Shown here: piece by piece, positions 1-64,000 of the stretch
How positions within the stretch are numbered: position 1 is the stretch's first letter
Layout: every line of letters begins with the position of its first letter
Source: Flavobacterium celericrescens
GTDB lineage: Bacteria; Bacteroidota; Bacteroidia; Flavobacteriales; Flavobacteriaceae
Assembly (NCBI RefSeq): GCF_011392075.1
Contig: NZ_JAAJBV010000009.1
Span: forward strand, 1-64,000
DNA length: 64,000 nt
Direction: 5' to 3'
Position numbers and translations under genes: made by a program
The notes under the pieces: model-generated
Database searches by the model: none
The model's input: only the letters and a program-made list of their open reading frames with translations
What the model was told of the DNA's origin: nothing

Positions 1-1483
1 TTACACTTGCATTTCCTGTTGCATCTAATGTTATCGTTTGGTTCGCTCCTGAATCAACCGTATACGTTACAACTGCATTTGCTGTTCCTGTGAAACTAAT
101 CACTGCTGTTGAACCTGAACAAATTGTTGTTGAACCTGAAATTGATGCTGTTGGTAATGCCGTTACTGTTACTGTAGCACTAGCTGTTAACGGAGTCGTA
201 GTTGTTCCATCAAAAACACTTACCAATGTATAAGTTGAATTCGCAGTTAATACTGGCGTAGTTAGCACATATTGTCCTGCAGCATCCAAAGTTATCGTTT
301 GATTAGCTCCGCCATCAACCGTATACGTTACAACTGCATTTGGTGTTCCTGTGAAAGTCACAGTTCCTGTATTACCCGAACAAATTGTGTTTGCTGTTAC
401 TGAAGCAGTGGGAGAAGCTGTACAATCATATATTAAAGTAACATATTCGTCTGTATTATTACAACTTGGATTTCCTAAATTTTCTACTCTTATATATACA
501 TCAGTTGTAACTGTTGGAGAAAAAGCCGTAGGAGTTGCAATAAAGTTTGAGTTTCCATCCCAACAATCAACAATATCTGTATAAAAATAAACCACAAAAT
601 CTGCCGGAAGCTCTGGAGCTACCATTGCAGGAATAAGAGATGTTAAATCATATGGTCCACAACCTATATTGATTGGTGATGGAGGTGAATTCAACACAGG
701 TGGAGAATCAAAACGAATTTCAACACTATCTGTTGCAGTATCCGAACATCCGGGACGAACCACTTCAACCGACCATGTACCACTTTGGTTTACCAAGTAT
801 GTATTTGTAGTAGTTGTACCTTGTAAAACTCCTCCTAAAAACCATGAATATGTAGGTGTTCCCGCAGCTGTTGGAGCCTGATTAAAAGTAGCTGTTAAAA
901 GATGTGTCGTAATAGTCGTTGAGCAATATAATTGATCTGGACCTAAATCAACCCCACAAACTATATCACAATCCGTATTACCAGCCCCTGCATTACCCAA
1001 GTTAGTTTGATTCATTTCGATAAAACCTGGATCATTGGAATAATTTGTTACCAATAACATATATATTTGACCTGCAACAGCTCCGGGAACTGATACTGTT
1101 TCCACAGCTGCACCACTAAAACTACAATCTACAATGTTGTTAACAGTAGCTCCAGCATTAAAATCAAATAAATCTGTACAATTTGGTGCATTAAACGGAC
1201 CCCATAGAATAAAATCAACATCTTGATTATTGTATAATGGTGCATTATCCCCTTGATTTAATGTGAATTCAAGATTTCCAGACAAACCCACTTGAAAATA
1301 AAACCATGCAGGATTTGGCGCAGACCCTAAACACCCTGGAGAACCAATACTTGCAACCCCTGTTGTATTTGGAAAAGGAGCAACACTACCTGAACAAATA
1401 GCAGAAGCCCCAGCACACGTTGGGGATTGAGAATATGATATTCCAACAATAAGTAATAAAAATAGTTGTATAATTTTTTTCAT
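1..1483 (-). CDS. Secreted Ig-like repeat protein, probable T9SS adhesin (5' part only)
   Basis: The frame is open from the ATG at 1483 to the left edge, so about 494 N-terminal residues are present and the C-terminus is outside the window. It starts with a signal peptide (MKKIIQLFLLLIVGISYSQS). An N-terminal module of about 170 residues is rich in Cys, Asn and Gly and resembles the jelly-roll-like head of flavobacterial surface proteins. Beta-rich Ig-like modules follow. Two copies of a repeat lie at the distal end: the segment encoding NQTITLDA near position 300 recurs near position 40, a period of 261 bp or 87 residues. Proteins of this build usually carry a gliding-motility or T9SS C-terminal sorting domain, which I cannot see here. 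The secreted-protein gene upstream ends 7 nt before this ATG. Adhesion is inferred from architecture only. Confidence 0.8.
   Translation of the reverse strand, partial: MKKIIQLFLLLIVGISYSQSPTCAGASAICSGSVAPFPNTTGVASIGSPGCLGSAPNPAWFYFQVGLSGNLEFTLNQGDNAPLYNNQDVDFILWGPFNAPNCTDLFDFNAGATVNNIVDCSFSGAAVETVSVPGAVAGQIYMLLVTNYSNDPGFIEMNQTNLGNAGAGNTDCDIVCGVDLGPDQLYCSTTITTHLLTATFNQAPTAAGTPTYSWFLGGVLQGTTTTNTYLVNQSGTWSVEVVRPGCSDTATDSVEIRFDSPPVLNSPPSPINIGCGPYDLTSLIPAMVAPELPADFVVYFYTDIVDCWDGNSNFIATPTAFSPTVTTDVYIRVENLGNPSCNNTDEYVTLIYDCTASPTASVTANTICSGNTGTVTFTGTPNAVVTYTVDGGANQTITLDAAGQYVLTTPVLTANSTYTLVSVFDGTTTTPLTASATVTVTALPTASISGSTTICSGSTAVISFTGTANAVVTYTVDSGANQTITLDATGNASV
40..300 (-). repeat. 87-residue Ig-like coding repeat (one period)
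   Basis: One repeat period inside the large surface protein, measured between two matching landmarks: ttatcgttt at 31 and ttatcgttt at 292, 261 bp apart and in frame. Surrounding words such as TVTFTGTPNAVVTYTVD and VISFTGTANAVVTYTVD also match. Further copies probably lie beyond the left edge. Confidence 0.75.
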
Positions 1484-1490
1484 AGCTTAT

Positions 1491-1916
1491 TTATTTTTGG
1501 CTTAAAAATGAAGAATATTTCCAATCTGTTGTTTCAACACATGACGTTTTCTCATTTGTTATAACAACTCGCCATTTAAAACATTTTGACATCAAATCTA
1601 TATGATTTAAAGACTTAGTTCCTTTAACTGCAAAATTTTCATCTTTGCTTGAAACAACTATAGCATCTTTAAACTTAATTGCATTTAATTCATTAACACA
1701 GTCTTTTATAGGGATAATTTCAATAACACAGGTTGTGTTTTTTAAATTTAACTTACTAAAATCCCATTGAATTTCAGCTTTGTAAATTGATCTTACTTCA
1801 TCTTCTAAAATCATATTAGAAGACACTTTGAAATTAAATTCACAATCTTTTCCTTTATCTTGCGCATTAACAATTGCAAAAGAAATAAATGCAAATAAGA
1901 GTAGTATTTTTTTCAT
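1491..1916 (-). CDS. Small secreted protein of unknown function
   Basis: A 141-residue protein with a clear signal peptide (MKKILLLFAFISFAIVNA, then Q). The mature part is hydrophilic with several cysteines and no family that I recognise. It has no lipobox, so it is probably periplasmic or exported. The stop lies 7 nt before the start of the giant Ig-like repeat protein, so the two are very likely co-transcribed from the divergent region at 1917-2072. An accessory role in export or folding of the large protein is possible, but nothing in the sequence shows it. Confidence 0.7.
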   Translation of the reverse strand: MKKILLLFAFISFAIVNAQDKGKDCEFNFKVSSNMILEDEVRSIYKAEIQWDFSKLNLKNTTCVIEIIPIKDCVNELNAIKFKDAIVVSSKDENFAVKGTKSLNHIDLMSKCFKWRVVITNEKTSCVETTDWKYSSFLSQK

Positions 1917-2027
1917 TTTATAGTTAAATAAATTATATAATAGAACACAAATTTAACAAAAAATTAAACTTGACAATTATTTTTCTAATAATTAACATAT
2001 TCAAATTATTTTTAGAAGTTTATTATT

Positions 2028-2035
2028 TATCTTTG
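2028..2035 (+). promoter_or_regulatory. Bacteroidota -7 element upstream of folE
   Basis: TATCTTTG matches the Bacteroidota -7 consensus TAnnTTTG and lies 37 nt before the folE ATG. No clean TTG is found at the usual -33 distance, so strength is uncertain. Confidence 0.55.
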
Positions 2036-2072
2036 CATTCTTTAAAAATTGCTATTAAACTAATAACTGATA

Positions 2073-2744
2073 ATGATACAAAACGAGGATTTTCAGGACG
2101 AAATTGGGAATAATCATATTGCAACAAATGCAGAAACACCTTTGAGAGATGATGCTTTTGCTATTTCTGATGACGAAAAAATTGAATTGATTAAAAAAGA
2201 TGTTGAACACATTTTAAATACACTTGGATTAGATTTAACCGATGATAGTTTAAAAGGAACTCCCAATCGTGTTGCTAAAATGTTTGTAAAAGAAATTTTT
2301 GGTGGATTAAATCCTGTAAAAAAACCAAGTTCTTCAACTTTCGACAATAAATACAAATACAACGAAATGCTTGTTGAGAAAAACATTGTAGTTTATTCTA
2401 CTTGTGAGCATCATTTACTTCCAATTGTAGGTCGTGCGCATGTTGCATATATTTCAAATGGTACTGTTGTAGGATTGTCTAAAATGAATCGTATTGTAGA
2501 TTATTTTTCAAAAAGACCTCAAGTTCAAGAACGATTAACGATTCAAATAGTTCAGGAATTACAAAAAGTTTTAGGCACTTCAGATGTTGCTTGTGTTATT
2601 GATGCTAAACACTTGTGTGTCAATTCAAGAGGAATTCGCGACATCGAAAGCAGTACTGTAACTGCCGAATTTGGAGGAAAATTCAAAGAAGAAAAAACAA
2701 GAAGAGAATTTTTAGATTATATCAAATTAGAAACTCAATTCTAA
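2073..2744 (+). CDS. folE: GTP cyclohydrolase I
   Basis: This enzyme converts GTP to 7,8-dihydroneopterin triphosphate, the first step of folate/pterin synthesis. The protein has 223 residues, the usual length. Zinc-binding and catalytic residues are present: C111, H113 and H114 in CEHHLLP, and C182 in HLCVNSRGIRD. The N-terminal 35 residues are acidic and variable, as in many homologues. The start is the only ATG that fits the upstream TATCTTTG. cysS follows after 24 nt on the same strand with no terminator between, so the two probably share a transcript. Confidence 0.95.
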   Translation: MIQNEDFQDEIGNNHIATNAETPLRDDAFAISDDEKIELIKKDVEHILNTLGLDLTDDSLKGTPNRVAKMFVKEIFGGLNPVKKPSSSTFDNKYKYNEMLVEKNIVVYSTCEHHLLPIVGRAHVAYISNGTVVGLSKMNRIVDYFSKRPQVQERLTIQIVQELQKVLGTSDVACVIDAKHLCVNSRGIRDIESSTVTAEFGGKFKEEKTRREFLDYIKLETQF

Positions 2745-2768
2745 ATTAATTATTGAGCATTACCAACA

Positions 2769-4253
2769 ATGGAATTATATAAAAATCAATCACTTAAAAT
2801 ATACAATACCCTTTCGGGTGAAAAAGAAACCTTCACTCCTATCCATGATGGAAATATAGGAATGTATGTTTGTGGGCCTACAGTATACAGCAATGTTCAC
2901 CTAGGTAACGTTAGAACTTTTATGAGTTTTGATGTGATTTTTAGATATCTATTACATTTAGACTACAAAGTTAGATATGTAAGAAACATAACAGATGCGG
3001 GGCATTTAACTGATGATGGTGATATAGATAATGATCGATTTGTAAAACAATCTCGCTTAGAAAAGCTTGAACCAATGGAAATTGTACAAAAATATTCTGT
3101 TGATTTCCACAAGGTTTTAGACAGCTTTAATTTTTTACCTCCCACTATTGAACCAACTGCTACTGGACATATACTTGAACAAATTGAATTAACTCAAAAG
3201 TTAATTGATTTAGGTTTTGCATATGAGAGCAATGGTTCTGTATATTTTGACGTATTTGCATACAATCAAAAAGGGTTAAATTATGGTGAATTAAGCAACA
3301 GAAATATTGATGAACTATTTGCCAATACAAGAGATTTAGACGGACAAAGCGAGAAAAAGAACCCACAAGATTTTGCTCTTTGGAAAAATGCATCTCCAGC
3401 ACATATCATGCGATGGAATTCTCCTTGGGGAGAAGGTTTTCCAGGCTGGCACCTAGAGTGTACAGCAATGAGTACAAAATATTTAGGTGAAACATTTGAT
3501 ATACATGGCGGTGGAATGGATTTAAAATTTCCACATCATGAATGTGAAGTTGCACAAGGAAAAGCATGTAACGGACATTCGCCTGTTAATTTTTGGATGC
3601 ACACCAATATGCTTACAATGAATGGTTTACGAATGAGTAAATCAACTGGAAATTATATCCTACCTATGGAATTGGTTTCTGGAGAAAATTCTTTTTTTGA
3701 AAAACCTTTTGAGCCAAATATTGTTCGTTTTTGTTTTTTACAAGCTCATTATCGCAGTGTTTTAGATATTTCTAACGATGCTATGGTTGCTAGCGAAAAA
3801 GGATACAATCGTTTGATGGAATCATACAAACTTATACCTTCTTTAAAAGCAAGTGCTACATCTTCATTGGATATTGTATCGTGGAAACAAAGTTGTTATG
3901 ACGCAATGAATGATGACTTCAACACCCCAATCTTAATTGCACAACTATTTGAAGGAGCACGTTTTATAAATTTAATAAATGATGGAACTGCGACTTTAAC
4001 CACAGAAGATATCCAATTATTAGCATCAACTCTTTCAAATTTCTTATTTGATGTTTTAGGAATTAATAATTCTGCGGCGGGCAATTCAAATACTTCCGAA
4101 AAATTAAAAGGTGTAGTCGAGATGTTAATTGAAATGAGAAACGAAGCCAGAGCAAATAAAAACTGGGCGCTTTCGGATGAAATTAGAGACAAACTTTTAG
4201 CTTTAGGAATTATTATTAAAGACGGAAAAGAAGGAACTACATTCTCAGTATAA
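2769..4253 (+). CDS. cysS: Cysteinyl-tRNA synthetase
   Basis: A class I aminoacyl-tRNA synthetase that charges tRNA-Cys. The 494-residue protein is of family length. It shows the HIGH-type motif HLGN (residues 44-47), the KMSKS-type loop RMSKS (288-292), and the zinc/cysteine-recognition residues C35 (CGPTVY), C231 (WHLECTAMS) and H256/H257. The C-terminal helical anticodon-binding part is complete. It is the second gene of a folE-cysS unit and is followed by a strong hairpin terminator at 4272. Confidence 0.96.
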
Positions 4254-4271
4254 AATTACTTTATAAAAAAT

Positions 4272-4303
4272 AAAAAAGCACAACTGATATGTTGTGCTTT
4301 TTT
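4272..4303 (+). terminator. Rho-independent terminator of cysS
   Basis: A stem AAAAAAGCACAAC / GTTGTGCTTTTTT with a 6-nt loop, 19 nt after the cysS stop, running into T-rich sequence. Confidence 0.85.
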
Positions 4304-4315
4304 ATTAAAAGAAAT

Positions 4316-4340
4316 AGAGCCGTCTTATTCAGACAGCTCT
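4316..4340 (-). terminator. Terminator of the minus-strand barrel gene
   Basis: On the minus strand, AGAGC(T)GTCT pairs with AGAC(G)GCTCT around a short loop, with one internal mismatch, and is followed by a T-rich run. It lies about 40 nt beyond the stop of the gene at 4378-4983 and faces the cysS terminator. Confidence 0.65.
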
Positions 4341-4377
4341 ACTTACTATTTAAACTAACCAATACTCTAACTAAATG

Positions 4378-4983
4378 TTAGAATAAGAATTTTACCCCTA
4401 CTCTTAATCCTCCAACTTTTCTGTCACCAGGATTTAAATCAAATGGGTTTGCGTTAAAGCTAAAGCTGTTAGTGCTATCTCCTGAATCTGGTTTAATTGT
4501 AGTAGAAGTCATGTTTACTAATGAAAATGAAGTTTCAACTGTCATCCATTTGTTAACTACGAAATCAAAACCTGGAGCTAAATCAACACCAATAGAAGTT
4601 GTTTTGTCATCAGTAATTTTATCTTTTCCAAAAGTCATTGGTAAAGATGCTTGTCCGAAGAAGAAAAATTTACCTCCTAATCCCCAGTATTTTCTTACTA
4701 ATGGCTGAACAATAAAAGTATTTGACTCAGCAACTGTAGTCGAACCAGAATCTGTAGTTGAGTTAATTACACCTATTCCTAAACCTACTGTTGTAGTTGG
4801 AGCAATGAAGTACCCAGCGATTGGCACGATAGTGTTTGATTTAGTCTCTGTAGTTCCATTGTCTGTTGAAGAAAATGCAACTTGTCCAGCTACCCACCAA
4901 GTTCCTTGTAAACCTTTGTTCTCTTCTTGTGCGTTTGCGTTAAATCCTAATAATGCAATACCTGCTAATAATAATTTTTTCAT
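4378..4983 (-). CDS. Outer-membrane beta-barrel protein (OmpX/OmpW-like porin fold)
   Basis: A 201-residue protein with the signal peptide MKKLLLAGIALLGFNANA. The mature part alternates polar and hydrophobic residues, with short Thr/Ser/Gly-rich loops, and ends in the barrel-type C-terminus GVKFLF. This suits a small 8-stranded outer-membrane barrel. An in-frame ATG ten codons upstream (5013) is rejected because it would bury the signal peptide. The gene stands alone between convergent and divergent neighbours. Its function is unknown; such barrels are often stress-linked or structural. Confidence 0.75.
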   Translation of the reverse strand: MKKLLLAGIALLGFNANAQEENKGLQGTWWVAGQVAFSSTDNGTTETKSNTIVPIAGYFIAPTTTVGLGIGVINSTTDSGSTTVAESNTFIVQPLVRKYWGLGGKFFFFGQASLPMTFGKDKITDDKTTSIGVDLAPGFDFVVNKWMTVETSFSLVNMTSTTIKPDSGDSTNSFSFNANPFDLNPGDRKVGGLRVGVKFLF

Positions 4984-5132
4984 TTTATGTTTTAGTTTAA
5001 AATTATGAGACAAATTTATAGGCTATAAATCATAAAAAAACTGATATAAATCATAGTTTGATTTTTTTTTTAGTTGTAAAATTTCGGGACTAATTTTTTT
5101 ATATTGTATTTTTACGTCTTAATATATCTGAT

Positions 5133-5390
5133 ATGTGCAGCAATCATAGTACTTTGAAAACAAACGGATTAAGAAGAATATTAATTTTTCCATTCATTAT
5201 ATTAGTACGTATTTATCAGGTAGCGATTTCTCCTTTTACACCTGCAACGTGTAGATTTGAACCTACATGTTCAAATTATACCTTACAAGCATTGAGAAAA
5301 CATGGCTTATTTAAAGGTGGCTGGCTAGCAACAAAAAGAATTTTTAGTTGTCATCCGTGGGGAAAAAGCGGTTATGATCCTGTTCCTTAA
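5133..5390 (+). CDS. yidD: Membrane protein insertion efficiency factor YidD
   Basis: An 85-residue protein of the YidD (UPF0161) family, an amphipathic inner-membrane-associated factor that assists YidC-dependent insertion. Family hallmarks are visible: [22 protein letters not shown], with the three conserved cysteines, and [12 protein letters not shown] at the C-terminus. In many bacteria yidD sits by rnpA and yidC; here it lies 92 nt upstream of lgt, another membrane-biogenesis gene, while yidC is at 44986. Confidence 0.93.
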
Positions 5391-5482
5391 TTTTTATATT
5401 GTTTTCCTACAATTTCTTTGGACAATTTTAACAAGATTCACAATTATAATATTTATTTTTACCTCATAAACTAAGAACAATT

Positions 5483-6412
5483 ATGATTTACGCATTAAAC
5501 ATGATTTGGAATCCAGCAGAAGGAATTGATTTAGGTTTTTTTATGTTACGTTTCTATAGTCTTTCATGGGTATTAGCCTTTGGTTTAGGTTGGTATGTAA
5601 TGAAACCAATATTCATTAGAGAAAATGAGTCCGTAGATTCTTTAGACAAACTATTTGTTTATACATTAATCGCAACAATGCTTGGCGCAAGATTAGGTCA
5701 TGTTATTTTTTATCAACCCGAATTATTCAATGATGACCCTTGGAGTATATTATTGCCAATAAGCACAAAACCTTCATTGCATTTTACTGGTTTTGCAGGA
5801 TTAGCAAGTCATGGTGCAGCTATTGCTATTATAATAACAATGTTTTATATCCAAAAAAGAGTAATCAAACGTTCTTTTTTATGGATTTTAGATCGAATTG
5901 TAATTCCAGTTTCACTTGGTGCTATTTTTATTCGTTTAGGGAATTTTATGAATTCAGAAATTGTAGGAACTCAAACAAATTCTGCTTTAGGAATTAAATT
6001 TTTAAGAGATAAATATACTGCTAATGAAGCCATGCAGTTAACTCAAATGAATACGCCGAATGAGGCTTATAAAGCAATCGAAACCAATCCACAATTTGCA
6101 GAATTATTAGCAAATGTATATCCAAAACATCCAGCGCAATTATATGAAGCAATTTGTTATGTTTTTGTTTTTGCAATTTTGTTATTTTTATATTGGAAAA
6201 CAAATGCAAGAAATAAATCAGGTTATTTATTTGGGCTATTTTTGATTTTACTATGGTCAATTCGTTTTGTGGTTGAATTTGTAAAAGAAAGTCAAGGTGG
6301 CTTTGAAGAGTACACTTTATTCAATGCCTTATCAACTGGGCAATGGCTAAGTATTCCATTTATCATTATAGGATTCTACTTTGTTTTAAAAGCTAAAGAA
6401 GTTAAAGCATAA
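5483..6412 (+). CDS. lgt: Prolipoprotein diacylglyceryl transferase
   Basis: An inner-membrane enzyme that transfers diacylglycerol from phosphatidylglycerol to the lipobox cysteine of prolipoproteins. The 309-residue protein has about seven hydrophobic segments. The Lgt signature is present as RLGNFMNSEIVG near residues 152-163, and a conserved HG (SHGAAIA) precedes it. The residue before the signature Arg is Ile rather than the usual Gly. The window encodes several lipoproteins that would be substrates. A bidirectional terminator starts right at the stop codon. Confidence 0.93.
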   Translation: MIYALNMIWNPAEGIDLGFFMLRFYSLSWVLAFGLGWYVMKPIFIRENESVDSLDKLFVYTLIATMLGARLGHVIFYQPELFNDDPWSILLPISTKPSLHFTGFAGLASHGAAIAIIITMFYIQKRVIKRSFLWILDRIVIPVSLGAIFIRLGNFMNSEIVGTQTNSALGIKFLRDKYTANEAMQLTQMNTPNEAYKAIETNPQFAELLANVYPKHPAQLYEAICYVFVFAILLFLYWKTNARNKSGYLFGLFLILLWSIRFVVEFVKESQGGFEEYTLFNALSTGQWLSIPFIIIGFYFVLKAKEVKA

Positions 6413-6446
6413 AAAAAGCGGTTAGAAATTCTAACCGCTTTTTTTA
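6411..6446. terminator. Bidirectional terminator between lgt and GldH-like gene
   Basis: A perfect inverted repeat AGCGGTTAGAA / TTCTAACCGCT with A-runs on the left and T-runs on the right serves both convergent genes. The stem contains the TAG stop codon of the minus-strand gene, so part of the terminator is translated. Confidence 0.85.
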
Positions 6447-6913
6447 TGATATTTTTCAAGCTTTTCAACTACTACTCCAACACCCAAAACATTAGGCAAA
6501 TATGCTCCCGGAAAATTACTTTTAACTTTAATTGTATAAATTCCTTTTTGTAATTTAACATTTGATTTTATTGGGCTATAAACATCACAAATATCACCTG
6601 TGCAATCTCCAATGTCTTTTCCTGAAGCATCTTTTAATTTTAAATCTATTAAAAGCACTTCCTTTGTTCCATTTGGAGCAATTAATTCAACTTCTATCGG
6701 TATCTCTGCAAAATCAAAATCATAAATATGTGATAACTGCAATTTAATTACATGTAAGCCATCGGATGCTACATTTTCAAACTCGAATACCTTTACATCA
6801 TTTGAAATCCAACGATTATCCTCAAAATCGCTATTAAATTCATTAAAAACTTGATTTTTATTACATGATTGTAATATTGTAAATAAAAGCAAAAAAGTTA
6901 GTTTCAATTTCAT
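6431..6913 (-). CDS. GldH-like lipoprotein
   Basis: A 160-residue lipoprotein: a short signal sequence ends in the lipobox LQSC, with C16 as the lipidated residue. The rest is a beta-rich domain whose end (LKLKDASGKDIGDCTGD, then GIYTIKVKSNFPG, then VGVVVEK) matches the layout of GldH gliding-motility lipoproteins: Leu-rich strand, Asp/Gly-rich turn, YxIxV strand and a C-terminal G(I/V)xVxK. It carries an extra CTGDIC cysteine pair. It is not beside other gld genes, so it may be a paralogue or only share the fold. The last codons lie inside the terminator hairpin. Confidence 0.55.
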   Translation of the reverse strand: MKLKLTFLLLFTILQSCNKNQVFNEFNSDFEDNRWISNDVKVFEFENVASDGLHVIKLQLSHIYDFDFAEIPIEVELIAPNGTKEVLLIDLKLKDASGKDIGDCTGDICDVYSPIKSNVKLQKGIYTIKVKSNFPGAYLPNVLGVGVVVEKLEKYHKKSG

Positions 6914-6959
6914 AATTAAATATTTAGAAATTATAACGTTAATCTTAAAATTATAGTAT

Positions 6960-6988
6960 AAAAAAAGCTGCTTTCAATGAAAGCAGCT
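6960..6988 (-). terminator. Terminator of secDF
   Basis: The stem AGCTGCTTTC / GAAAGCAGCT encloses a 3-nt loop, with a run of T on the minus strand. It lies 24 nt past the secDF stop. Confidence 0.85.
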
Positions 6989-7011
6989 TCAAATTTTATG
7001 AACTAACTGAA

Positions 7012-9933
7012 TTATTCAGCGTGTCTTTTTTCAATTTCATCTACATCACTTTTCTTCATTGTGTCAACTAATACTGGAGTTGCAATAAATAATGATGAAT
7101 AAGTTCCGATAATAATACCAATTAACATTGCAAAGATAAATCCTCTAATAGATTCACCGCCAAAGATGAACATAATTAAAAGTACCATAATCATAGTTAA
7201 TGAAGTATTTAATGTTCTTGAAAGTGTAGTATTAATAGATGCATTTACTACCTCTTTAAATGTTCCTTTACGTTTACCATCTAAAAATTCTCTAATTCTA
7301 TCAAATACAATTACTGTATCATTCATAGAATATCCAATTACTGTTAAAATAGCAGCGATGAAATGTTGGTCCATTTCCATATGGAATGGCATAAACTTAT
7401 AACATAATGAATAAACTCCTAATACAAAGATTACGTCATGCGCAACTGCAGCAACCGCTCCAATTGAATATCCATACTTTCTAAAAGATACTACTAAATA
7501 TAAAGCCACTACAAGCATAGCTCCAATAACTGCCCAGAAAGAGTTTGTTTTAATATCGGCAGAAATAGTAGGACTCACTTTTGAACCATATAATACTCCG
7601 ATTTTCTTTCCTTCATATAGATTAATGAATTTTTCATAAGAAACACCTTCATTAAAATATTTTTTAAGAGCGTGGTATAATTTTTCGTTAACTTCTTTAT
7701 CGATAGCTACACCTTCTTCTTTAATCTTGTATTTTGTAGTAATTTTTAATTGATCAGCATCACCAAAAACTTTTGCCTCAACTGGCATTCCAAATTCTTT
7801 AGAAAGCTCTTCTGAAACAACATTTGATTCTACTGGTTTTTCAAATTTAACTTGGTAAGTTCTACCTCCTACAAAATCAACACCTTCATCTAAACCATTC
7901 ACAAAAAATGAAACACAACTTACAACTACTACAACAGAAGAAAACAAGTAAGACCATTTTTTAATTTTAATAAAATCAAAATGGAATCCTGTGAACCAAT
8001 TTTTAGTAATTGGAGTAGAGAATGTTAATGCTCTATTATTAGCGATATCTTTATCAATGAAAATTCTAGCAATAAAGATAGAAGTAAATAATGATGTAAA
8101 AATACCAATCAATAATGTTAATGCAAATCCTTGAATAGGTCCTGTTCCAAAAACAAATAAGATGATACCAGTTAAGATGTGAGTAACGTTTGCATCTACA
8201 ATAGAACGCATAGCGCCTTTCCATCCATAAGAAGCTTCAACTACTTCTGCTAAAGACTTACCTTCACGTAATTCTTCTTTTGCTCTTTCATATATAATGA
8301 TGTTAGCATCAACTGCAGTACCTAATGTTAATACGATACCTGCAATACCTGGCAATGTTAAAACAAAACCAAAACTTGCCATTACACCAAATAAGAATAA
8401 TACGTTTAATAACAACGCAGCATTTGCGTACCAACCAGCTCTACCATAGTAAAATACCATCCATACACACACTAAGAAGAATCCAACTAATGAAGATAAA
8501 ATACCTGCATCAATTGCTTTTTGTCCTAATGAAGGTCCAACTTCAGCTGATTGAATAATTTCTGCAGCAGCTGGTAATTTACCTGCTCTTAATACGTTTG
8601 CTAAATCCTTAGTTTCTTCGATTGTAAAGCTTCCAGAAATTTCAGATTGACCACCTGTAATTGCTCCTTTACTTACTCCAGGCGCAGAATATACAGTATT
8701 ATCTAAAACAATTGCAATTGCATTTCCTTGTTGAGAAACTGCACCTGTAATTTTTTCCCATAATCTTGAACCATTAGCATTCATTTGCATAGAAACTGCT
8801 GGTTTTCCAAACTGGTCAAATGTATCTTTTGCGTCAACAATTACACCACCGCTTAAAGGAGCAACATTATCTCTTGTTCCTTTTAACACATATAGTTCAG
8901 TTGCATCTGGCATTTTAGGATTTACTTTACCCCAAGCAAATCTAATATTTGTTAAATTAGCTGGTAATAAAGCTTTAATATCAGCTCTTTTTAAGTAACC
9001 ATTAATTACTGCAGTATCTTTAACATTAAAGAAACCTACTCCTTGTTGTCCAGGAGCAACCATTTTACCTAAAAATGGGCTTGATTTAGCAGCAGCTGTT
9101 GTATCAGCTTTATCAGTCAATAAAGAATCAATACCAGCCGTTTTAACTGGTGCAGCTTTTACAGCTACTTCTGTTTTCTTCAATGCTTCTTCAGCAGCCA
9201 TTATAAAACCTGAAACTTCTTCTACTTTAAAAGTTTCCCAAAATTCAAGTTGAGCAGTTCCTTGTAATAAATTTTTAATACGATCAACGTCTTTTGCACC
9301 AGGTAATTCTACTAAAATTCTACCTGAATTTCCTAACATTTGAATATTAGGCTGAGTAACTCCAAATTGGTCAATACGTTTTCTTAATACGTTGAATGCA
9401 CTTTCTACAGATTCTTGTACTTTCTTTTTAACAATTGGTTCAACTTGTTTATTAGTCATCCCATTTTTAATCTCAGCTTCTAAGTTTCTGTTTCCAAAAA
9501 TATCTGCAGCAGCTAAGTTTATGTTTGCATTATTTGCTTCCACAAAAAACGCATCGATATAATCTTGATTTCCTTGTTGATTAGTTTTAGCATCTGCTAA
9601 AGCTTTATTGAAGGCTGCATTTTTAGAATCATTAGCTAATCCTTTTAAAACATCTTTAACAGATATTTGAAGAATTACGTTGATTCCTCCCTCTAAGTCA
9701 AGACCTTTATTTAATTGTTTTTGTCTAACTTCGTTGAATGTGTATCCTAATAATGGATATACTTCTACTTTACCTATTGAATCTAAATAAGCTAATTCTT
9801 TTTTTGAATCCCCTTTTGCAAAAGCTTTAGCATCTTTTTCGATACCACTTGCAACAAAAGTAAAAGAAAGCTGGTATAAACATACCAAGGCAAAGATAAT
9901 TGCGAAAAATTTAATTAGTCCTCTATTCTGCAT
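7012..9933 (-). CDS. secDF: Fused protein translocase subunit SecDF
   Basis: SecD and SecF fused in one 973-residue chain. These subunits use the proton gradient to drive late steps of Sec export. SecD part (about 1-640): an N-terminal membrane segment, the motif GLDLEGGINVIL near residue 78, a long periplasmic domain, and the membrane motif TAVDANIIIYERAKEEL. SecF part (about 650-973): GVDFVGGRTYQVKF and, near the end, YSMNDTVIVFDRIREF. The paired membrane motifs with conserved Asp/Arg are intact in both halves. The fusion is normal in Bacteroidota. A Pro/Ala-rich insertion near residues 255-290 is likely a flexible periplasmic linker. Confidence 0.96.
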   Translation of the reverse strand: MQNRGLIKFFAIIFALVCLYQLSFTFVASGIEKDAKAFAKGDSKKELAYLDSIGKVEVYPLLGYTFNEVRQKQLNKGLDLEGGINVILQISVKDVLKGLANDSKNAAFNKALADAKTNQQGNQDYIDAFFVEANNANINLAAADIFGNRNLEAEIKNGMTNKQVEPIVKKKVQESVESAFNVLRKRIDQFGVTQPNIQMLGNSGRILVELPGAKDVDRIKNLLQGTAQLEFWETFKVEEVSGFIMAAEEALKKTEVAVKAAPVKTAGIDSLLTDKADTTAAAKSSPFLGKMVAPGQQGVGFFNVKDTAVINGYLKRADIKALLPANLTNIRFAWGKVNPKMPDATELYVLKGTRDNVAPLSGGVIVDAKDTFDQFGKPAVSMQMNANGSRLWEKITGAVSQQGNAIAIVLDNTVYSAPGVSKGAITGGQSEISGSFTIEETKDLANVLRAGKLPAAAEIIQSAEVGPSLGQKAIDAGILSSLVGFFLVCVWMVFYYGRAGWYANAALLLNVLFLFGVMASFGFVLTLPGIAGIVLTLGTAVDANIIIYERAKEELREGKSLAEVVEASYGWKGAMRSIVDANVTHILTGIILFVFGTGPIQGFALTLLIGIFTSLFTSIFIARIFIDKDIANNRALTFSTPITKNWFTGFHFDFIKIKKWSYLFSSVVVVVSCVSFFVNGLDEGVDFVGGRTYQVKFEKPVESNVVSEELSKEFGMPVEAKVFGDADQLKITTKYKIKEEGVAIDKEVNEKLYHALKKYFNEGVSYEKFINLYEGKKIGVLYGSKVSPTISADIKTNSFWAVIGAMLVVALYLVVSFRKYGYSIGAVAAVAHDVIFVLGVYSLCYKFMPFHMEMDQHFIAAILTVIGYSMNDTVIVFDRIREFLDGKRKGTFKEVVNASINTTLSRTLNTSLTMIMVLLIMFIFGGESIRGFIFAMLIGIIIGTYSSLFIATPVLVDTMKKSDVDEIEKRHAE

Positions 9934-9971
9934 TACTCTAAAATTTATTTATTCTATTTTATAAAAACGGA

Positions 9972-10002
9972 CAAATATATAATTTACAATAGGATTAAGC
10001 AA
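9972..10002 (-). promoter_or_regulatory. secDF promoter
   Basis: On the minus strand TTG (10002-10000), a 20-nt spacer and TATATTTG (9979-9972) form a full Bacteroidota -33/-7 pair about 39 nt before the secDF ATG. The rest of the 302-nt gap up to mdh (9934-10235) holds the mdh terminator and otherwise AT-rich sequence with no gene I can support. Confidence 0.7.
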
Positions 10003-10183
10003 TTTTATTTTAGATTAAAATGCTGTTTTTATACAAGTTTCATCATAAAATCATTTTATTCTCTAATAATGAACCACTTGAACAATCAAAAACTTATCCC
10101 AATAATAGATTTTATTCTAAAAATTTATGTTTTTTTACTCCTAAAAACATCCAAACTATTTCTTTTTCCATTTTGTATCGAAC

Positions 10184-10216
10184 AAAAAAAACTGCCAATT
10201 TCTTGACAGTTTTTTA
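10184..10216 (-). terminator. Terminator of mdh
   Basis: AAAAACTG and CAGTTTTT form a stem around an imperfect loop, 20 nt beyond the mdh stop, giving a T-run on the minus strand. Confidence 0.75.
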
Positions 10217-10235
10217 TAATTATTTTGATATTGAA

Positions 10236-11168
10236 TTACAATACTGATTTCAAATCTGCATTCATTGCACGAACTGCATCAGCAGATTTAGCAAAAGCAG
10301 CTTTTTCAGCATCATTCAATTGAACATCAACAATTTGTTCTATACCATTTTTTCCGATAATACATGGAACTCCCATACAAATATCCTCTTGTCCATACTC
10401 ACCTTCTAATAAAACAGAACAAGGAATCATTCGTTTTTGATTGTTCAAAATACTATCTACTAAATAAGCTACAGAAGCACCTGGCGCATACCAAGCAGAA
10501 GTTCCTAATAATCCTGTTAATGTTGCTCCTCCAACCATTGTATCAGCCGCAACTTTATCTAAAACTTCTTGAGATAAAAAATTAGAAACTGGTGCTCCGT
10601 TATATGAAGCTAAACGTGTTAATGGAATCATAGTTGTATCTCCATGACCTCCAATAACCATCCCTTGTACATCATTAGCTGGTTTATCTAATGCTTTTGA
10701 CAAGAAATATTTGAAACGAGAACTATCTAAAGCTCCACCCATTCCAATTACTCTGTTTTTTGGCAATCCTGTTGCTTTCAAAGTCAAATAAGTCATTGTA
10801 TCCATTGGATTAGACACTACCACAATGATTGCATTAGGCGAATGTGTTAAAACATTATCAGCTACCGATTTTACAATTCCTGCATTAATTCCAATTAATT
10901 CTTCACGAGTCATTCCTGGCTTTCTTGGAATTCCTGATGTAATTACAACTACATCACTTCCTGCTGTTTTAGAATAATCACCTGTTGTACCACTTAATTG
11001 TGTGTTAAAAACTGTTGTTGTAGCACATTGCATAATATCCATTGCTTTACCTTCTGCAAAACCTTCTTTGATATCAACTAGCACTACTTCACTAGCAATT
11101 CCTCTGTACGAAATAACATCTGCACATGTTGCACCTACGTTACCCGCACCTACTATAGTTACTTTCAT
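10236..11168 (-). CDS. mdh: Malate dehydrogenase
   Basis: An NAD-dependent TCA-cycle enzyme that interconverts malate and oxaloacetate. The 310-residue protein is of the LDH-like MDH type found in Bacteroidota. The NAD-binding loop VGAGNVGA lies at residues 6-13 and D32 follows beta-2. Substrate-binding residues R82 and R88 lie in PRKPGMTRE, R151 in DSSRFKYF, and the catalytic H175 in IGGHGD. It is the last gene of the gyrB / outer-membrane protein / mdh unit, 29 nt after its neighbour, and is followed by a terminator. Confidence 0.95.
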   Translation of the reverse strand: MKVTIVGAGNVGATCADVISYRGIASEVVLVDIKEGFAEGKAMDIMQCATTTVFNTQLSGTTGDYSKTAGSDVVVITSGIPRKPGMTREELIGINAGIVKSVADNVLTHSPNAIIVVVSNPMDTMTYLTLKATGLPKNRVIGMGGALDSSRFKYFLSKALDKPANDVQGMVIGGHGDTTMIPLTRLASYNGAPVSNFLSQEVLDKVAADTMVGGATLTGLLGTSAWYAPGASVAYLVDSILNNQKRMIPCSVLLEGEYGQEDICMGVPCIIGKNGIEQIVDVQLNDAEKAAFAKSADAVRAMNADLKSVL

Positions 11169-11197
11169 TTTGTTGTGTATATTAAATATTTATAAAA

Positions 11198-14168
<2,971 letters not shown>

Positions 14169-14176
14169 TTAACAGA

Positions 14177-14205
14177 CAAATATAACCATTCCGCAAAAAA
14201 ATCAA
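14177..14205 (-). promoter_or_regulatory. gyrB promoter
   Basis: On the minus strand TTG (14205-14203), an 18-nt spacer and TATATTTG (14184-14177) match the -33/-7 pattern, 38 nt before the gyrB ATG. Confidence 0.7.
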
Positions 14206-14257
14206 CTACAAATAAGCATAAAAACCCATTAAGTTATTAACATTTGTTAAAAACAAA

Positions 14258-14283
14258 AACGCCAGCTATTTCTAACTGACGCT
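14258..14283 (-). terminator. Terminator of asnB
   Basis: On the minus strand AGCGTCAG pairs with CTGGCGTT (two G-U pairs) and is followed by TTTGTTTTT. It lies 31 nt past the asnB stop and separates asnB from gyrB. Confidence 0.7.
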
Positions 14284-14313
14284 TTCCTAACAACAAACCA
14301 TATTTATGAAATA

Positions 14314-15930
14314 CTACACTAATTCTTGATTTGACGCAATTGCCACATCTGCTTTTACGTGAGCGGCATTTGCTCTACCACTTGGGTCTTGATTTTCTTG
14401 CCATTTTGGTATCCATTTTCGTACTGTTTGTGCAGCACTATCTTGTGGAAAATGTTTATAAAAAATTTGGCGATAAAAAAATGCTTCTTTAGTAGCCGGA
14501 GTATTGTATGGAAACAATTCCTTTGCTCTAGAGAACTCTAAATCTGACACTTGACTTGAACAATATTCAATTAAAGTATCTATCCAATTATAACCTACTC
14601 CATCAGAAAATTGTTCTTTTTGACGCCATAAAATTTCTTCAGGCAAGTAGGGTTTTTCTGGAGTATCAAAAGCCTTTCTTACAATATATTTTTCAATCCC
14701 TTCGTACGTTTTTGGCATTTTCTCATCGGGTTGAATTTTAATTGCTAATTCTAAAAAAGCTTTATCTAAAAACGGAACTCTAGCCTCCAATCCATGTGCC
14801 ATGGTTGATTTATCGGCACGAAGTAAATCAGCGGTAAATAACTTTTGCACACGTTCTATAGTTTCTTTTTGGAAATCTAATACTGATGGTGCGTTTCGGA
14901 AATATAAATAACCTCCAAAAATTTCATCCGCTCCTTCGCCTGACAGCACCATTTTGATTCCTTTTTCGGTAATCGCTTTTGACAAGAAATACATCGGCGT
15001 ACTAGCACGAATTGATGTTACATCATAGGTTTCCAAATGCCAAATCAACTTATCTAAAATTTCTATTCCTTGTTCGACTGTGAAATGAATTTCGTGATGC
15101 GTTGTTCCAATGAAATCCGCAACTTTTCTTGCTGCCACTAAATCCGGAGCTGAAGCATCTAATCCAATAGAAAACGAATGCAATTCTTGACCAGTTTCTT
15201 CCAACAACCTTGACGTAATTGATGCAATTAAAGACGAATCCAATCCTCCAGAAAGCAATACTCCAAAAGGCACGTCGCACATTAAACGCTTTTCTACAGC
15301 TTGCGTTAAACTTTTATTTAAAGCTTGTAAATCTAATTTTTCAACTGCTTTTTCATACGCTTCCCATTCTGGTTTGTAATATTTTACGAAACCTGTTTTT
15401 TCGGTATAATAATGTCCTGGAGGAAAAGTTGAAAATGATTTACATTGATCGGTAATCGCTTTCATTTCGGATGCAAAATATAAGCGGCCTCTTTCGTCCA
15501 TTCCATAATACAAAGGCTTAACTCCAAGTGGGTCGCGAGCTACAATATAATCATCGCCATCGATAACAACTAGCGCGAAAATTCCGTCTAACATATCGCA
15601 GAAATCATAACCAAATTCTTCATACAAATGCACAATGACCTCTGAATCCGATGTAGTTCTAAACGTGTGATGTTTTAAAGTAGTTTCTCTTAATTTTTTG
15701 TGATTGTATATTTCGCCATTATGCACCATCCAAGCCGAATCCGTTCCTTGAATGGGTTGTTTTCCGGTGTGTAAATCGACAATTGATAAACGCTCGTGCG
15801 CCAAAATATGTCCTTTCTCTGTTATATGAATATCACTTTCATCTGGACCACGATGGCTCATTCTTTTAGACAATTGTTGTACCAATGCTTCTTCTTTTCC
15901 TTTTCCTATAATGGCTAATATCCCGCACAT
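14314..15930 (-). CDS. asnB: Glutamine-hydrolysing asparagine synthetase B
   Basis: This enzyme makes asparagine from aspartate with ATP and glutamine. The 538-residue protein is close to the family length of about 550. The N-terminal Ntn glutaminase begins MCGILA, so C2 is the nucleophile after Met removal; RLSIVD and HNGEIYNH complete that domain. The synthetase half carries the PP-loop LLSGGLDSSLIAS near residue 228 and the late motif GEGADEIFGGY. It is followed by its own terminator and preceded by a 246-nt AT-rich gap, so it is probably monocistronic. Confidence 0.95.
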   Translation of the reverse strand: MCGILAIIGKGKEEALVQQLSKRMSHRGPDESDIHITEKGHILAHERLSIVDLHTGKQPIQGTDSAWMVHNGEIYNHKKLRETTLKHHTFRTTSDSEVIVHLYEEFGYDFCDMLDGIFALVVIDGDDYIVARDPLGVKPLYYGMDERGRLYFASEMKAITDQCKSFSTFPPGHYYTEKTGFVKYYKPEWEAYEKAVEKLDLQALNKSLTQAVEKRLMCDVPFGVLLSGGLDSSLIASITSRLLEETGQELHSFSIGLDASAPDLVAARKVADFIGTTHHEIHFTVEQGIEILDKLIWHLETYDVTSIRASTPMYFLSKAITEKGIKMVLSGEGADEIFGGYLYFRNAPSVLDFQKETIERVQKLFTADLLRADKSTMAHGLEARVPFLDKAFLELAIKIQPDEKMPKTYEGIEKYIVRKAFDTPEKPYLPEEILWRQKEQFSDGVGYNWIDTLIEYCSSQVSDLEFSRAKELFPYNTPATKEAFFYRQIFYKHFPQDSAAQTVRKWIPKWQENQDPSGRANAAHVKADVAIASNQELV

Positions 15931-16131
15931 AATTTTAAGTTTAATCGTTGAAATGTTAATTGTTTAAGTGAAAGATTAATTCACTTAGTTTGATGAAGCA
16001 AAATTGAATATATAAGTTTAAATAATAAACCATAAATTTAATTTTAGTTATAATTTAAAACTAAAAAATGATTTTTTAATTAAATTATAAACATAAAAAG
16101 CGAATTTGGATTTACTTTGGTTACAAATCAT

Positions 16132-16157
16132 AAAAAAACCACTCGATTGAGTGGTTT
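16132..16157 (-). terminator. Terminator of the GreA-like gene
   Basis: AAACCACTC / GAGTGGTTT with a 4-nt loop, followed by a T-run on the minus strand, 20 nt past the stop. The AT-rich gap 15931-16131 upstream holds nothing else that I can support. Confidence 0.85.
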
Positions 16158-16176
16158 AAATTATTAGTAGTAGCAA

Positions 16177-16626
16177 TTATAGTATTTCATGTATAGTGAA
16201 TGAATTTCCATTTACAACAACTATATCATGTTGCTTTTTACCTATTAATTGACTTCCTAAAGGCGATTGTGGTGAAACTGATAAAATAGTTACACCATCT
16301 ACACTAGTCTTAGGTAAAGCAGCGCTAATGAACAACTGCATTGCATTCACTTTTACATAGCTTCCTAAAGTAATAGTTGGAGTTGTTTTTGAAACATCTA
16401 TTTTTTCAAGAATTTCCTTTAAGACAATCGCTTCTTTGAGTTTATTGGTTAACTTTTCTTGTTCTAAATGCATCATCGATAAAGCGGTTTCATGCTTATC
16501 GCCAGCCGAACCTTTGGCATCATTTTGTGCATCATCAGACAAACCCGAAATCATATCTTGATACACATCGATTTTGTCTTGTAATAATTGTAAATGTTGT
16601 TGTTTTATTTTTTTTTTGAATGTCAT
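16177..16626 (-). CDS. GreA/GreB C-terminal-domain-like protein
   Basis: A 149-residue cytoplasmic protein. The start at 16626 (MTFKKKIKQQH) is preferred over a codon ten residues upstream that falls in a repeat-like leader. Residues 5-75 form an amphipathic helical hairpin (LQLLQDKIDVYQDMISGL, then ALSMMHLEQEKLTNKLKEA). The C-terminal half ends SPLGSQLIGKKQHDIVVVNG, the signature of the FKBP-like GreA/GreB C-terminal domain that binds RNA polymerase near its secondary channel. The acidic residues at a Gre coiled-coil tip are not obvious, so transcript cleavage cannot be assumed. Related proteins are sometimes misnamed 3-oxoacyl-ACP synthase in databases. Confidence 0.7.
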   Translation of the reverse strand: MTFKKKIKQQHLQLLQDKIDVYQDMISGLSDDAQNDAKGSAGDKHETALSMMHLEQEKLTNKLKEAIVLKEILEKIDVSKTTPTITLGSYVKVNAMQLFISAALPKTSVDGVTILSVSPQSPLGSQLIGKKQHDIVVVNGNSFTIHEIL

Positions 16627-16631
16627 GGTAA

Positions 16632-16676
16632 AAAAGATTAACCGCAAAGTTCGCAATGAAGGTGCTAAGGGCGCAA
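16632..16676 (-). repeat. Degenerate TTTGCG intergenic repeat, copy 1
   Basis: On the minus strand the leader of the GreA-like gene reads CCTTGCG...CATTGCGAACTTTGCGGTTAA. Copy 2, on the plus strand at 17314-17361, has the same words. Repeats of this type recur between genes in many Bacteroidota. Confidence 0.5.
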
Positions 16677-16679
16677 GGA

Positions 16680-17249
16680 TTATTGTTTTTCTTTTAAAAT
16701 TTTATATAACTTACCATAACCTCCACAATCACCAAAAAAACTCGCATCTTTTTTTGCTCCCAAGACATCACTTTTCCCACATTCAAAACAAATTTTCGCA
16801 ATTCCAACTACCTTTTCTTCTTTGTAGAAAACTAAAATATCTCTGTAAACTGGAGCACATGCAAGACCATAATCATCTTGACAATTTAAAAAACTAAAAA
16901 GTTTATTCAATTCATTATAAAATTTATCTTCAATTTGAACTTTTGAAAATTTAAACTTAATCAAGTTGTCAATAAATTTTTCGTCATTAACATCTTTAGG
17001 ATAATCATAGCCAATCAAATTAAGATAATTATGTTCTTCAGATTTCTTATCTATATTTTCTAATCTTTGCATCTCAACTAAAATATCACCAGCTTCGATA
17101 TCTTTATAATAATGTTCTACTTTATCAAAATCAAAAAAATTCAAATCATTAGATTTTATCTCAGTTGTATTCACAATTTTAGCTTCTGAATTCTTACAAT
17201 TCAAAAAACTAAAACAAAAAATAAGAATTAGAAAAATATATTTATTCAT
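16680..17249 (-). CDS. Lipoprotein of unknown function
   Basis: A 189-residue protein starting MNKYIFLILIFCFSFLNC; the Leu/Asn before Cys suits a Bacteroidota-type lipobox. A codon five residues upstream is possible but gives no better signal sequence. The mature part is mostly helical and polar. It has Cys pairs in the C-terminal third (NCQDDYGLACAP and CFECGKSD), which could form disulfides or bind metal. I recognise no family. It lies between the TonB-like barrel and the GreA-like gene on the same strand and is separated from both by repeat-like intergenic DNA, which suggests independent expression. Confidence 0.6.
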   Translation of the reverse strand: MNKYIFLILIFCFSFLNCKNSEAKIVNTTEIKSNDLNFFDFDKVEHYYKDIEAGDILVEMQRLENIDKKSEEHNYLNLIGYDYPKDVNDEKFIDNLIKFKFSKVQIEDKFYNELNKLFSFLNCQDDYGLACAPVYRDILVFYKEEKVVGIAKICFECGKSDVLGAKKDASFFGDCGGYGKLYKILKEKQ

Positions 17250-17313
17250 AATTAGGTATTTCAAGGATGCTTTAACTTCGTTGAATCTTCAATTTCAGTA
17301 TGACAAGCGCAGT

Positions 17314-17361
17314 ATAAAACTTTGCGAACCTTGCGAAAAAATTTGCGTCTTTGCGATTAAA
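17314..17361 (+). repeat. Degenerate TTTGCG intergenic repeat, copy 2
   Basis: The plus strand reads CTTTGCGAACCTTGCG...TTTGCGTCTTTGCGATTAA just beyond the stop of the barrel gene. It is inverted relative to copy 1 at 16632-16676. Confidence 0.5.
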
Positions 17362-17363
17362 AA

Positions 17364-19115
17364 TTAGAAATCAAACTTATAATTCGCTCCTAACAACACC
17401 TGAATTCCTTGTACTGGGAAATTTGCCCAACGGTTGTATTGTTGGTTTGCCAAGTTGTTTCCTTTTAAGAAAGCGGTTAATCTTGCGTTGTATTTGTAAC
17501 CTACGTGTGCATTCAAATCAAAATAGCTATCTAAAGTCACTGTTTCTTGAACAAAAGAAGGTACTGGAAATATTAATTCTTGTTTAGTTATTAAATCTTT
17601 TCTTTCACCTACAAAAAACACATTTGCGCCAGCATACCATTTTTCATTGATATCAAAATCTACTGTCGTTCCAACTTTTAATTGTGGTAAATTCCATGCT
17701 TCTGCTTGTGTGTCTGAAGAATAGTTATTGTAAGTTCCGTTAATTCCGAATGTTACGTTTTTAGAAAAGTCGGCTTTTAATTCACCAAAAAGGCTCAAAG
17801 TTGTAATATTGTCATATACTACACCAAAAGAATTTCCGTAAGCATAACCTTCTGTATTAGCAAATGTTGGATTGTATTCATTGCTTACAAAAAGTGCTTT
17901 ATCATCTTGGTTCAAATAGGAAGCTCTAACATTAAAAGCAACCGAATTCGCTAATTTACCTTTTAAACCAGCATAAATATCATATTTATTATCCGTTGGA
18001 GCAACTAGTAATGTTGGTGATACAAACGCATTTTCTTCTACAAAATCGGCATATGAATTTTGTTGTAAATTACCTTCAGCACCAGCATAAGCTACTAAAA
18101 TATCGCCTACTAATTTATAAGACGCTTTTACGTTTGGATAAATAAATATCTTACCATCACTTTCACCGTTAATTTTTGCAGTTGCATAAAAAACTCCCGC
18201 TCCTATTTGTACTGATAAATCATCTTGTTGGTACAAAATACTTGGTTTCATTCCAGCAATTATTGTACTGTATTTTAATTCCGAATCAATGTTTAACATT
18301 CTTTCAAAGCTACCGCCAACATAATCAACTACAAAATCAGCTTTGATTTTTTGATTCATAACCTCAAAGTCAAAATTTGGCTTGATAAAAAAACGATTTT
18401 CTCCTGAATTCAATCCGTCAGAAAAACGCTTGAATTGCATACTTGCTTCATTAAAAAGCCCGTCTTTTAATGTCATTTTTCCGCCAAGGGCAATTGTATT
18501 ATAACTTTGTTTTGAATCGATGCTGTTAATTGTTGCATCATCAAAAACGATTGTTTCAGTAGGCAATCCGTACCAATTATAAATTTGGTTTTTCACACCT
18601 AAATCTACATTCCAACTCAAATCGCGCTCACGCACGCCATAAGTTACATCTAAACTGGTGTTGTAATATTTATCATCTAAAACCAAATCTTTAATACCGC
18701 CTTGAGAAGACAAATGACGTAACATTCCACCCACATAATTACTTCTGCTTAAGTTTTGTGTAATGAATAATTCCGCATTGATGGTTGGATAATTTCCAAA
18801 ACCTAATGTTGCGTAATTATTGTATAATTTTTCTTTTTCGGTTTTATCCACTCCAGCTGCTTTTCCTTTTGCTGGTGTGAATGTTGAAGCTACCGGAAAC
18901 GAAAAAATATTATATTGAATAGGTTCTTTTTTTTGTTCTTCTTCATCTTCTAAAACTGGTGTTTCTTTTACTTTAAAAGCATCAGAAATAGTTGGCGTAT
19001 ATGGTTTTACAATGTTTACCACTTCTGAACCAATGTTTTCATCCTTTACTTGAGAAAATGAAAATTGAATTCCGATTATTACTAAAACGATTGTGATTAT
19101 ATTTGATTTCTTCAT
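17364..19115 (-). CDS. TonB-dependent-receptor-like outer-membrane barrel without plug domain
   Basis: A 583-residue protein with the signal peptide MKKSNIITIVLVIIGIQFSFS. About 80 residues of acidic linker follow (SEVVNIVKPYTPTISDAFKVKETP), then roughly 480 residues of alternating amphipathic strands. It ends QVLLGANYKFDF, a typical barrel terminus. The barrel region resembles TonB-dependent receptors, but neither the carboxypeptidase-like repeat nor a plug of about 130 residues can be placed. It lies 53 nt downstream of the large TPR gene on the same strand, so the pair is probably one operon and perhaps one complex. Confidence 0.7.
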   Translation of the reverse strand: MKKSNIITIVLVIIGIQFSFSQVKDENIGSEVVNIVKPYTPTISDAFKVKETPVLEDEEEQKKEPIQYNIFSFPVASTFTPAKGKAAGVDKTEKEKLYNNYATLGFGNYPTINAELFITQNLSRSNYVGGMLRHLSSQGGIKDLVLDDKYYNTSLDVTYGVRERDLSWNVDLGVKNQIYNWYGLPTETIVFDDATINSIDSKQSYNTIALGGKMTLKDGLFNEASMQFKRFSDGLNSGENRFFIKPNFDFEVMNQKIKADFVVDYVGGSFERMLNIDSELKYSTIIAGMKPSILYQQDDLSVQIGAGVFYATAKINGESDGKIFIYPNVKASYKLVGDILVAYAGAEGNLQQNSYADFVEENAFVSPTLLVAPTDNKYDIYAGLKGKLANSVAFNVRASYLNQDDKALFVSNEYNPTFANTEGYAYGNSFGVVYDNITTLSLFGELKADFSKNVTFGINGTYNNYSSDTQAEAWNLPQLKVGTTVDFDINEKWYAGANVFFVGERKDLITKQELIFPVPSFVQETVTLDSYFDLNAHVGYKYNARLTAFLKGNNLANQQYNRWANFPVQGIQVLLGANYKFDF

Positions 19116-19119
19116 ATTA

Positions 19120-19162
19120 AAATTATTTAGATGCTAAACTGAATCAGCATGACAATGAAATA
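19120..19162. repeat. Short intergenic repeat-like element (ATGCT...TTCAG/ATGACAA type)
   Basis: The 53-nt gap between the TPR and barrel genes contains GATGCTAAACTGAATCAGCATGACAAT. A related sequence, GGATGCTTTAACTTCGTTGAATCTTCAATTTCAGTATGACAA in broken form, occupies 17264-17306. ATGCT and AGCAT form a weak inverted repeat. It looks like a dispersed intergenic element, not a coding sequence. Confidence 0.4.
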
Positions 19163-19168
19163 AAATTA

Positions 19169-22100
19169 TTAATTTGTAATTGATGAATTGCGTTTAGCTT
19201 CTTCAGCTTTTATAAAATCTAATTCTTTTTGAGCTTCAGCAGTAACATCTTCAAACTCGGTAAAATTATCAATTACACTTTGCAAAATTTCTGTAGCCTG
19301 AAAACTATCTTCTAAGCTAAAATAATTTTTCGCCATAATGATTAATGCTTTGGAACCAAAATATTTATATCCCGAATAATCCACCGCAATTTTTTCCACT
19401 ACTTTGTTTGAAGCATCAAATTTTCCTTCTTTATTTTTGAAATAAGCATCATAATATAACGCTTCTGCTTTTAATTCTCCTTTTGCTATTTTATTTAATT
19501 TATCATAAGCTTCTTTTGCTTTTGCTTCGTCGTTTGTTTTTATAGCTGAACGTGCAACAATGATTTGCGCATCACTTTTTATTCTGTCTTCAATCTTATC
19601 ATTTTTCAAAACCTTATCAGCATAAACCACTGCGTTTGCAAAATCTTCTTTTTCATAATATGATTTCATCAAATTAGACTGTGCATAAGTAGTATTTTGA
19701 GGAAACTCTGCTTCTGTTTCTAAACGTTGTAAAACAGGAATGGCACTGTCATAATTTTTAGCTTTTAAATGTACTTGACACAATCGTGCTAAAGCTTGTT
19801 CTGTAAATTCATTACGTGGTTTTGAAATTACAAATTCATAGTGTTTTATGGCATTGTTTTCTAAATTATCTGCAAAATACAATTGCGCCAAATAGAAATT
19901 AGCTTTTAGTGCGTGTAATCCATTTGGAAACTTACTCACATAACTTGTAAAACCAGAAATAGCTTGTTTGGCATTGTTTTGTAAATATTGTTTTTCGGCT
20001 GATTCGTAGGTATCGTTATCCAAATCTGCGTTTGAAACCTCAACAAAAGAAAGAGTTTTTACCCAATCAGCATATTCATCTACTTTTCCATTATCAACAT
20101 AAATTAAACGAGCTGTTGAAACTGCTTCTAAAGATTCTGGAGAGTTTGGATATTCAGCCACAACTTTTTTAAATTTCACTAACGCTTGTTCTTCTTTATT
20201 ACCGTTATAATAAATCAATCCTTGCTTTAAAATTGCCTTAGCAACATATGAACTTGATTTATAGTTATTAATCAATTTATCATAGGTTATAATCGCATTA
20301 CTATCTTGGTTTTGATTCACATAAGTATTTCCTAATTCGTACAAAGCATCATCGGCATATTGTGAAGTTGCGTATGCTTTTGCAAATTTTTCTAAATCTT
20401 CAATTTTCTTGTCTGGTTTATTCACAAAACCATAACTAATTCCTTTTTGAAACGCTGCATAATCTGAATCTACGCTTTTCATGTCGATAACTTTATTATA
20501 AGCATCCATTGCTGGCCAATATTTTGCAGAAATAAAATTACAATCAGCCAAACGCAAATACGCATCGGTCAGACGAATTCTATCCTCTTTTTGTGAAGTG
20601 GTAAAATCTCCAAAATATTTAATTGCATTATCATATTCTTTTAATTTAAAATACGCATACGCTAAGTTGTAATTTGCGTTTTTGTATTCGGGTGTGGTTG
20701 CCGCTTCTGTAGCATTTAAAAATTGTAAAAAACTTAATTTTGCTTCTTCAAATTGGTCTAAATTATATTCTGTTTCGCCTTTCCAAAATATAGCTCTTGC
20801 TGAAAATTTTGCATCTTTATTTTCAGCGATTGATTTTTTAAATAACGAATATGCTCCTTTAAAATCACCATCGGTGTATAATTCTAAACCTCTGTAAAAA
20901 GTTACTTTTTGATACGCTAATTTGTTTTCTGGTGATTTATTTTTTTCTAATAATGATAATGCTTCTTTATAGTTTTTTGATGTGATGTACGAACTAATCA
21001 ATAACGTATTAATCTCTTGTTTATAAGAACTATTTGGATATTTTGCTAAATAAGCATTCATGATTTCAGGAACCGATTGGTATGGGTTTCCAATTTCATA
21101 ACTCAATTTTGCATAATTCAAATACGCATCTTCTTGAATTTTTGCATCAAACTCCATTTCTGAAGCTGTTTTAAATGCATTTAAAGCTTGTTGTTTTTTA
21201 TCAGTTTTTAAATAACTTTCCGCCAAGTGATAATATGCATTTTGAGCTACAGCATCATTTCCTTCAATGATTTTGTTGAATTGAGCTATTGCATTTTCAT
21301 AATCTTTTTGTTGGTAATACGCATAACCCAATTGGTAAAAATCTGTATTATTCCATTTGCCTTTTTTTCCTTTATAGTCTAATAAATAAGGTAATGCCTT
21401 GTCGTATTTTTTTAAATTGAAATAACTTTCTCCAATAATTTTAGACAATTCACTTTTTTCATCTGCTCTTGATTTTGGCATTTGCGCTTCACCTAAATCA
21501 ATTGCTTTTTGAAAATTACCCAATTTAAAGTTCATATCAGCTTGAAAATAACCCATTTTTTCTTTGTATTTGTCTTGATCTGATACTTGCTCAAAATATT
21601 CATTAGCACTTTTATAATCATCGGTTTCATAAGACATATAACCTAAATAGTATTTTGCCTGACTTCCAAAAGTTTTGGAATTTACTACCATATTGAAATA
21701 TTTGGTAGCTTCTTTATTGTTTTTAGCAGTAAAATAAGCATACCCTTTTTGAAAATTATATTTTTCTTTATCTGCTTGAGACATTGAATTTGAATCGGCT
21801 TTATCAAACCATTCTAACGATTTTGGGTAATTTCCTTCGTCAAAATAATAATGTGCCACTTCGATATAAGCTTGATTTGTTTTAGTACTTGTTGGGTAGT
21901 CTTCAACAAATGCTTCTACCAAAACGTCGGCTCCCATTTGGTTTAAACGAATAGCGCAATTTGCAATATAATAAGCACAATCAGCTTCCACCTCTTGATT
22001 GTGTGTTTTGGTTTTTACTTTATCAAACAATATTTGTGCTGCTTGATATTGTTTATCTTTATACAATTCAATTGCACGATTAAATTCGCTTAAATCATGC

Positions 22101-22180
22101 GTGTAAACAGAAGATTGCTGTGCTAAAAGTGTTCCTGAAAAGAAAACTACTAGAAAAGAAAGTTTTAAATACTTTATCAT
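19169..22180 (-). CDS. Large periplasmic TPR-repeat protein
   Basis: A 1003-residue protein with the signal peptide MIKYLKLSFLVVFFSGTLLA. Almost the whole mature chain is tetratricopeptide-like helical hairpins of about 34-37 residues. Typical cores are AQILFDKVKTKT, AKYYLGYMSYETDDYKSANEYFEQV and ALVKFKKVVAEYPNSPESLEA; some twenty or more units are recognisable, several of them YbgF/BamD-like with conserved YP. Such scaffolds bind partner proteins in the periplasm or at the outer membrane. The plug-less barrel immediately downstream is the obvious candidate partner. No catalytic domain is visible. Confidence 0.8.
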   Translation of the reverse strand: MIKYLKLSFLVVFFSGTLLAQQSSVYTHDLSEFNRAIELYKDKQYQAAQILFDKVKTKTHNQEVEADCAYYIANCAIRLNQMGADVLVEAFVEDYPTSTKTNQAYIEVAHYYFDEGNYPKSLEWFDKADSNSMSQADKEKYNFQKGYAYFTAKNNKEATKYFNMVVNSKTFGSQAKYYLGYMSYETDDYKSANEYFEQVSDQDKYKEKMGYFQADMNFKLGNFQKAIDLGEAQMPKSRADEKSELSKIIGESYFNLKKYDKALPYLLDYKGKKGKWNNTDFYQLGYAYYQQKDYENAIAQFNKIIEGNDAVAQNAYYHLAESYLKTDKKQQALNAFKTASEMEFDAKIQEDAYLNYAKLSYEIGNPYQSVPEIMNAYLAKYPNSSYKQEINTLLISSYITSKNYKEALSLLEKNKSPENKLAYQKVTFYRGLELYTDGDFKGAYSLFKKSIAENKDAKFSARAIFWKGETEYNLDQFEEAKLSFLQFLNATEAATTPEYKNANYNLAYAYFKLKEYDNAIKYFGDFTTSQKEDRIRLTDAYLRLADCNFISAKYWPAMDAYNKVIDMKSVDSDYAAFQKGISYGFVNKPDKKIEDLEKFAKAYATSQYADDALYELGNTYVNQNQDSNAIITYDKLINNYKSSSYVAKAILKQGLIYYNGNKEEQALVKFKKVVAEYPNSPESLEAVSTARLIYVDNGKVDEYADWVKTLSFVEVSNADLDNDTYESAEKQYLQNNAKQAISGFTSYVSKFPNGLHALKANFYLAQLYFADNLENNAIKHYEFVISKPRNEFTEQALARLCQVHLKAKNYDSAIPVLQRLETEAEFPQNTTYAQSNLMKSYYEKEDFANAVVYADKVLKNDKIEDRIKSDAQIIVARSAIKTNDEAKAKEAYDKLNKIAKGELKAEALYYDAYFKNKEGKFDASNKVVEKIAVDYSGYKYFGSKALIIMAKNYFSLEDSFQATEILQSVIDNFTEFEDVTAEAQKELDFIKAEEAKRNSSITN

Positions 22181-22368
22181 TTGATGCGCTATTTATAAGT
22201 TTCAAATATAAGGCTTATTACAAGTATAAACGAAGCTTCTTAACATATTATTGTACTATTTTTGAACATAGTTTTTAACCAAACACACTATTTTTTACCG
22301 AAAAGCAATTAAAATTTTGAAACCGAACCATAAGTTATTACTTTTACATTTTAAAATCTAAATTAACT

Positions 22369-23052
22369 ATGTCAGAAGCAGTTCTATCTTTAAAAAACGC
22401 AACTATTTATCAAGATAAAAATCCAGTATTAACCGATGTAAATATCGAAGTTAAGCATGGTGAATTTCTATATTTAATTGGTAGAACAGGTTCCGGAAAA
22501 AGTAGCTTCCTTAAAACACTTTATGCTGATTTAGCCTTGACTGAAGGAGAAGGTAGTGTGGTAGACTATGATTTAGCAACACTTAAAGAAAGTGATATTC
22601 CTTATTTAAGAAGAAAATTAGGTGTAGTTTTTCAAGATTTTAAATTATTGCCAGACCGCAGCGTTAAAGACAATCTATTATTTGTTTTGAAAGCAACGGG
22701 TTGGTCTGAAAAAGAAGAAATGGATACTAAAATTGAAGAAGTTTTAGATAAAGTGGGTATGAAAGGTTTTGCACCAAAAATGCCACATCAATTATCTGGT
22801 GGGGAACAGCAAAGAGTAGGAATTGCTAGAGCACTACTAAACGACCCTGAATTAATTTTAGCTGACGAACCAACAGGAAACCTTGACCCACAAACTAGTG
22901 TGGAAGTTATGGAAGTGCTTAGAAAAATTAATGCTAACGGAAAAACCATTTTAATGGCCACACACGATTATGCATTAGTATTGAAATATCCTTCAAAAAC
23001 ATTAAAATTTGAAGGCGGAAAAATGTTTGAAGTAGTCCAAAGAACGGTGTAA
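22369..23052 (+). CDS. ftsE: Cell-division ABC transporter ATP-binding protein FtsE
   Basis: The ATPase of the FtsEX complex, which activates peptidoglycan hydrolases at the septum. The 227-residue protein shows Walker A GRTGSGKSS (38-46), Q-loop VFQDFKLLPD (88-97), ABC signature LSGGEQQR (142-149), Walker B LILADEP (162-168) and the switch His in MATHDYA. The Q-loop and LLPDRSV favour FtsE over LolD-type ATPases. ftsX is not adjacent; in Flavobacteriaceae I recall it at another locus. The TAA stop is directly followed by the ATG of a glycosyltransferase, so the two are probably co-translated. Confidence 0.9.
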   Translation: MSEAVLSLKNATIYQDKNPVLTDVNIEVKHGEFLYLIGRTGSGKSSFLKTLYADLALTEGEGSVVDYDLATLKESDIPYLRRKLGVVFQDFKLLPDRSVKDNLLFVLKATGWSEKEEMDTKIEEVLDKVGMKGFAPKMPHQLSGGEQQRVGIARALLNDPELILADEPTGNLDPQTSVEVMEVLRKINANGKTILMATHDYALVLKYPSKTLKFEGGKMFEVVQRTV

Positions 23053-23937
23053 ATGCTGTCGATTTTAATTCCAATATATGATTATAATGCTTTTCCTTTA
23101 GTTGAAGAACTTTATAAACAATGTATTGAATGTAAAATAACCTTCGAAATTCTATGTCAAGATGATGCTTCTAGATCTCCATTAAATAAATTAAATGATG
23201 AGATAAATTCTATTCCAAATTGTTCTTTTATTGCTTTAGAAAAAAATCTTGCTCATAGAGAAAATAGAAACTTATTAGCCAAAAGAGCTCAATATCCCTA
23301 TTTGCTTTTTCTTGATGGAGATTCAGTAATTATAAACCCTAATTACATAAAAACCTATTTATCAAACTTAGGCAATTATGATGTGATATATGGTGGTAGA
23401 TTGCATCCCGAAAATTGCCCATCAGAACAACAAACTTTGCGATGGAAATACGGAAAATTTATTGAAGACAAATTAGCCGTAGAAAGAAAAAAAGAACCTT
23501 TTAAATGTTTACTTTTTAACAATACCATCATTTCAAAAGAATGTTTTAACCAAGTTAAATTTGATTCAGAGATTACGCTTTACGGCCATGATGACACACA
23601 ATTATCATATCAATTAAGCTTGCTGAAACCATCTGTAAACCATATCGATAACCAAGTTGAGCACGGAGATATCGACACGAATGAAGCTTATGTGGGTAAA
23701 ACAAAAAACAGTATAAAAAGCTTGATGTTATTAGTAGGCTCGAAAAAAATTGAAGCAAAGTATGTTAGGTTATTACAACTTTACAACTTCTTAAATAAAA
23801 CAAAGCTTAACACAATTGCCGCATTATTTTATCGCATTTTCAAAACAGTAATGATAAAAAATCTGGTTTCAAAAAATCCATCACTATTAATTTACAACCT
23901 ATTTCGGGTAACTTATATGTGTTCAATCAAACAATAG
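23053..23937 (+). CDS. Family 2-type glycosyltransferase
   Basis: A 294-residue GT-A-fold enzyme without signal peptide. It opens MLSILIPIYDYNAFPLVEEL and shows an early nucleotide-binding acid pair (CQDDASRSPLNKLN, near residue 36). The metal-binding motif FLDGDSVI lies near residue 88, and a later acidic motif YGHDDTQLSY near 178 fits the catalytic-base region. Sugar donor and acceptor cannot be read from the sequence. It starts on the base after the ftsE stop and is followed after one base by a second glycosyltransferase, so ftsE and both enzymes form one unit. Confidence 0.85.
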   Translation: MLSILIPIYDYNAFPLVEELYKQCIECKITFEILCQDDASRSPLNKLNDEINSIPNCSFIALEKNLAHRENRNLLAKRAQYPYLLFLDGDSVIINPNYIKTYLSNLGNYDVIYGGRLHPENCPSEQQTLRWKYGKFIEDKLAVERKKEPFKCLLFNNTIISKECFNQVKFDSEITLYGHDDTQLSYQLSLLKPSVNHIDNQVEHGDIDTNEAYVGKTKNSIKSLMLLVGSKKIEAKYVRLLQLYNFLNKTKLNTIAALFYRIFKTVMIKNLVSKNPSLLIYNLFRVTYMCSIKQ

Positions 23938-23938
23938 T

Positions 23939-24874
23939 ATGCCATTTCTATCAGTAATTATACCACTCTATAACAAAGAGTTATACATTCAAAACACATT
24001 AACAAGTGTTTTGAATCAAACTTTTACTGACTTTGAAATTATTATTGTTAATGACGGATCAACAGACAATAGTCTTGAAATTGTTTCCCGTTTCAAAGAT
24101 GAGCGAATTATTATAATTAATCAGCAAAATTCGGGAGCTTCTTCAACAAGAAACAAAGCCATTCAACATGCTCAAACGGATTATATAGCTTTTTTGGATG
24201 CTGATGATTTTTGGTTCCCGAATCATTTAGAAGAATTGGTTAAACTTATCCAAGCTTTTCCAAATTGTGGTATGTATTGCAGTCGATACCAAACTGTTAT
24301 TGCAAAAAATCACACAATCAATAATAGTTTTTCATACAGTTTTCCAGACTCTTTTAGCGGAATTATACCTGATTTTTTTAAAGCTAGTTTAGTGAATAGA
24401 GTTGCTACCTCATCTTCGATAATTGTTCCAAAACATATTATTTTAGAAAACGACGGATTTAATACCGCAATTTCTAGTGGGCAAGATTTAGAACTTTGGA
24501 CAAAAATTGGTATCAAACATAAAGTAGCTATTAATAACACAATTTCTGCTATTTATCATTTTGAAACACCAAATTCATTAGCAAAGACAGCAATTACAAA
24601 AAAAACATTGATGGATTTTTCTCAGTTTTTAACTGCTGAAAAAGAAAATAAAAGCTTGAAAGAATTTTTAGATATTCATCGTTTAGAATATGCCTTACAA
24701 TATAGAATTGCTGGTGATATTGAAAATTCCAAAAACTTTTTAAAAAATATTACTTCAAATATTCCTCTGAAGACAAAAATTTTACTTTCAATACCAAGTT
24801 TTGTTTTGCGTTTACTATTAAAAACAAAACATCTATTAAAAAAATATGGTGTTGATTTTACAGTCTATCACTAA
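23939..24874 (+). CDS. Family 2 glycosyltransferase
   Basis: A 311-residue GT2 enzyme with canonical motifs: MPFLSVIIPLYNKELYI, VNDGSTDNS (38-46), GASSTRNKAI and the DXD-type FLDADD (85-90). The catalytic-base region SGQDLELWTKIG lies near residue 180. The C-terminal third is helical and basic, which may contact the membrane. It likely builds a cell-surface polysaccharide or glycoprotein glycan. Its stop overlaps that of the convergent FdtA-like gene by 4 nt, leaving no room for a separate terminator. Confidence 0.9.
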   Translation: MPFLSVIIPLYNKELYIQNTLTSVLNQTFTDFEIIIVNDGSTDNSLEIVSRFKDERIIIINQQNSGASSTRNKAIQHAQTDYIAFLDADDFWFPNHLEELVKLIQAFPNCGMYCSRYQTVIAKNHTINNSFSYSFPDSFSGIIPDFFKASLVNRVATSSSIIVPKHIILENDGFNTAISSGQDLELWTKIGIKHKVAINNTISAIYHFETPNSLAKTAITKKTLMDFSQFLTAEKENKSLKEFLDIHRLEYALQYRIAGDIENSKNFLKNITSNIPLKTKILLSIPSFVLRLLLKTKHLLKKYGVDFTVYH

Positions 24875-25275
24875 GATTTGGACTCTTGAAATTCTTGAAA
24901 TTCTCTGATATAATCCTCTTCAGAAAACACATCAGAAGCAATTACCAAACAAACCGCACCTGAAGAAAAGTTTTTTAATTCGCGCCAAATGCCGTTAGTA
25001 ATCAATAACCCCTGAAAAGGTTTGTTTAACGTAACTACATTTTCTTTTTGACCATCATTCAAAATAACATCAAAACTTCCTGAAAGCGCAATTAAAAATT
25101 CTTGTTGCTCAATATGTGAATGCCCACCTCGCTCGGCACCACTAGGTACATCATACAAATAATAAACGCGTTTAATTTCAAAAGGAACTACATTATTTTC
25201 AATAACCGAAAGATTGCCTCTTGGATCTTCGATTTTTGGAATGGATAATAATTTACAATTTTGTAGCGTTGACAT
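24871..25275 (-). CDS. FdtA/QdtA-like nucleotide-sugar 3,4-ketoisomerase (WxcM-type cupin)
   Basis: A 134-residue single-domain cupin. The start MSTLQNCKLLSIP is preferred to an upstream codon inside the preceding glycosyltransferase. Family features are DPRGNLSVIE, the cupin motif GGHSHIEQQEFLIALSGSF with its histidines, LNDG, GIWRELKNFSSGAVCLVIAS and the C-terminal EEDYIREFQEF. FdtA enzymes convert dTDP-4-keto-6-deoxyglucose to the 3-keto isomer on the way to amino-deoxy sugars such as Fuc3NAc. The usual partner aminotransferase and acetyltransferase are not in the window. Its start overlaps the end of the upstream glycosyltransferase by 23 nt. Confidence 0.8.
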   Translation of the reverse strand: MSTLQNCKLLSIPKIEDPRGNLSVIENNVVPFEIKRVYYLYDVPSGAERGGHSHIEQQEFLIALSGSFDVILNDGQKENVVTLNKPFQGLLITNGIWRELKNFSSGAVCLVIASDVFSEEDYIREFQEFQESKS

Positions 25276-26071
25276 AAGCTTTTTTACCTTTTTGTGCTTG
25301 TTTAAATAAATGAACAACTTCTGTAAAATTAATTTTACTTTGTTTTAAATCAAAAATCAATTTCAAAGCTATCCAAAATAAATACATTTTACCAAAAATT
25401 CGATAAAAAACTGCACTTTGAGCAAAATAAATTTTCGAAATAGCGGTTTTATGCCCTGTAGTTACTTGCGAATGTGACAAAATTTGTTCTGGAACAAATC
25501 CAACTTTTAAACCACTTTTTATTACATCAGAAACAAAGATTGCTTCCTCGCCCATGTAGAAATTTGTTCCCAACCCAAAATTTTCATCAAATTTTATTGC
25601 TACTCTTTTTAAACTATTATTTTTAAAAACTAATTCAACAGAAGAAGTATTCAAAATTTCAAATTGCGATAATTTAGATTGAAATGTCGTAGGATATTTC
25701 TTAGCCAAATTACCTTTCCTGTTTAAAAATTGAAATCGAAAACCATCGAAATTTGTATGGGTATTAAACGAATCTAAAATATTAGCCTCAAAATTTTGTT
25801 TAAAAATAATATCATCATCTGTAAAAATCAATAAATCTTTTGTTGCATTTTGAAGTGCTAAATTTCGACTTTTCGATAAGCCCTTTTCAAACACATTAAA
25901 AACCTTTATCTTCTCATTATCAGAAACTAAAAATTTATTTTCATCCGTTTGATTAACGATTAAAATATTGAATTGTGAAAAATCAGAAAACAAAAACATT
26001 GCTTCCAAAAAATCAAAATTGCTTTGATTCATGGTTGCAACTAATATTTCTATGTCTGATTTTTGATACAT
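25253..26071 (-). CDS. Family 2-like glycosyltransferase
   Basis: A 272-residue GT-A enzyme. The ATG at 26071 (MYQKSDIEILVATMNQ) is chosen over a TTG three codons upstream. The first strand ILVATMNQ is followed by LIVNQTDENK, the acceptor-side motif GLSKSRNLAL and the metal-binding FTDDDIIF near residue 92. GEEAIFVSDVIKSGLKVGFVP near residue 165 matches the catalytic-base and following strand of GT2 proteins. It is transcribed with the FdtA-like gene that overlaps its 3' end, which suggests transfer of, or adjacent to, a modified deoxy sugar. Confidence 0.82.
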   Translation of the reverse strand: MYQKSDIEILVATMNQSNFDFLEAMFLFSDFSQFNILIVNQTDENKFLVSDNEKIKVFNVFEKGLSKSRNLALQNATKDLLIFTDDDIIFKQNFEANILDSFNTHTNFDGFRFQFLNRKGNLAKKYPTTFQSKLSQFEILNTSSVELVFKNNSLKRVAIKFDENFGLGTNFYMGEEAIFVSDVIKSGLKVGFVPEQILSHSQVTTGHKTAISKIYFAQSAVFYRIFGKMYLFWIALKLIFDLKQSKINFTEVVHLFKQAQKGKKAYVNATKL

Positions 26072-26096
26072 TTTTAGCAATTATACTATATTTACA

Positions 26097-26104
26097 CAAA
26101 GATA
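26097..26104 (-). promoter_or_regulatory. -7 element of the minus-strand glycosyltransferase
   Basis: TATCTTTG on the minus strand, 25 nt before the ATG at 26071. The divergent region up to 26143 also holds AT-rich repeat words (AGAAATCAGAATTTAGAATTTAG). Confidence 0.6.
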
Positions 26105-26143
26105 GGAAATTAGAAATCAGAATTTAGAATTTAGGACTATTAC

Positions 26144-27283
26144 ATGAAAATACTTTTGATAGGCGAATATAGTCGTTTACATAATTCTTTAAAAGAAGGA
26201 TTGATGGCGCTTGGCCATGAAGTAACAATTGTGGGTTGTGGCGATAAATTCAAACAATTTCCAGTAGATTTTTCTATTTATGCTCGAATTTGTAACGATA
26301 ATAAAATTGCTAACTTTCTATTTAAAAGCATTCGAAAAGTAATTGGTTTTAACCTTGAAAAAATTGAAAAAGCTATTCGTTTTTATTTGCTTTTATCAAA
26401 ATTGAACCATTATCAACATGTGCAATTAATCAATTCTGATGCACTAGAAACGTATCCGATTTTATCTCGTTTTTTGTATAAAAAATTATTCCAAAACATA
26501 CAAAGTAGAAGTTTACTCGTTTGTGGTGATGAAACTCCTATCATAGATTATTTATTTAAAAAAGAGTTTAAATATTCCGTTTTAACACCTTATTTTGAAG
26601 ACAATTCAATTGAAAAAGAATTTCAATTTCCGCTGAAATATAGGAATAAAAATTACAGAAAAACCTTCAATTGGCTTGTCAAAAATTGTCAAAACTTAAT
26701 TACTTCTGACTTAGATTATGAAATTCCGATGCAAAAAATGGGGTTTCAAACCACGTTTATTCCCAATCCAATAAATACTGATAAAATTACTTTTCAAAAT
26801 ATTGGAATTACTGATAAAATTGTAATTTTCCTGGGAATAAATCGCTTAAGTTATTCTAAAAAAGGAATTATTTACTTTGAAAAAGCGTTGGAAATTATTC
26901 GAGAAAAATATGCCGATAAAATAGAAATTATTGTTTCCGAAAATCTACCGTACAGCGAATATATATCGACATACAATAGAGCACATATTTTATTAGATCA
27001 AGTATTTGCTTATGATCAAGGCTATAATGCACTGGAAGCTATGGCAAAAGGAAAAGTGGTTTTTACAGGTGCAGAAACAGAATTCTTGAATCAATATCAG
27101 TTACAAGCAGACGATGTTTGCATCAATGCTAAGCCAAATGAAAATGAAATAGCTAAAAAACTTTCGTTCTTAATCGAAGACCCAGAAAAAATCAACAAAA
27201 TTTCTAAAAACGCTCGAAAATTTATAGAAAAAGAGCACGCTTATAAAATTATTGCTGAAAAGTATTTTACGAGTTGGAATTAA
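26144..27283 (+). CDS. GT-B-fold glycosyltransferase (family 1/4-like)
   Basis: A 379-residue protein with the two-Rossmann GT-B layout. The N-terminal strand-loop is MKILLIGEYSRLHNSLKEGLMALGHEVTIVG. The C-terminal nucleotide-sugar domain starts at about residue 225 (IVIFLGINRLSYSKKG). The donor-binding helix motif is ALEAMAKGKVVFTGAETEF near residue 295, where an EX7E-like acidic pair is expected. It belongs to the local polysaccharide or glycan cluster. No signal peptide; cytoplasmic or membrane-peripheral. Donor and acceptor unknown. Confidence 0.82.
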   Translation: MKILLIGEYSRLHNSLKEGLMALGHEVTIVGCGDKFKQFPVDFSIYARICNDNKIANFLFKSIRKVIGFNLEKIEKAIRFYLLLSKLNHYQHVQLINSDALETYPILSRFLYKKLFQNIQSRSLLVCGDETPIIDYLFKKEFKYSVLTPYFEDNSIEKEFQFPLKYRNKNYRKTFNWLVKNCQNLITSDLDYEIPMQKMGFQTTFIPNPINTDKITFQNIGITDKIVIFLGINRLSYSKKGIIYFEKALEIIREKYADKIEIIVSENLPYSEYISTYNRAHILLDQVFAYDQGYNALEAMAKGKVVFTGAETEFLNQYQLQADDVCINAKPNENEIAKKLSFLIEDPEKINKISKNARKFIEKEHAYKIIAEKYFTSWN

Positions 27284-27363
27284 ATTCATTTAACATATTG
27301 ATTAGGTTTATTTAACAATATTCCTCAAAATTTGATGAATAGTAGTGTTAAAAAGAAAAAAAA

Positions 27364-27394
27364 TTTGGTTAATAACCGTTTTTATCATACTTTT
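27364..27394 (+). promoter_or_regulatory. Promoter of the LytTR regulator, with a palindrome
   Basis: TTG (27364-27366), a 20-nt spacer and TACTTTTA (27387-27394; last base off consensus) lie 25 nt before the chosen ATG. A palindrome GGTTA-A-TAACC at 27366-27376 overlaps the spacer and could be an operator. Confidence 0.5.
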
Positions 27395-27419
27395 AACTTG
27401 TTATAAAACTTATAAGCCT

Positions 27420-28115
27420 ATGAAGTTGAATTGTATTGTTGTAGATGATAGTGCTATCCAAAGAATTACTATCACAAAGCTAGTAAACGAATCAACCTTA
27501 TTGAACTTGATTGGTGATTTCGCAAATGCTTTAGAAGCTAAAAATTGTATTAATAATAATACGATTGATTTGATATTTCTAGACATTGAAATGCCTTTAA
27601 TCAACGGATTTGACTTATTAGATGGATTAAAAACTAAACCTCAAATTATATTTATTACTTCAAAAGCTGATTATGCTGTTAAAGCTTTCGATTATGAAGC
27701 TACAGATTTTCTTCAAAAACCAATTTCAAAAGAACGTTTTACTAAAGCAGTAAAAAAAGCCACTGAATTACACGCACTTCGCTATGAAAATCATGAAGAA
27801 CAAGGTGAAAGTATTGTAATTAAAAGCAATCTAAAAAAGCTAAAAGTTTATGTTTCAAGAATTAAATGGATTGAAGCTTATGGCGATTATATCAAAGTAG
27901 TTACTGATGATGAAAGTCATTTAGTTTTATCAACTATGAAAGGTTTTGAAAAAGAACTTCCACCAGGTAAATTCATTCGAGTACATAAATCATACATTAT
28001 CAACTTGGATCGAGTTGAAAAATTCAATAGCAAATTTGCTGAAATTGGAACTACAAAAATTCCATTGAGCAGAAATAAGAAAGAAGAAATTGTAAAAGCA
28101 ATTGAAAATTCTTAA
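27420..28115 (+). CDS. LytTR-family response regulator (orphan)
   Basis: A 231-residue two-domain protein. The receiver domain (1-120) has D9/D10, the phospho-acceptor D55 in LIFLDIEMPL, a Ser at the Thr/Ser switch (ITSKADYA) and the Lys in FLQKPI. The LytTR DNA-binding domain (about 135-231) includes IKWIEAYGDYIKVVT and the FIRVHKSYIINLDRVE block. The start MKLNCIVVDDS is chosen; a longer upstream frame would add an artificial hydrophobic leader and cover the promoter. No histidine kinase is adjacent. LytTR regulators often control surface polysaccharides or secretion, which fits the neighbouring genes but is not proven. Confidence 0.88.
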   Translation: MKLNCIVVDDSAIQRITITKLVNESTLLNLIGDFANALEAKNCINNNTIDLIFLDIEMPLINGFDLLDGLKTKPQIIFITSKADYAVKAFDYEATDFLQKPISKERFTKAVKKATELHALRYENHEEQGESIVIKSNLKKLKVYVSRIKWIEAYGDYIKVVTDDESHLVLSTMKGFEKELPPGKFIRVHKSYIINLDRVEKFNSKFAEIGTTKIPLSRNKKEEIVKAIENS

Positions 28116-30562
28116 TACACATCTACATTTATTGTAACCTTAATAGAACGATACTGCGGAATAGCCTCAAAACTGTTTCGCATTTTGTTTATGATTGTTT
28201 TTGTTTGTCCTAAATTTGAATTCACAGGAATTTTCACCATAATTGTTCTTATATATTCATTACGAATTCTATTAATTGCTGGTTCTTCCGGACCTAAAAC
28301 AGGGATTGGTAAATTTTGGGTCAATACGTTGTAAAACCAAAGCGAACCTTCTTTCAACTTATCAAAATCACGATGTTTTAAAGTCAACTTTATCAAACGA
28401 TAGAAAGGCGGATATTTAAAATTCTGGCGCTCATAAATTTGCTCTTTATACATTCCTGCATAATCATTACCTAAAACCTGCTGAATGGTGTTATGAAAAG
28501 GATTAAATGTTTGAATTAACACTTTTCCTTTCTTTTCTGAACGTCCTGCCCTACCCGAAACTTGTGTCATCATTTGAAAAGCTCTTTCGTAAGCTCTAAA
28601 ATTAGGCTGATTTAACAAATTATCAGCATTTAGAATTCCAACTAAGGTTACATTGTCAAAATCCAAGCCTTTGGCAAGCATTTGAGTTCCTACCAAAACA
28701 TCAATTTCACTATTTTTAAACGAATCAATTATTTTTTCAAAACCAAATTTACCTCGAGTGGTATCTTGATCCATTCGTCCAATGTTTTTCTCAGGAAAAA
28801 GCGTCTTCAATTCCATTTCGATTTGCTCAGTTCCAAAACCTTTGGTAGTTAAATCAACTGATTGACAACTATGACAATGCGTAGGATTTGCAATTGAATA
28901 ACCACAATAATGACAACGCAATTGATTTTTGAATTTGTAATACGTCAAACTCACATCGCAACTTGGACAATGTGGCACATGACCACACGTCATACATTCC
29001 ACATAAGGTGAAAATCCTCTACGGTTTTGAAACAAAATAACTTGCTCACCATTAGACAACGTTTCGGTAATTGCTTCCAGAAGTTCGTCTGAAAAATGCC
29101 CGGTCATTCTTTTTCTAAAATACTTATCTTTTATATCAATTAACAAGATTTCAGGCAAAACCACATTTCGAAAACGTACTTTTAATTCGGTTAAACCGTA
29201 TTTTTTGGATTGTACATTATAAAAAGATTCTAAACTTGGAGTCGCACTTCCTAAAAGCACTTTGGCGTTATGTTGCTTTGCTAAAACGATAGCTGCATCA
29301 CGTGCATGATAGCGTGGAGCTGGATCGTGTTGTTTATAGGTTTGCTCATGTTCCTCATCTACAATTATACACCCTAAATTTGAAAACGGCAAAAACAAAG
29401 CACTTCTAACACCAATAACCACTTTAGCTTTTGGCGAATTTTCTAATACTTGATTCCAAACTTCAATACGTTCATTATTGGAATATTTTGAATGAAAAAC
29501 AGCAACTTCGTTTCCAAAATAAGCTGTTAATCTTTGGACTAACTGTGTAGTTAAAGCAATTTCAGGCAGCAGAAATAAAACTTGTTTATCTTGTTGCACA
29601 TATTGTTCTAAAAGTTTGATGTAAATTTCTGTTTTTCCAGAAGCTGTAACGCCTTGTAATAAATTTACATCAAAATTCTTAAAATTAGTTTGAATACTAT
29701 CAAAAGCTTTTTGCTGTGGTGCACTCAACTTGAAATGACTATCATCTTCTTTATCGAAAGTGACTCTATCTTGTGCGATATAATATTCTTCGAAAATGGT
29801 TTTGTCTACTAAAGATTTTACAATTGCAGCTGAGCTTCCAGAAGTTTCGATTAGTTTTTTTACTGAAATGGGTGCTTTCTCTCGTGCTTGTAATTGGAAA
29901 TAATGTAATACCAATTCGCGTTGCTTTTTTGCTTTGGATAATACTTCTAATAATTCGGCTAATTTATCTTGTTGTAGAAATTCATCCTGTAATTTGATGT
30001 AGCGAACTAATTTCGGTTTGTATTGTTCCGAAATTTCTTCTTGCAACACTAAAGCTCCTTTTGCTAACAATCGATTGATGATTGGGAAAACCGTTTTCTT
30101 TCCCAAAATTTTAATCACATCTTGAACTGTAATTGATGATTGACTTTTTAAGGCTTCCAAAATCAAATATTCGTCATCTTTTAAGTCATTTGCATCGATT
30201 TCAAGGTTTTCTTTAGCCGAAATAATGGTTTCGCTTTCTAAAATATACCCAGAAGGCAACGCACTTCTAAATACTTCTCCCAACGAACACATATAATAAG
30301 AAGCAATCCATTTCCAATGTTCTATTTGGAATGAATTAACTACTGGTTTTTCATCTAAAATCTGATGAATTTCTTTGGCTTGATATAATTGTGGTGGCGT
30401 ATTATTTTTTTCTAGAACTAATGCGGTATAAATCTTAGTTTTTCCAAACGGCACAGCTACTCGCATTCCCACTTGAATGTAGTTAAATTCTGCTTCCGAA
30501 ACCTGATAAGTAAAGGTTTTTGAAACCGCCAATGGCAAAACGACTTCGATAAAATACAACAT
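28112..30562 (-). CDS. priA: Primosomal protein N' (replication restart helicase PriA)
   Basis: A 3'-to-5' DNA helicase that recognises stalled forks and reloads the replisome. The 816-residue protein has an N-terminal 3'-DNA-binding domain (MLYFIEVVLPLAVSKTFTY), Walker A GVTASGKTEIY near residue 300, DEEH-box IVDEEHEQTYKQ, and a zinc module with eight cysteines (CMTCGHVPHCPSCD, CHYCGY, CHSC) near 505-560. Helicase motifs GTQMLAKGLDFDNV and QVSGRAGR follow. A start 29 codons upstream is rejected: those residues are not family-like and the promoter element lies across them. The stop overlaps that of the LytTR gene by 4 nt. Confidence 0.95.
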   Translation of the reverse strand: MLYFIEVVLPLAVSKTFTYQVSEAEFNYIQVGMRVAVPFGKTKIYTALVLEKNNTPPQLYQAKEIHQILDEKPVVNSFQIEHWKWIASYYMCSLGEVFRSALPSGYILESETIISAKENLEIDANDLKDDEYLILEALKSQSSITVQDVIKILGKKTVFPIINRLLAKGALVLQEEISEQYKPKLVRYIKLQDEFLQQDKLAELLEVLSKAKKQRELVLHYFQLQAREKAPISVKKLIETSGSSAAIVKSLVDKTIFEEYYIAQDRVTFDKEDDSHFKLSAPQQKAFDSIQTNFKNFDVNLLQGVTASGKTEIYIKLLEQYVQQDKQVLFLLPEIALTTQLVQRLTAYFGNEVAVFHSKYSNNERIEVWNQVLENSPKAKVVIGVRSALFLPFSNLGCIIVDEEHEQTYKQHDPAPRYHARDAAIVLAKQHNAKVLLGSATPSLESFYNVQSKKYGLTELKVRFRNVVLPEILLIDIKDKYFRKRMTGHFSDELLEAITETLSNGEQVILFQNRRGFSPYVECMTCGHVPHCPSCDVSLTYYKFKNQLRCHYCGYSIANPTHCHSCQSVDLTTKGFGTEQIEMELKTLFPEKNIGRMDQDTTRGKFGFEKIIDSFKNSEIDVLVGTQMLAKGLDFDNVTLVGILNADNLLNQPNFRAYERAFQMMTQVSGRAGRSEKKGKVLIQTFNPFHNTIQQVLGNDYAGMYKEQIYERQNFKYPPFYRLIKLTLKHRDFDKLKEGSLWFYNVLTQNLPIPVLGPEEPAINRIRNEYIRTIMVKIPVNSNLGQTKTIINKMRNSFEAIPQYRSIKVTINVDVY

Positions 30563-30566
30563 AGAA

Positions 30567-30574
30567 CAAATATA
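30567..30574 (-). promoter_or_regulatory. -7 element abutting the priA start
   Basis: TATATTTG on the minus strand ends 4 nt before the ATG at 30562. If used, transcription would start at or next to the ATG and give a leaderless mRNA. No clear -33 TTG is seen. Confidence 0.5.
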
Positions 30575-30632
30575 GTTTGAAAAAGAGAATAGAGAAAAGA
30601 AAATAGAAAAAAGATGCCTAGTTTCATTCAAT

Positions 30633-30664
30633 AAAAAAAGCGCCCTCAATGAGAACGCTTTTAC
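30633..30664 (-). terminator. Terminator of the chalcone-isomerase-like gene
   Basis: AAAAGCG-CC-CTC / GAG-AA-CGCTTTT, a stem with one internal 2x2 mismatch and a 3-nt loop, with a T-run on the minus strand, 20 nt past the stop. Confidence 0.75.
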
Positions 30665-30684
30665 TATTATTTATGTGTATGGAA

Positions 30685-31248
30685 TTATTTTCCTAACATT
30701 TCGTTTTTCAAATCTGCATCTGCTGGTTTATCACATAACCAAATTCCGAATAACGCTTTTTTGAAATCGTGTCCTTCGATAGTTCCTTTTTTAACACCAT
30801 TTTTATACACTACAATTCCTTCATTTGGAACATTAATGATAATAAAAATATCGCCTTTTTTAATTTCTTCTTTAAAGAAACCTTTGAATTTATCAATTTT
30901 AGCTTTTAAAGGTGCCGTTTTTTTGTTAGTCGAATTTTCAAAACCTTCATTAATAGCAGAAACCATTTTATCTGAAGTAATCATTCCTGAAATAATATTT
31001 AATTTTATTGCTCCAGCTTCTTTACTATCTATGATGTCTTTTGCACTTGAACTCTTTTTTGGTAAATATAAAGAACCGACATACAAATCAATCCACATTT
31101 TTTCTCTTGTACCCGCTCCGTTTAAAACCAAATTTTGCCCTTCTAAAGACATTTTACCATCCACTTTAACTCCTGAAACAGTTTCTTGTGCATTAACCGA
31201 AAATGTGGTTGCAATAAGAACTAAAAATGTAATAATTTGTTTTCTCAT
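30685..31248 (-). CDS. Secreted chalcone-isomerase-like domain protein
   Basis: A 187-residue protein with the signal peptide MRKQIITFLVLIATTFSVNA. The mature part fits the bacterial chalcone-isomerase-like family (PF16036 type): an early strand MWIDLYVGSLYLPKKSSSAKDII, IKLNIISGMITSDKMVSAINEGFENS, and the C-terminal KKALFGIWLCDKPAD. These bacterial proteins are not known to be flavonoid enzymes; a ligand- or fatty-acid-binding role is generally assumed. It is downstream of the YihY gene on the same strand, 21 nt away, and ends in a terminator. Confidence 0.85.
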   Translation of the reverse strand: MRKQIITFLVLIATTFSVNAQETVSGVKVDGKMSLEGQNLVLNGAGTREKMWIDLYVGSLYLPKKSSSAKDIIDSKEAGAIKLNIISGMITSDKMVSAINEGFENSTNKKTAPLKAKIDKFKGFFKEEIKKGDIFIIINVPNEGIVVYKNGVKKGTIEGHDFKKALFGIWLCDKPADADLKNEMLGK

Positions 31249-31269
31249 AATAATTTGTTTTAAATTTTG

Positions 31270-32193
31270 TTAAATATATAAATTTTTTCTTTTTAATTTA
31301 GAAATAGTTGCATTTAGTTCGAAACCTAATAATAAAACCATGCAGTTAATCCAGATGTAAAACATTAATACAAGAAGTGTACCAATTGAACCATACAATT
31401 CGTTATAACGGGCAAACTTTTCGACATAGACACCAAAAATATAAGAAGAAATAATGATTAAAATGGTCGTAAAAACCGCACCATAACTAATAAATGACAT
31501 TTTTGAAGTTTCTTTGGTTCCAAATTTATACAAAATGGCTGTCGTTATTAAAATCATTAAAACAACGAAACCATACCTACTCCATTCAACCAAATAAACA
31601 TCGTTTACATAACCGCTAACATTGATTTTATGAATGATAATTTCAGAAATTACGATAGCAGAAACGGTAATAATTAAAATCAAAGAAAGTGAAAGTGCTA
31701 TTGCTAATGATATAAAATACTGTCTAAAAAATCCTCGTGTTAATGTAATGTGCTCAGACATTTCAAAACCACCTAAAATAGCATTGATTCCATTAGTCAT
31801 TAATAATATTGACAACACAAAACCTGACGACAACAATCCTTGATGACTATTATTCATAATATCACTAATAATTTGAGCAATTGCATCATATGTATTAGGC
31901 GGAACTCCTTCTTCTACGAATTGTAAAAAATCTTTTTGAAAATTTTCTAACGGAATATAGGGAATTAAATTCAAAATAAATAAAGCGAATGGAAACAAAG
32001 CCATAAAGAAACTAAATGCTACCGCACTGGCTCTGTATGAAAATGCTCCTTTAAAAATTCCAATTACATACAATTCCAAAATATCGTACAAAGAAAGTCC
32101 TTCAAACGATTTTGGTTTTATAGTTTTCCCAAAAGCAACTAATTGCTTAACAACTGGAATTTTATTGAGTTTATTTTCAATTTCTTCTGACAT
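31270..32193 (-). CDS. YihY/BrkB-family inner-membrane protein
   Basis: A 307-residue integral membrane protein with about six hydrophobic segments. Family blocks are FKGAFSYRASAVAFSFFMALFPFALF near residue 55 and the late YGSIGTLLVLMFYIWINCMVLLLGFELNA. The family was once called RNase BN, but that assignment was withdrawn; its function is unknown, with envelope or efflux roles suggested. Its ATG begins on the base after the nadC stop, so translation is probably coupled. Confidence 0.9.
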   Translation of the reverse strand: MSEEIENKLNKIPVVKQLVAFGKTIKPKSFEGLSLYDILELYVIGIFKGAFSYRASAVAFSFFMALFPFALFILNLIPYIPLENFQKDFLQFVEEGVPPNTYDAIAQIISDIMNNSHQGLLSSGFVLSILLMTNGINAILGGFEMSEHITLTRGFFRQYFISLAIALSLSLILIITVSAIVISEIIIHKINVSGYVNDVYLVEWSRYGFVVLMILITTAILYKFGTKETSKMSFISYGAVFTTILIIISSYIFGVYVEKFARYNELYGSIGTLLVLMFYIWINCMVLLLGFELNATISKLKRKNLYI

Positions 32194-33054
32194 CTAATCA
32201 ATTGCTTTTAAACTTAAATCCATATTATACACCGAATGCGTTAAAGCTCCCGAAGAAATATAATCAACACCACACTCCGCATAGTTACGAATAGTTTTTT
32301 CGTTAATATTTCCCGAAGATTCTGTCAATGATTGATTTCCAATCATTTCCACTGCTTTTTTAGTAGTTTCGTAATCAAAGTTATCTAATAAAATACGATA
32401 AACTCCTCCACTACTTAAAATTTGCGCTACCTCATCTAAATTTCTGGCTTCAACAATAATTTTCAAATCCTTGTTCTGATCAACTAAATATTGTTTTGTT
32501 TTAGCAATAGCTTGCGGAATACCACCTGCAAAATCAATATGATTGTCTTTTAACATAATCATATCATATAAAGCAAATCTATGATTTTCGCCACCTCCAA
32601 TTTTTACTGCCCATTTCTCAATAGCACGAATTCCTGGCGTAGTTTTACGAGTATCTAATATTTTTGTTTGAGTTCCTGCTAATAAATCAACAAACATTTT
32701 AGTCTTTGTTGCAATAGCACTCATTCGTTGCATCGAATTTAAAACCAAACGTTCTGCTTTCAGTATAGACTGCGAACTTCCAGAAACGTGAAAAACTACA
32801 TCTCCATATTTTACTGTTTCGCCATCATTGATAAATGTTTCTACTACCATGCCTTTATCTACATAATCGAATATCATTTTGGCAAATGCTACACCGGCAA
32901 TAATTCCATTGTCTTTAACTAACAACTTTGCCTTACCTTCTGCTGTTACTGGAATACATGCTAACGAACTATGATCGCCATCGCCAACATCCTCACGAAT
33001 AGCGTTGCTTATAATGAGTTCTAATTCTTTTTGAAACTGTGCTTCTGAAATCAT
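32194..33054 (-). CDS. nadC: Nicotinate-nucleotide pyrophosphorylase (carboxylating)
   Basis: Quinolinate phosphoribosyltransferase of de novo NAD synthesis: quinolinate plus PRPP gives nicotinate mononucleotide, CO2 and PPi. The 286-residue length is typical. The active-site block LDTRKTTPGIRAIEKWAVKIGGG lies near residues 136-158 and GGENHRFALYDMIMLKDNHI follows, with the expected Arg, His and Lys residues. A late EASGNI-type motif is present as SSGNINEKTI. It is the first gene of the nadC-yihY-chalcone-isomerase-like unit. Confidence 0.95.
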   Translation of the reverse strand: MISEAQFQKELELIISNAIREDVGDGDHSSLACIPVTAEGKAKLLVKDNGIIAGVAFAKMIFDYVDKGMVVETFINDGETVKYGDVVFHVSGSSQSILKAERLVLNSMQRMSAIATKTKMFVDLLAGTQTKILDTRKTTPGIRAIEKWAVKIGGGENHRFALYDMIMLKDNHIDFAGGIPQAIAKTKQYLVDQNKDLKIIVEARNLDEVAQILSSGGVYRILLDNFDYETTKKAVEMIGNQSLTESSGNINEKTIRNYAECGVDYISSGALTHSVYNMDLSLKAID

Positions 33055-33194
33055 ATGCTATAATTGAACTGCTAATGTAAGAATTCCTTTGTTGTTTTAA
33101 AAATTTATAAAATGATAAATCACTCATTATACCAAGATAATTTCAGTTTAGTATATTCAAAAAAAACATATTTTTAAATAAAAACGATTTTACC

Positions 33195-33246
33195 CCCTAA
33201 AAAAATAGGGTATAATTTATTATTTGACTAAATATTATTATATTTG
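33195..33246 (+). promoter_or_regulatory. glnN upstream region: hairpin and -7 element
   Basis: TATATTTG at 33239-33246 is a good -7 match, 40 nt before the glnN ATG. About 30 nt upstream lies an inverted repeat CCCTA / TAGGG with an A6 centre (33195-33210), unusually GC-containing for this region. It could be an operator. Confidence 0.5.
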
Positions 33247-33286
33247 CATAACTTTTCAAGGGTTTAACTTTTAAAAACACAACTTT

Positions 33287-35473
33287 ATGTCAACATTTCG
33301 CTTTCAAGCTTTAAGAAAAGCAACAGACAGAAAACCAGTTCATGTAGAAGAATTGGACAGAAAATCAGCTATTTTTGGTAGTAATGTTTTTAACGACAAA
33401 GCAATGCGACAATTTTTAACACCAGAAGCTTACAAAGCCGTTAAAGCAGCAGCAGAAGGTGTAAAAATTGATAGAAAAATAGCAGACTATATTGCTTTAG
33501 GAATGAAAGAATGGGCTTTATCAAAAGGTGTAACACATTATACACACTGGTTTCAGCCATTAACAGGAACTACTGCTGAAAAACACGATGCTTTTTTTGA
33601 AACTTTTCCTGATGGAAGCGATCCTGTTGAAAAATTTGGAGGAAGTCAATTAGTACAACAAGAACCAGATGCATCATCTTTTCCAAATGGAGGAATACGT
33701 AACACATTTGAAGCTAGAGGATATACTGCTTGGGATCCAACATCACCAGCTTTTATTTTCGGAACTACATTATGTATTCCAACGGTTTTTGTATCATATA
33801 CTGGAGAAGCACTAGATAACAAAACACCTTTATTAAGAGCGCTACATGCTATCGATTCTGCAGCTATTGATGTGGCTAAGTATTTTGACAAAAATGTAAA
33901 AAGAGTAACACCAACTTTAGGTTGGGAACAAGAATATTTCTTAGTAGACACAGCTCTAGCAAATTCAAGACCTGACTTATTAGCAACTGGAAGAACTTTA
34001 TTAGGACACACTGCCGCTAAAGGTCAACAATTAGATGACCACTATTTTGGTTCAATTCCTACACGAGTTTTAACGTATATGCGTGATTTAGAAAACGAGT
34101 GTATGTTATTAGGAATTCCTGTTAAAACCCGTCACAACGAGGTAGCGCCAAATCAATTTGAATTAGCACCTATCTTTGAAGAAATCAACTTAGCAGTAGA
34201 CCACAATTCATTATTAATGGATGTAATGCAAAAAGTTGGTGAACGTCATGATTTTAAAGTATTATTCCACGAAAAACCTTTCAAAGGAGTAAATGGTTCG
34301 GGTAAACACAATAACTGGTCTTTAGCTACAGACACAGGAATTAACCTATTAAGTCCTGGCAAAACACCAATGAGCAACTTACAATTCTTAACATTCTTCA
34401 TTAACACAATTAAAGCGGTTCATGATCACGAAGAATTATTAAGAGCTTCAATTGCTTCAGCAAGTAACGACCACCGTTTAGGAGCTAACGAAGCGCCACC
34501 AGCAATTATTTCGGTTTTCATCGGACAACAATTGACAAAAGTTTTAGCAGAACTAGAAGGTGTTTCTAAAGGAAAATTATCTCCAGAAGAAAAAACAGAT
34601 TTAAAATTAAACGTAGTAGGAAAATTACCAGACGTTTTATTAGACAATACAGACAGAAACAGAACATCTCCATTTGCTTTCACAGGAAACAAATTTGAAT
34701 TCAGAGCGGTTGGTTCTTCTGCAAACTGTGCGGTTTCTATGACGACTTTAAATACAATTGTCGCAAAGCAGTTAAAAGATTTCAAAAAAGAAGTTGATAC
34801 TTTAATTGAGAAAAAAGATTTAAAGAAAGACGAAGCTATTTTCAATGTCTTAAGAGAATATATCAAACAAACTAAAGCTATTCTTTTTGAAGGAGACGGT
34901 TATAGCGAAGCTTGGGAAAAAGAAGCTAAAAAACGTGGTTTAAGCAACCACAAAACAACACCTCAAGCATTAAAAGCAAAAGTTTCTAAAAAAGCAATTG
35001 AATTGTTTGGCGAAATGGGCGTAATGAACCATGTTGAAGTGGAAGCGCGTTACGAAATTGAGTTAGAAGAATACGTGAAAAAAATCCAAATTGAAGGAAG
35101 AATTTTAGGTGATATAGCTCGTAATCATGTGGTTCCAACAGCTATTCGCTACCAAAACGTATTAATTGAAAACGTAAAAGGTTTAAAAGAAATTTTCGGA
35201 AAAGACTTCGAGAAAATTGCTAAAGAACAAATCTCGTTAATCAAAGAAATTTCAGAACATATCGAAGGCATTAACACGAAAGTGGAAAAAATGACCGAAG
35301 AACGTAAAAAAGCAAACGCCTTAAACAGCACAGAAAAAATGGCCGATGCATATTGCGATAAAGTAAAACCATACTTCGAAGAAATTCGTTACCATGCTGA
35401 CAAATTAGAATTGTTAGTAGACGACGAACTTTGGACACTAACAAAATACAGAGAATTGTTATTTACGAAGTAA
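33287..35473 (+). CDS. glnN: Glutamine synthetase type III
   Basis: Ammonia assimilation: glutamate, NH3 and ATP give glutamine. The 728-residue protein has the length of GSIII, not GSI (about 470). GSIII hallmarks are the N-terminal MSTFRFQALRKA, WFQPLTG (THWFQPLTGTTAEKHD), the metal-binding GWEQEYFLVD near residue 213, NQFELAPIFEE, VNGSGKHNNWSL near 345 and the late NRTSPFAFTGNKFEFRAVGSS. The C-terminal 200 residues are the long GSIII helical extension. It has its own promoter and terminator. Confidence 0.97.
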   Translation: MSTFRFQALRKATDRKPVHVEELDRKSAIFGSNVFNDKAMRQFLTPEAYKAVKAAAEGVKIDRKIADYIALGMKEWALSKGVTHYTHWFQPLTGTTAEKHDAFFETFPDGSDPVEKFGGSQLVQQEPDASSFPNGGIRNTFEARGYTAWDPTSPAFIFGTTLCIPTVFVSYTGEALDNKTPLLRALHAIDSAAIDVAKYFDKNVKRVTPTLGWEQEYFLVDTALANSRPDLLATGRTLLGHTAAKGQQLDDHYFGSIPTRVLTYMRDLENECMLLGIPVKTRHNEVAPNQFELAPIFEEINLAVDHNSLLMDVMQKVGERHDFKVLFHEKPFKGVNGSGKHNNWSLATDTGINLLSPGKTPMSNLQFLTFFINTIKAVHDHEELLRASIASASNDHRLGANEAPPAIISVFIGQQLTKVLAELEGVSKGKLSPEEKTDLKLNVVGKLPDVLLDNTDRNRTSPFAFTGNKFEFRAVGSSANCAVSMTTLNTIVAKQLKDFKKEVDTLIEKKDLKKDEAIFNVLREYIKQTKAILFEGDGYSEAWEKEAKKRGLSNHKTTPQALKAKVSKKAIELFGEMGVMNHVEVEARYEIELEEYVKKIQIEGRILGDIARNHVVPTAIRYQNVLIENVKGLKEIFGKDFEKIAKEQISLIKEISEHIEGINTKVEKMTEERKKANALNSTEKMADAYCDKVKPYFEEIRYHADKLELLVDDELWTLTKYRELLFTK

Positions 35474-35491
35474 TTTCATTTAAATATTTCT

Positions 35492-35526
35492 TAAAACCTG
35501 TTCTATTGAGCAGGTTTTTTTTATTT
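35492..35526 (+). terminator. Terminator of glnN
   Basis: AAACCTG / CAGGTTT with a short extended stem-loop, followed by eight or more T, about 20 nt past the glnN stop. Confidence 0.8.
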
Positions 35527-35545
35527 TAGATAAAAATTTACAACG

Positions 35546-36316
35546 ATGAGAAATATTGTCTTCCTTTTTATATTAATACACTCAATATCATTTAGCCAAA
35601 ACAAGTTTACGGTGTATTTTGATACGGATTCACACCAATTACAACTTTCGGAATTAAATAAATTAGATAATTTCTTAAAAAATAAAGATGCAAAAATCCT
35701 TAAACTTATTGGCTACTGCGATTATCGTGCATCAAATGGTTACAACGACACTTTGGCGTCCAATAGAGCTAAATTTGTAAAAGGAATTATTGAAAAAGTT
35801 ACTGACCAAAAACAAATCGAAATCGAAAGTAAAGGTGAAAATTTCAAACAAAATTCCAATTTAACCTTAAACCGAAAAGTTGAAATTTATTACGAAGAAA
35901 TTCCAAAAAAAGAAATCGAAGCAGCCGCAACAAATGACTTGAACAACCAAGTTATTACTGCAAAAGTGGGTGATAAATTGGTATTAAAAAACTTGTATTT
36001 TTATAATCGCTCTGGAGTTTTCAGACCTGAATCTAGACCAGTTCTTGAAGAGTTATTAGCAGTTATGAAAAAACATCCAAAACTAAAAATTGAAATCCAA
36101 GGTCATATTTGTTGTCAAGAAGGAACCGATATTGAAAACACATCAGAAGTTAGAGCTCTTGCCGTTTATAATTACCTAAAAGCCAACAATATTGACCCTA
36201 ACAGACTTAGTTACAAAAGTTTTGGAAGTACAAAACCAATCCATAAAATTCCAGAAAAAAACGAAGAAGAAAGAAATGAAAATCGCAGAGTAGAAATTCA
36301 AATTATTGAAAATTAA
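35546..36316 (+). CDS. Secreted protein with two OmpA-like domains (tandem paralogue 1)
   Basis: A 256-residue protein with the signal peptide MRNIVFLFILIHSISFS. Residues about 20-120 form a first OmpA C-terminal-like, peptidoglycan-binding domain (FTVYFDTDSHQL, then GYCDYRASNGYNDTLASNRA, then NRKVEIYYEE). Residues about 145-256 form a second one (LKIEIQGHICC, then SEVRALAVYNYLKANNI, then RLSYKSFGSTKPI, then NENRRVEIQI). In the second domain the usual GH(T/S)D is GHICC, so the acidic residue is replaced by cysteine. There is no transmembrane barrel or TM anchor. The next gene has the same double architecture. Confidence 0.85.
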   Translation: MRNIVFLFILIHSISFSQNKFTVYFDTDSHQLQLSELNKLDNFLKNKDAKILKLIGYCDYRASNGYNDTLASNRAKFVKGIIEKVTDQKQIEIESKGENFKQNSNLTLNRKVEIYYEEIPKKEIEAAATNDLNNQVITAKVGDKLVLKNLYFYNRSGVFRPESRPVLEELLAVMKKHPKLKIEIQGHICCQEGTDIENTSEVRALAVYNYLKANNIDPNRLSYKSFGSTKPIHKIPEKNEEERNENRRVEIQIIEN

Positions 36317-36372
36317 CTTTGGCATACTTTTATATGTATTAAATTTGTTGTTAATTCGTAAAAAAGTTAAAA

Positions 36373-37194
36373 ATGAAGATTGCCTTTTCAATTCTATTTT
36401 TCTGCTATGGTTTTTGTGTTTTTGCACAAGAAAAATTTACGGTGTACTTTGATTCCGACAAGTTTGATTTAACCCAAAAAGAAAATAAACGATTGCAAGA
36501 GTGGATTACACTAAATCCAACCTCAAAAATACTTACAATGGAAGGCTTTACAGATGAAGTAGGTTCGAATGGATATAACGACACTTTATCTAAAAAAAGA
36601 GTAGATTTTATATATAATTTAGTTCAAAACAAAGTTGCTATTCGTGAAGATTTTAAAAGTAGAAGTTTTGGTGAAACACAACAAGTTTCAAAAATAAAAG
36701 CAGAAAATAGAAAAGTAATCATTTACTATTTATTGGAAAAAGATTTATCTAAAGAAAATGAAATTTTAGGCATCAAAGAGGAAATCATAGAAGAAGTCAT
36801 TATTCCGGAAAATGCTACACTTGAAGAAAAAGTAAAACTGGCAAAAGTGGGTACAAAAATTGTCTTAAAAAATATTAATTTTTATCAAAACACCTTTGCA
36901 ACGGTTCCAGAATCACAAGGCGCTATGTACGATTTATTATATGTGATGCAAAACAATGAAGGACTTAAAATCGAAATTCAAGGGCACATTTGTTGTATTG
37001 ATAAAGATTACCGAAATTTATCGGCTGATAGAGCCAAACAAATTAAACGTTTTTTAGTATATAATGGCATTCCACAACACCGCATTCAAACTAAAGGTTT
37101 TGGTGTTTCGCAACCAATTTACCCTATCCCAGAAGCAAGTGAAGCCCAAGCTGCTGCAAACAGAAGAGTAGAAATTGAAATTTTAAGTAAATAA
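36373..37194 (+). CDS. Secreted protein with two OmpA-like domains (tandem paralogue 2)
   Basis: A 273-residue paralogue of the preceding gene. It has the signal peptide MKIAFSILFFCYGFCVFA and a first OmpA-like domain with FTVYFDSDKFDLTQKE and GFTDEVGSNGYNDTLSKKR. The second domain has LKIEIQGHICCIDKDY, NLSADRAKQIKRFLVYNGIPQHRIQTKGFG and AAANRRVEIEI. The GHICC variant is shared, so it predates the duplication or is selected. It starts 56 nt after paralogue 1 and ends 4 nt before a small lipoprotein gene, so the three likely form one operon. A structural link between envelope and peptidoglycan is the simplest reading. Confidence 0.85.
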   Translation: MKIAFSILFFCYGFCVFAQEKFTVYFDSDKFDLTQKENKRLQEWITLNPTSKILTMEGFTDEVGSNGYNDTLSKKRVDFIYNLVQNKVAIREDFKSRSFGETQQVSKIKAENRKVIIYYLLEKDLSKENEILGIKEEIIEEVIIPENATLEEKVKLAKVGTKIVLKNINFYQNTFATVPESQGAMYDLLYVMQNNEGLKIEIQGHICCIDKDYRNLSADRAKQIKRFLVYNGIPQHRIQTKGFGVSQPIYPIPEASEAQAAANRRVEIEILSK

Positions 37195-37198
37195 GAAT

Positions 37199-37642
37199 AT
37201 GAGAAAATATTTTCCTTTTTTAGTCATTATTATTGCATTTTTAAATACCAATTGTGACAAATGTGTTGAAGGTGATCTTGTAGCGCCTGCTTCCATTTTT
37301 GTAGAAATTCTTGATGAAACTTCTTCTGAAAATGTATTTGAAAATGAAACATTTACTGCTACACAAATTTCAATAAAAGATGCAGAAGATGTAGCCGTTC
37401 CTTTTAATTTTATTCCGAATACCAATCAAATTCAAATATTTCCAAACACTGAAAATTTAACTGGAAATACATTCATTATCACTTTAAACAACGAAACTAC
37501 ATCAACTATTGAGGAAATTACAATTACTCATGATGTAACAGCTAAAGAGCAAGAATGCTATACCACCTATAAAATTGAAAATGTTCAAGTCCCAAATAAT
37601 ACTTCTGAGTTAATTGATGGTATTTATGTAATAAAAATTTAA
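37199..37642 (+). CDS. Small lipoprotein of unknown function
   Basis: A 147-residue protein starting MRKYFPFLVIIIAFLNTNC, a lipoprotein signal ending at C19, with a further Cys just after (CDKC). The mature domain is beta-rich and acidic (ILDETSSENVFENETFTATQISIKD). It could be an Ig-like or carboxypeptidase-like fold, but I recognise no family. It follows the double-OmpA gene by 4 nt and may anchor or assist those proteins at a membrane. Confidence 0.6.
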   Translation: MRKYFPFLVIIIAFLNTNCDKCVEGDLVAPASIFVEILDETSSENVFENETFTATQISIKDAEDVAVPFNFIPNTNQIQIFPNTENLTGNTFIITLNNETTSTIEEITITHDVTAKEQECYTTYKIENVQVPNNTSELIDGIYVIKI

Positions 37643-37683
37643 GAATTTCTAAATTCAAACTTCTAAATTCTAAATTTTAAAAC

Positions 37684-37691
37684 TATCTTTG
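37684..37691 (+). promoter_or_regulatory. -7 element of purM with CAA-rich leader
   Basis: TATCTTTG, 26 nt before the ATG at 37718. The short leader that follows contains CACAACAACAACACAC (37695-37710). AT-rich repeat words (TTCTAAATTC, three times) occupy the region just upstream. Confidence 0.6.
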
Positions 37692-37717
37692 CGGCACAAC
37701 AACAACACACGACATTC

Positions 37718-38896
37718 ATGAGTTCTGATACGAGCAAACGCTACAATTTAAGAGGAGTTTCGGCTTCTAAAGAAGATGTGCACCAAGCTATCAAAAACAT
37801 CGACAAAGGCTTATTTCCACAAGCATTTTGTAAAATTATCCCTGATTATTTAACAAACGACGACCAATATTGCATCATTATGCACGCTGATGGCGCAGGA
37901 ACAAAGTCTTCCTTAGCCTATATGTATTGGAAAGAAACAGGCGATATTTCAGTTTGGAAAGGAATTGCTCAAGACGCTTTAATCATGAATATTGATGATT
38001 TATTATGTGTTGGAGCAACGGATAATATTTTGCTTTCATCAACTATCGGAAGAAACAAAAATTTAATTCCTGGCGAAGTTATTTCTGCTATCATCAACGG
38101 AACGGAAGAATTAATATCGGAATTAAAAAATCACGGAGTTACTATTCATTCAACAGGAGGTGAAACTGCTGATGTAGGTGATTTAGTTCGAACAATTATT
38201 GTAGATTCAACAGTAACAGCTCGCATGAAACGTGCAGATGTGATTGATAATGCGAATATTCAAGCTGGTGATGTAATTGTAGGTTTGGCTTCTTTCGGTC
38301 AAGCTACTTACGAAAAAGAATATAATGGCGGAATGGGAAGCAACGGCCTAACTTCGGCTCGTCATGATGTTTTTGCCAAATATTTAGCTGAGAAATATCC
38401 AGAAAGTTTTGATGCTTCAGTTCCAAATGAATTGGTGTATTCAGGTCAAACTAAATTAACTGATGCTGTTGGAAATAGTCCAATTGACGCTGGAAAATTA
38501 GTGCTTTCTCCAACAAGAACATACGCTCCTGTTATCAAAAAGATTTTATCAAAATACAATTCAAATCAAATTCACGGAATGGTACATTGTAGTGGAGGAG
38601 CACAAACAAAAGTGCTTCACTTCGTAGACAATGTTCACGTGATTAAAGATAATTTATTTCCAGTGCCACCTTTGTTCCAATTAATTCAAGAACAATCAAA
38701 AACTGATTGGAAAGAAATGTATCAAGTGTTCAATTGTGGTCACCGCATGGAATTATACGTTCCTGCAGAAGTAGCACAAGATATCATCGAGATTTCAAAA
38801 TCATTCAACATCGACACACAGATAGTAGGAAGAGTAGAGAAATCTGATAGCAAGAAATTAACAATTACATCCGAATACGGAACATTTGAATATTAA
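37718..38896 (+). CDS. purM: Phosphoribosylformylglycinamidine cyclo-ligase (AIR synthetase, long form)
   Basis: Purine synthesis step 5: FGAM plus ATP gives AIR. The 392-residue protein is longer than the usual 345 but is the form I expect in Bacteroidota. Evidence is the early SKRYNLRGVSASKEDVHQAI, the PurM-fold block HADGAGTKSSLAYMYW and MNIDDLLCVGATDN, HSTGGETADVGD near residue 148, VIVGLASFGQA, and the C-terminal ATP-grasp-like NCGHRMELYV. Extra residues near 205-250 account for the length. guaA follows, so purM and guaA may be read together. Confidence 0.85.
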   Translation: MSSDTSKRYNLRGVSASKEDVHQAIKNIDKGLFPQAFCKIIPDYLTNDDQYCIIMHADGAGTKSSLAYMYWKETGDISVWKGIAQDALIMNIDDLLCVGATDNILLSSTIGRNKNLIPGEVISAIINGTEELISELKNHGVTIHSTGGETADVGDLVRTIIVDSTVTARMKRADVIDNANIQAGDVIVGLASFGQATYEKEYNGGMGSNGLTSARHDVFAKYLAEKYPESFDASVPNELVYSGQTKLTDAVGNSPIDAGKLVLSPTRTYAPVIKKILSKYNSNQIHGMVHCSGGAQTKVLHFVDNVHVIKDNLFPVPPLFQLIQEQSKTDWKEMYQVFNCGHRMELYVPAEVAQDIIEISKSFNIDTQIVGRVEKSDSKKLTITSEYGTFEY

Positions 38897-38903
38897 TCTG
38901 TAG

Positions 38904-38923
38904 AGACAAGTCATGACTTGTCT
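38904..38923 (+). repeat. 20-bp perfect palindrome between purM and guaA
   Basis: AGACAAGTCATGACTTGTCT is a perfect palindrome preceded by CTGTAG and followed by a T-rich stretch. It may act as a weak terminator for purM. It also resembles the dispersed GTAGAGAC...GTCTC intergenic repeats seen in many Bacteroidota and cyanobacteria. Confidence 0.6.
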
Positions 38924-38968
38924 TTCTGCTTTTAATGAAATTAAAATTTACAACACAACAACAATAAA

Positions 38969-40501
38969 ATGCAACACAACGTATTAATTTTAGATTTCGG
39001 TTCGCAATACACCCAATTAATTGCCCGAAGAGTAAGAGAATTAAACATTTTCTGCGAGATTTTTCCATTCGATAAAATTCCTTCAGATTTATCATCATAC
39101 AAAGCTGTAATCTTAGGTGGAAGTCCATGTTCTGTTCGTTCTGAAGAAGCGCTTCACCCAGATTTATCTCAAATTCGAGGTAAAATGCCATTGTTAGCCG
39201 TTTGTTACGGAGCACAATATTTAGCGCATTTTTCAGGTGGAGAAGTTGCGGCTTCTAACACAAGAGAATACGGAAGAGCGAATCTTTCTTATATCAAAGA
39301 AAACGAAGTGTTTTTAGAAGGTGTTTCTGAAAATAGTCAAGTTTGGATGTCACATTCGGATTCTATCAAGAAATTACCAACTAATGGGGTAATGATTGCA
39401 AGTACAAAAGACGTAGCAAACGCAGCTTATAAAATCGAAGGCGAAACGACTTATGCGATTCAATTCCACCCAGAAGTATACCATTCAACAGATGGAAAAC
39501 AAATGTTGGAAAACTTCTTAGTGAAAATTGCTCAAGTGCCACAAAATTTCACACCAAATGCTTTCGTTGAAGAAGTTGTTGCCGAAATGAAAGCTAAAAT
39601 CGGAAATGATAAAGTAGTTTTAGGACTTTCTGGTGGTGTAGATTCTACTGTAGCGGCGGTTTTATTAAACAAAGCTATCGGTGAAAACTTATATTGTATT
39701 TTCGTAAACAACGGATTATTACGTAAAAACGAATTCCAAAATGTACTAAATCAGTACAAAGGAATGGGATTAAATGTAAAAGGCGTTGATGCTTCGGCAC
39801 GCTTTTTGGATGCGTTAGCTGGGTTAGATGATCCAGAAGCAAAACGAAAAGCTATTGGAAAAGCGTTCATTGAAGTTTTTGATGATGAAGCACACCAATT
39901 AACCGATGTAAAATGGTTAGGTCAAGGTACGATCTATCCAGATGTTATTGAATCTGTTTCAGCTACTGGCGGACCTTCAGCAACTATTAAATCGCATCAT
40001 AACGTAGGCGGATTACCTGATTTTATGAAATTGCAAGTAGTAGAACCTTTACGAATGTTATTCAAAGATGAAGTTCGTAGAGTTGGAAGAAGTTTAGGAA
40101 TTGATGAAGAATTATTAGGACGTCATCCATTCCCTGGACCAGGATTAGCGATTCGTATTTTAGGAGATATTACACCAGAAAAAGTAGCTATTTTACAAGA
40201 AGTAGATGCAGTTTTTATCAACGGATTGAAAGAGCACGGTTTATACGATAAAGTTTGGCAAGCTGGAGCAATTTTATTGCCAGTGAATAGCGTGGGCGTT
40301 ATGGGAGATGAACGCACATATGAAAAAGTAGTAGCATTACGTGCTGTAGAATCAACCGATGGAATGACCGCAGATTGGGTACATTTGCCGTATGAGTTTT
40401 TAATGAAAATTTCTAACGAAATCATAAACAATGTTAGAGGTGTGAATAGAGTTGTATATGACATCAGCTCAAAACCACCAGCAACTATTGAGTGGGAATA
40501 G
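38969..40501 (+). CDS. guaA: GMP synthase (glutamine-hydrolysing)
   Basis: Converts XMP to GMP. The 510-residue protein has three parts. The class I glutaminase (1-190) has nucleophile C81 in [15 protein letters not shown] and the His-Glu pair in FHPEVYHS. The ATP pyrophosphatase domain carries the PP-loop [16 protein letters not shown] near residue 218. The C-terminal dimerisation domain has [16 protein letters not shown] and the final KPPATIEWE, the standard GuaA terminus. A CAA-rich leader (CAACACAACAACAATAAA) precedes the ATG. Confidence 0.97.
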
Positions 40502-40601
40502 ATTAAAGTTAATAACAATATGATGGCAATTACAAGTTTCGATTCAGATTTTTAGTACATTTGAATTGAATTTTGAAATTGCCATTTTTTATTTTTTTAC
40601 A

Positions 40602-42488
40602 ATGAAGAAAGTATTTTTTATTTATAGTTTTTTATTTGCTTTTGCAGTACAAGCACAAATCAAACATGTGGTCGCAAAAGGAGAATCTGTATATCAAATC
40701 GCAAAAAAATATCAAGTCACACCTTATGATATTTACCGATTGAATCCAGATGCTGAGAATGGAATTCAAGAAAATACCACTTTATTAATTCCAAAGGCAG
40801 GCTCAAATTCATCAGGCATTACACATAAAGTAGTTGCAAAAGAGACGCTTTTTAGTATTTCAAAAAAATACAATGTTGCTGTTTCAGATATTGAAAATTG
40901 GAACAAAGAAGCTTTAAAAGAAGGATTAAAAATAGACCAAGAAATTTATGTTTCAAAACCTTCTGCTACAAACAAAACTATTGCTAGCAAAGAGATAAAA
41001 CCAGTTGATGTTGTTAAAGAAGAAAAAGTAAAAACTTCAACTTCAACTTTTTCACATACAGTTGTTGCACAAGAAACCAAATACGGTATAGCTACAAAAT
41101 ACGGACTTTCTGTTGAGGAATTGGAAAAATTAAATCCGCAAATAGTGGAAGGATTGAAAGTAGGCGAAATTTTAAAAATCAAAACTACTCAAGAAAAGAA
41201 AGTTTCAATTGTAGGAAAAGGACAATACGAAGTACAACCCAAGGAAACATTGTTTAGCTTGTCTAAAAAACTAAATGTTTCGCAAGAAGATTTATTGGAT
41301 TTGAATCCAGAATTAAAAGAAGGTCTTAAAGAAGGAATGGTTTTAAATATCCCTTCTAGAAAAATCACAAGAGATTCTATTTTTTCTGCAAAATCAAAAG
41401 TTGATTTATTAAAAACAGTTGATAAAACCTCTCAAAAAGAGTTGGTTTTATTTCTTCCTTTCAACATTAATAAAATAGAAAACGATTCATTAAAAACTAA
41501 AACAGAGCATTTAAAAACGAATAAATTTTTAAACTTAACTTTAGATTTTTACGCTGGAGCATTAATGGCAATAGACTCTGCAAAAGTATTAGGATTACCC
41601 GTTAATATAAAAATCTATGATGTTGAAAGTTCAAAATATTCATCTAATGTAGCTTCGATAATTACAAAAAACGATTTTTCAAAAGTAGATGCTGTTATTG
41701 GCCCATTTCAAAATTCACATGTTGAAAATACGGCACAATTACTTTCAAAATATAATATTCCAGTTATTTCTCCTCTTTCAAAAGAAAAAGGATTAGCACT
41801 GCCAAATTTATATTATGCAATTCCTTCAGAAGAAAAATTAAAAGCCAACTTATTTACTCATTTCAAAGAAAAAAACGGTAATGTAGTAGCAATTATTAGC
41901 ACCAAAAAAACCGCTTCTAGAGATTATTTAACTTCTAATTTCCCAGAAACTAAATTGGCAACTTTTAATGACAAAGGTGCTTTAGATATTGCTAATCTTA
42001 AAACTCAATTAGTAAAAGGGAAACCAAATTTTGTAATACTAGAAATTGAGAAAGCTGGAACAATTCTGAGTATTACCAATACATTAAAGAACTTACAAAA
42101 AGAATATGAAATTCAATTAGTGGTTTTTGAAGTGTATGATGCGCTAAATTTTGAAGAAATTCCAATTAAAAATTTAACCGCTTTAAAAATGATGTATCCT
42201 TCGGCAAACAAAGTAATTACAACACCCGAAGAATTTATCTTTGCAAAAGAATTTAAAAAAGACAATAACATTTCACCAAATACTGCTGCAATAAAGGGTT
42301 TCGACATAACTTTTGACACTATTTTACGTATTTGTCAAGAAGAAGGTTTTGTGGATTCCGTTTCAAAATACAAAACAGAATATGTTGAAAATAGTTTTGA
42401 CTATTCGAACGAAAACGGAGCAAACAATAACAATGGATGTTATTTATTATATTATGACAACGATTTAACGATAAAACAAGTACAATAA
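40602..42488 (+). CDS. LysM-repeat protein with periplasmic-binding-fold C-terminal domain
   Basis: A 628-residue exported protein with the signal peptide MKKVFFIYSFLFAFAVQA; the ATG at 40602 is chosen over one 12 codons upstream. Four LysM domains (about 20-65, 79-124, 155-200 and 218-262) share the pattern H.V...ET...I..KY.V...D(I/L)...N and should bind peptidoglycan. Residues about 290-628 form a type 1 periplasmic-binding-protein-like domain (LVLFLPFNINKIEND, VDAVIGPFQNSHVENTAQLLSKYNIPVISPLS, NFVILEIEKAGTI). The combination recalls the PBP-activator LpoA in its C-terminal fold. Its stop overlaps the next ATG as TAATG. Confidence 0.85.
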   Translation: MKKVFFIYSFLFAFAVQAQIKHVVAKGESVYQIAKKYQVTPYDIYRLNPDAENGIQENTTLLIPKAGSNSSGITHKVVAKETLFSISKKYNVAVSDIENWNKEALKEGLKIDQEIYVSKPSATNKTIASKEIKPVDVVKEEKVKTSTSTFSHTVVAQETKYGIATKYGLSVEELEKLNPQIVEGLKVGEILKIKTTQEKKVSIVGKGQYEVQPKETLFSLSKKLNVSQEDLLDLNPELKEGLKEGMVLNIPSRKITRDSIFSAKSKVDLLKTVDKTSQKELVLFLPFNINKIENDSLKTKTEHLKTNKFLNLTLDFYAGALMAIDSAKVLGLPVNIKIYDVESSKYSSNVASIITKNDFSKVDAVIGPFQNSHVENTAQLLSKYNIPVISPLSKEKGLALPNLYYAIPSEEKLKANLFTHFKEKNGNVVAIISTKKTASRDYLTSNFPETKLATFNDKGALDIANLKTQLVKGKPNFVILEIEKAGTILSITNTLKNLQKEYEIQLVVFEVYDALNFEEIPIKNLTALKMMYPSANKVITTPEEFIFAKEFKKDNNISPNTAAIKGFDITFDTILRICQEEGFVDSVSKYKTEYVENSFDYSNENGANNNNGCYLLYYDNDLTIKQVQ

Positions 42489-42892
42489 TGGCAACTTCAA
42501 AAGTGACATATTTAGGTGATTTACGCACCTCTTCGATACATTTACAATCAGGTTCAGAAATTATTTCAGATGCACCGCTAGACAACAACGGAAAGGGAGA
42601 AGCCTTCTCTCCAACCGATACCGTAGCCAACGGATTAGCTAGTTGCATGTTCACTGTTATGGGAATCAAAGCACGAGATTTAGATGTAGATTTTTCAGGT
42701 TCCACCGCAGAAGTAACCAAAATCATGGGAACCGAACCAAGAAGAATCACAGAAATTCACGTAACTTTCCACTTCTCCATTAATCCCGATGAAAAAACAA
42801 AAACCATCTTGGAAAGAACTGCTATGACTTGCCCTGTTTTTTATAGTTTGCATCCTGAGATTAAAAAGGAAATAGTTTTTAATTGGAAGTAA
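42488..42892 (+). CDS. OsmC-family peroxidase-like protein
   Basis: A 134-residue cytoplasmic protein of the OsmC/Ohr superfamily. The two catalytic-type cysteines are present: C53 in GLASCMFTVMG and C115 in TAMTCPVFYSLHPEI. The family sequence PTDTVANGLASC also fits. The second-Cys context (CPV) is closer to YhfA/OsmC-like proteins than to Ohr. It probably reduces organic hydroperoxides with a dithiol donor. It overlaps the LysM gene stop by one base (TAATG), so translation is probably coupled although the functions look unrelated. Confidence 0.88.
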   Translation: MATSKVTYLGDLRTSSIHLQSGSEIISDAPLDNNGKGEAFSPTDTVANGLASCMFTVMGIKARDLDVDFSGSTAEVTKIMGTEPRRITEIHVTFHFSINPDEKTKTILERTAMTCPVFYSLHPEIKKEIVFNWK

Positions 42893-42913
42893 ATAGATAA
42901 AAGAACAAAGATG

Positions 42914-42970
42914 AAAGAGAAAAGAATATAGACCATTTTAAAAGTCTTTCTTCTTTTCTCTTTTTTCTTT
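42914..42970 (+). terminator. Long hairpin, probable terminator after the OsmC-like gene
   Basis: A 13-bp perfect stem AAAGAGAAAAGAA / TTCTTTTCTCTTT (42914-42926 with 42951-42963) encloses a second short stem AGAC / GTCT, followed by more T. It is built wholly of purine and pyrimidine tracts, which is unusual for a terminator and may be a repeat element. Confidence 0.6.
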
Positions 42971-42987
42971 CCTCACAAAAACAAAAA

Positions 42988-43218
42988 ATGACCAACCACG
43001 AACTCCTCATCAAACTCGCACACACCAAAATGCCTTTTGGTAAATACGAAGGCTATTATTTAATCGACCTTCCGGAGTATTATGTGGTTTGGTATGCCAA
43101 TAAAGGTTTCCCTAAAGGACAATTAGGCGAACAATTAAAATTGGTACACGAACTCAAGCTAAACGGCTTAGAAGAACTAGTTAGAAATATCCGCAGAAAC
43201 TTTCCAAGACAAAAATAA
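42988..43218 (+). CDS. DUF3820-family small protein
   Basis: A 76-residue protein matching the DUF3820 pattern: MPFGKYEGYYLIDLPEYYVVWYANKGFPKGQLGEQL, with the FGK(Y/H).G..L.DLP..Y..W motif. These small proteins resemble the nucleic-acid-binding end of some exonuclease-like proteins, but no activity is established. Basic C-terminus (RNIRRNFPRQK). It sits alone between the hairpin and the pyrG promoter. Confidence 0.85.
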   Translation: MTNHELLIKLAHTKMPFGKYEGYYLIDLPEYYVVWYANKGFPKGQLGEQLKLVHELKLNGLEELVRNIRRNFPRQK

Positions 43219-43258
43219 ATTGTTTACAATTTAATTACAAAATTGATACATCGACTAA

Positions 43259-44945
<1,687 letters not shown>

Positions 44946-44985
44946 ACTGTTCATTTAATACTGAACACTGAACACTAATAAGTAG

Positions 44986-46878
44986 ATGGAAGAAAAAAAA
45001 TTAGACATAAATTCGATTATCGGATTTGTATTGATTTCGGGGATTTTATTATGGATGTTATATGCTAACACTCCTACCGCTGAAGAATTAAAGGAAAAAG
45101 AGAAAAAAGAACAAGTTGAAAAACAGGCAAAAGAAGCAAAACAAGCTAAAACTGTAACTCCAACTACAGTTACTACACCAACTGATTCTACTCAAAATAT
45201 TGCTGCACAAGCAAAATTAGGCTCTTTTGGTTATTCTGCAACACTTCCATCAGCAACAGACACTGTAACAGAAATTAAAAATGACGTTTTATCGCTTAAA
45301 ATTTCTAATAAAGGAGGTTATATCGTAGATGCAACCATTTTAGGATTTGATCAGTTTGAGAAAAACTCAAAAAAAGCAGTTCAAATTATTAAAGACAATA
45401 ATGCATCTTTAGACATCACGTTAAACACTACTGACAACAGATCATTACATACCAAAGATTTATATTTTGAACCTAAATTAACCACAGAAGGAAAAAATCA
45501 AGTTTTAACTTTACAATTAAAAGCAGGTCCTGATCAGTTTTTAGAATATCGTTATGTTTTAAAACCTAACGAGTATATGTTGGATTTTGCAATTCGTTCT
45601 CAAGGATTAGAAAAAGTTGTGAATACATCAAAACCTTTAGATTTAGAGTGGCAATTAAAAACATTTAGAAATGAAAAAAGTATAAGTTATGAAAACCGTT
45701 ATACTGAATTAGTATATGAATATGAAGATGGTAAAGATGATTATTTAAGTGCTGCAAAAGACTCTGAAGGTGAAGCTGCTGATGTTACTTACGTAGCCTT
45801 TAAACAACATTTGTTTACATCTATTTTATTGACTGATACAAAGTTTAAAAATGTAAAATTCAAATCAGACAATTTAGTTGATGACGAAGAAAAAGATACT
45901 GTTTTTACTAAAAATTTCTCGGCACAAATCCCTTTAGAGTTTAAAAATGGAGCTTTAAACTATAATATGAATTTGTATTATGGTCCAGCAAAATATGAAA
46001 TCCTAAACAAATATGACAAAAATCTAGATGAAATAATGCCATTAGGTTGGGGAATTTTTGGCTGGATTAACCGCTATGTTTTTATCCCTGTTTTTGGATT
46101 TATTTCTGCATTAGGTATTAGTTATGGTATCGGAATTATTTTATTGACAATTTTTGTAAAACTTATTTTATCTCCAGTAACATATAAATCATTTTTATCG
46201 CAAGCAAAAATGAGAGTTTTACGTCCTGAAATTACTGAATTAAATGAGAAATTTAAGGATAATCCGATGAAGAAACAGCAAGAAACAATGAAATTGTATT
46301 CTAAAGCTGGAGTAAATCCAATGGCGGGTTGTTTACCAGCATTATTGCAAATGCCTGTTTTATATGCCTTAATCTATTTTTTCCCTTCTGTATTTGATTT
46401 AAGACAAAAATCATTCTTATGGGCAGATGATTTATCGTCTTATGATAGCATTTACGAATTACCGTTCAGAATTCCTCTTTATGGAAATCACATAAGCTTA
46501 TTCCCTATTTTGGCTTCTATTGCAATTTTCTTTTATATGAAAATGACAACTGGAGATCAAGCTATGAGCACACCTCCACAAGAAGGTATGCCTGATATGG
46601 GGAAAATAATGAAAGTGATGATATACATTTCTCCAATCATGATGCTATTCTTCTTCAATAGTTATGCGTCTGGAATGAGTTTATATTATTTTATTTCTAA
46701 TTTTATTGCCATTGGAATCATGTATGTAATAAAAAATTACATCGTGGACGAAAATAAAATTCACGCTCAAATCCAGGAGAATAAAACGAAAGAGAAAAAG
46801 GAAAGTAAATTCCAGAAAAAAATGCGCGAAATGATGGAGCAAGCAGAAGCTCAAAAAGCCGCACAAAAGAAAAAATAA
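44986..46878 (+). CDS. yidC: Membrane protein insertase YidC
   Basis: Inserts and folds inner-membrane proteins, with or without SecYEG. The 630-residue protein is the long Gram-negative form: an N-terminal TM segment (IIGFVLISGILLWMLYA), a large periplasmic beta domain (about 80-365), then five C-terminal TM segments. The conserved hydrophilic-groove region is GIGIILLTIFVKLILSPVTYKS near residue 390. MAGCLPALLQMPVLYALIYFF follows. The tail is basic and Lys-rich (KKMREMMEQAEAQKAAQKKK), suited to ribosome contact. Functionally linked with yidD and secDF in this window. Confidence 0.97.
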   Translation: MEEKKLDINSIIGFVLISGILLWMLYANTPTAEELKEKEKKEQVEKQAKEAKQAKTVTPTTVTTPTDSTQNIAAQAKLGSFGYSATLPSATDTVTEIKNDVLSLKISNKGGYIVDATILGFDQFEKNSKKAVQIIKDNNASLDITLNTTDNRSLHTKDLYFEPKLTTEGKNQVLTLQLKAGPDQFLEYRYVLKPNEYMLDFAIRSQGLEKVVNTSKPLDLEWQLKTFRNEKSISYENRYTELVYEYEDGKDDYLSAAKDSEGEAADVTYVAFKQHLFTSILLTDTKFKNVKFKSDNLVDDEEKDTVFTKNFSAQIPLEFKNGALNYNMNLYYGPAKYEILNKYDKNLDEIMPLGWGIFGWINRYVFIPVFGFISALGISYGIGIILLTIFVKLILSPVTYKSFLSQAKMRVLRPEITELNEKFKDNPMKKQQETMKLYSKAGVNPMAGCLPALLQMPVLYALIYFFPSVFDLRQKSFLWADDLSSYDSIYELPFRIPLYGNHISLFPILASIAIFFYMKMTTGDQAMSTPPQEGMPDMGKIMKVMIYISPIMMLFFFNSYASGMSLYYFISNFIAIGIMYVIKNYIVDENKIHAQIQENKTKEKKESKFQKKMREMMEQAEAQKAAQKKK

Positions 46879-46893
46879 TTTTTATCTTTATAT

Positions 46894-46927
46894 AAACCCT
46901 GTCTGCACCGACAGGGTTTCTTTTTTT
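46894..46927 (+). terminator. Terminator of yidC
   Basis: A 10-bp perfect stem AAACCCTGTC / GACAGGGTTT with a 6-nt loop, followed by C and a T7 run, 15 nt past the stop. proC starts within 6 nt of its end. Confidence 0.9.
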
Positions 46928-46932
46928 ATATT

Positions 46933-47751
46933 ATGAAAATAACAATCATTGGATATGGTAATATGGGGCAAACCTATGCTAATAGCTTTATTAGTTCGGG
47001 ATTTGTAAGTAATGCTGATATTTTTGTTTTAAACAGAAGCGAAATCGAAAAAAAGAAAGCTTTTGGAATTAAGAAAGAAAATTTATTTACCAAGTCCTCT
47101 CCTATTTTATTTGAAGCAGATATTTTAATTATAGCAGTAAAACCACAAGATTTTAAATCGCTTTCAAGTGAAATAAAATCATTTTTAAAACCTGACCATG
47201 TAGTATTATCAGTTATGGCTGGAATTACAATTCAAACTATGCAAGAAACACTGGGAATTAACAAAATTGTGCGTTCTATGCCAAATATTCCAACTCAAAT
47301 AGGTGAAGGAATGACTGTGTTTTGTGCTTCTCAAGCAGTTGATAGAAAAGAATTATTTATTATCCAAAATTTAATAAACACTACTGGAAAGTCAATTTAT
47401 ATTGAACGTGAAGAAATGCTCAATGCTGCTACAGCTGTTTCAGGAAGTGGTCCTGCTTATGTATTTTATTTTATGCAATCAATGATAGATGCGGCTGTTT
47501 CAATAGGTTTTACACCTTCTGAAGCTGAATTTTTAGTAAGTCAAACATTTTCTGGCTCAGTACAATTACAAAATAGAAGTAAATTATCAAATGACGAATG
47601 GATTGAAAAAGTTGCATCAAAAGGAGGAACAACTGAAGCAGCATTAAAAATATTTAGTACTTTTAACCTCTCAAAAATCACTAATGATGCAATTTTGGCA
47701 GCAAATAATCGTTCTGAAGAACTTGGCAAGTTATTTGATAAAATAAACTAA
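46933..47751 (+). CDS. proC: Pyrroline-5-carboxylate reductase
   Basis: Last step of proline synthesis: P5C plus NAD(P)H gives proline. The 272-residue protein has the Rossmann start MKITIIGYGNMGQTYANSFI with GYGNMG at 7-12, the dinucleotide-binding IIAVKPQDF, VRSMPNIPTQIGEGMT near residue 115 and the family signature block TAVSGSGPAYVFYFMQSMIDAA near 170. It begins within 6 nt of the yidC terminator. The MORN-repeat gene follows after 9 nt. Confidence 0.95.
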   Translation: MKITIIGYGNMGQTYANSFISSGFVSNADIFVLNRSEIEKKKAFGIKKENLFTKSSPILFEADILIIAVKPQDFKSLSSEIKSFLKPDHVVLSVMAGITIQTMQETLGINKIVRSMPNIPTQIGEGMTVFCASQAVDRKELFIIQNLINTTGKSIYIEREEMLNAATAVSGSGPAYVFYFMQSMIDAAVSIGFTPSEAEFLVSQTFSGSVQLQNRSKLSNDEWIEKVASKGGTTEAALKIFSTFNLSKITNDAILAANNRSEELGKLFDKIN

Positions 47752-47760
47752 AAAACACTT

Positions 47761-48519
47761 ATGAAAAAGTATATCATCATATTATTCTTAACTATTTCTG
47801 CTTTTGCACAAGACAAAATTAATCAATTAGACGATCAAGGAAATCGCCATGGATTATGGAAAGGAACACACAAAGAAACAAATCGTCCAAGATATGAAGG
47901 TACATTTAATCATGGAAAAGAAATAGGTGTATTCAAATATTTTGATGATACTAAAGCTGGAACTGTAATAGCAACCCGAGATTTTTCTAAAGGAGATGGT
48001 TCTTGCTATGCAATTTTTTATGATCAAAAAGGGAATAAAGTTAGCGAAGGTAAATTAGTCAATAAAACACCTGATGGCGAATGGAAATATTATCATTTTG
48101 AATCTAAAACCATCATGTCTATTGAATTCTATAAAGACGGAAAATTAGAAGGAAATAGAAAAGTATTCTATAAAGATGGTACAATTGCAGAAGATACTAA
48201 TTACAAAGCCGGAATTAAAGAAGGAACATCCAAAACCTATTCAGATAAAGGAAAATTAATTGATGAACACATTTACAAAAATGGTCAATATGAAGGATTA
48301 GCATCTTATTATGATGGCAACGGAAGTAAAATGTATGAAGGAAATTATGTGAATGGAAAACGTGTTGGAAACTGGAAATTTTTTGAAAATAACAAAGTAA
48401 TCAAAGAAGTAAAAGCCGCAAAATTCAGTAAAGAATTAATCAAATACGAACAACGATACACTGAAAAAGTCACAAAAACATTTGAGCAAGTAAAAAAAGA
48501 ACAAGAGAAAGGAAAATAA
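47761..48519 (+). CDS. Secreted MORN-repeat (YwqK-like) protein
   Basis: A 252-residue protein with the signal peptide [16 protein letters not shown]. About six MORN-like repeats of some 23 residues follow: [102 protein letters not shown] and [11 protein letters not shown]. Databases often name this class a YwqK antitoxin; the exported location and absence of a toxin partner argue against that. The tail is Lys/Glu-rich. It lies between proC and mnmA with gaps of 9 and 2 nt, so it is read with them. Confidence 0.82.
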
Positions 48520-48521
48520 TT

Positions 48522-49709
48522 ATGAAACGAGTTGTTGTAGGGCTTTCTGGTGGTGTAGATTCGAGTGTTGCTGCCTATTTATTAAAAGAACAAGGTTATG
48601 AAGTCATCGGTCTTTTTATGAAAAATTGGCACGATGATTCAGTAACTATTTCAAACGAATGCCCTTGGTTAGAAGATAGTAATGATGCACTTTTAGTCGC
48701 CGAAAAATTAGGAATTCCTTTCCAAACGGTTGATTTATCAGAACAATACAAAGAAAAAATCGTTGATTATATGTTCAACGAATATGAAAAAGGTAGAACT
48801 CCAAATCCTGATGTATTATGCAATAGAGAAATCAAATTTGATGTTTTTATGAAAATTGCAATGTCACTAGGTGCAGATTATGTAGCTACAGGGCATTATT
48901 GCCGTAAAGGAACTCTTGAAAAAGACGGAAAAGAAATTTTTCAATTATTAGCCGGAAAAGACGATAACAAAGATCAATCCTATTTTTTATGTCAATTATC
49001 ACAAGAACAATTGGCAAAAGCTTTATTTCCAATTGGCGAATTAACAAAACCCGAAGTTCGAGAAATTGCAACAAAATTAGATTTAATAACAGCTGAGAAG
49101 AAAGATTCACAAGGACTTTGCTTCATCGGAAAAGTGCGCTTACCTGAATTTTTACAACAAAAATTACAACCAAAAGACGGAATCATTGTAGAAATTCCAG
49201 CTGATGCTACCATATACTCAGAAGAAAAACCAAGTTTTAACTCAGAAGAAGAATCTTTTGCTTTTGAATCGCAACGCATTAACTATTTAAAAGTTCCTGG
49301 AAAAGTCGTAGGTAAACACCAAGGCGCTCATTACTTTACAAAAGGACAACGTAAAGGTTTAAATGTAGGAGGAACTAAAGAACCTCTTTTTATCATTGAA
49401 ACTGACGTTGAAAAAAATATTATTTACACTGGTCAAGGCAATAATCATCCAGGATTATTCAAAAAAGCATTATTTATTGCAAATGAAGAAATTCACTGGA
49501 TTAGAGAAGATTTAGCATTAAAAGATGGAGAAAAATTAGCTGTTTTAGCAAGAATTCGCTACCGCCAACCACTGCAAAAAGCTACTTTACACCAATATAA
49601 AAATGGAATGTATGTTGTTTTTGAAAAACCACAATCTGCTATTACTGAAGGACAATTTGTAGCATGGCATCATAACGACGAAGTATTAGGAAGCGGTGTA
49701 ATTGCTTAA
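48522..49709 (+). CDS. mnmA: tRNA-specific 2-thiouridylase MnmA
   Basis: Thiolates U34 of the Lys, Glu and Gln tRNAs using a persulfide sulfur. The 395-residue protein has the PP-loop [15 protein letters not shown] (8-22), MKNWHDD, the first catalytic Cys in [15 protein letters not shown] near residue 106 and the second in [16 protein letters not shown] near 200. The C-terminal beta-barrel with [13 protein letters not shown] and RYRQPLQKA is intact. A short insertion ([21 protein letters not shown]) follows the second Cys. It is the third gene of proC-MORN-mnmA. Confidence 0.95.
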
Positions 49710-49744
49710 TGTTTTGCTAGTTAACTACTTTAAATAAAATTTCT

Positions 49745-49752
49745 TATTTTTG
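49745..49752 (+). promoter_or_regulatory. -7 element of the subtilase gene
   Basis: TATTTTTG, 20 nt before the ATG at 49773; the -33 box is weak. Confidence 0.5.
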
Positions 49753-49772
49753 ATAAAACTAACCTTAAGCCC

Positions 49773-51377
49773 ATGAAAAAAACGATACTCTTATTTTTAT
49801 TGATTTTTAACTTAGGTTTTTCTCAAGAAGATGCTTGGGTTTATTTTTCAGGTAAACCAAATGCCGCAACTTATCTAGCAAATCCTTTGACAATGCTTAC
49901 GCAAAGAGCTTTAGATAGACGAACAGCGCAAGGAATTGCATTAGATAATCTTGATGTACCAATTGCTCAAACCTATATAGATCAAATTACTGCATCTACT
50001 GGAATCACTGTAAAAGCTAAATCAAAATGGCTAAATGCGTTACATGTTAGAGGAACACAAGCTGATATTCAAGCATTAACAAGTTTGCCATTCGTGAGCT
50101 CAATAGAATTTGCAAATCAGACATTAAATACAAGAATGACCGCTATAAATACTAGTAATAGTATTAACAAAAACATGAATGTAGAAGTTACGTTTAATTA
50201 TGGAACTTCAGCAAATCAAATTCAAATGTTAAACGGACATTTATTGCACCAACAAGATTATACTGGTGTAGGAAAAATAATTGCTGTTTTAGATTCTGGC
50301 TTTCAAAATGTAAATGTAGCTGCACCTTTTCAGCGTTTATTTACAAATAATTTAATATTAGGCGGATACAATTATGTGAATCAAAGCACTAATGTTTATG
50401 CACTTCATAATCATGGCACAATGGTTCTTTCTTGTATGGGAGGATTTGTTGATGGTCAATTAGTTGGAACAGCTCCTGATGCTCAATATTATTTATTTGT
50501 TACAGAAGATGTTGCCTCAGAAAATCCAGTTGAAGAAAGTTATTGGGTTGAAGCAGCTGAAGAAGCCGATAGATTAGGTGTTGATGTAATAACTTCTTCT
50601 TTAGGTTATTTTGGTTATGATAATCCAAATTATAGTCACACTTATAGTCAAATGACAGGTAATCAAGCATTTGCTTCAAGAGGTGCAAATATTGCTTTTA
50701 CGCGAGGAATTGTTGTAATTGCAAGTGCAGGAAATTCTGGTGCAACCGCAGATCCTTATGTTGGTGTGCCTGGTGAAGCTACAAATGTTTTGGCTATTGG
50801 TGCTGTAAAAACTGACGAAACTTATGCAACTTTTAGCTCCATTGGTCCTTCTTTTGATGGCAGAGTTAAACCAGATATTATGGCTCAAGGCCAAGCAGCA
50901 GTCGTATCAAATACAAGTGGAGCAATTGTAACTGCAAACGGAACTTCTTTTTCTGGTCCAATTATGGCGGGAATGATAACTAGCTTTTGGTCTGCTGTTC
51001 CAAATTTAACAGCGGCAGAAGTGGTTCAATTTGTGAAACAATCTGCTGATAGATACACTGTACCTACAAATCAATTCGGATATGGAATTCCTGATTTTCA
51101 ATTGGCATTGACCAATGCATTAAATGCACAAACTTTTGATAATGAGGTGTTTTCAATTTATCCTAACCCGATTAAAAATGTAATAACAATTACTATCCCA
51201 GACGAATCGGTAAATGCTACTTTATATTTATATAATAATTTAGGACAAAGAGTAAATGAAATTCTTTTAACAGCATCCAATCAAACCATAAATGTTGAAA
51301 ATTTAGCTTCTGGAATCTATTTCTTTGAACTTTCAGCAAAAAACAAATTAATTCAAGGGAAATTAGTAAAACAATAA
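49773..51377 (+). CDS. Secreted S8 subtilisin-like protease with T9SS sorting domain
   Basis: A 534-residue exported protease. The signal peptide is MKKTILLFLLIFNLGFS. A propeptide-like region (about 20-130) includes an inhibitor_I9-type ending (FVSSIEFANQTL). The catalytic triad is D in IIAVLDSGF near residue 172, H in LHNHGTMVLS near 212 and S in NGTSFSGPIMAGM near 392; the oxyanion Asn lies in IASAGNSG. The last 75 residues are a type A T9SS C-terminal domain (VFSIYPNPIKNVITI, then LYLYNNLGQRVNE, then NLASGIYFFEL, then GKLVKQ), so it crosses the outer membrane through T9SS. The stop overlaps the next ATG as TAATG. Confidence 0.93.
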   Translation: MKKTILLFLLIFNLGFSQEDAWVYFSGKPNAATYLANPLTMLTQRALDRRTAQGIALDNLDVPIAQTYIDQITASTGITVKAKSKWLNALHVRGTQADIQALTSLPFVSSIEFANQTLNTRMTAINTSNSINKNMNVEVTFNYGTSANQIQMLNGHLLHQQDYTGVGKIIAVLDSGFQNVNVAAPFQRLFTNNLILGGYNYVNQSTNVYALHNHGTMVLSCMGGFVDGQLVGTAPDAQYYLFVTEDVASENPVEESYWVEAAEEADRLGVDVITSSLGYFGYDNPNYSHTYSQMTGNQAFASRGANIAFTRGIVVIASAGNSGATADPYVGVPGEATNVLAIGAVKTDETYATFSSIGPSFDGRVKPDIMAQGQAAVVSNTSGAIVTANGTSFSGPIMAGMITSFWSAVPNLTAAEVVQFVKQSADRYTVPTNQFGYGIPDFQLALTNALNAQTFDNEVFSIYPNPIKNVITITIPDESVNATLYLYNNLGQRVNEILLTASNQTINVENLASGIYFFELSAKNKLIQGKLVKQ

Positions 51378-52321
51378 TGAATAAAATTACCCAACTTTTC
51401 AATATTAAATATCCAATTATTCAAGGTGGAATGATTTGGAATAGTGGTTACAAATTAGCAAGTGCAGTAAGTAATGCTGGAGGTTTAGGATTAATTGGCG
51501 CTGGTTCCATGTATCCAGAAGTATTGCGCGAACATATTCAAAAATGTAAAAAAGCAACAGACAAGCCTTTTGGGGTAAATGTGCCTATGCTCTACCCAAA
51601 TATTGAAGAAATCATGCAGATTTTAAAAGAAGAAGGTGTAAAAATCGTTTTTACCTCTGCTGGAAATCCAAAAACTTGGACTCCGTTTTTAAAAGAAAAT
51701 GGAATTACCGTAGTACATGTGGTTAGTAGCTCAAAATTTGCCTTAAAAGCACAAGAAGCCGGAGTCGATGCAGTAGTTGCAGAAGGTTTTGAAGCAGGTG
51801 GTCACAATGGAAGAGAAGAAACCACTACCCTAACCTTAATTCCAATGGTGCGTGAACAAATTGATATTCCATTAATTGCTGCGGGAGGAATTGCAACTGG
51901 ACGAGGAATGCTTGCCGCTATGACATTAGGTGCCGATGGTGTGCAAATGGGAAGTCGATTTGCTGCATCAACCGAAAGTTCAGCTCATGATGCATTTAAA
52001 AAAACAATCATTGAAACAGGTGAAGGTGATACACAATTAACTTTGAAAGAATTAGCACCTGTCCGATTAATTAAAAATAAATTCTACAATGATGTTCAAG
52101 AATTATATACAAAATGTCCTTCAAAAGAAGATTTAATAGATTTACTAGGCAAACGCAGAGCAAAAAGAGGTATGTTTGAAGGCGATTTAATCGAGGGGGA
52201 ATTAGAAATTGGACAAATTGCGGGGTTAATTCACGACATATTACCTGTTGAAACTATTGTTGATAATATAATTACAGAATTTAACGTTGCTAAAAAAGAG
52301 CTTACTACCTTTGAATTTTAA
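51377..52321 (+). CDS. Nitronate monooxygenase / FabK-like flavoprotein
   Basis: A 314-residue FMN-dependent TIM-barrel protein of the 2-nitropropane dioxygenase family. Motifs are the start IKYPIIQGGMIWNSG, SNAGGLGLIGAGS, the phosphate-binding block PLIAAGGIATGRGMLAAMTLGADGVQMGSRF, and EGFEAGGHNG, which carries the His near the flavin. Within the family, oxidation of nitronates and reduction of enoyl-ACP (FabK) cannot be separated by sequence alone; the C-terminal QIAGLIHDILPVETIV fits FabK-type proteins. It overlaps the subtilase stop by one base. Confidence 0.85.
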   Translation: MNKITQLFNIKYPIIQGGMIWNSGYKLASAVSNAGGLGLIGAGSMYPEVLREHIQKCKKATDKPFGVNVPMLYPNIEEIMQILKEEGVKIVFTSAGNPKTWTPFLKENGITVVHVVSSSKFALKAQEAGVDAVVAEGFEAGGHNGREETTTLTLIPMVREQIDIPLIAAGGIATGRGMLAAMTLGADGVQMGSRFAASTESSAHDAFKKTIIETGEGDTQLTLKELAPVRLIKNKFYNDVQELYTKCPSKEDLIDLLGKRRAKRGMFEGDLIEGELEIGQIAGLIHDILPVETIVDNIITEFNVAKKELTTFEF

Positions 52322-52333
52322 TTCTTTATACTA

Positions 52334-52744
52334 ATGAAATTTTTTAAATACCTTTTATTTTTCCTTTTTCTAACCTCTTTTTCAAATTATGCACAACAAT
52401 TTCGTTTTAAAACAACGAGCTTGTCTGTTTTAGAAAAAGATAGTAAAGACAACTGGGGAAAATGGTCAAAACCAGAAGCTACAGAAATGTTTGTAACTTT
52501 AGACTATGACAAGAATAAGATTGTAATCTATTCAAGAGAAATTCAACACTATACAATTGTTGAATATCTAGAGAAAGAAGTTACTAAAGCTGATGAAATT
52601 AACTCTTATTTGTGTAAAAATCAAGAAGGAACAGCGGTTAAAATTTCATTTTTCACAAGAGTAGATTTAGGAAATAAACCTCAACTATATGTCTATTTTA
52701 AAGATTTTATCTTTTGCTATGACATTGTAGAGGAAGTAAAATAA
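52334..52744 (+). CDS. Small secreted protein of unknown function
   Basis: A 136-residue protein with the signal peptide MKFFKYLLFFLFLTSFSNYA. The mature part is a compact, aromatic-rich beta domain (FRFKTTSLSVLEKDSKDNWGKWSKPEATEMFVTLDYDKNK, shown here as features only: several strands and Trp residues). No cysteine pair beyond two isolated Cys, no lipobox, no family recognised. It follows the NMO-like gene by 12 nt and ends before a terminator at 52757, so it closes the subtilase unit. Confidence 0.65.
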   Translation: MKFFKYLLFFLFLTSFSNYAQQFRFKTTSLSVLEKDSKDNWGKWSKPEATEMFVTLDYDKNKIVIYSREIQHYTIVEYLEKEVTKADEINSYLCKNQEGTAVKISFFTRVDLGNKPQLYVYFKDFIFCYDIVEEVK

Positions 52745-52756
52745 TTTTCAGAAAAC

Positions 52757-52804
52757 AAAAAATGACTCTTTACTTGAATTATCTCAATAAAGAGTCATTT
52801 TTAT
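52757..52804 (+). terminator. Terminator of the subtilase-NMO unit
   Basis: A 13-bp perfect stem AAATGACTCTTTA / TAAAGAGTCATTT with a 15-nt loop, then T-rich sequence. Confidence 0.8.
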
Positions 52805-52836
52805 ATTTAGTTAACACACTGTTGCGCTCAAAACTG

Positions 52837-52844
52837 TACTTTTG
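52837..52844 (+). promoter_or_regulatory. -7 element of the PafA-type phosphatase gene
   Basis: TACTTTTG, 18 nt before the ATG at 52863. No convincing -33 box. Confidence 0.5.
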
Positions 52845-52862
52845 TATAAATATTAGTCTCTT

Positions 52863-54473
52863 ATGAAAAAAGCTTTTTTATTTTTTACCCTAATTCTTAC
52901 AACTGCAAATTTTGCTCAAGATAAGCCTAAATTAGTGGTTGGAATTGTAGTAGACCAAATGAAAATGGAATACTTATATCGTTTTTCAAATGATTTTTCA
53001 GAAAATGGTTTCAAACGATTGATGAAAGAAGGCTACACTTTTCACAATATGCACTACAATTACATGCCAACCTACACTGCTCCAGGACACGCTTCAGTTT
53101 ACACTGGGACTACACCTGCTGTTCACGGAATTGTAGGGAACGAATGGTTTAACAAAGCCACAGGTAAAGAAATGTACTGTACTGATGATGCAACCGTTTC
53201 AACTATCGGAGATGACTCTGAAAAAGAAGGAAAAATGTCGCCAAGAAATTTACAAAGTTCTACCATGACTGATGAATTGAAACTATCAACAAATTTCAAA
53301 GGAAAAGTTATTGGAATCAGTATTAAAGATAGAGGTGCAATTCTTCCTGCTGGACATTTTGCTGATTGGGCATTTTGGTACAGCAAAACAGGAGCGTTTA
53401 TTTCAAGTACGTATTACGGAGAAAAACTTCCTGATTGGGCAACGCAATTCAATGCTGAAAAAAATTATTTAAAATATGTTACAAAAGGTTGGGATTTATT
53501 AAAACCAAAAGAAACCTATAACGAAAGCTTAACTGATAATAATCCATACGAAGGAAAATTATACAAAAAAGCACCGTTTATGCCTTACAATTTACAAGAC
53601 ATGTATGATGCAAACGATGCTGGAATTCTACGTTCAACGCCTTTTGGAAATAATTTATTAGCTGATTTTGCTAAAAAAGCTATTGAAAGCGAAAATTTAG
53701 GAAAAGACAATGTTACCGATTTCTTAGCCGTAAGTTTCTCATCAACAGATTATATTGGACACGTTTTAGGGCCACGTTCTATAGAATTACAAGACACTTA
53801 TTTAAGATTAGATGAAACTATTGCTGATTTCTTAGCATACTTAGATAAAACTGTTGGAAAAGGAAATTACTTGGTTTTCTTAACGGCTGATCATGCTGGA
53901 GCAGAAAATGTAACGTATTTGAAAGACAACAAATACAAAGTTGACAACATTAATTTTAAAAATATAGAAACGTCTTTAAAAGAATTTTCAGAAACTACTT
54001 TTGGCGAAAATGTATTATTAGATTATTCAAATTACAATGTTTTTATCGATAAAAATAAAGTAAAATCAAAAGGATTGAATTTACAAGATGTGAAACAAAG
54101 CTTTAAAGATTATTTGCAAAAACAAGACTACATAAAAAGAGCATACACTGAAGAAGAAGTAGCCAATGCAAATGCTAGTGATTACTACTTAAACTTTATT
54201 TCAAAAGGATATGACCCAACACAAAACGGAGAATTAGTATTGATTTTCAAACCTGGTTATGTAGAATATTCTTCAACTGGTACAACACATGGTTCACCAT
54301 ATTCTTACGATACACATGTACCTTTAATTTTCTTTGGCTGGAATATCCAAAAAGGACAAACCCACGACAGAAAAGAAATCACACAAATTGCTCCAACAGT
54401 TACCCATTTACTAAAAATTACCATGCCAAATAGTTCTGATGGCAAGGTTTTATTGGAGGTTTTGAATAAATAA
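52863..54473 (+). CDS. pafA: PafA-type alkaline phosphatase
   Basis: A secreted phosphate-irrepressible alkaline phosphatase, which hydrolyses phosphomonoesters outside the cytoplasm. The 536-residue protein has the signal peptide MKKAFLFFTLILTTANFA. Zinc ligand D31 lies in GIVVDQM, the nucleophile T72 in TYTAPGHASVYTG, and the Lys/Arg pair in SIKDRGAILPAGHF, which marks monoesterases of the PafA class. TADHAGAENV carries the late Asp-His ligands, and GTTHGSPYSYDTHVPLIFFG the last His ligand. It has its own promoter and terminator. No Pho-box is recognised. Confidence 0.9.
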   Translation: MKKAFLFFTLILTTANFAQDKPKLVVGIVVDQMKMEYLYRFSNDFSENGFKRLMKEGYTFHNMHYNYMPTYTAPGHASVYTGTTPAVHGIVGNEWFNKATGKEMYCTDDATVSTIGDDSEKEGKMSPRNLQSSTMTDELKLSTNFKGKVIGISIKDRGAILPAGHFADWAFWYSKTGAFISSTYYGEKLPDWATQFNAEKNYLKYVTKGWDLLKPKETYNESLTDNNPYEGKLYKKAPFMPYNLQDMYDANDAGILRSTPFGNNLLADFAKKAIESENLGKDNVTDFLAVSFSSTDYIGHVLGPRSIELQDTYLRLDETIADFLAYLDKTVGKGNYLVFLTADHAGAENVTYLKDNKYKVDNINFKNIETSLKEFSETTFGENVLLDYSNYNVFIDKNKVKSKGLNLQDVKQSFKDYLQKQDYIKRAYTEEEVANANASDYYLNFISKGYDPTQNGELVLIFKPGYVEYSSTGTTHGSPYSYDTHVPLIFFGWNIQKGQTHDRKEITQIAPTVTHLLKITMPNSSDGKVLLEVLNK

Positions 54474-54474
54474 C

Positions 54475-54508
54475 AAAAAAGCATCAAACTAAAATTTGAT
54501 GCTTTTTT
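54475..54508. terminator. Bidirectional terminator between pafA and lysA
   Basis: A 14-bp perfect stem AAAAAAGCATCAAA / TTTGATGCTTTTTT around a 6-nt loop, suited to both convergent genes. Confidence 0.9.
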
Positions 54509-54536
54509 ATTCGTACTAATTCTTGAAATTCGAAGT

Positions 54537-55742
54537 TTACACCTCAATCATCACTTGATTTTTCAAAATATCATCAAACGTTTCGCGTTCTCTGATTAAG
54601 TGTCCTTTACCGTCTTTCCAAAGTACTTCTGCTGGTTTTAGTCGTGAGTTGTAGTTAGAGGCCATTGAAAAGCAATATGCGCCTGCATTTCGGAAACATA
54701 AAATATCACCTTCGTGAATTTCATTTATTCTTCGGTTACTACCAAAAGTATCCGTTTCGCAGATATAACCTACAACTGAATAATAACGTTCTTTGCCTTT
54801 TGAATTAGAAATATTCTCAATATGATGTTGCGCTCCATATAACATTGGACGAATTAAATGATTGAATCCAGAATCAATTCCAGCAAAAACAGTTGAAGTG
54901 GTTTGTTTTACCACATTTACTTTCGCTAAAAAATAACCTGCTTCACTTACCAAAAATTTTCCAGGCTCAAAGGCTAAAGTTAATGGACGACCATATTCTC
55001 TTTCGAAGGCTAAAAATCGTTTGGTTAATTTTCTTCCAAATTCTTCTACATTAGTCTCAATATCGCCTTTTTTGTAGGGCACTTTGAATCCACTACCAAA
55101 ATCGATAAAATCTAATTCAGGGAAATACTTAGCGGTTTCGAATAAGATTTCGGCTGCATACAAAAAAACTTCTACATCTAAAATATCCGAACCTGTATGC
55201 ATGTGAATTCCATTAATGTGCATTTTCGTATTTTCGATAATTCTTAAAATATGAGGCAATTGATGAATTGAAATTCCAAACTTACTATCAATATGACCCA
55301 CAGAAATATTTGCATTCCCACCTGCCATCACATGTGGATTAATACGAATACAAACCGGAACATTTGGGTGTTTTGTGCCAAATTGTTCTAAAATTGATAA
55401 ATTATCAATATTGATTTGAACTCCTAATGCTGCTACAGTTTCTATTTCTTCCATTGAAACACCATTTGGCGTATAAATAATATCATGAGGTTGAAAACCA
55501 GCATGTAAACCCAATTGTACTTCTTGAATAGAAACTGTATCTAAAGCCGAACCCAAACTTTTTAAATATTTTAATATGGAAACATTTGAAAGTGCCTTTA
55601 CTGCATAATGCACCTTAAACTTTTCAACTTTGCTAAAAGCATTGGTTAATCGGTTATATTGAGAAGCAATTTTTGCTGCATCATAAACATACAGCGGACT
55701 TCCAAATTCATGGGCTAATTGAAGTAATTCATCTTGTTTCAT
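54537..55742 (-). CDS. lysA: Diaminopimelate decarboxylase
   Basis: A PLP enzyme that makes lysine from meso-diaminopimelate. The 401-residue protein is a fold type III decarboxylase. The PLP lysine K49 lies in VHYAVKALSN, SVGHIDSKFGIS follows, HMHTGSDI carries the His that stacks on PLP, DFGSGFKVPY binds phosphate, and EPGKFLVSEAGYFL binds substrate. The C-terminal barrel has VGYICETDTFG with the active-site Cys and GAYCFSMASNYNS. It is the short LysA form of Bacteroidota. The promoter lies at 55759-55788. Confidence 0.93.
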   Translation of the reverse strand: MKQDELLQLAHEFGSPLYVYDAAKIASQYNRLTNAFSKVEKFKVHYAVKALSNVSILKYLKSLGSALDTVSIQEVQLGLHAGFQPHDIIYTPNGVSMEEIETVAALGVQINIDNLSILEQFGTKHPNVPVCIRINPHVMAGGNANISVGHIDSKFGISIHQLPHILRIIENTKMHINGIHMHTGSDILDVEVFLYAAEILFETAKYFPELDFIDFGSGFKVPYKKGDIETNVEEFGRKLTKRFLAFEREYGRPLTLAFEPGKFLVSEAGYFLAKVNVVKQTTSTVFAGIDSGFNHLIRPMLYGAQHHIENISNSKGKERYYSVVGYICETDTFGSNRRINEIHEGDILCFRNAGAYCFSMASNYNSRLKPAEVLWKDGKGHLIRERETFDDILKNQVMIEV

Positions 55743-55758
55743 GCTATTATTTTTTTTG

Positions 55759-55788
55759 CAAAAGTAGTTTTAAAAACTTCTTTTACAA
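55759..55788 (-). promoter_or_regulatory. lysA promoter
   Basis: On the minus strand TTG (55788-55786), a 19-nt spacer and TACTTTTG (55766-55759) form a full -33/-7 pair, 16 nt before the ATG. Confidence 0.7.
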
Positions 55789-55934
55789 TTTTTAAAACAA
55801 TAAATAACAAATTATAACATTTTGTTTTATTTGTAACATTATTATTATTTACTGGTGAAAAAAAATAATCAATTCATGTATATCAAATTCCCAAATTAAA
55901 GCGAAAAAAGTTAGTCAATTAAAAATTACTTTGC

Positions 55935-55942
55935 TATTTTTG
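55935..55942 (+). promoter_or_regulatory. -7 element of sucC
   Basis: TATTTTTG, 37 nt before the sucC ATG. A weak TTAG lies at the -33 position (55911). The remaining divergent sequence 55789-55934 is AT-rich without other recognisable features. Confidence 0.55.
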
Positions 55943-55979
55943 TGGCACTTTTTTAAAACAAGATAAACGCATAACAATT

Positions 55980-57173
55980 ATGAACATACACGAATATCAA
56001 GGTAAAGAAATCTTAGCAAGTTATGGTGTACGCGTACAACGTGGAATTGTAGCTAACAATCCAGTTGAAGCGGTTGCTGCTGCTAAACAATTAACTGCTG
56101 AAACAGGCACAAGTTGGTACGTAGTAAAAGCACAAATTCACGCAGGTGGTAGAGGAAAAGGTGGAGGAGTTAAGTTAGCTAAAAACTTAGACCAAGTAAC
56201 TGAACTTTCTGAACAAATCATCGGAATGCAGTTAATTACACCACAAACGCCACCAGAAGGTAAAACAGTTCACAAAGTGTTAATTGCTGAGGATGTATAT
56301 TACCCAGGTGAAAGTGAAACTTCAGAATTTTATGTATCTGTTTTATTAAATAGAGCTACAGGTCGTAATATGATTATGTATTCTACTGAAGGTGGAATGG
56401 ATATCGAAGAAGTAGCAGAACACACACCTCATTTAATCTTTACAGAAGAAATTGATCCTGCTGTAGGATTACAAGGTTTCCAAGCAAGAAGAGTTGCTTT
56501 CAACTTAGGTCTTTCTGGAAATGCTTTCAAAGAAATGGTTAAATTTATTGATGCTTTATACAATGCATACATTGGTTCAGATGCTTCAATGTTTGAAATT
56601 AACCCAGTTCTTAAAACTTCAGACAATAAAATATTAGCTGTTGATGCTAAAGTAAATATCGACGACAACGCTTTATACAGACAACCTAAATATGCTGAAA
56701 TGCGCGACGTTAGAGAGGAAAACCCTATTGAAGTTGAAGCTAAAGAAGCAGGTCTAAACTATGTTGACCTTGATGGTACAGTTGGATGTATGGTAAACGG
56801 TGCTGGTTTAGCAATGGCTACTATGGATTTAATTAAATATGCAGGTTTTGAACCAGCTAACTTCTTAGACGTAGGTGGAACTGCTGATGCAAAACGTGTT
56901 GAATTAGCTTTTAGAATTATCTTAAAAGATCCAAACGTTAAAGCGATTTTAATTAACATTTTTGGAGGAATCGTTCGTTGTGACCGTGTTGCTCAAGGTG
57001 TTGTTGATGCATACAAAAACATGGGTGATGATATTAAAGTACCTATCATTGTGCGTTTACAAGGTACAAATGCTGAAATTGCAAAAGAATTAATTGATAA
57101 TTCAGGAATGCCAATCTTATCTGCTGTTCAATTCCAAGAAGCAGCTGACCAAGTAAAAGCAGCCTTATCATAA
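55980..57173 (+). CDS. sucC: Succinyl-CoA ligase (ADP-forming) beta subunit
   Basis: The TCA-cycle subunit that binds nucleotide and shares catalysis with SucD. The 397-residue length is standard. The ATP-grasp domain starts MNIHEYQGKEILASYGV and has VVKAQIHAGGRGKGGGVKLA. The family signature FLDVGGTADAKRVELAF and NIFGGIVRCDRVAQGV is present in the C-terminal CoA-ligase domain. sucD is not adjacent; a terminator follows directly, so alpha and beta subunits are encoded apart, as I recall for Flavobacteriaceae. Confidence 0.96.
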   Translation: MNIHEYQGKEILASYGVRVQRGIVANNPVEAVAAAKQLTAETGTSWYVVKAQIHAGGRGKGGGVKLAKNLDQVTELSEQIIGMQLITPQTPPEGKTVHKVLIAEDVYYPGESETSEFYVSVLLNRATGRNMIMYSTEGGMDIEEVAEHTPHLIFTEEIDPAVGLQGFQARRVAFNLGLSGNAFKEMVKFIDALYNAYIGSDASMFEINPVLKTSDNKILAVDAKVNIDDNALYRQPKYAEMRDVREENPIEVEAKEAGLNYVDLDGTVGCMVNGAGLAMATMDLIKYAGFEPANFLDVGGTADAKRVELAFRIILKDPNVKAILINIFGGIVRCDRVAQGVVDAYKNMGDDIKVPIIVRLQGTNAEIAKELIDNSGMPILSAVQFQEAADQVKAALS

Positions 57174-57191
57174 TTCAAAAAACATACAAAT

Positions 57192-57226
57192 AAAAAATCC
57201 CGATTCGGTTGAATCGGGATTTTTTT
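57192..57226. terminator. Bidirectional terminator between sucC and lipoprotein gene
   Basis: A 15-bp perfect stem AAAAAATCCCGATTC / GAATCGGGATTTTTT with a 4-nt loop, placed between convergent genes. Confidence 0.92.
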
Positions 57227-57240
57227 ATATAAAAAGCGCT

Positions 57241-57750
57241 CTATTTTTTAATCATTTTAGTTTCATCAATATGAAATGCTTTTACCACAGCATTATAATC
57301 TTTGAAATCGACTTGATTTACAGATTTATTTCCAAGATATGCTGGAATAACAACTACTCTAAACACTTGATCTAATTTATAACCATTACCTAAACCTGCT
57401 AAGTCATAACCATGTAAGCTAACTTGTGCATCATATTGTGTAAAATCATAATCATAACCAAAATCTAAAGTTCCATCATTAAAATAATAGGTTTCTGGCA
57501 TCAATTTCCAAACATCTCCAGCAGAACCATAATCTGCTAATCGGTAAACCAATACCATATCAGAAGAATAAATTGTGTGAGGAAAATCTAATAACGCTGT
57601 ATATCCATTTCCTGAAACCAAATCCACATTAGAGTATTCAAAAACTTCGCTAATTGTATCGTTATCATAATCGTCACGAACTTCATTAACTGTACAACTT
57701 TGTAGTGTTATCATCCCGATAAAAGCAAACAATAAAGTAATTTTCTTCAT
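57241..57750 (-). CDS. Lipoprotein of unknown function
   Basis: A 169-residue protein with a lipoprotein signal, MKKITLLFAFIGMITLQSC, lipidated at C19. The mature domain is rich in Tyr and Asp with beta-strand spacing (DFGYDYDFTQYDAQVSLHGYD). No further cysteine and no catalytic motif is evident. It occurs as a single gene facing the sucC terminator and diverging from the DUF1543 gene. I do not recognise a named family. Confidence 0.65.
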   Translation of the reverse strand: MKKITLLFAFIGMITLQSCTVNEVRDDYDNDTISEVFEYSNVDLVSGNGYTALLDFPHTIYSSDMVLVYRLADYGSAGDVWKLMPETYYFNDGTLDFGYDYDFTQYDAQVSLHGYDLAGLGNGYKLDQVFRVVVIPAYLGNKSVNQVDFKDYNAVVKAFHIDETKMIKK

Positions 57751-57826
57751 AATCTTTAATTTTTAAATGTTTTCCTATATACATATAACCAATTGTTGTG
57801 CCAAACTTTTAAATCTTAAAATTTTG

Positions 57827-57834
57827 TATCTTCG
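57827..57834 (+). promoter_or_regulatory. -7-like element abutting the DUF1543 start
   Basis: TATCTTCG (one base off TAnnTTTG) ends 4 nt before the ATG at 57839, the same spacing as at priA. It implies a leaderless or near-leaderless transcript. Confidence 0.45.
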
Positions 57835-57838
57835 TGAA

Positions 57839-58414
57839 ATGAAAAATCAAGCTAGTTTATACATGATAATGCTTGGCTGTAAACCAAAAGGGCGTTTTAC
57901 AGAGCAGCATGATATTTTTTTTGGTATTGCAAATTCTTTAGTTGATTTAGTTGAAGATTTAAAACTTTTTTGGCCCGAAGCAAAAGGTCAAATCCATATT
58001 GATGCTTGGCAAAAAGTAACTCAAGTAGATGGATATACAATAGAAATTATTTCTAAAATTGAAAAAACCGCTACAAATCAACAACAATTATTTTTTATCA
58101 ATTTAGGAGGTTACAAAGAAAATGAATTTGAAGAATATCATTACAAAGTACTAACTGTAGCCCAAAACAAAGCGGAAGCAATAAAAAAAGCAAAACAAAC
58201 TTCTTTCTATAAACATTATGGATTCAAAGGAGCAACTTCACATATTGATGATAAATATGGCATTGATGTAGATGATTTATATGATATTCAAGAAATTTTA
58301 GCAAAACAATACAAACAGAAGTATCAGTTGCATTTTAAACCTAGTACATCCATTTACAAAGATGAATTGCACATAGGATATTTAAAAATTGATAAAATAA
58401 CATCTACAATGTAA
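57839..58414 (+). CDS. DUF1543-domain protein
   Basis: A 191-residue cytoplasmic protein. The start MKNQASLYMIMLGCKPKGRFTEQHD is chosen because the family begins (K/L)xMIxLGxxPxGxxxExHD; a frame 24 codons longer covers the promoter and is not conserved-looking. DUF1543 spans about residues 8-60 (HDIFFGIANSLVDLVEDLKLFWPEA), and a second copy-like half follows near 95-170 with NLGGYKENEFEEYHYKVLTVA and HIDDKYGIDVDDL. No enzymatic motif is known. A 46-codon gene follows after 3 nt. Confidence 0.82.
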   Translation: MKNQASLYMIMLGCKPKGRFTEQHDIFFGIANSLVDLVEDLKLFWPEAKGQIHIDAWQKVTQVDGYTIEIISKIEKTATNQQQLFFINLGGYKENEFEEYHYKVLTVAQNKAEAIKKAKQTSFYKHYGFKGATSHIDDKYGIDVDDLYDIQEILAKQYKQKYQLHFKPSTSIYKDELHIGYLKIDKITSTM

Positions 58415-58417
58415 ATT

Positions 58418-58558
58418 ATGGGAAGAAATAATCCAAAAAATATAAAAGCACATAACGACAAATTGCACAAAGAGCAAGCAAAAGAAAAAGCTAAAAAGAA
58501 TGCTCGCGCCGAAAAATTGAAAGAGATTACTAGAAAATTCAACGAATCTAAACAATAA
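58418..58558 (+). CDS. Small basic helical protein (46 aa)
   Basis: An intact frame ATG to TAA between the DUF1543 gene (gap 3 nt) and ychJ (gap 3 nt). The protein starts MGRNNPKNIKAHNDKLHKEQ and continues as a Lys/Glu/Ala-rich stretch that should form one charged helix, ending FNESKQ. No signal peptide or cysteine. The tight spacing, sensible start and hydrophilic composition support a real gene. Its charge pattern would allow RNA, ribosome or DNA binding, which is inference. I do not recognise a family. Confidence 0.65.
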   Translation: MGRNNPKNIKAHNDKLHKEQAKEKAKKNARAEKLKEITRKFNESKQ

Positions 58559-58561
58559 TTT

Positions 58562-58933
58562 ATGTCGAATTGTTATTGCGGAAATTCCATTCCTTTTCAA
58601 GATTGTTGCGAACCTTATATTAAAGGAATTGCTAATGCTCCAACTGCCGAAAAATTAATGCGTTCTCGTTACAGCGCTTTTGCAACCGGTGCCGCTGATT
58701 ATTTGGTAAACACTACTCACATTTCTAAAAGACGCTACCACAACAAAAAAGATATATTAGCTTGGAGTCAAGCCAACAAATGGTTAAAATTAGAAGTTTT
58801 GGCTTCAACTGAAACCACGGTAACTTTCAAAGCCTATTATTTAGATGAAAATTTAAAAGCGCAAGTACATTATGAACATTCTACTTTTAAATTCGAAAAT
58901 AATAGATGGTTTTATGTAGATGGAGAATATTAA
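58562..58933 (+). CDS. ychJ: YchJ-family SEC-C motif protein
   Basis: A 123-residue protein of the YchJ (UPF0225) family. The N-terminal SEC-C zinc motif is CYCGNSIPFQDCCEPYIKG (Cys at 4, 6, 15 and 16). The following NTF2-like domain has PTAEKLMRSRYSAFATG and DYLVNTTH, and ends VHYEHSTFKFENNRWFYVDGEY, all family-typical. It is shorter than E. coli YchJ (about 150) because the C-terminal second SEC-C motif is absent. It closes the DUF1543 / 46-aa / ychJ unit; its stop overlaps that of the GyrI-like gene by 4 nt. Confidence 0.9.
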   Translation: MSNCYCGNSIPFQDCCEPYIKGIANAPTAEKLMRSRYSAFATGAADYLVNTTHISKRRYHNKKDILAWSQANKWLKLEVLASTETTVTFKAYYLDENLKAQVHYEHSTFKFENNRWFYVDGEY

Positions 58934-59406
58934 ATTCTCTTTTTGATTGGAATCCAAATTTCCTCTTCAGAATCAGGAGCATTATTTTTATATTTTTCTC
59001 CTAACATTTCAAATTGAGGACGATTGTCTAATTCATATTCGGAATTTGGCAACCAAACACCAAAAATATAACCAAATGTTTCTCTTGCTTTTGAAACATC
59101 TCCAATATGATTGAAAACTGCATACAAACCTTCCTCAATAATTAATGACTGCATTCCTTCGGGTATAAAATCAAAATCTGACACAGGAACCACAGCCCAT
59201 TTTACAAATTTGGTTTGTGGATTGAAATCAAAATTTTCAGGATTGATTTGAATGTTGAATAAATCTGTGCCTAAAGCATTTTGAATTTCATTTCGTCTTG
59301 GCATAAAACTACTCCATAACTCAAAAGCACGATAATCAGTATAACTAAATGAAAGATTTTTACCTATAAATTTTGTCTCGGGAAATATTTTAATGGTTGG
59401 TTTCAT
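58930..59406 (-). CDS. GyrI-like / AraC-effector-binding-domain protein
   Basis: A 158-residue single-domain protein of the GyrI-like small-molecule-binding (SHS2/BmrR-effector) superfamily. Cues are the early FIGKNLSFSYTDYRAFELWSSFMPRRNEI, the central KWAVVPVSDFDFIPEGMQSLIIEEGLYAVFNHIG and the late FGVWLPNSEYELDNRPQFEMLGEKY with EEIWIPIKK. The LPNSxYxLDxRPxFE block and the closing (I/V)WIP(I/V)K are typical. No DNA-binding domain is attached. Its start overlaps the PP2C stop by 4 nt, so it is translated with the kinase/phosphatase pair. Confidence 0.85.
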   Translation of the reverse strand: MKPTIKIFPETKFIGKNLSFSYTDYRAFELWSSFMPRRNEIQNALGTDLFNIQINPENFDFNPQTKFVKWAVVPVSDFDFIPEGMQSLIIEEGLYAVFNHIGDVSKARETFGYIFGVWLPNSEYELDNRPQFEMLGEKYKNNAPDSEEEIWIPIKKRI

Positions 59407-60110
59407 TTAATATTGTACTGATAAATCAAAAATGAATTATTATCTGTCAATTCTTTATTCTTTAAACTTATAACAAATCCCTCATAACAATCTAACAATG
59501 ATGTCTTATGCCTAATCGAAATATTTACTAATTCTTGTTTAGGCATTACATCATGAAATCCATCAGTTGATATTAGAATCCTATCATTATCTTCTAAATC
59601 AAATGTAAAATCATCAATTGATAAATTTTCAATACCAACTGCATTCTCTAAAATATTCTTAAATTTCAGCGATTTATAATCTTCAATAGAAATGATTCCT
59701 GCTTTTAAAGCTCTGTAAGCTGAAGTATGAGGTTTTGTAAGCTGTTTAATACCATTTCTACGCAAAATACATAACCTACTGTCTCCTATATGAAATCCAT
59801 AAAGTTTAGAATCTTTAACTAAAAAAACAGTAAATGTAGTTGCCATGTCTGAAAATTCAGGTTGTTTCTGTAATTCTAAAACTTTTAGATTAATTAAAAT
59901 TATATTATTTTTAATTTCGTTCAAATTACTCAAATTTTCATACTTCAAAAATTCGTCAACTACAAATTTTGAAACAAATCCCCCATTTTTATTACCTCCG
60001 ACTCCGTCAGCTATACAAGCAATAAAAAAATCAGGCATAACTTTATACCCTAAATAATCTTGATTCTCCTTTCTTGGACCAATATCAGAATATTTAAAAA
60101 CTAAACTCAT
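59403..60110 (-). CDS. PP2C-type Ser/Thr protein phosphatase
   Basis: A 235-residue, metal-dependent PP2C phosphatase without membrane segment. Motifs are GPRKENQD (11-18) with the phosphate-binding Arg, IADGVGG with metal-binding D35 and G36, MATTFTVFLV, FHIGDSRLCILR, a second metal-binding SxDG motif as ISTDGFHDVM near residue 180, and LTDNNSF with the last Asp near the C-terminus. All metal ligands needed for activity are present. It overlaps the kinase gene upstream and the GyrI-like gene downstream by 4 nt each; the adjacent kinase is the likely antagonist. Confidence 0.92.
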   Translation of the reverse strand: MSLVFKYSDIGPRKENQDYLGYKVMPDFFIACIADGVGGNKNGGFVSKFVVDEFLKYENLSNLNEIKNNIILINLKVLELQKQPEFSDMATTFTVFLVKDSKLYGFHIGDSRLCILRRNGIKQLTKPHTSAYRALKAGIISIEDYKSLKFKNILENAVGIENLSIDDFTFDLEDNDRILISTDGFHDVMPKQELVNISIRHKTSLLDCYEGFVISLKNKELTDNNSFLIYQYNIK

Positions 60111-61462
60111 TGTATTTTCTTATAAGCTTCTATTAATAGTGGATGCAATTCATTAACATTTAAACCAATTGAATACTCTAAATGCTCAATAGCTCTCTTT
60201 GTTTTATACCTATTAAACTTAAATTCTAATGCTAATCTTTTTGCTAAGTTATCATTTAATCCATCATAAGTAACATAATTTGCAAACATTCTTTCAACAT
60301 AAAATCTATTGTGAGATGTTCCTAAAAACAATAATGTTATTAAACATTGTACTTTTGATGTCATATTCATTTGATTAAGTGGTGTTGATTCATAAAGCAA
60401 CTTAACTTTATAAGCAAGAATATCACAATAATTAAAATTAAAACCTGATTTATCATCAATCCATTTACTATGAACATTAGCTAATTCATCTAATTTATGG
60501 TAATTTATAGAAATTAAATATTGAATATGTCTTGAACTTAAAGCAAAATGTAATGAATCTGAATATTCATTTTGCAAAATCATTTTCGATAATAGTAAGT
60601 CCCAATCTTCAATTTTAGTACTTTCAAAATCATTATTCTCAAGAAAATCAAAGTCACCATCTTCAAAACTTATAATGTGATTATCATTAAAATTTAAATT
60701 AAAAATATCATTTCTTAATTCATCTACAGAAATGTATCTATCTTCTTTTTTATCTTTTGTACAATTCGACAAAATTTGACTCCATATACTATTTTTAACA
60801 ATAATCTCTCTCATAGGAGGTCTTGGATCATCAGGAAAGAATAAATCATGAATTACACAACCAACTGAATAAATATCACTTTGTAAAGTTGCATTTTTAA
60901 AATCTATATGTAATTCTAAAGCTGTGTAATGATCATCCGATTTTTGAGTACCTGTTAAGGTTAATGACGTTGAAGAATTATTCTGTTTAGAGATTAATCC
61001 AAAATCACTAATTGCATAATAAAATGTATCACCATCTTTTAACTTTAATATGTTACTTGGTTTAATATCTCTATGACATAATCCTAAATCATGAATTGAT
61101 TCAAGCCCGTTTAATACATCATATATAATATTGATTTTTTGAGCATTTGTTAATGATTTCAAATCTAACTCTTCTTTCAAAGTACATTCAGCTAAAGGCA
61201 TTATGTAAAACATTGGTTCATTGTCAAAATCATATGAAATAATTTGCACTATGTTTCTTGACTGAAAATCTTCTTGAGTTAGTGTTTCTCTAATAAATCT
61301 TTTTTTGAAGTGACCAATTTCTTCATCACTTGGAATATAATCTTGATTTATTGAAAATATTTTTAATGCATATGTGTCTCCTAATTCATCAACAACTTTA
61401 AATACAGTGCCATATCCACCTTTTCCTTTTTCTTCAACAACTTCATAATTTTTATATTTCAT
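60107..61462 (-). CDS. Hanks-type Ser/Thr protein kinase
   Basis: A 451-residue cytoplasmic kinase. The catalytic domain (about 6-265) has the glycine loop GKGGYGTVFKV (13-23), K34 in YALKIF, alpha-C Glu E59, catalytic HRDIKPSN (130-137) and DFG (153-155). The APE motif is changed to TALELH, and SDIYSVGCVIHDLF follows. Residues about 280-451 form a soluble helical domain of unknown type, with no TM segment, PASTA or TPR repeat; this differs from PknB-type kinases. It begins 9 nt after icmF and overlaps the PP2C gene by 4 nt. The catalytic residues predict an active enzyme. Confidence 0.92.
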   Translation of the reverse strand: MKYKNYEVVEEKGKGGYGTVFKVVDELGDTYALKIFSINQDYIPSDEEIGHFKKRFIRETLTQEDFQSRNIVQIISYDFDNEPMFYIMPLAECTLKEELDLKSLTNAQKINIIYDVLNGLESIHDLGLCHRDIKPSNILKLKDGDTFYYAISDFGLISKQNNSSTSLTLTGTQKSDDHYTALELHIDFKNATLQSDIYSVGCVIHDLFFPDDPRPPMREIIVKNSIWSQILSNCTKDKKEDRYISVDELRNDIFNLNFNDNHIISFEDGDFDFLENNDFESTKIEDWDLLLSKMILQNEYSDSLHFALSSRHIQYLISINYHKLDELANVHSKWIDDKSGFNFNYCDILAYKVKLLYESTPLNQMNMTSKVQCLITLLFLGTSHNRFYVERMFANYVTYDGLNDNLAKRLALEFKFNRYKTKRAIEHLEYSIGLNVNELHPLLIEAYKKIQ

Positions 61463-61471
61463 AAAATTCTT

Positions 61472-64000
61472 TTACATATTTCTTCTATACTGACCACCAA
61501 CCTCAAACAATGCGCTGGTAATTTGCCCTAACGAACACACCTTGGTTGCATCCATTAATTTTTCAAAAATGTTTTGGTTGTTAATGGCTGCTTCTTGAAT
61601 TACATTCAATTGCTCAGCTACTTTTTCTGCACTTGTTTTGTGAAGATTGCTCAACATATCAATTTGATATTGTTTTTCTTCTTCTGTTGCACGAATAACC
61701 TCAGCTGGAATAACTGTTGGCGAACCTTTTGAACTCAAGAACGTGTTTACACCAATAATTGGGAATTCTCCTGTGTGTTTTAAAGTTTCGTAATACAATG
61801 ATTCTTCTTGGATTTTTGAACGTTGGTACATCGTTTCCATTGCACCTAAAACACCACCACGTTCTGTGATTCTGTCGAATTCTTGTAAAACAGCTTCTTC
61901 TACTAAATCGGTTAATTCTTCAATGATGAACGAACCTTGAATTGGATTTTCGTTTTTCGCTAAACCTAATTCTTTATTAATAATTAACTGAATTGCCATT
62001 GCTCTACGCACTGATTCTTCTGTTGGTGTTGTAATTGCTTCGTCGTATGCATTCGTGTGTAACGAGTTACAGTTATCGTAAATCGCATACAACGCTTGTA
62101 AAGTCGTACGGATATCATTGAAATCAATCTCTTGTGCGTGTAATGAACGTCCAGAAGTTTGAATGTGGTATTTCAACATTTGTGCTCTTTCGTTGGCTCC
62201 GTATTTATTTTTCAAAGCTTTCGCCCAAATTTTACGTGCTACTCTACCAATTACTGCATATTCCGGATCAATTCCGTTTGAGAAGAAGAACGATAAATTC
62301 GGACCGAAATCATTGATGTTCATTCCTCTACTTAAATAATATTCCACGTAAGTGAAACCATTTGCTAATGTGAAAGCTAACTGCGTAATTGGGTTCGCAC
62401 CAGCTTCAGCAATATGATATCCAGAAATTGAAACCGAATAGAAATTACGAACATTTTGCTTAATGAAATATTCTTGAACATCACCCATCAAACGTAAAGC
62501 AAATTCCGTAGAGAAAATACAAGTATTTTGGGCTTGATCTTCTTTTAAAATATCCGCTTGAACCGTTCCACGAACTTGTGCTAACGTTTTTACTTTAATA
62601 TCTTGGTAAACATCTAAAGGTAAAATTTGGTCACCTGTTACTCCTAAAAGCATCAAACCTAAACCATTATTTCCTTCTGGTAAAGCACCTTGATATCTTG
62701 GACGCTCTACTCCTTTTTTCTTGTAAATTTCATTGATTTTAGCTTCAACTTCATCTTGTAAACCGTTTTCAATGATGTATTTTTCACAGTTTTGATCGAT
62801 GGCAGCATTCATGAAGAATCCTAACAACATTGGTGCTGGACCATTGATTGTCATCGAAACCGAAGTCAACGGATGACTTAAATCAAAACCTGAATATAAT
62901 TTCTTAGCATCGTCTAAACAACAAATCGAAACTCCTGCATTTCCAATTTTTCCATAAATATCTGGTCGAACATGTGGATCATTTCCGTATAAGGTTACCG
63001 AGTCAAAAGCTGTTGATAAACGTTTAGCTGGTAATCCCGCAGAAACATAATGGAAACGTTTGTTGGTTCTTTCTGGTCCTCCTTCTCCTGCAAACATTCT
63101 ACTTGGATCTTCTCCTTCGCGTTTGAATGGATATAATCCTGATGCGAATGGGAATTCTCCTGGTACGTTTTCTTGTAAATTCCATTTTAAAATATCGCCC
63201 CAAGCTTGGTATTTTGGTAACGCTACTTTTGGAATTTGAGAATGTGATAACGATTCGGTATGTGTTGCGATTTTGATTTCTTTATCACGAACTTTGAAAC
63301 TGTAAACCGGATTTTTGTATTTGTTTACTTTTTCGTCCCAAGTTAAAATGATTTCCCAATTGTATGGGTCAAGGTTCATTTTTACTCTATCAAATTCTTT
63401 AGTCAATAGCGAAACGAAATCTTTGTTATCAGCAGTAATTTTTAAAGAACTTTCAACAATTCCAGCTTTGTCTAATTGCGGTACATTTCCGTTAACCGAT
63501 TCAACAGTTTTGAAAATTCCATATAATTTTTGAGCTACTTCTACTTGAGAAAGTGCTGTTTCGTCATATTTTCTATTGTTTTCTGCAATCTCAGATAAGT
63601 AACGTGTTCTGTGAGGTGGAATTACGAAAATCTTCTCGCTCATTTCACGGGTAATTTCAAAAGTCGATTGTAAATCCGCTCCTGTTTTCTCCACAATCTT
63701 ATCCATGATAGATTTGTAAAGCGTATTCATTCCAGGGTCGTTGAATTGCGAAGCGATAGTTCCAAAAATTGGCATTTTATCAGTATCTACATCCCACAAA
63801 TTATGATTACGTTGGTATTGTTTTTTTACATCACGAATTGCATCTAATGCACCACGTTTGTCGAATTTATTCAATGCTACTAAATCAGCAAAATCCAACA
63901 TATCGATTTTTTCCAACTGAGTTGCAGCACCAAACTCTGGTGTCATTACATATAATGAAACATCAGAATGATCCATAATTTCGGTATCCGATTGTCCAAT
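61472..64000 (-). CDS. icmF: Fused isobutyryl-CoA mutase IcmF (N-terminal part outside window)
   Basis: The frame is open through the right edge; 842 C-terminal residues are seen of an expected 1,100 or more. The first part is the end of the MeaB-like GTPase chaperone ([12 protein letters not shown] at the edge, then [20 protein letters not shown] with the NKxD-type base-recognition motif). Next comes the substrate-binding mutase barrel ([35 protein letters not shown]). The Phe in YPFKRE replaces the Tyr-containing block of methylmalonyl-CoA mutase, which points to IcmF, a B12-dependent mutase of isobutyryl- and butyryl-CoA. The B12-binding domain should lie beyond 64000. The kinase gene follows after 9 nt. 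Confidence 0.9.

Follow-up and report, generated by a model that had tools for sequence, protein, structure and literature searches.

Few wall anchors of Gram-negative bacteria are as well known as the OmpA-like domain, whose hallmark is taken to be an acid together with an arginine. What such a domain does once the acid has given way to two adjacent cysteines is the question raised by a pair of neighboring genes in the window examined here, a 64,000-nucleotide stretch of contig 9 of a 2.80 Mb Flavobacterium genome assembly (38 contigs). The answer favored below, to which we assign a probability of roughly 0.45, is that both gene products are soluble periplasmic adaptors bound to peptidoglycan, in which the first domain would grip diaminopimelate (DAP) and the second would bind a different partner through an Arg and its vicinal cysteines.

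Paired OmpA-like domains in two secreted proteins

Two adjacent forward-strand genes encode the paralogues P1 (256 residues, 35546–36316) and P2 (273 residues, 36373–37194). As the original prediction held, open reading frames and Pfam matches describe two secreted proteins that lack a barrel and contain a pair of OmpA-like domains, each protein presumably starting with a signal peptide. The Pfam OmpA profile (PF00691, cut-off 27.2 bits) matches two stretches of each protein, with whole-protein scores of 87.4 and 79.3 bits, and in a scan of the genome all four domains individually exceed the cut-off. The first domain (D1; 35615–35872 in P1, 36445–36708 in P2) scores 36.4 bits in P1 and 40.5 bits in P2, and the second (D2; 35996–36277 in P1, 36880–37140 in P2) scores 55.1 and 43.1 bits. 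No further Pfam domain lies above its cut-off in either protein, a DUF223 match in P2 reaching 15.6 bits against 24.6.

D1 carries the motif GYCD in P1 and GFTD in P2. In both proteins D2 reads GHICC (residues 186–190 of P1 and 204–208 of P2) in place of the canonical GHxD and keeps the Arg of the RA motif that follows (R203 and R220), all of which agrees with the first description of the locus. The vicinal pairs, Cys189-Cys190 in P1 and Cys207-Cys208 in P2, are each encoded by TGT TGT, at 36110–36115 and 36991–36996, respectively. The genome scan located a third double-OmpA gene with the cysteine pair (CC) on contig 1 of the same assembly (GYCDDRG...GHVCCTP).

The AlphaFold model of P2 (mfb980aff9ca0) has a pLDDT of 90.8 and a pTM of 0.56, the latter leaving the arrangement of the domains uncertain. 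Structure comparison with the modeled D2 gives the best Z score, 16.5, for the Klebsiella OmpA domain 7RJJ, and scores of 14.8 for the Acinetobacter baumannii OmpA-peptide complex 3TD5 and 14.6 for PorE of the type IX secretion system (6TOP). The alignments to peptide-binding OmpA domains extend over approximately 113 residues at Z scores of 14 to 16.5. That D2 is OmpA-like at all was a premise of the original prediction, and the PF00691 profile and the predicted fold concur on it: as modeled, D2 is an OmpA fold.

P1 and P2 resemble the canonical OmpA C-terminal-like domain (PF00691; 3TD5) in the profile of both domains, the predicted fold of D2 and the DAP triad of D1. They differ from it in their tandem arrangement without barrel or lipid anchor, and in a D2 that has CC and lacks the Asp and Asn. 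PorE is likewise a periplasmic Bacteroidota protein with an OmpA-like domain, but P1 and P2 contain no other domains, and their scores for its NCBIfam model, NF052230, are 56.0 and 61.2 bits where the cut-off is 600. The best NCBIfam match is YiaD (NF053611; 106.4 and 97.5 bits, cut-off 175), and Pal (TIGR02802) yields 73.2 and 69.5 bits against 125.35. Pal and YiaD are lipoproteins that share a periplasmic OmpA domain, whereas the signal peptides of P1 and P2, as we read them, have no evident lipobox. Three proteins from a single family tag of the class (f8; L225–L227), which we take to be PorE-like, also combine two OmpA-like domains in one chain, but theirs follow a long upstream region and carry SHTD and GHTD with no CC; they provide a natural control architecture. 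The double-OmpA CC family itself is recognized by Pfam and NCBIfam as no more than generic OmpA, and text searches of an open-access collection of papers on the OmpA motif, tandem domains and vicinal cysteines returned no description of it. A simple rule, GHxCC following a first GxxD domain, would serve to name the family.

Conservation, distribution and origin of the cysteine pair

The original prediction also depended on CC being conserved beyond this strain, which it is. The pair is present in 237 of 243 distinct full-length double-OmpA ORFs, a count that covers every such ORF in all collected loci, with a profile built from CC-bearing rows and with 80 of the 243 rows from the near clade. 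The motif reads GHVCC in 122 of these, GHICC in 104, GHLCC in 10 and GYICC in one, GH preceding the cysteines in 236 of 237. The six ORFs without CC are L225–L227 with their canonical motifs, the weak and divergent L224 and L228, and L123. As a test for bias, 60 further regions were sampled from the taxonomic family to which the window belongs, most of them taken from the low-scoring part of the match list; all 57 new full-length ORFs have CC (L238 is partial, and L266 and L284 are repeats). CC is also found in 40 of 41 near-full-length class-wide matches from 20 family tags. A first alignment of 114 rows had been pre-filtered for GHxCC, and its 114/114 carries no evidential weight. Since the cysteine swap recurs in relatives from many families, it looks like a real variant and not a local oddity.

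The class-wide exception, L123 (1498–2298, reverse strand), belongs to the genus of the window and is the sole near relative read with its second Cys swapped (GHVCY). As a natural single-Cys variant it should be handy for comparison. In Flavobacterium covae AL-02-36 the relative of P2 (L088:5995–6873) is spread over three short frames, either because the copy is broken or through an error in sequencing.

A search at the DNA level for [ILV][QE]GH[VILM]CC found 27 places in 19 of 395 phylum genomes, compared with one genome for the reversed control pattern. Double-OmpA ORFs contain 22 of the 27 places; of the remainder, one lies in an unrelated short frame (L089) and four in no ORF of at least 60 residues (L100, L105–L107), so that five of the 19 positive genomes look like chance.

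With P2 as a single query sequence, 141 of the 299 genomes of the window's family have a match at E 1e-10, the matches including other OmpA proteins; named genomes yielded 45 loci, almost all titled as Flavobacterium or Flavobacteriaceae. With a profile of 23 diverse members and a threshold of E ≤ 1e-40, matches were found in 129 of the 299 family genomes, spanning 106 of 236 genera. The gene is therefore dispensable, given that more than half of the family's genomes (170/299) have no match at E 1e-40. Outside the genus, 121 of 127 matched family genomes have a single match at that threshold. Across the class, a draw of 295 genomes contained the 41 near-full-length matches mentioned above (E < 1e-45). 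Of 390 genomes drawn from the phylum, 26 matched at E 1e-40: 19 belong to the window's own genus, three to its family, three to its order and one to its class, with no match beyond the class. The family is thus widespread yet patchy, and seen in this class only. Two MAG contigs titled Bifidobacterium breve (L075) and Sphingobacterium thalpophilum (L086) contain a Flavobacterium-type double-OmpA locus; these contigs are probably mislabelled or mixed bins.

In a tree calculated without the CC columns (34 D2, 34 D1 and three canonical domains), D2s split from D1s and canonical domains with an SH-aLRT of 99, the exception being the very long D1 branch of L228, which is placed among the D2s. The tree is a quick one, with few canonical controls and 41 of its 68 inner branches open. 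Mapped onto it, the CC state (31 rows with, 40 without) requires five changes, and three of the 34 D2s are without CC. Because D2s group apart even when the CC columns are removed, one old origin is likely, and the sequences suggest a single origin of the variant followed by later losses. The D2 CC domain is a real, widely kept and little-noticed variant of the OmpA-like domain, and probably an old one.

The diaminopimelate site in D1 and D2

DAP is held by the side chains of Asp576, Asn584 and Arg591 in PorE (PMC7192894) and by D271 and R286 in A. baumannii OmpA (PMC6572160), and the numbering of both proteins places Asp and Arg 15 residues apart. PorE thus retains all three residues, which D2 does not.

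D1 of both P1 and P2 has the complete triad in the alignment. The same is broadly true of 181 CC-bearing sequences, drawn from 187 and hence a set chosen for CC, in which D1 has Asp in 177 (Asn in four), Asn in 181 and Arg in 181. In the full set of 243 ORFs the D1 Asp is absent in 15 (12 Asn, two Ser, one Glu), and binding by D1 may accordingly vary. A Cys stands just ahead of the acid position in 139 of the 243 D1s, and is absent in P2 and many others.

D2 presents a different picture. The Arg of the DAP site is invariant (181/181, and 243/243 in the full ORF set), the Asp position is occupied by Cys in all 181 sequences with a second Cys next to it, and Asn at Arg-7 is found in just four. 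The distance from the first Cys to the Arg is 11–15 residues in 100 sequences (exactly 15 in one) and 21–25 in the other 81, differing from the canonical value in 180 of 181, so that the pocket loop is either shorter or longer than usual. Taken together, the lost residues and changed spacing indicate that the pocket has been remodeled as a whole and not at a single residue. The suggestion that D2 may have lost its grip on DAP is therefore backed at the sequence level for the canonical mode, with Arg kept and Asp and Asn gone. A conserved CC branch located beside a canonical-looking D1 makes non-DAP ligands of OmpA-like domains directly testable, and these proteins offer a handle on the thiol chemistry of the Bacteroidia envelope.

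Candidate partners and the role of D2

The small predicted lipoprotein (147 residues, mostly β; 37199–37642, forward strand) starts 4 nt past the P2 stop codon, at the distance originally given. The P1 side of the locus is flanked by a glutamine synthetase III gene (33287–35473; the gene type follows from Pfam on a relative's copy), and the gene beyond the lipoprotein (37718–38896) is presumably purM. In the 45 near loci, purM lies downstream in 43 and glutamine synthetase III was found in 24, several loci being short. The number of tandem double-OmpA copies is one in 15 loci, two in 16, three in 10 and four in one, with three broken or cut. A lipoprotein homolog follows the double-OmpA genes within 48 nt in 23 of the 45. 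Among the ORFs of all loci collected, such homologs come solely from these near loci and from L096, of the same genus, with a weak match in L022 (E 0.0094); many of the wider loci carried just 1.5 kb of flank in this search. The proposal that the lipoprotein is a membrane partner is hence plausible for the near clade, while elsewhere the protein is hardly found.

An alignment of 24 lipoproteins shows invariant cysteines at C22, C120 and the presumed site of lipidation. Assignment to a known family was rejected, no Pfam or NCBIfam model matching above cut-off (a T9SS sorting-tail match reaches 16.6 bits against 23). The β-rich model (pLDDT 86.2) gave nothing better than E 0.09 against the PDB. 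P1, P2 and the lipoprotein are all exported with conserved cysteines from a genome in which the two oxidant families covered by the search, DsbA (PF01323) and VKOR (PF07884), have no match at E 0.001.

A different neighbor appears in a second branch. In 13 of 41 loci (the third copy of this genome, 20 class loci and 20 family loci), the double-OmpA gene is preceded on its own strand by one encoding an S41 protease with a PDZ domain, as recognized by Pfam (L116:7678–10604; L168, L171, L174, L177–L182, L184–L186). What we take to be rnpA lies near the pair in 12 of the 13. A DUF4349 protein is encoded between the two genes in three loci (Pfam on L182 only), and a cluster with a LysM lytic transglycosylase lies near the pair in this genome, L181 and L182 (Pfam on L181 only). 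The protease was rejected as a universal partner, since it adjoins in 13 of 41 loci and the neighbors differ elsewhere. Those include an aminotransferase, Mrp/NADH antiporter subunits, a P-type ATPase, an amino-acid permease and a photolyase, among others. The Pfam scan covered 20 proteins of 489 called genes, the non-S41 ones being varied and mostly not envelope-specific. As neighbors vary by branch, no single partner is supported.

In the adaptors favored here, D1 would clamp the protein onto the peptidoglycan stem peptide, and D2 would have given up DAP binding in the standard mode. The Arg and the cysteine pair of D2, the latter either a dithiol or joined in a vicinal disulfide that forms a rigid platform, would instead meet another envelope partner, perhaps wall glycan or a protein, which could differ between branches. 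In the Flavobacterium clade the downstream lipoprotein is a candidate for this role, by which wall and outer membrane would be linked; in the other branch the adjacent S41 processing protease is a candidate. A vicinal disulfide at a glycan-binding surface is described (PMC7782687) for another exported Bacteroidota protein, Bt1762 (Cys298-Cys299).

Other roles for D2 have to be weighed against this one. His-x-Cys-Cys and the Arg might serve as ligands for a soft metal; alternatively, the dithiol might alternate between reduced and oxidized forms and in this way report envelope redox from its place on the wall. The near-invariant GH ahead of CC fits such a thiol or metal site, and so does the finding that the pair is the only Cys of the mature protein, its start approximated from the position of the D1 motif, in 65 of 181 sequences. 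On the latter count a third Cys was rejected as a fixed partner across the family. The missing DsbA and VKOR matches in the genome point the same way, and the thiols may stay reduced. However, canonical domains encoded in this genome likewise have GH, followed there by x-D or x-N (GHTDSDG, GHTNIGG), so that the His alone says little about a metal site. The GHVCY of L123 speaks against such a site, as does the absence from the 20 scanned neighbor proteins of any metal-resistance or redox protein save a P-type cation ATPase, and we consider this role doubtful. A counterpoint to our preferred adaptors is that the kept Arg of D2 could support a different mode of peptidoglycan binding. The resized loop would then owe its shape to a structural vicinal disulfide between the cysteines, and D2 would hold on to the wall in a changed orientation, either through a DAP carboxylate contacted by its Arg or through the glycan strand, so that the protein would be attached to the wall at two points. 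The carboxylate-binding Arg present in every D2 and the long alignment to peptide-binding OmpA domains are consistent with retained wall binding, but two of the three DAP-contacting side chains are missing in nearly all D2s and the spacing is almost never 15, which makes it rather unlikely.

It is also conceivable, if distinctly unlikely, that D2 is a separate Bacteroidia OmpA subfamily whose pocket was converted once, early, to a redox switch (dithiol or vicinal disulfide), D1 staying bound to the wall while the grip of D2 on lipoprotein, glycan or protease depended on redox state. Intermolecular disulfides between monomers or partners, giving wall-bound oligomers, would suit the tandem paralogues (one to four per locus) and the invariant C22 and C120 of the lipoprotein. 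Yet most matched family genomes outside the genus have a single match, lipoprotein homologs are almost confined to the near clade, and adjacent cysteines are an unusual route to one intermolecular bond; we give this little credence. That D2 is a decaying copy in which CC arose by chance or drift might be read from the relatives that lack the pair (L123, and the weak and divergent L224 and L228), but the near-universal retention of CC in the full ORF set, the family sample and the class-wide matches renders decay very unlikely indeed.

Elsewhere in the window, the reverse strand at 58930–61462 encodes what we take to be an adjacent Ser/Thr protein kinase, a PP2C-type phosphatase and a small effector-binding-like protein.
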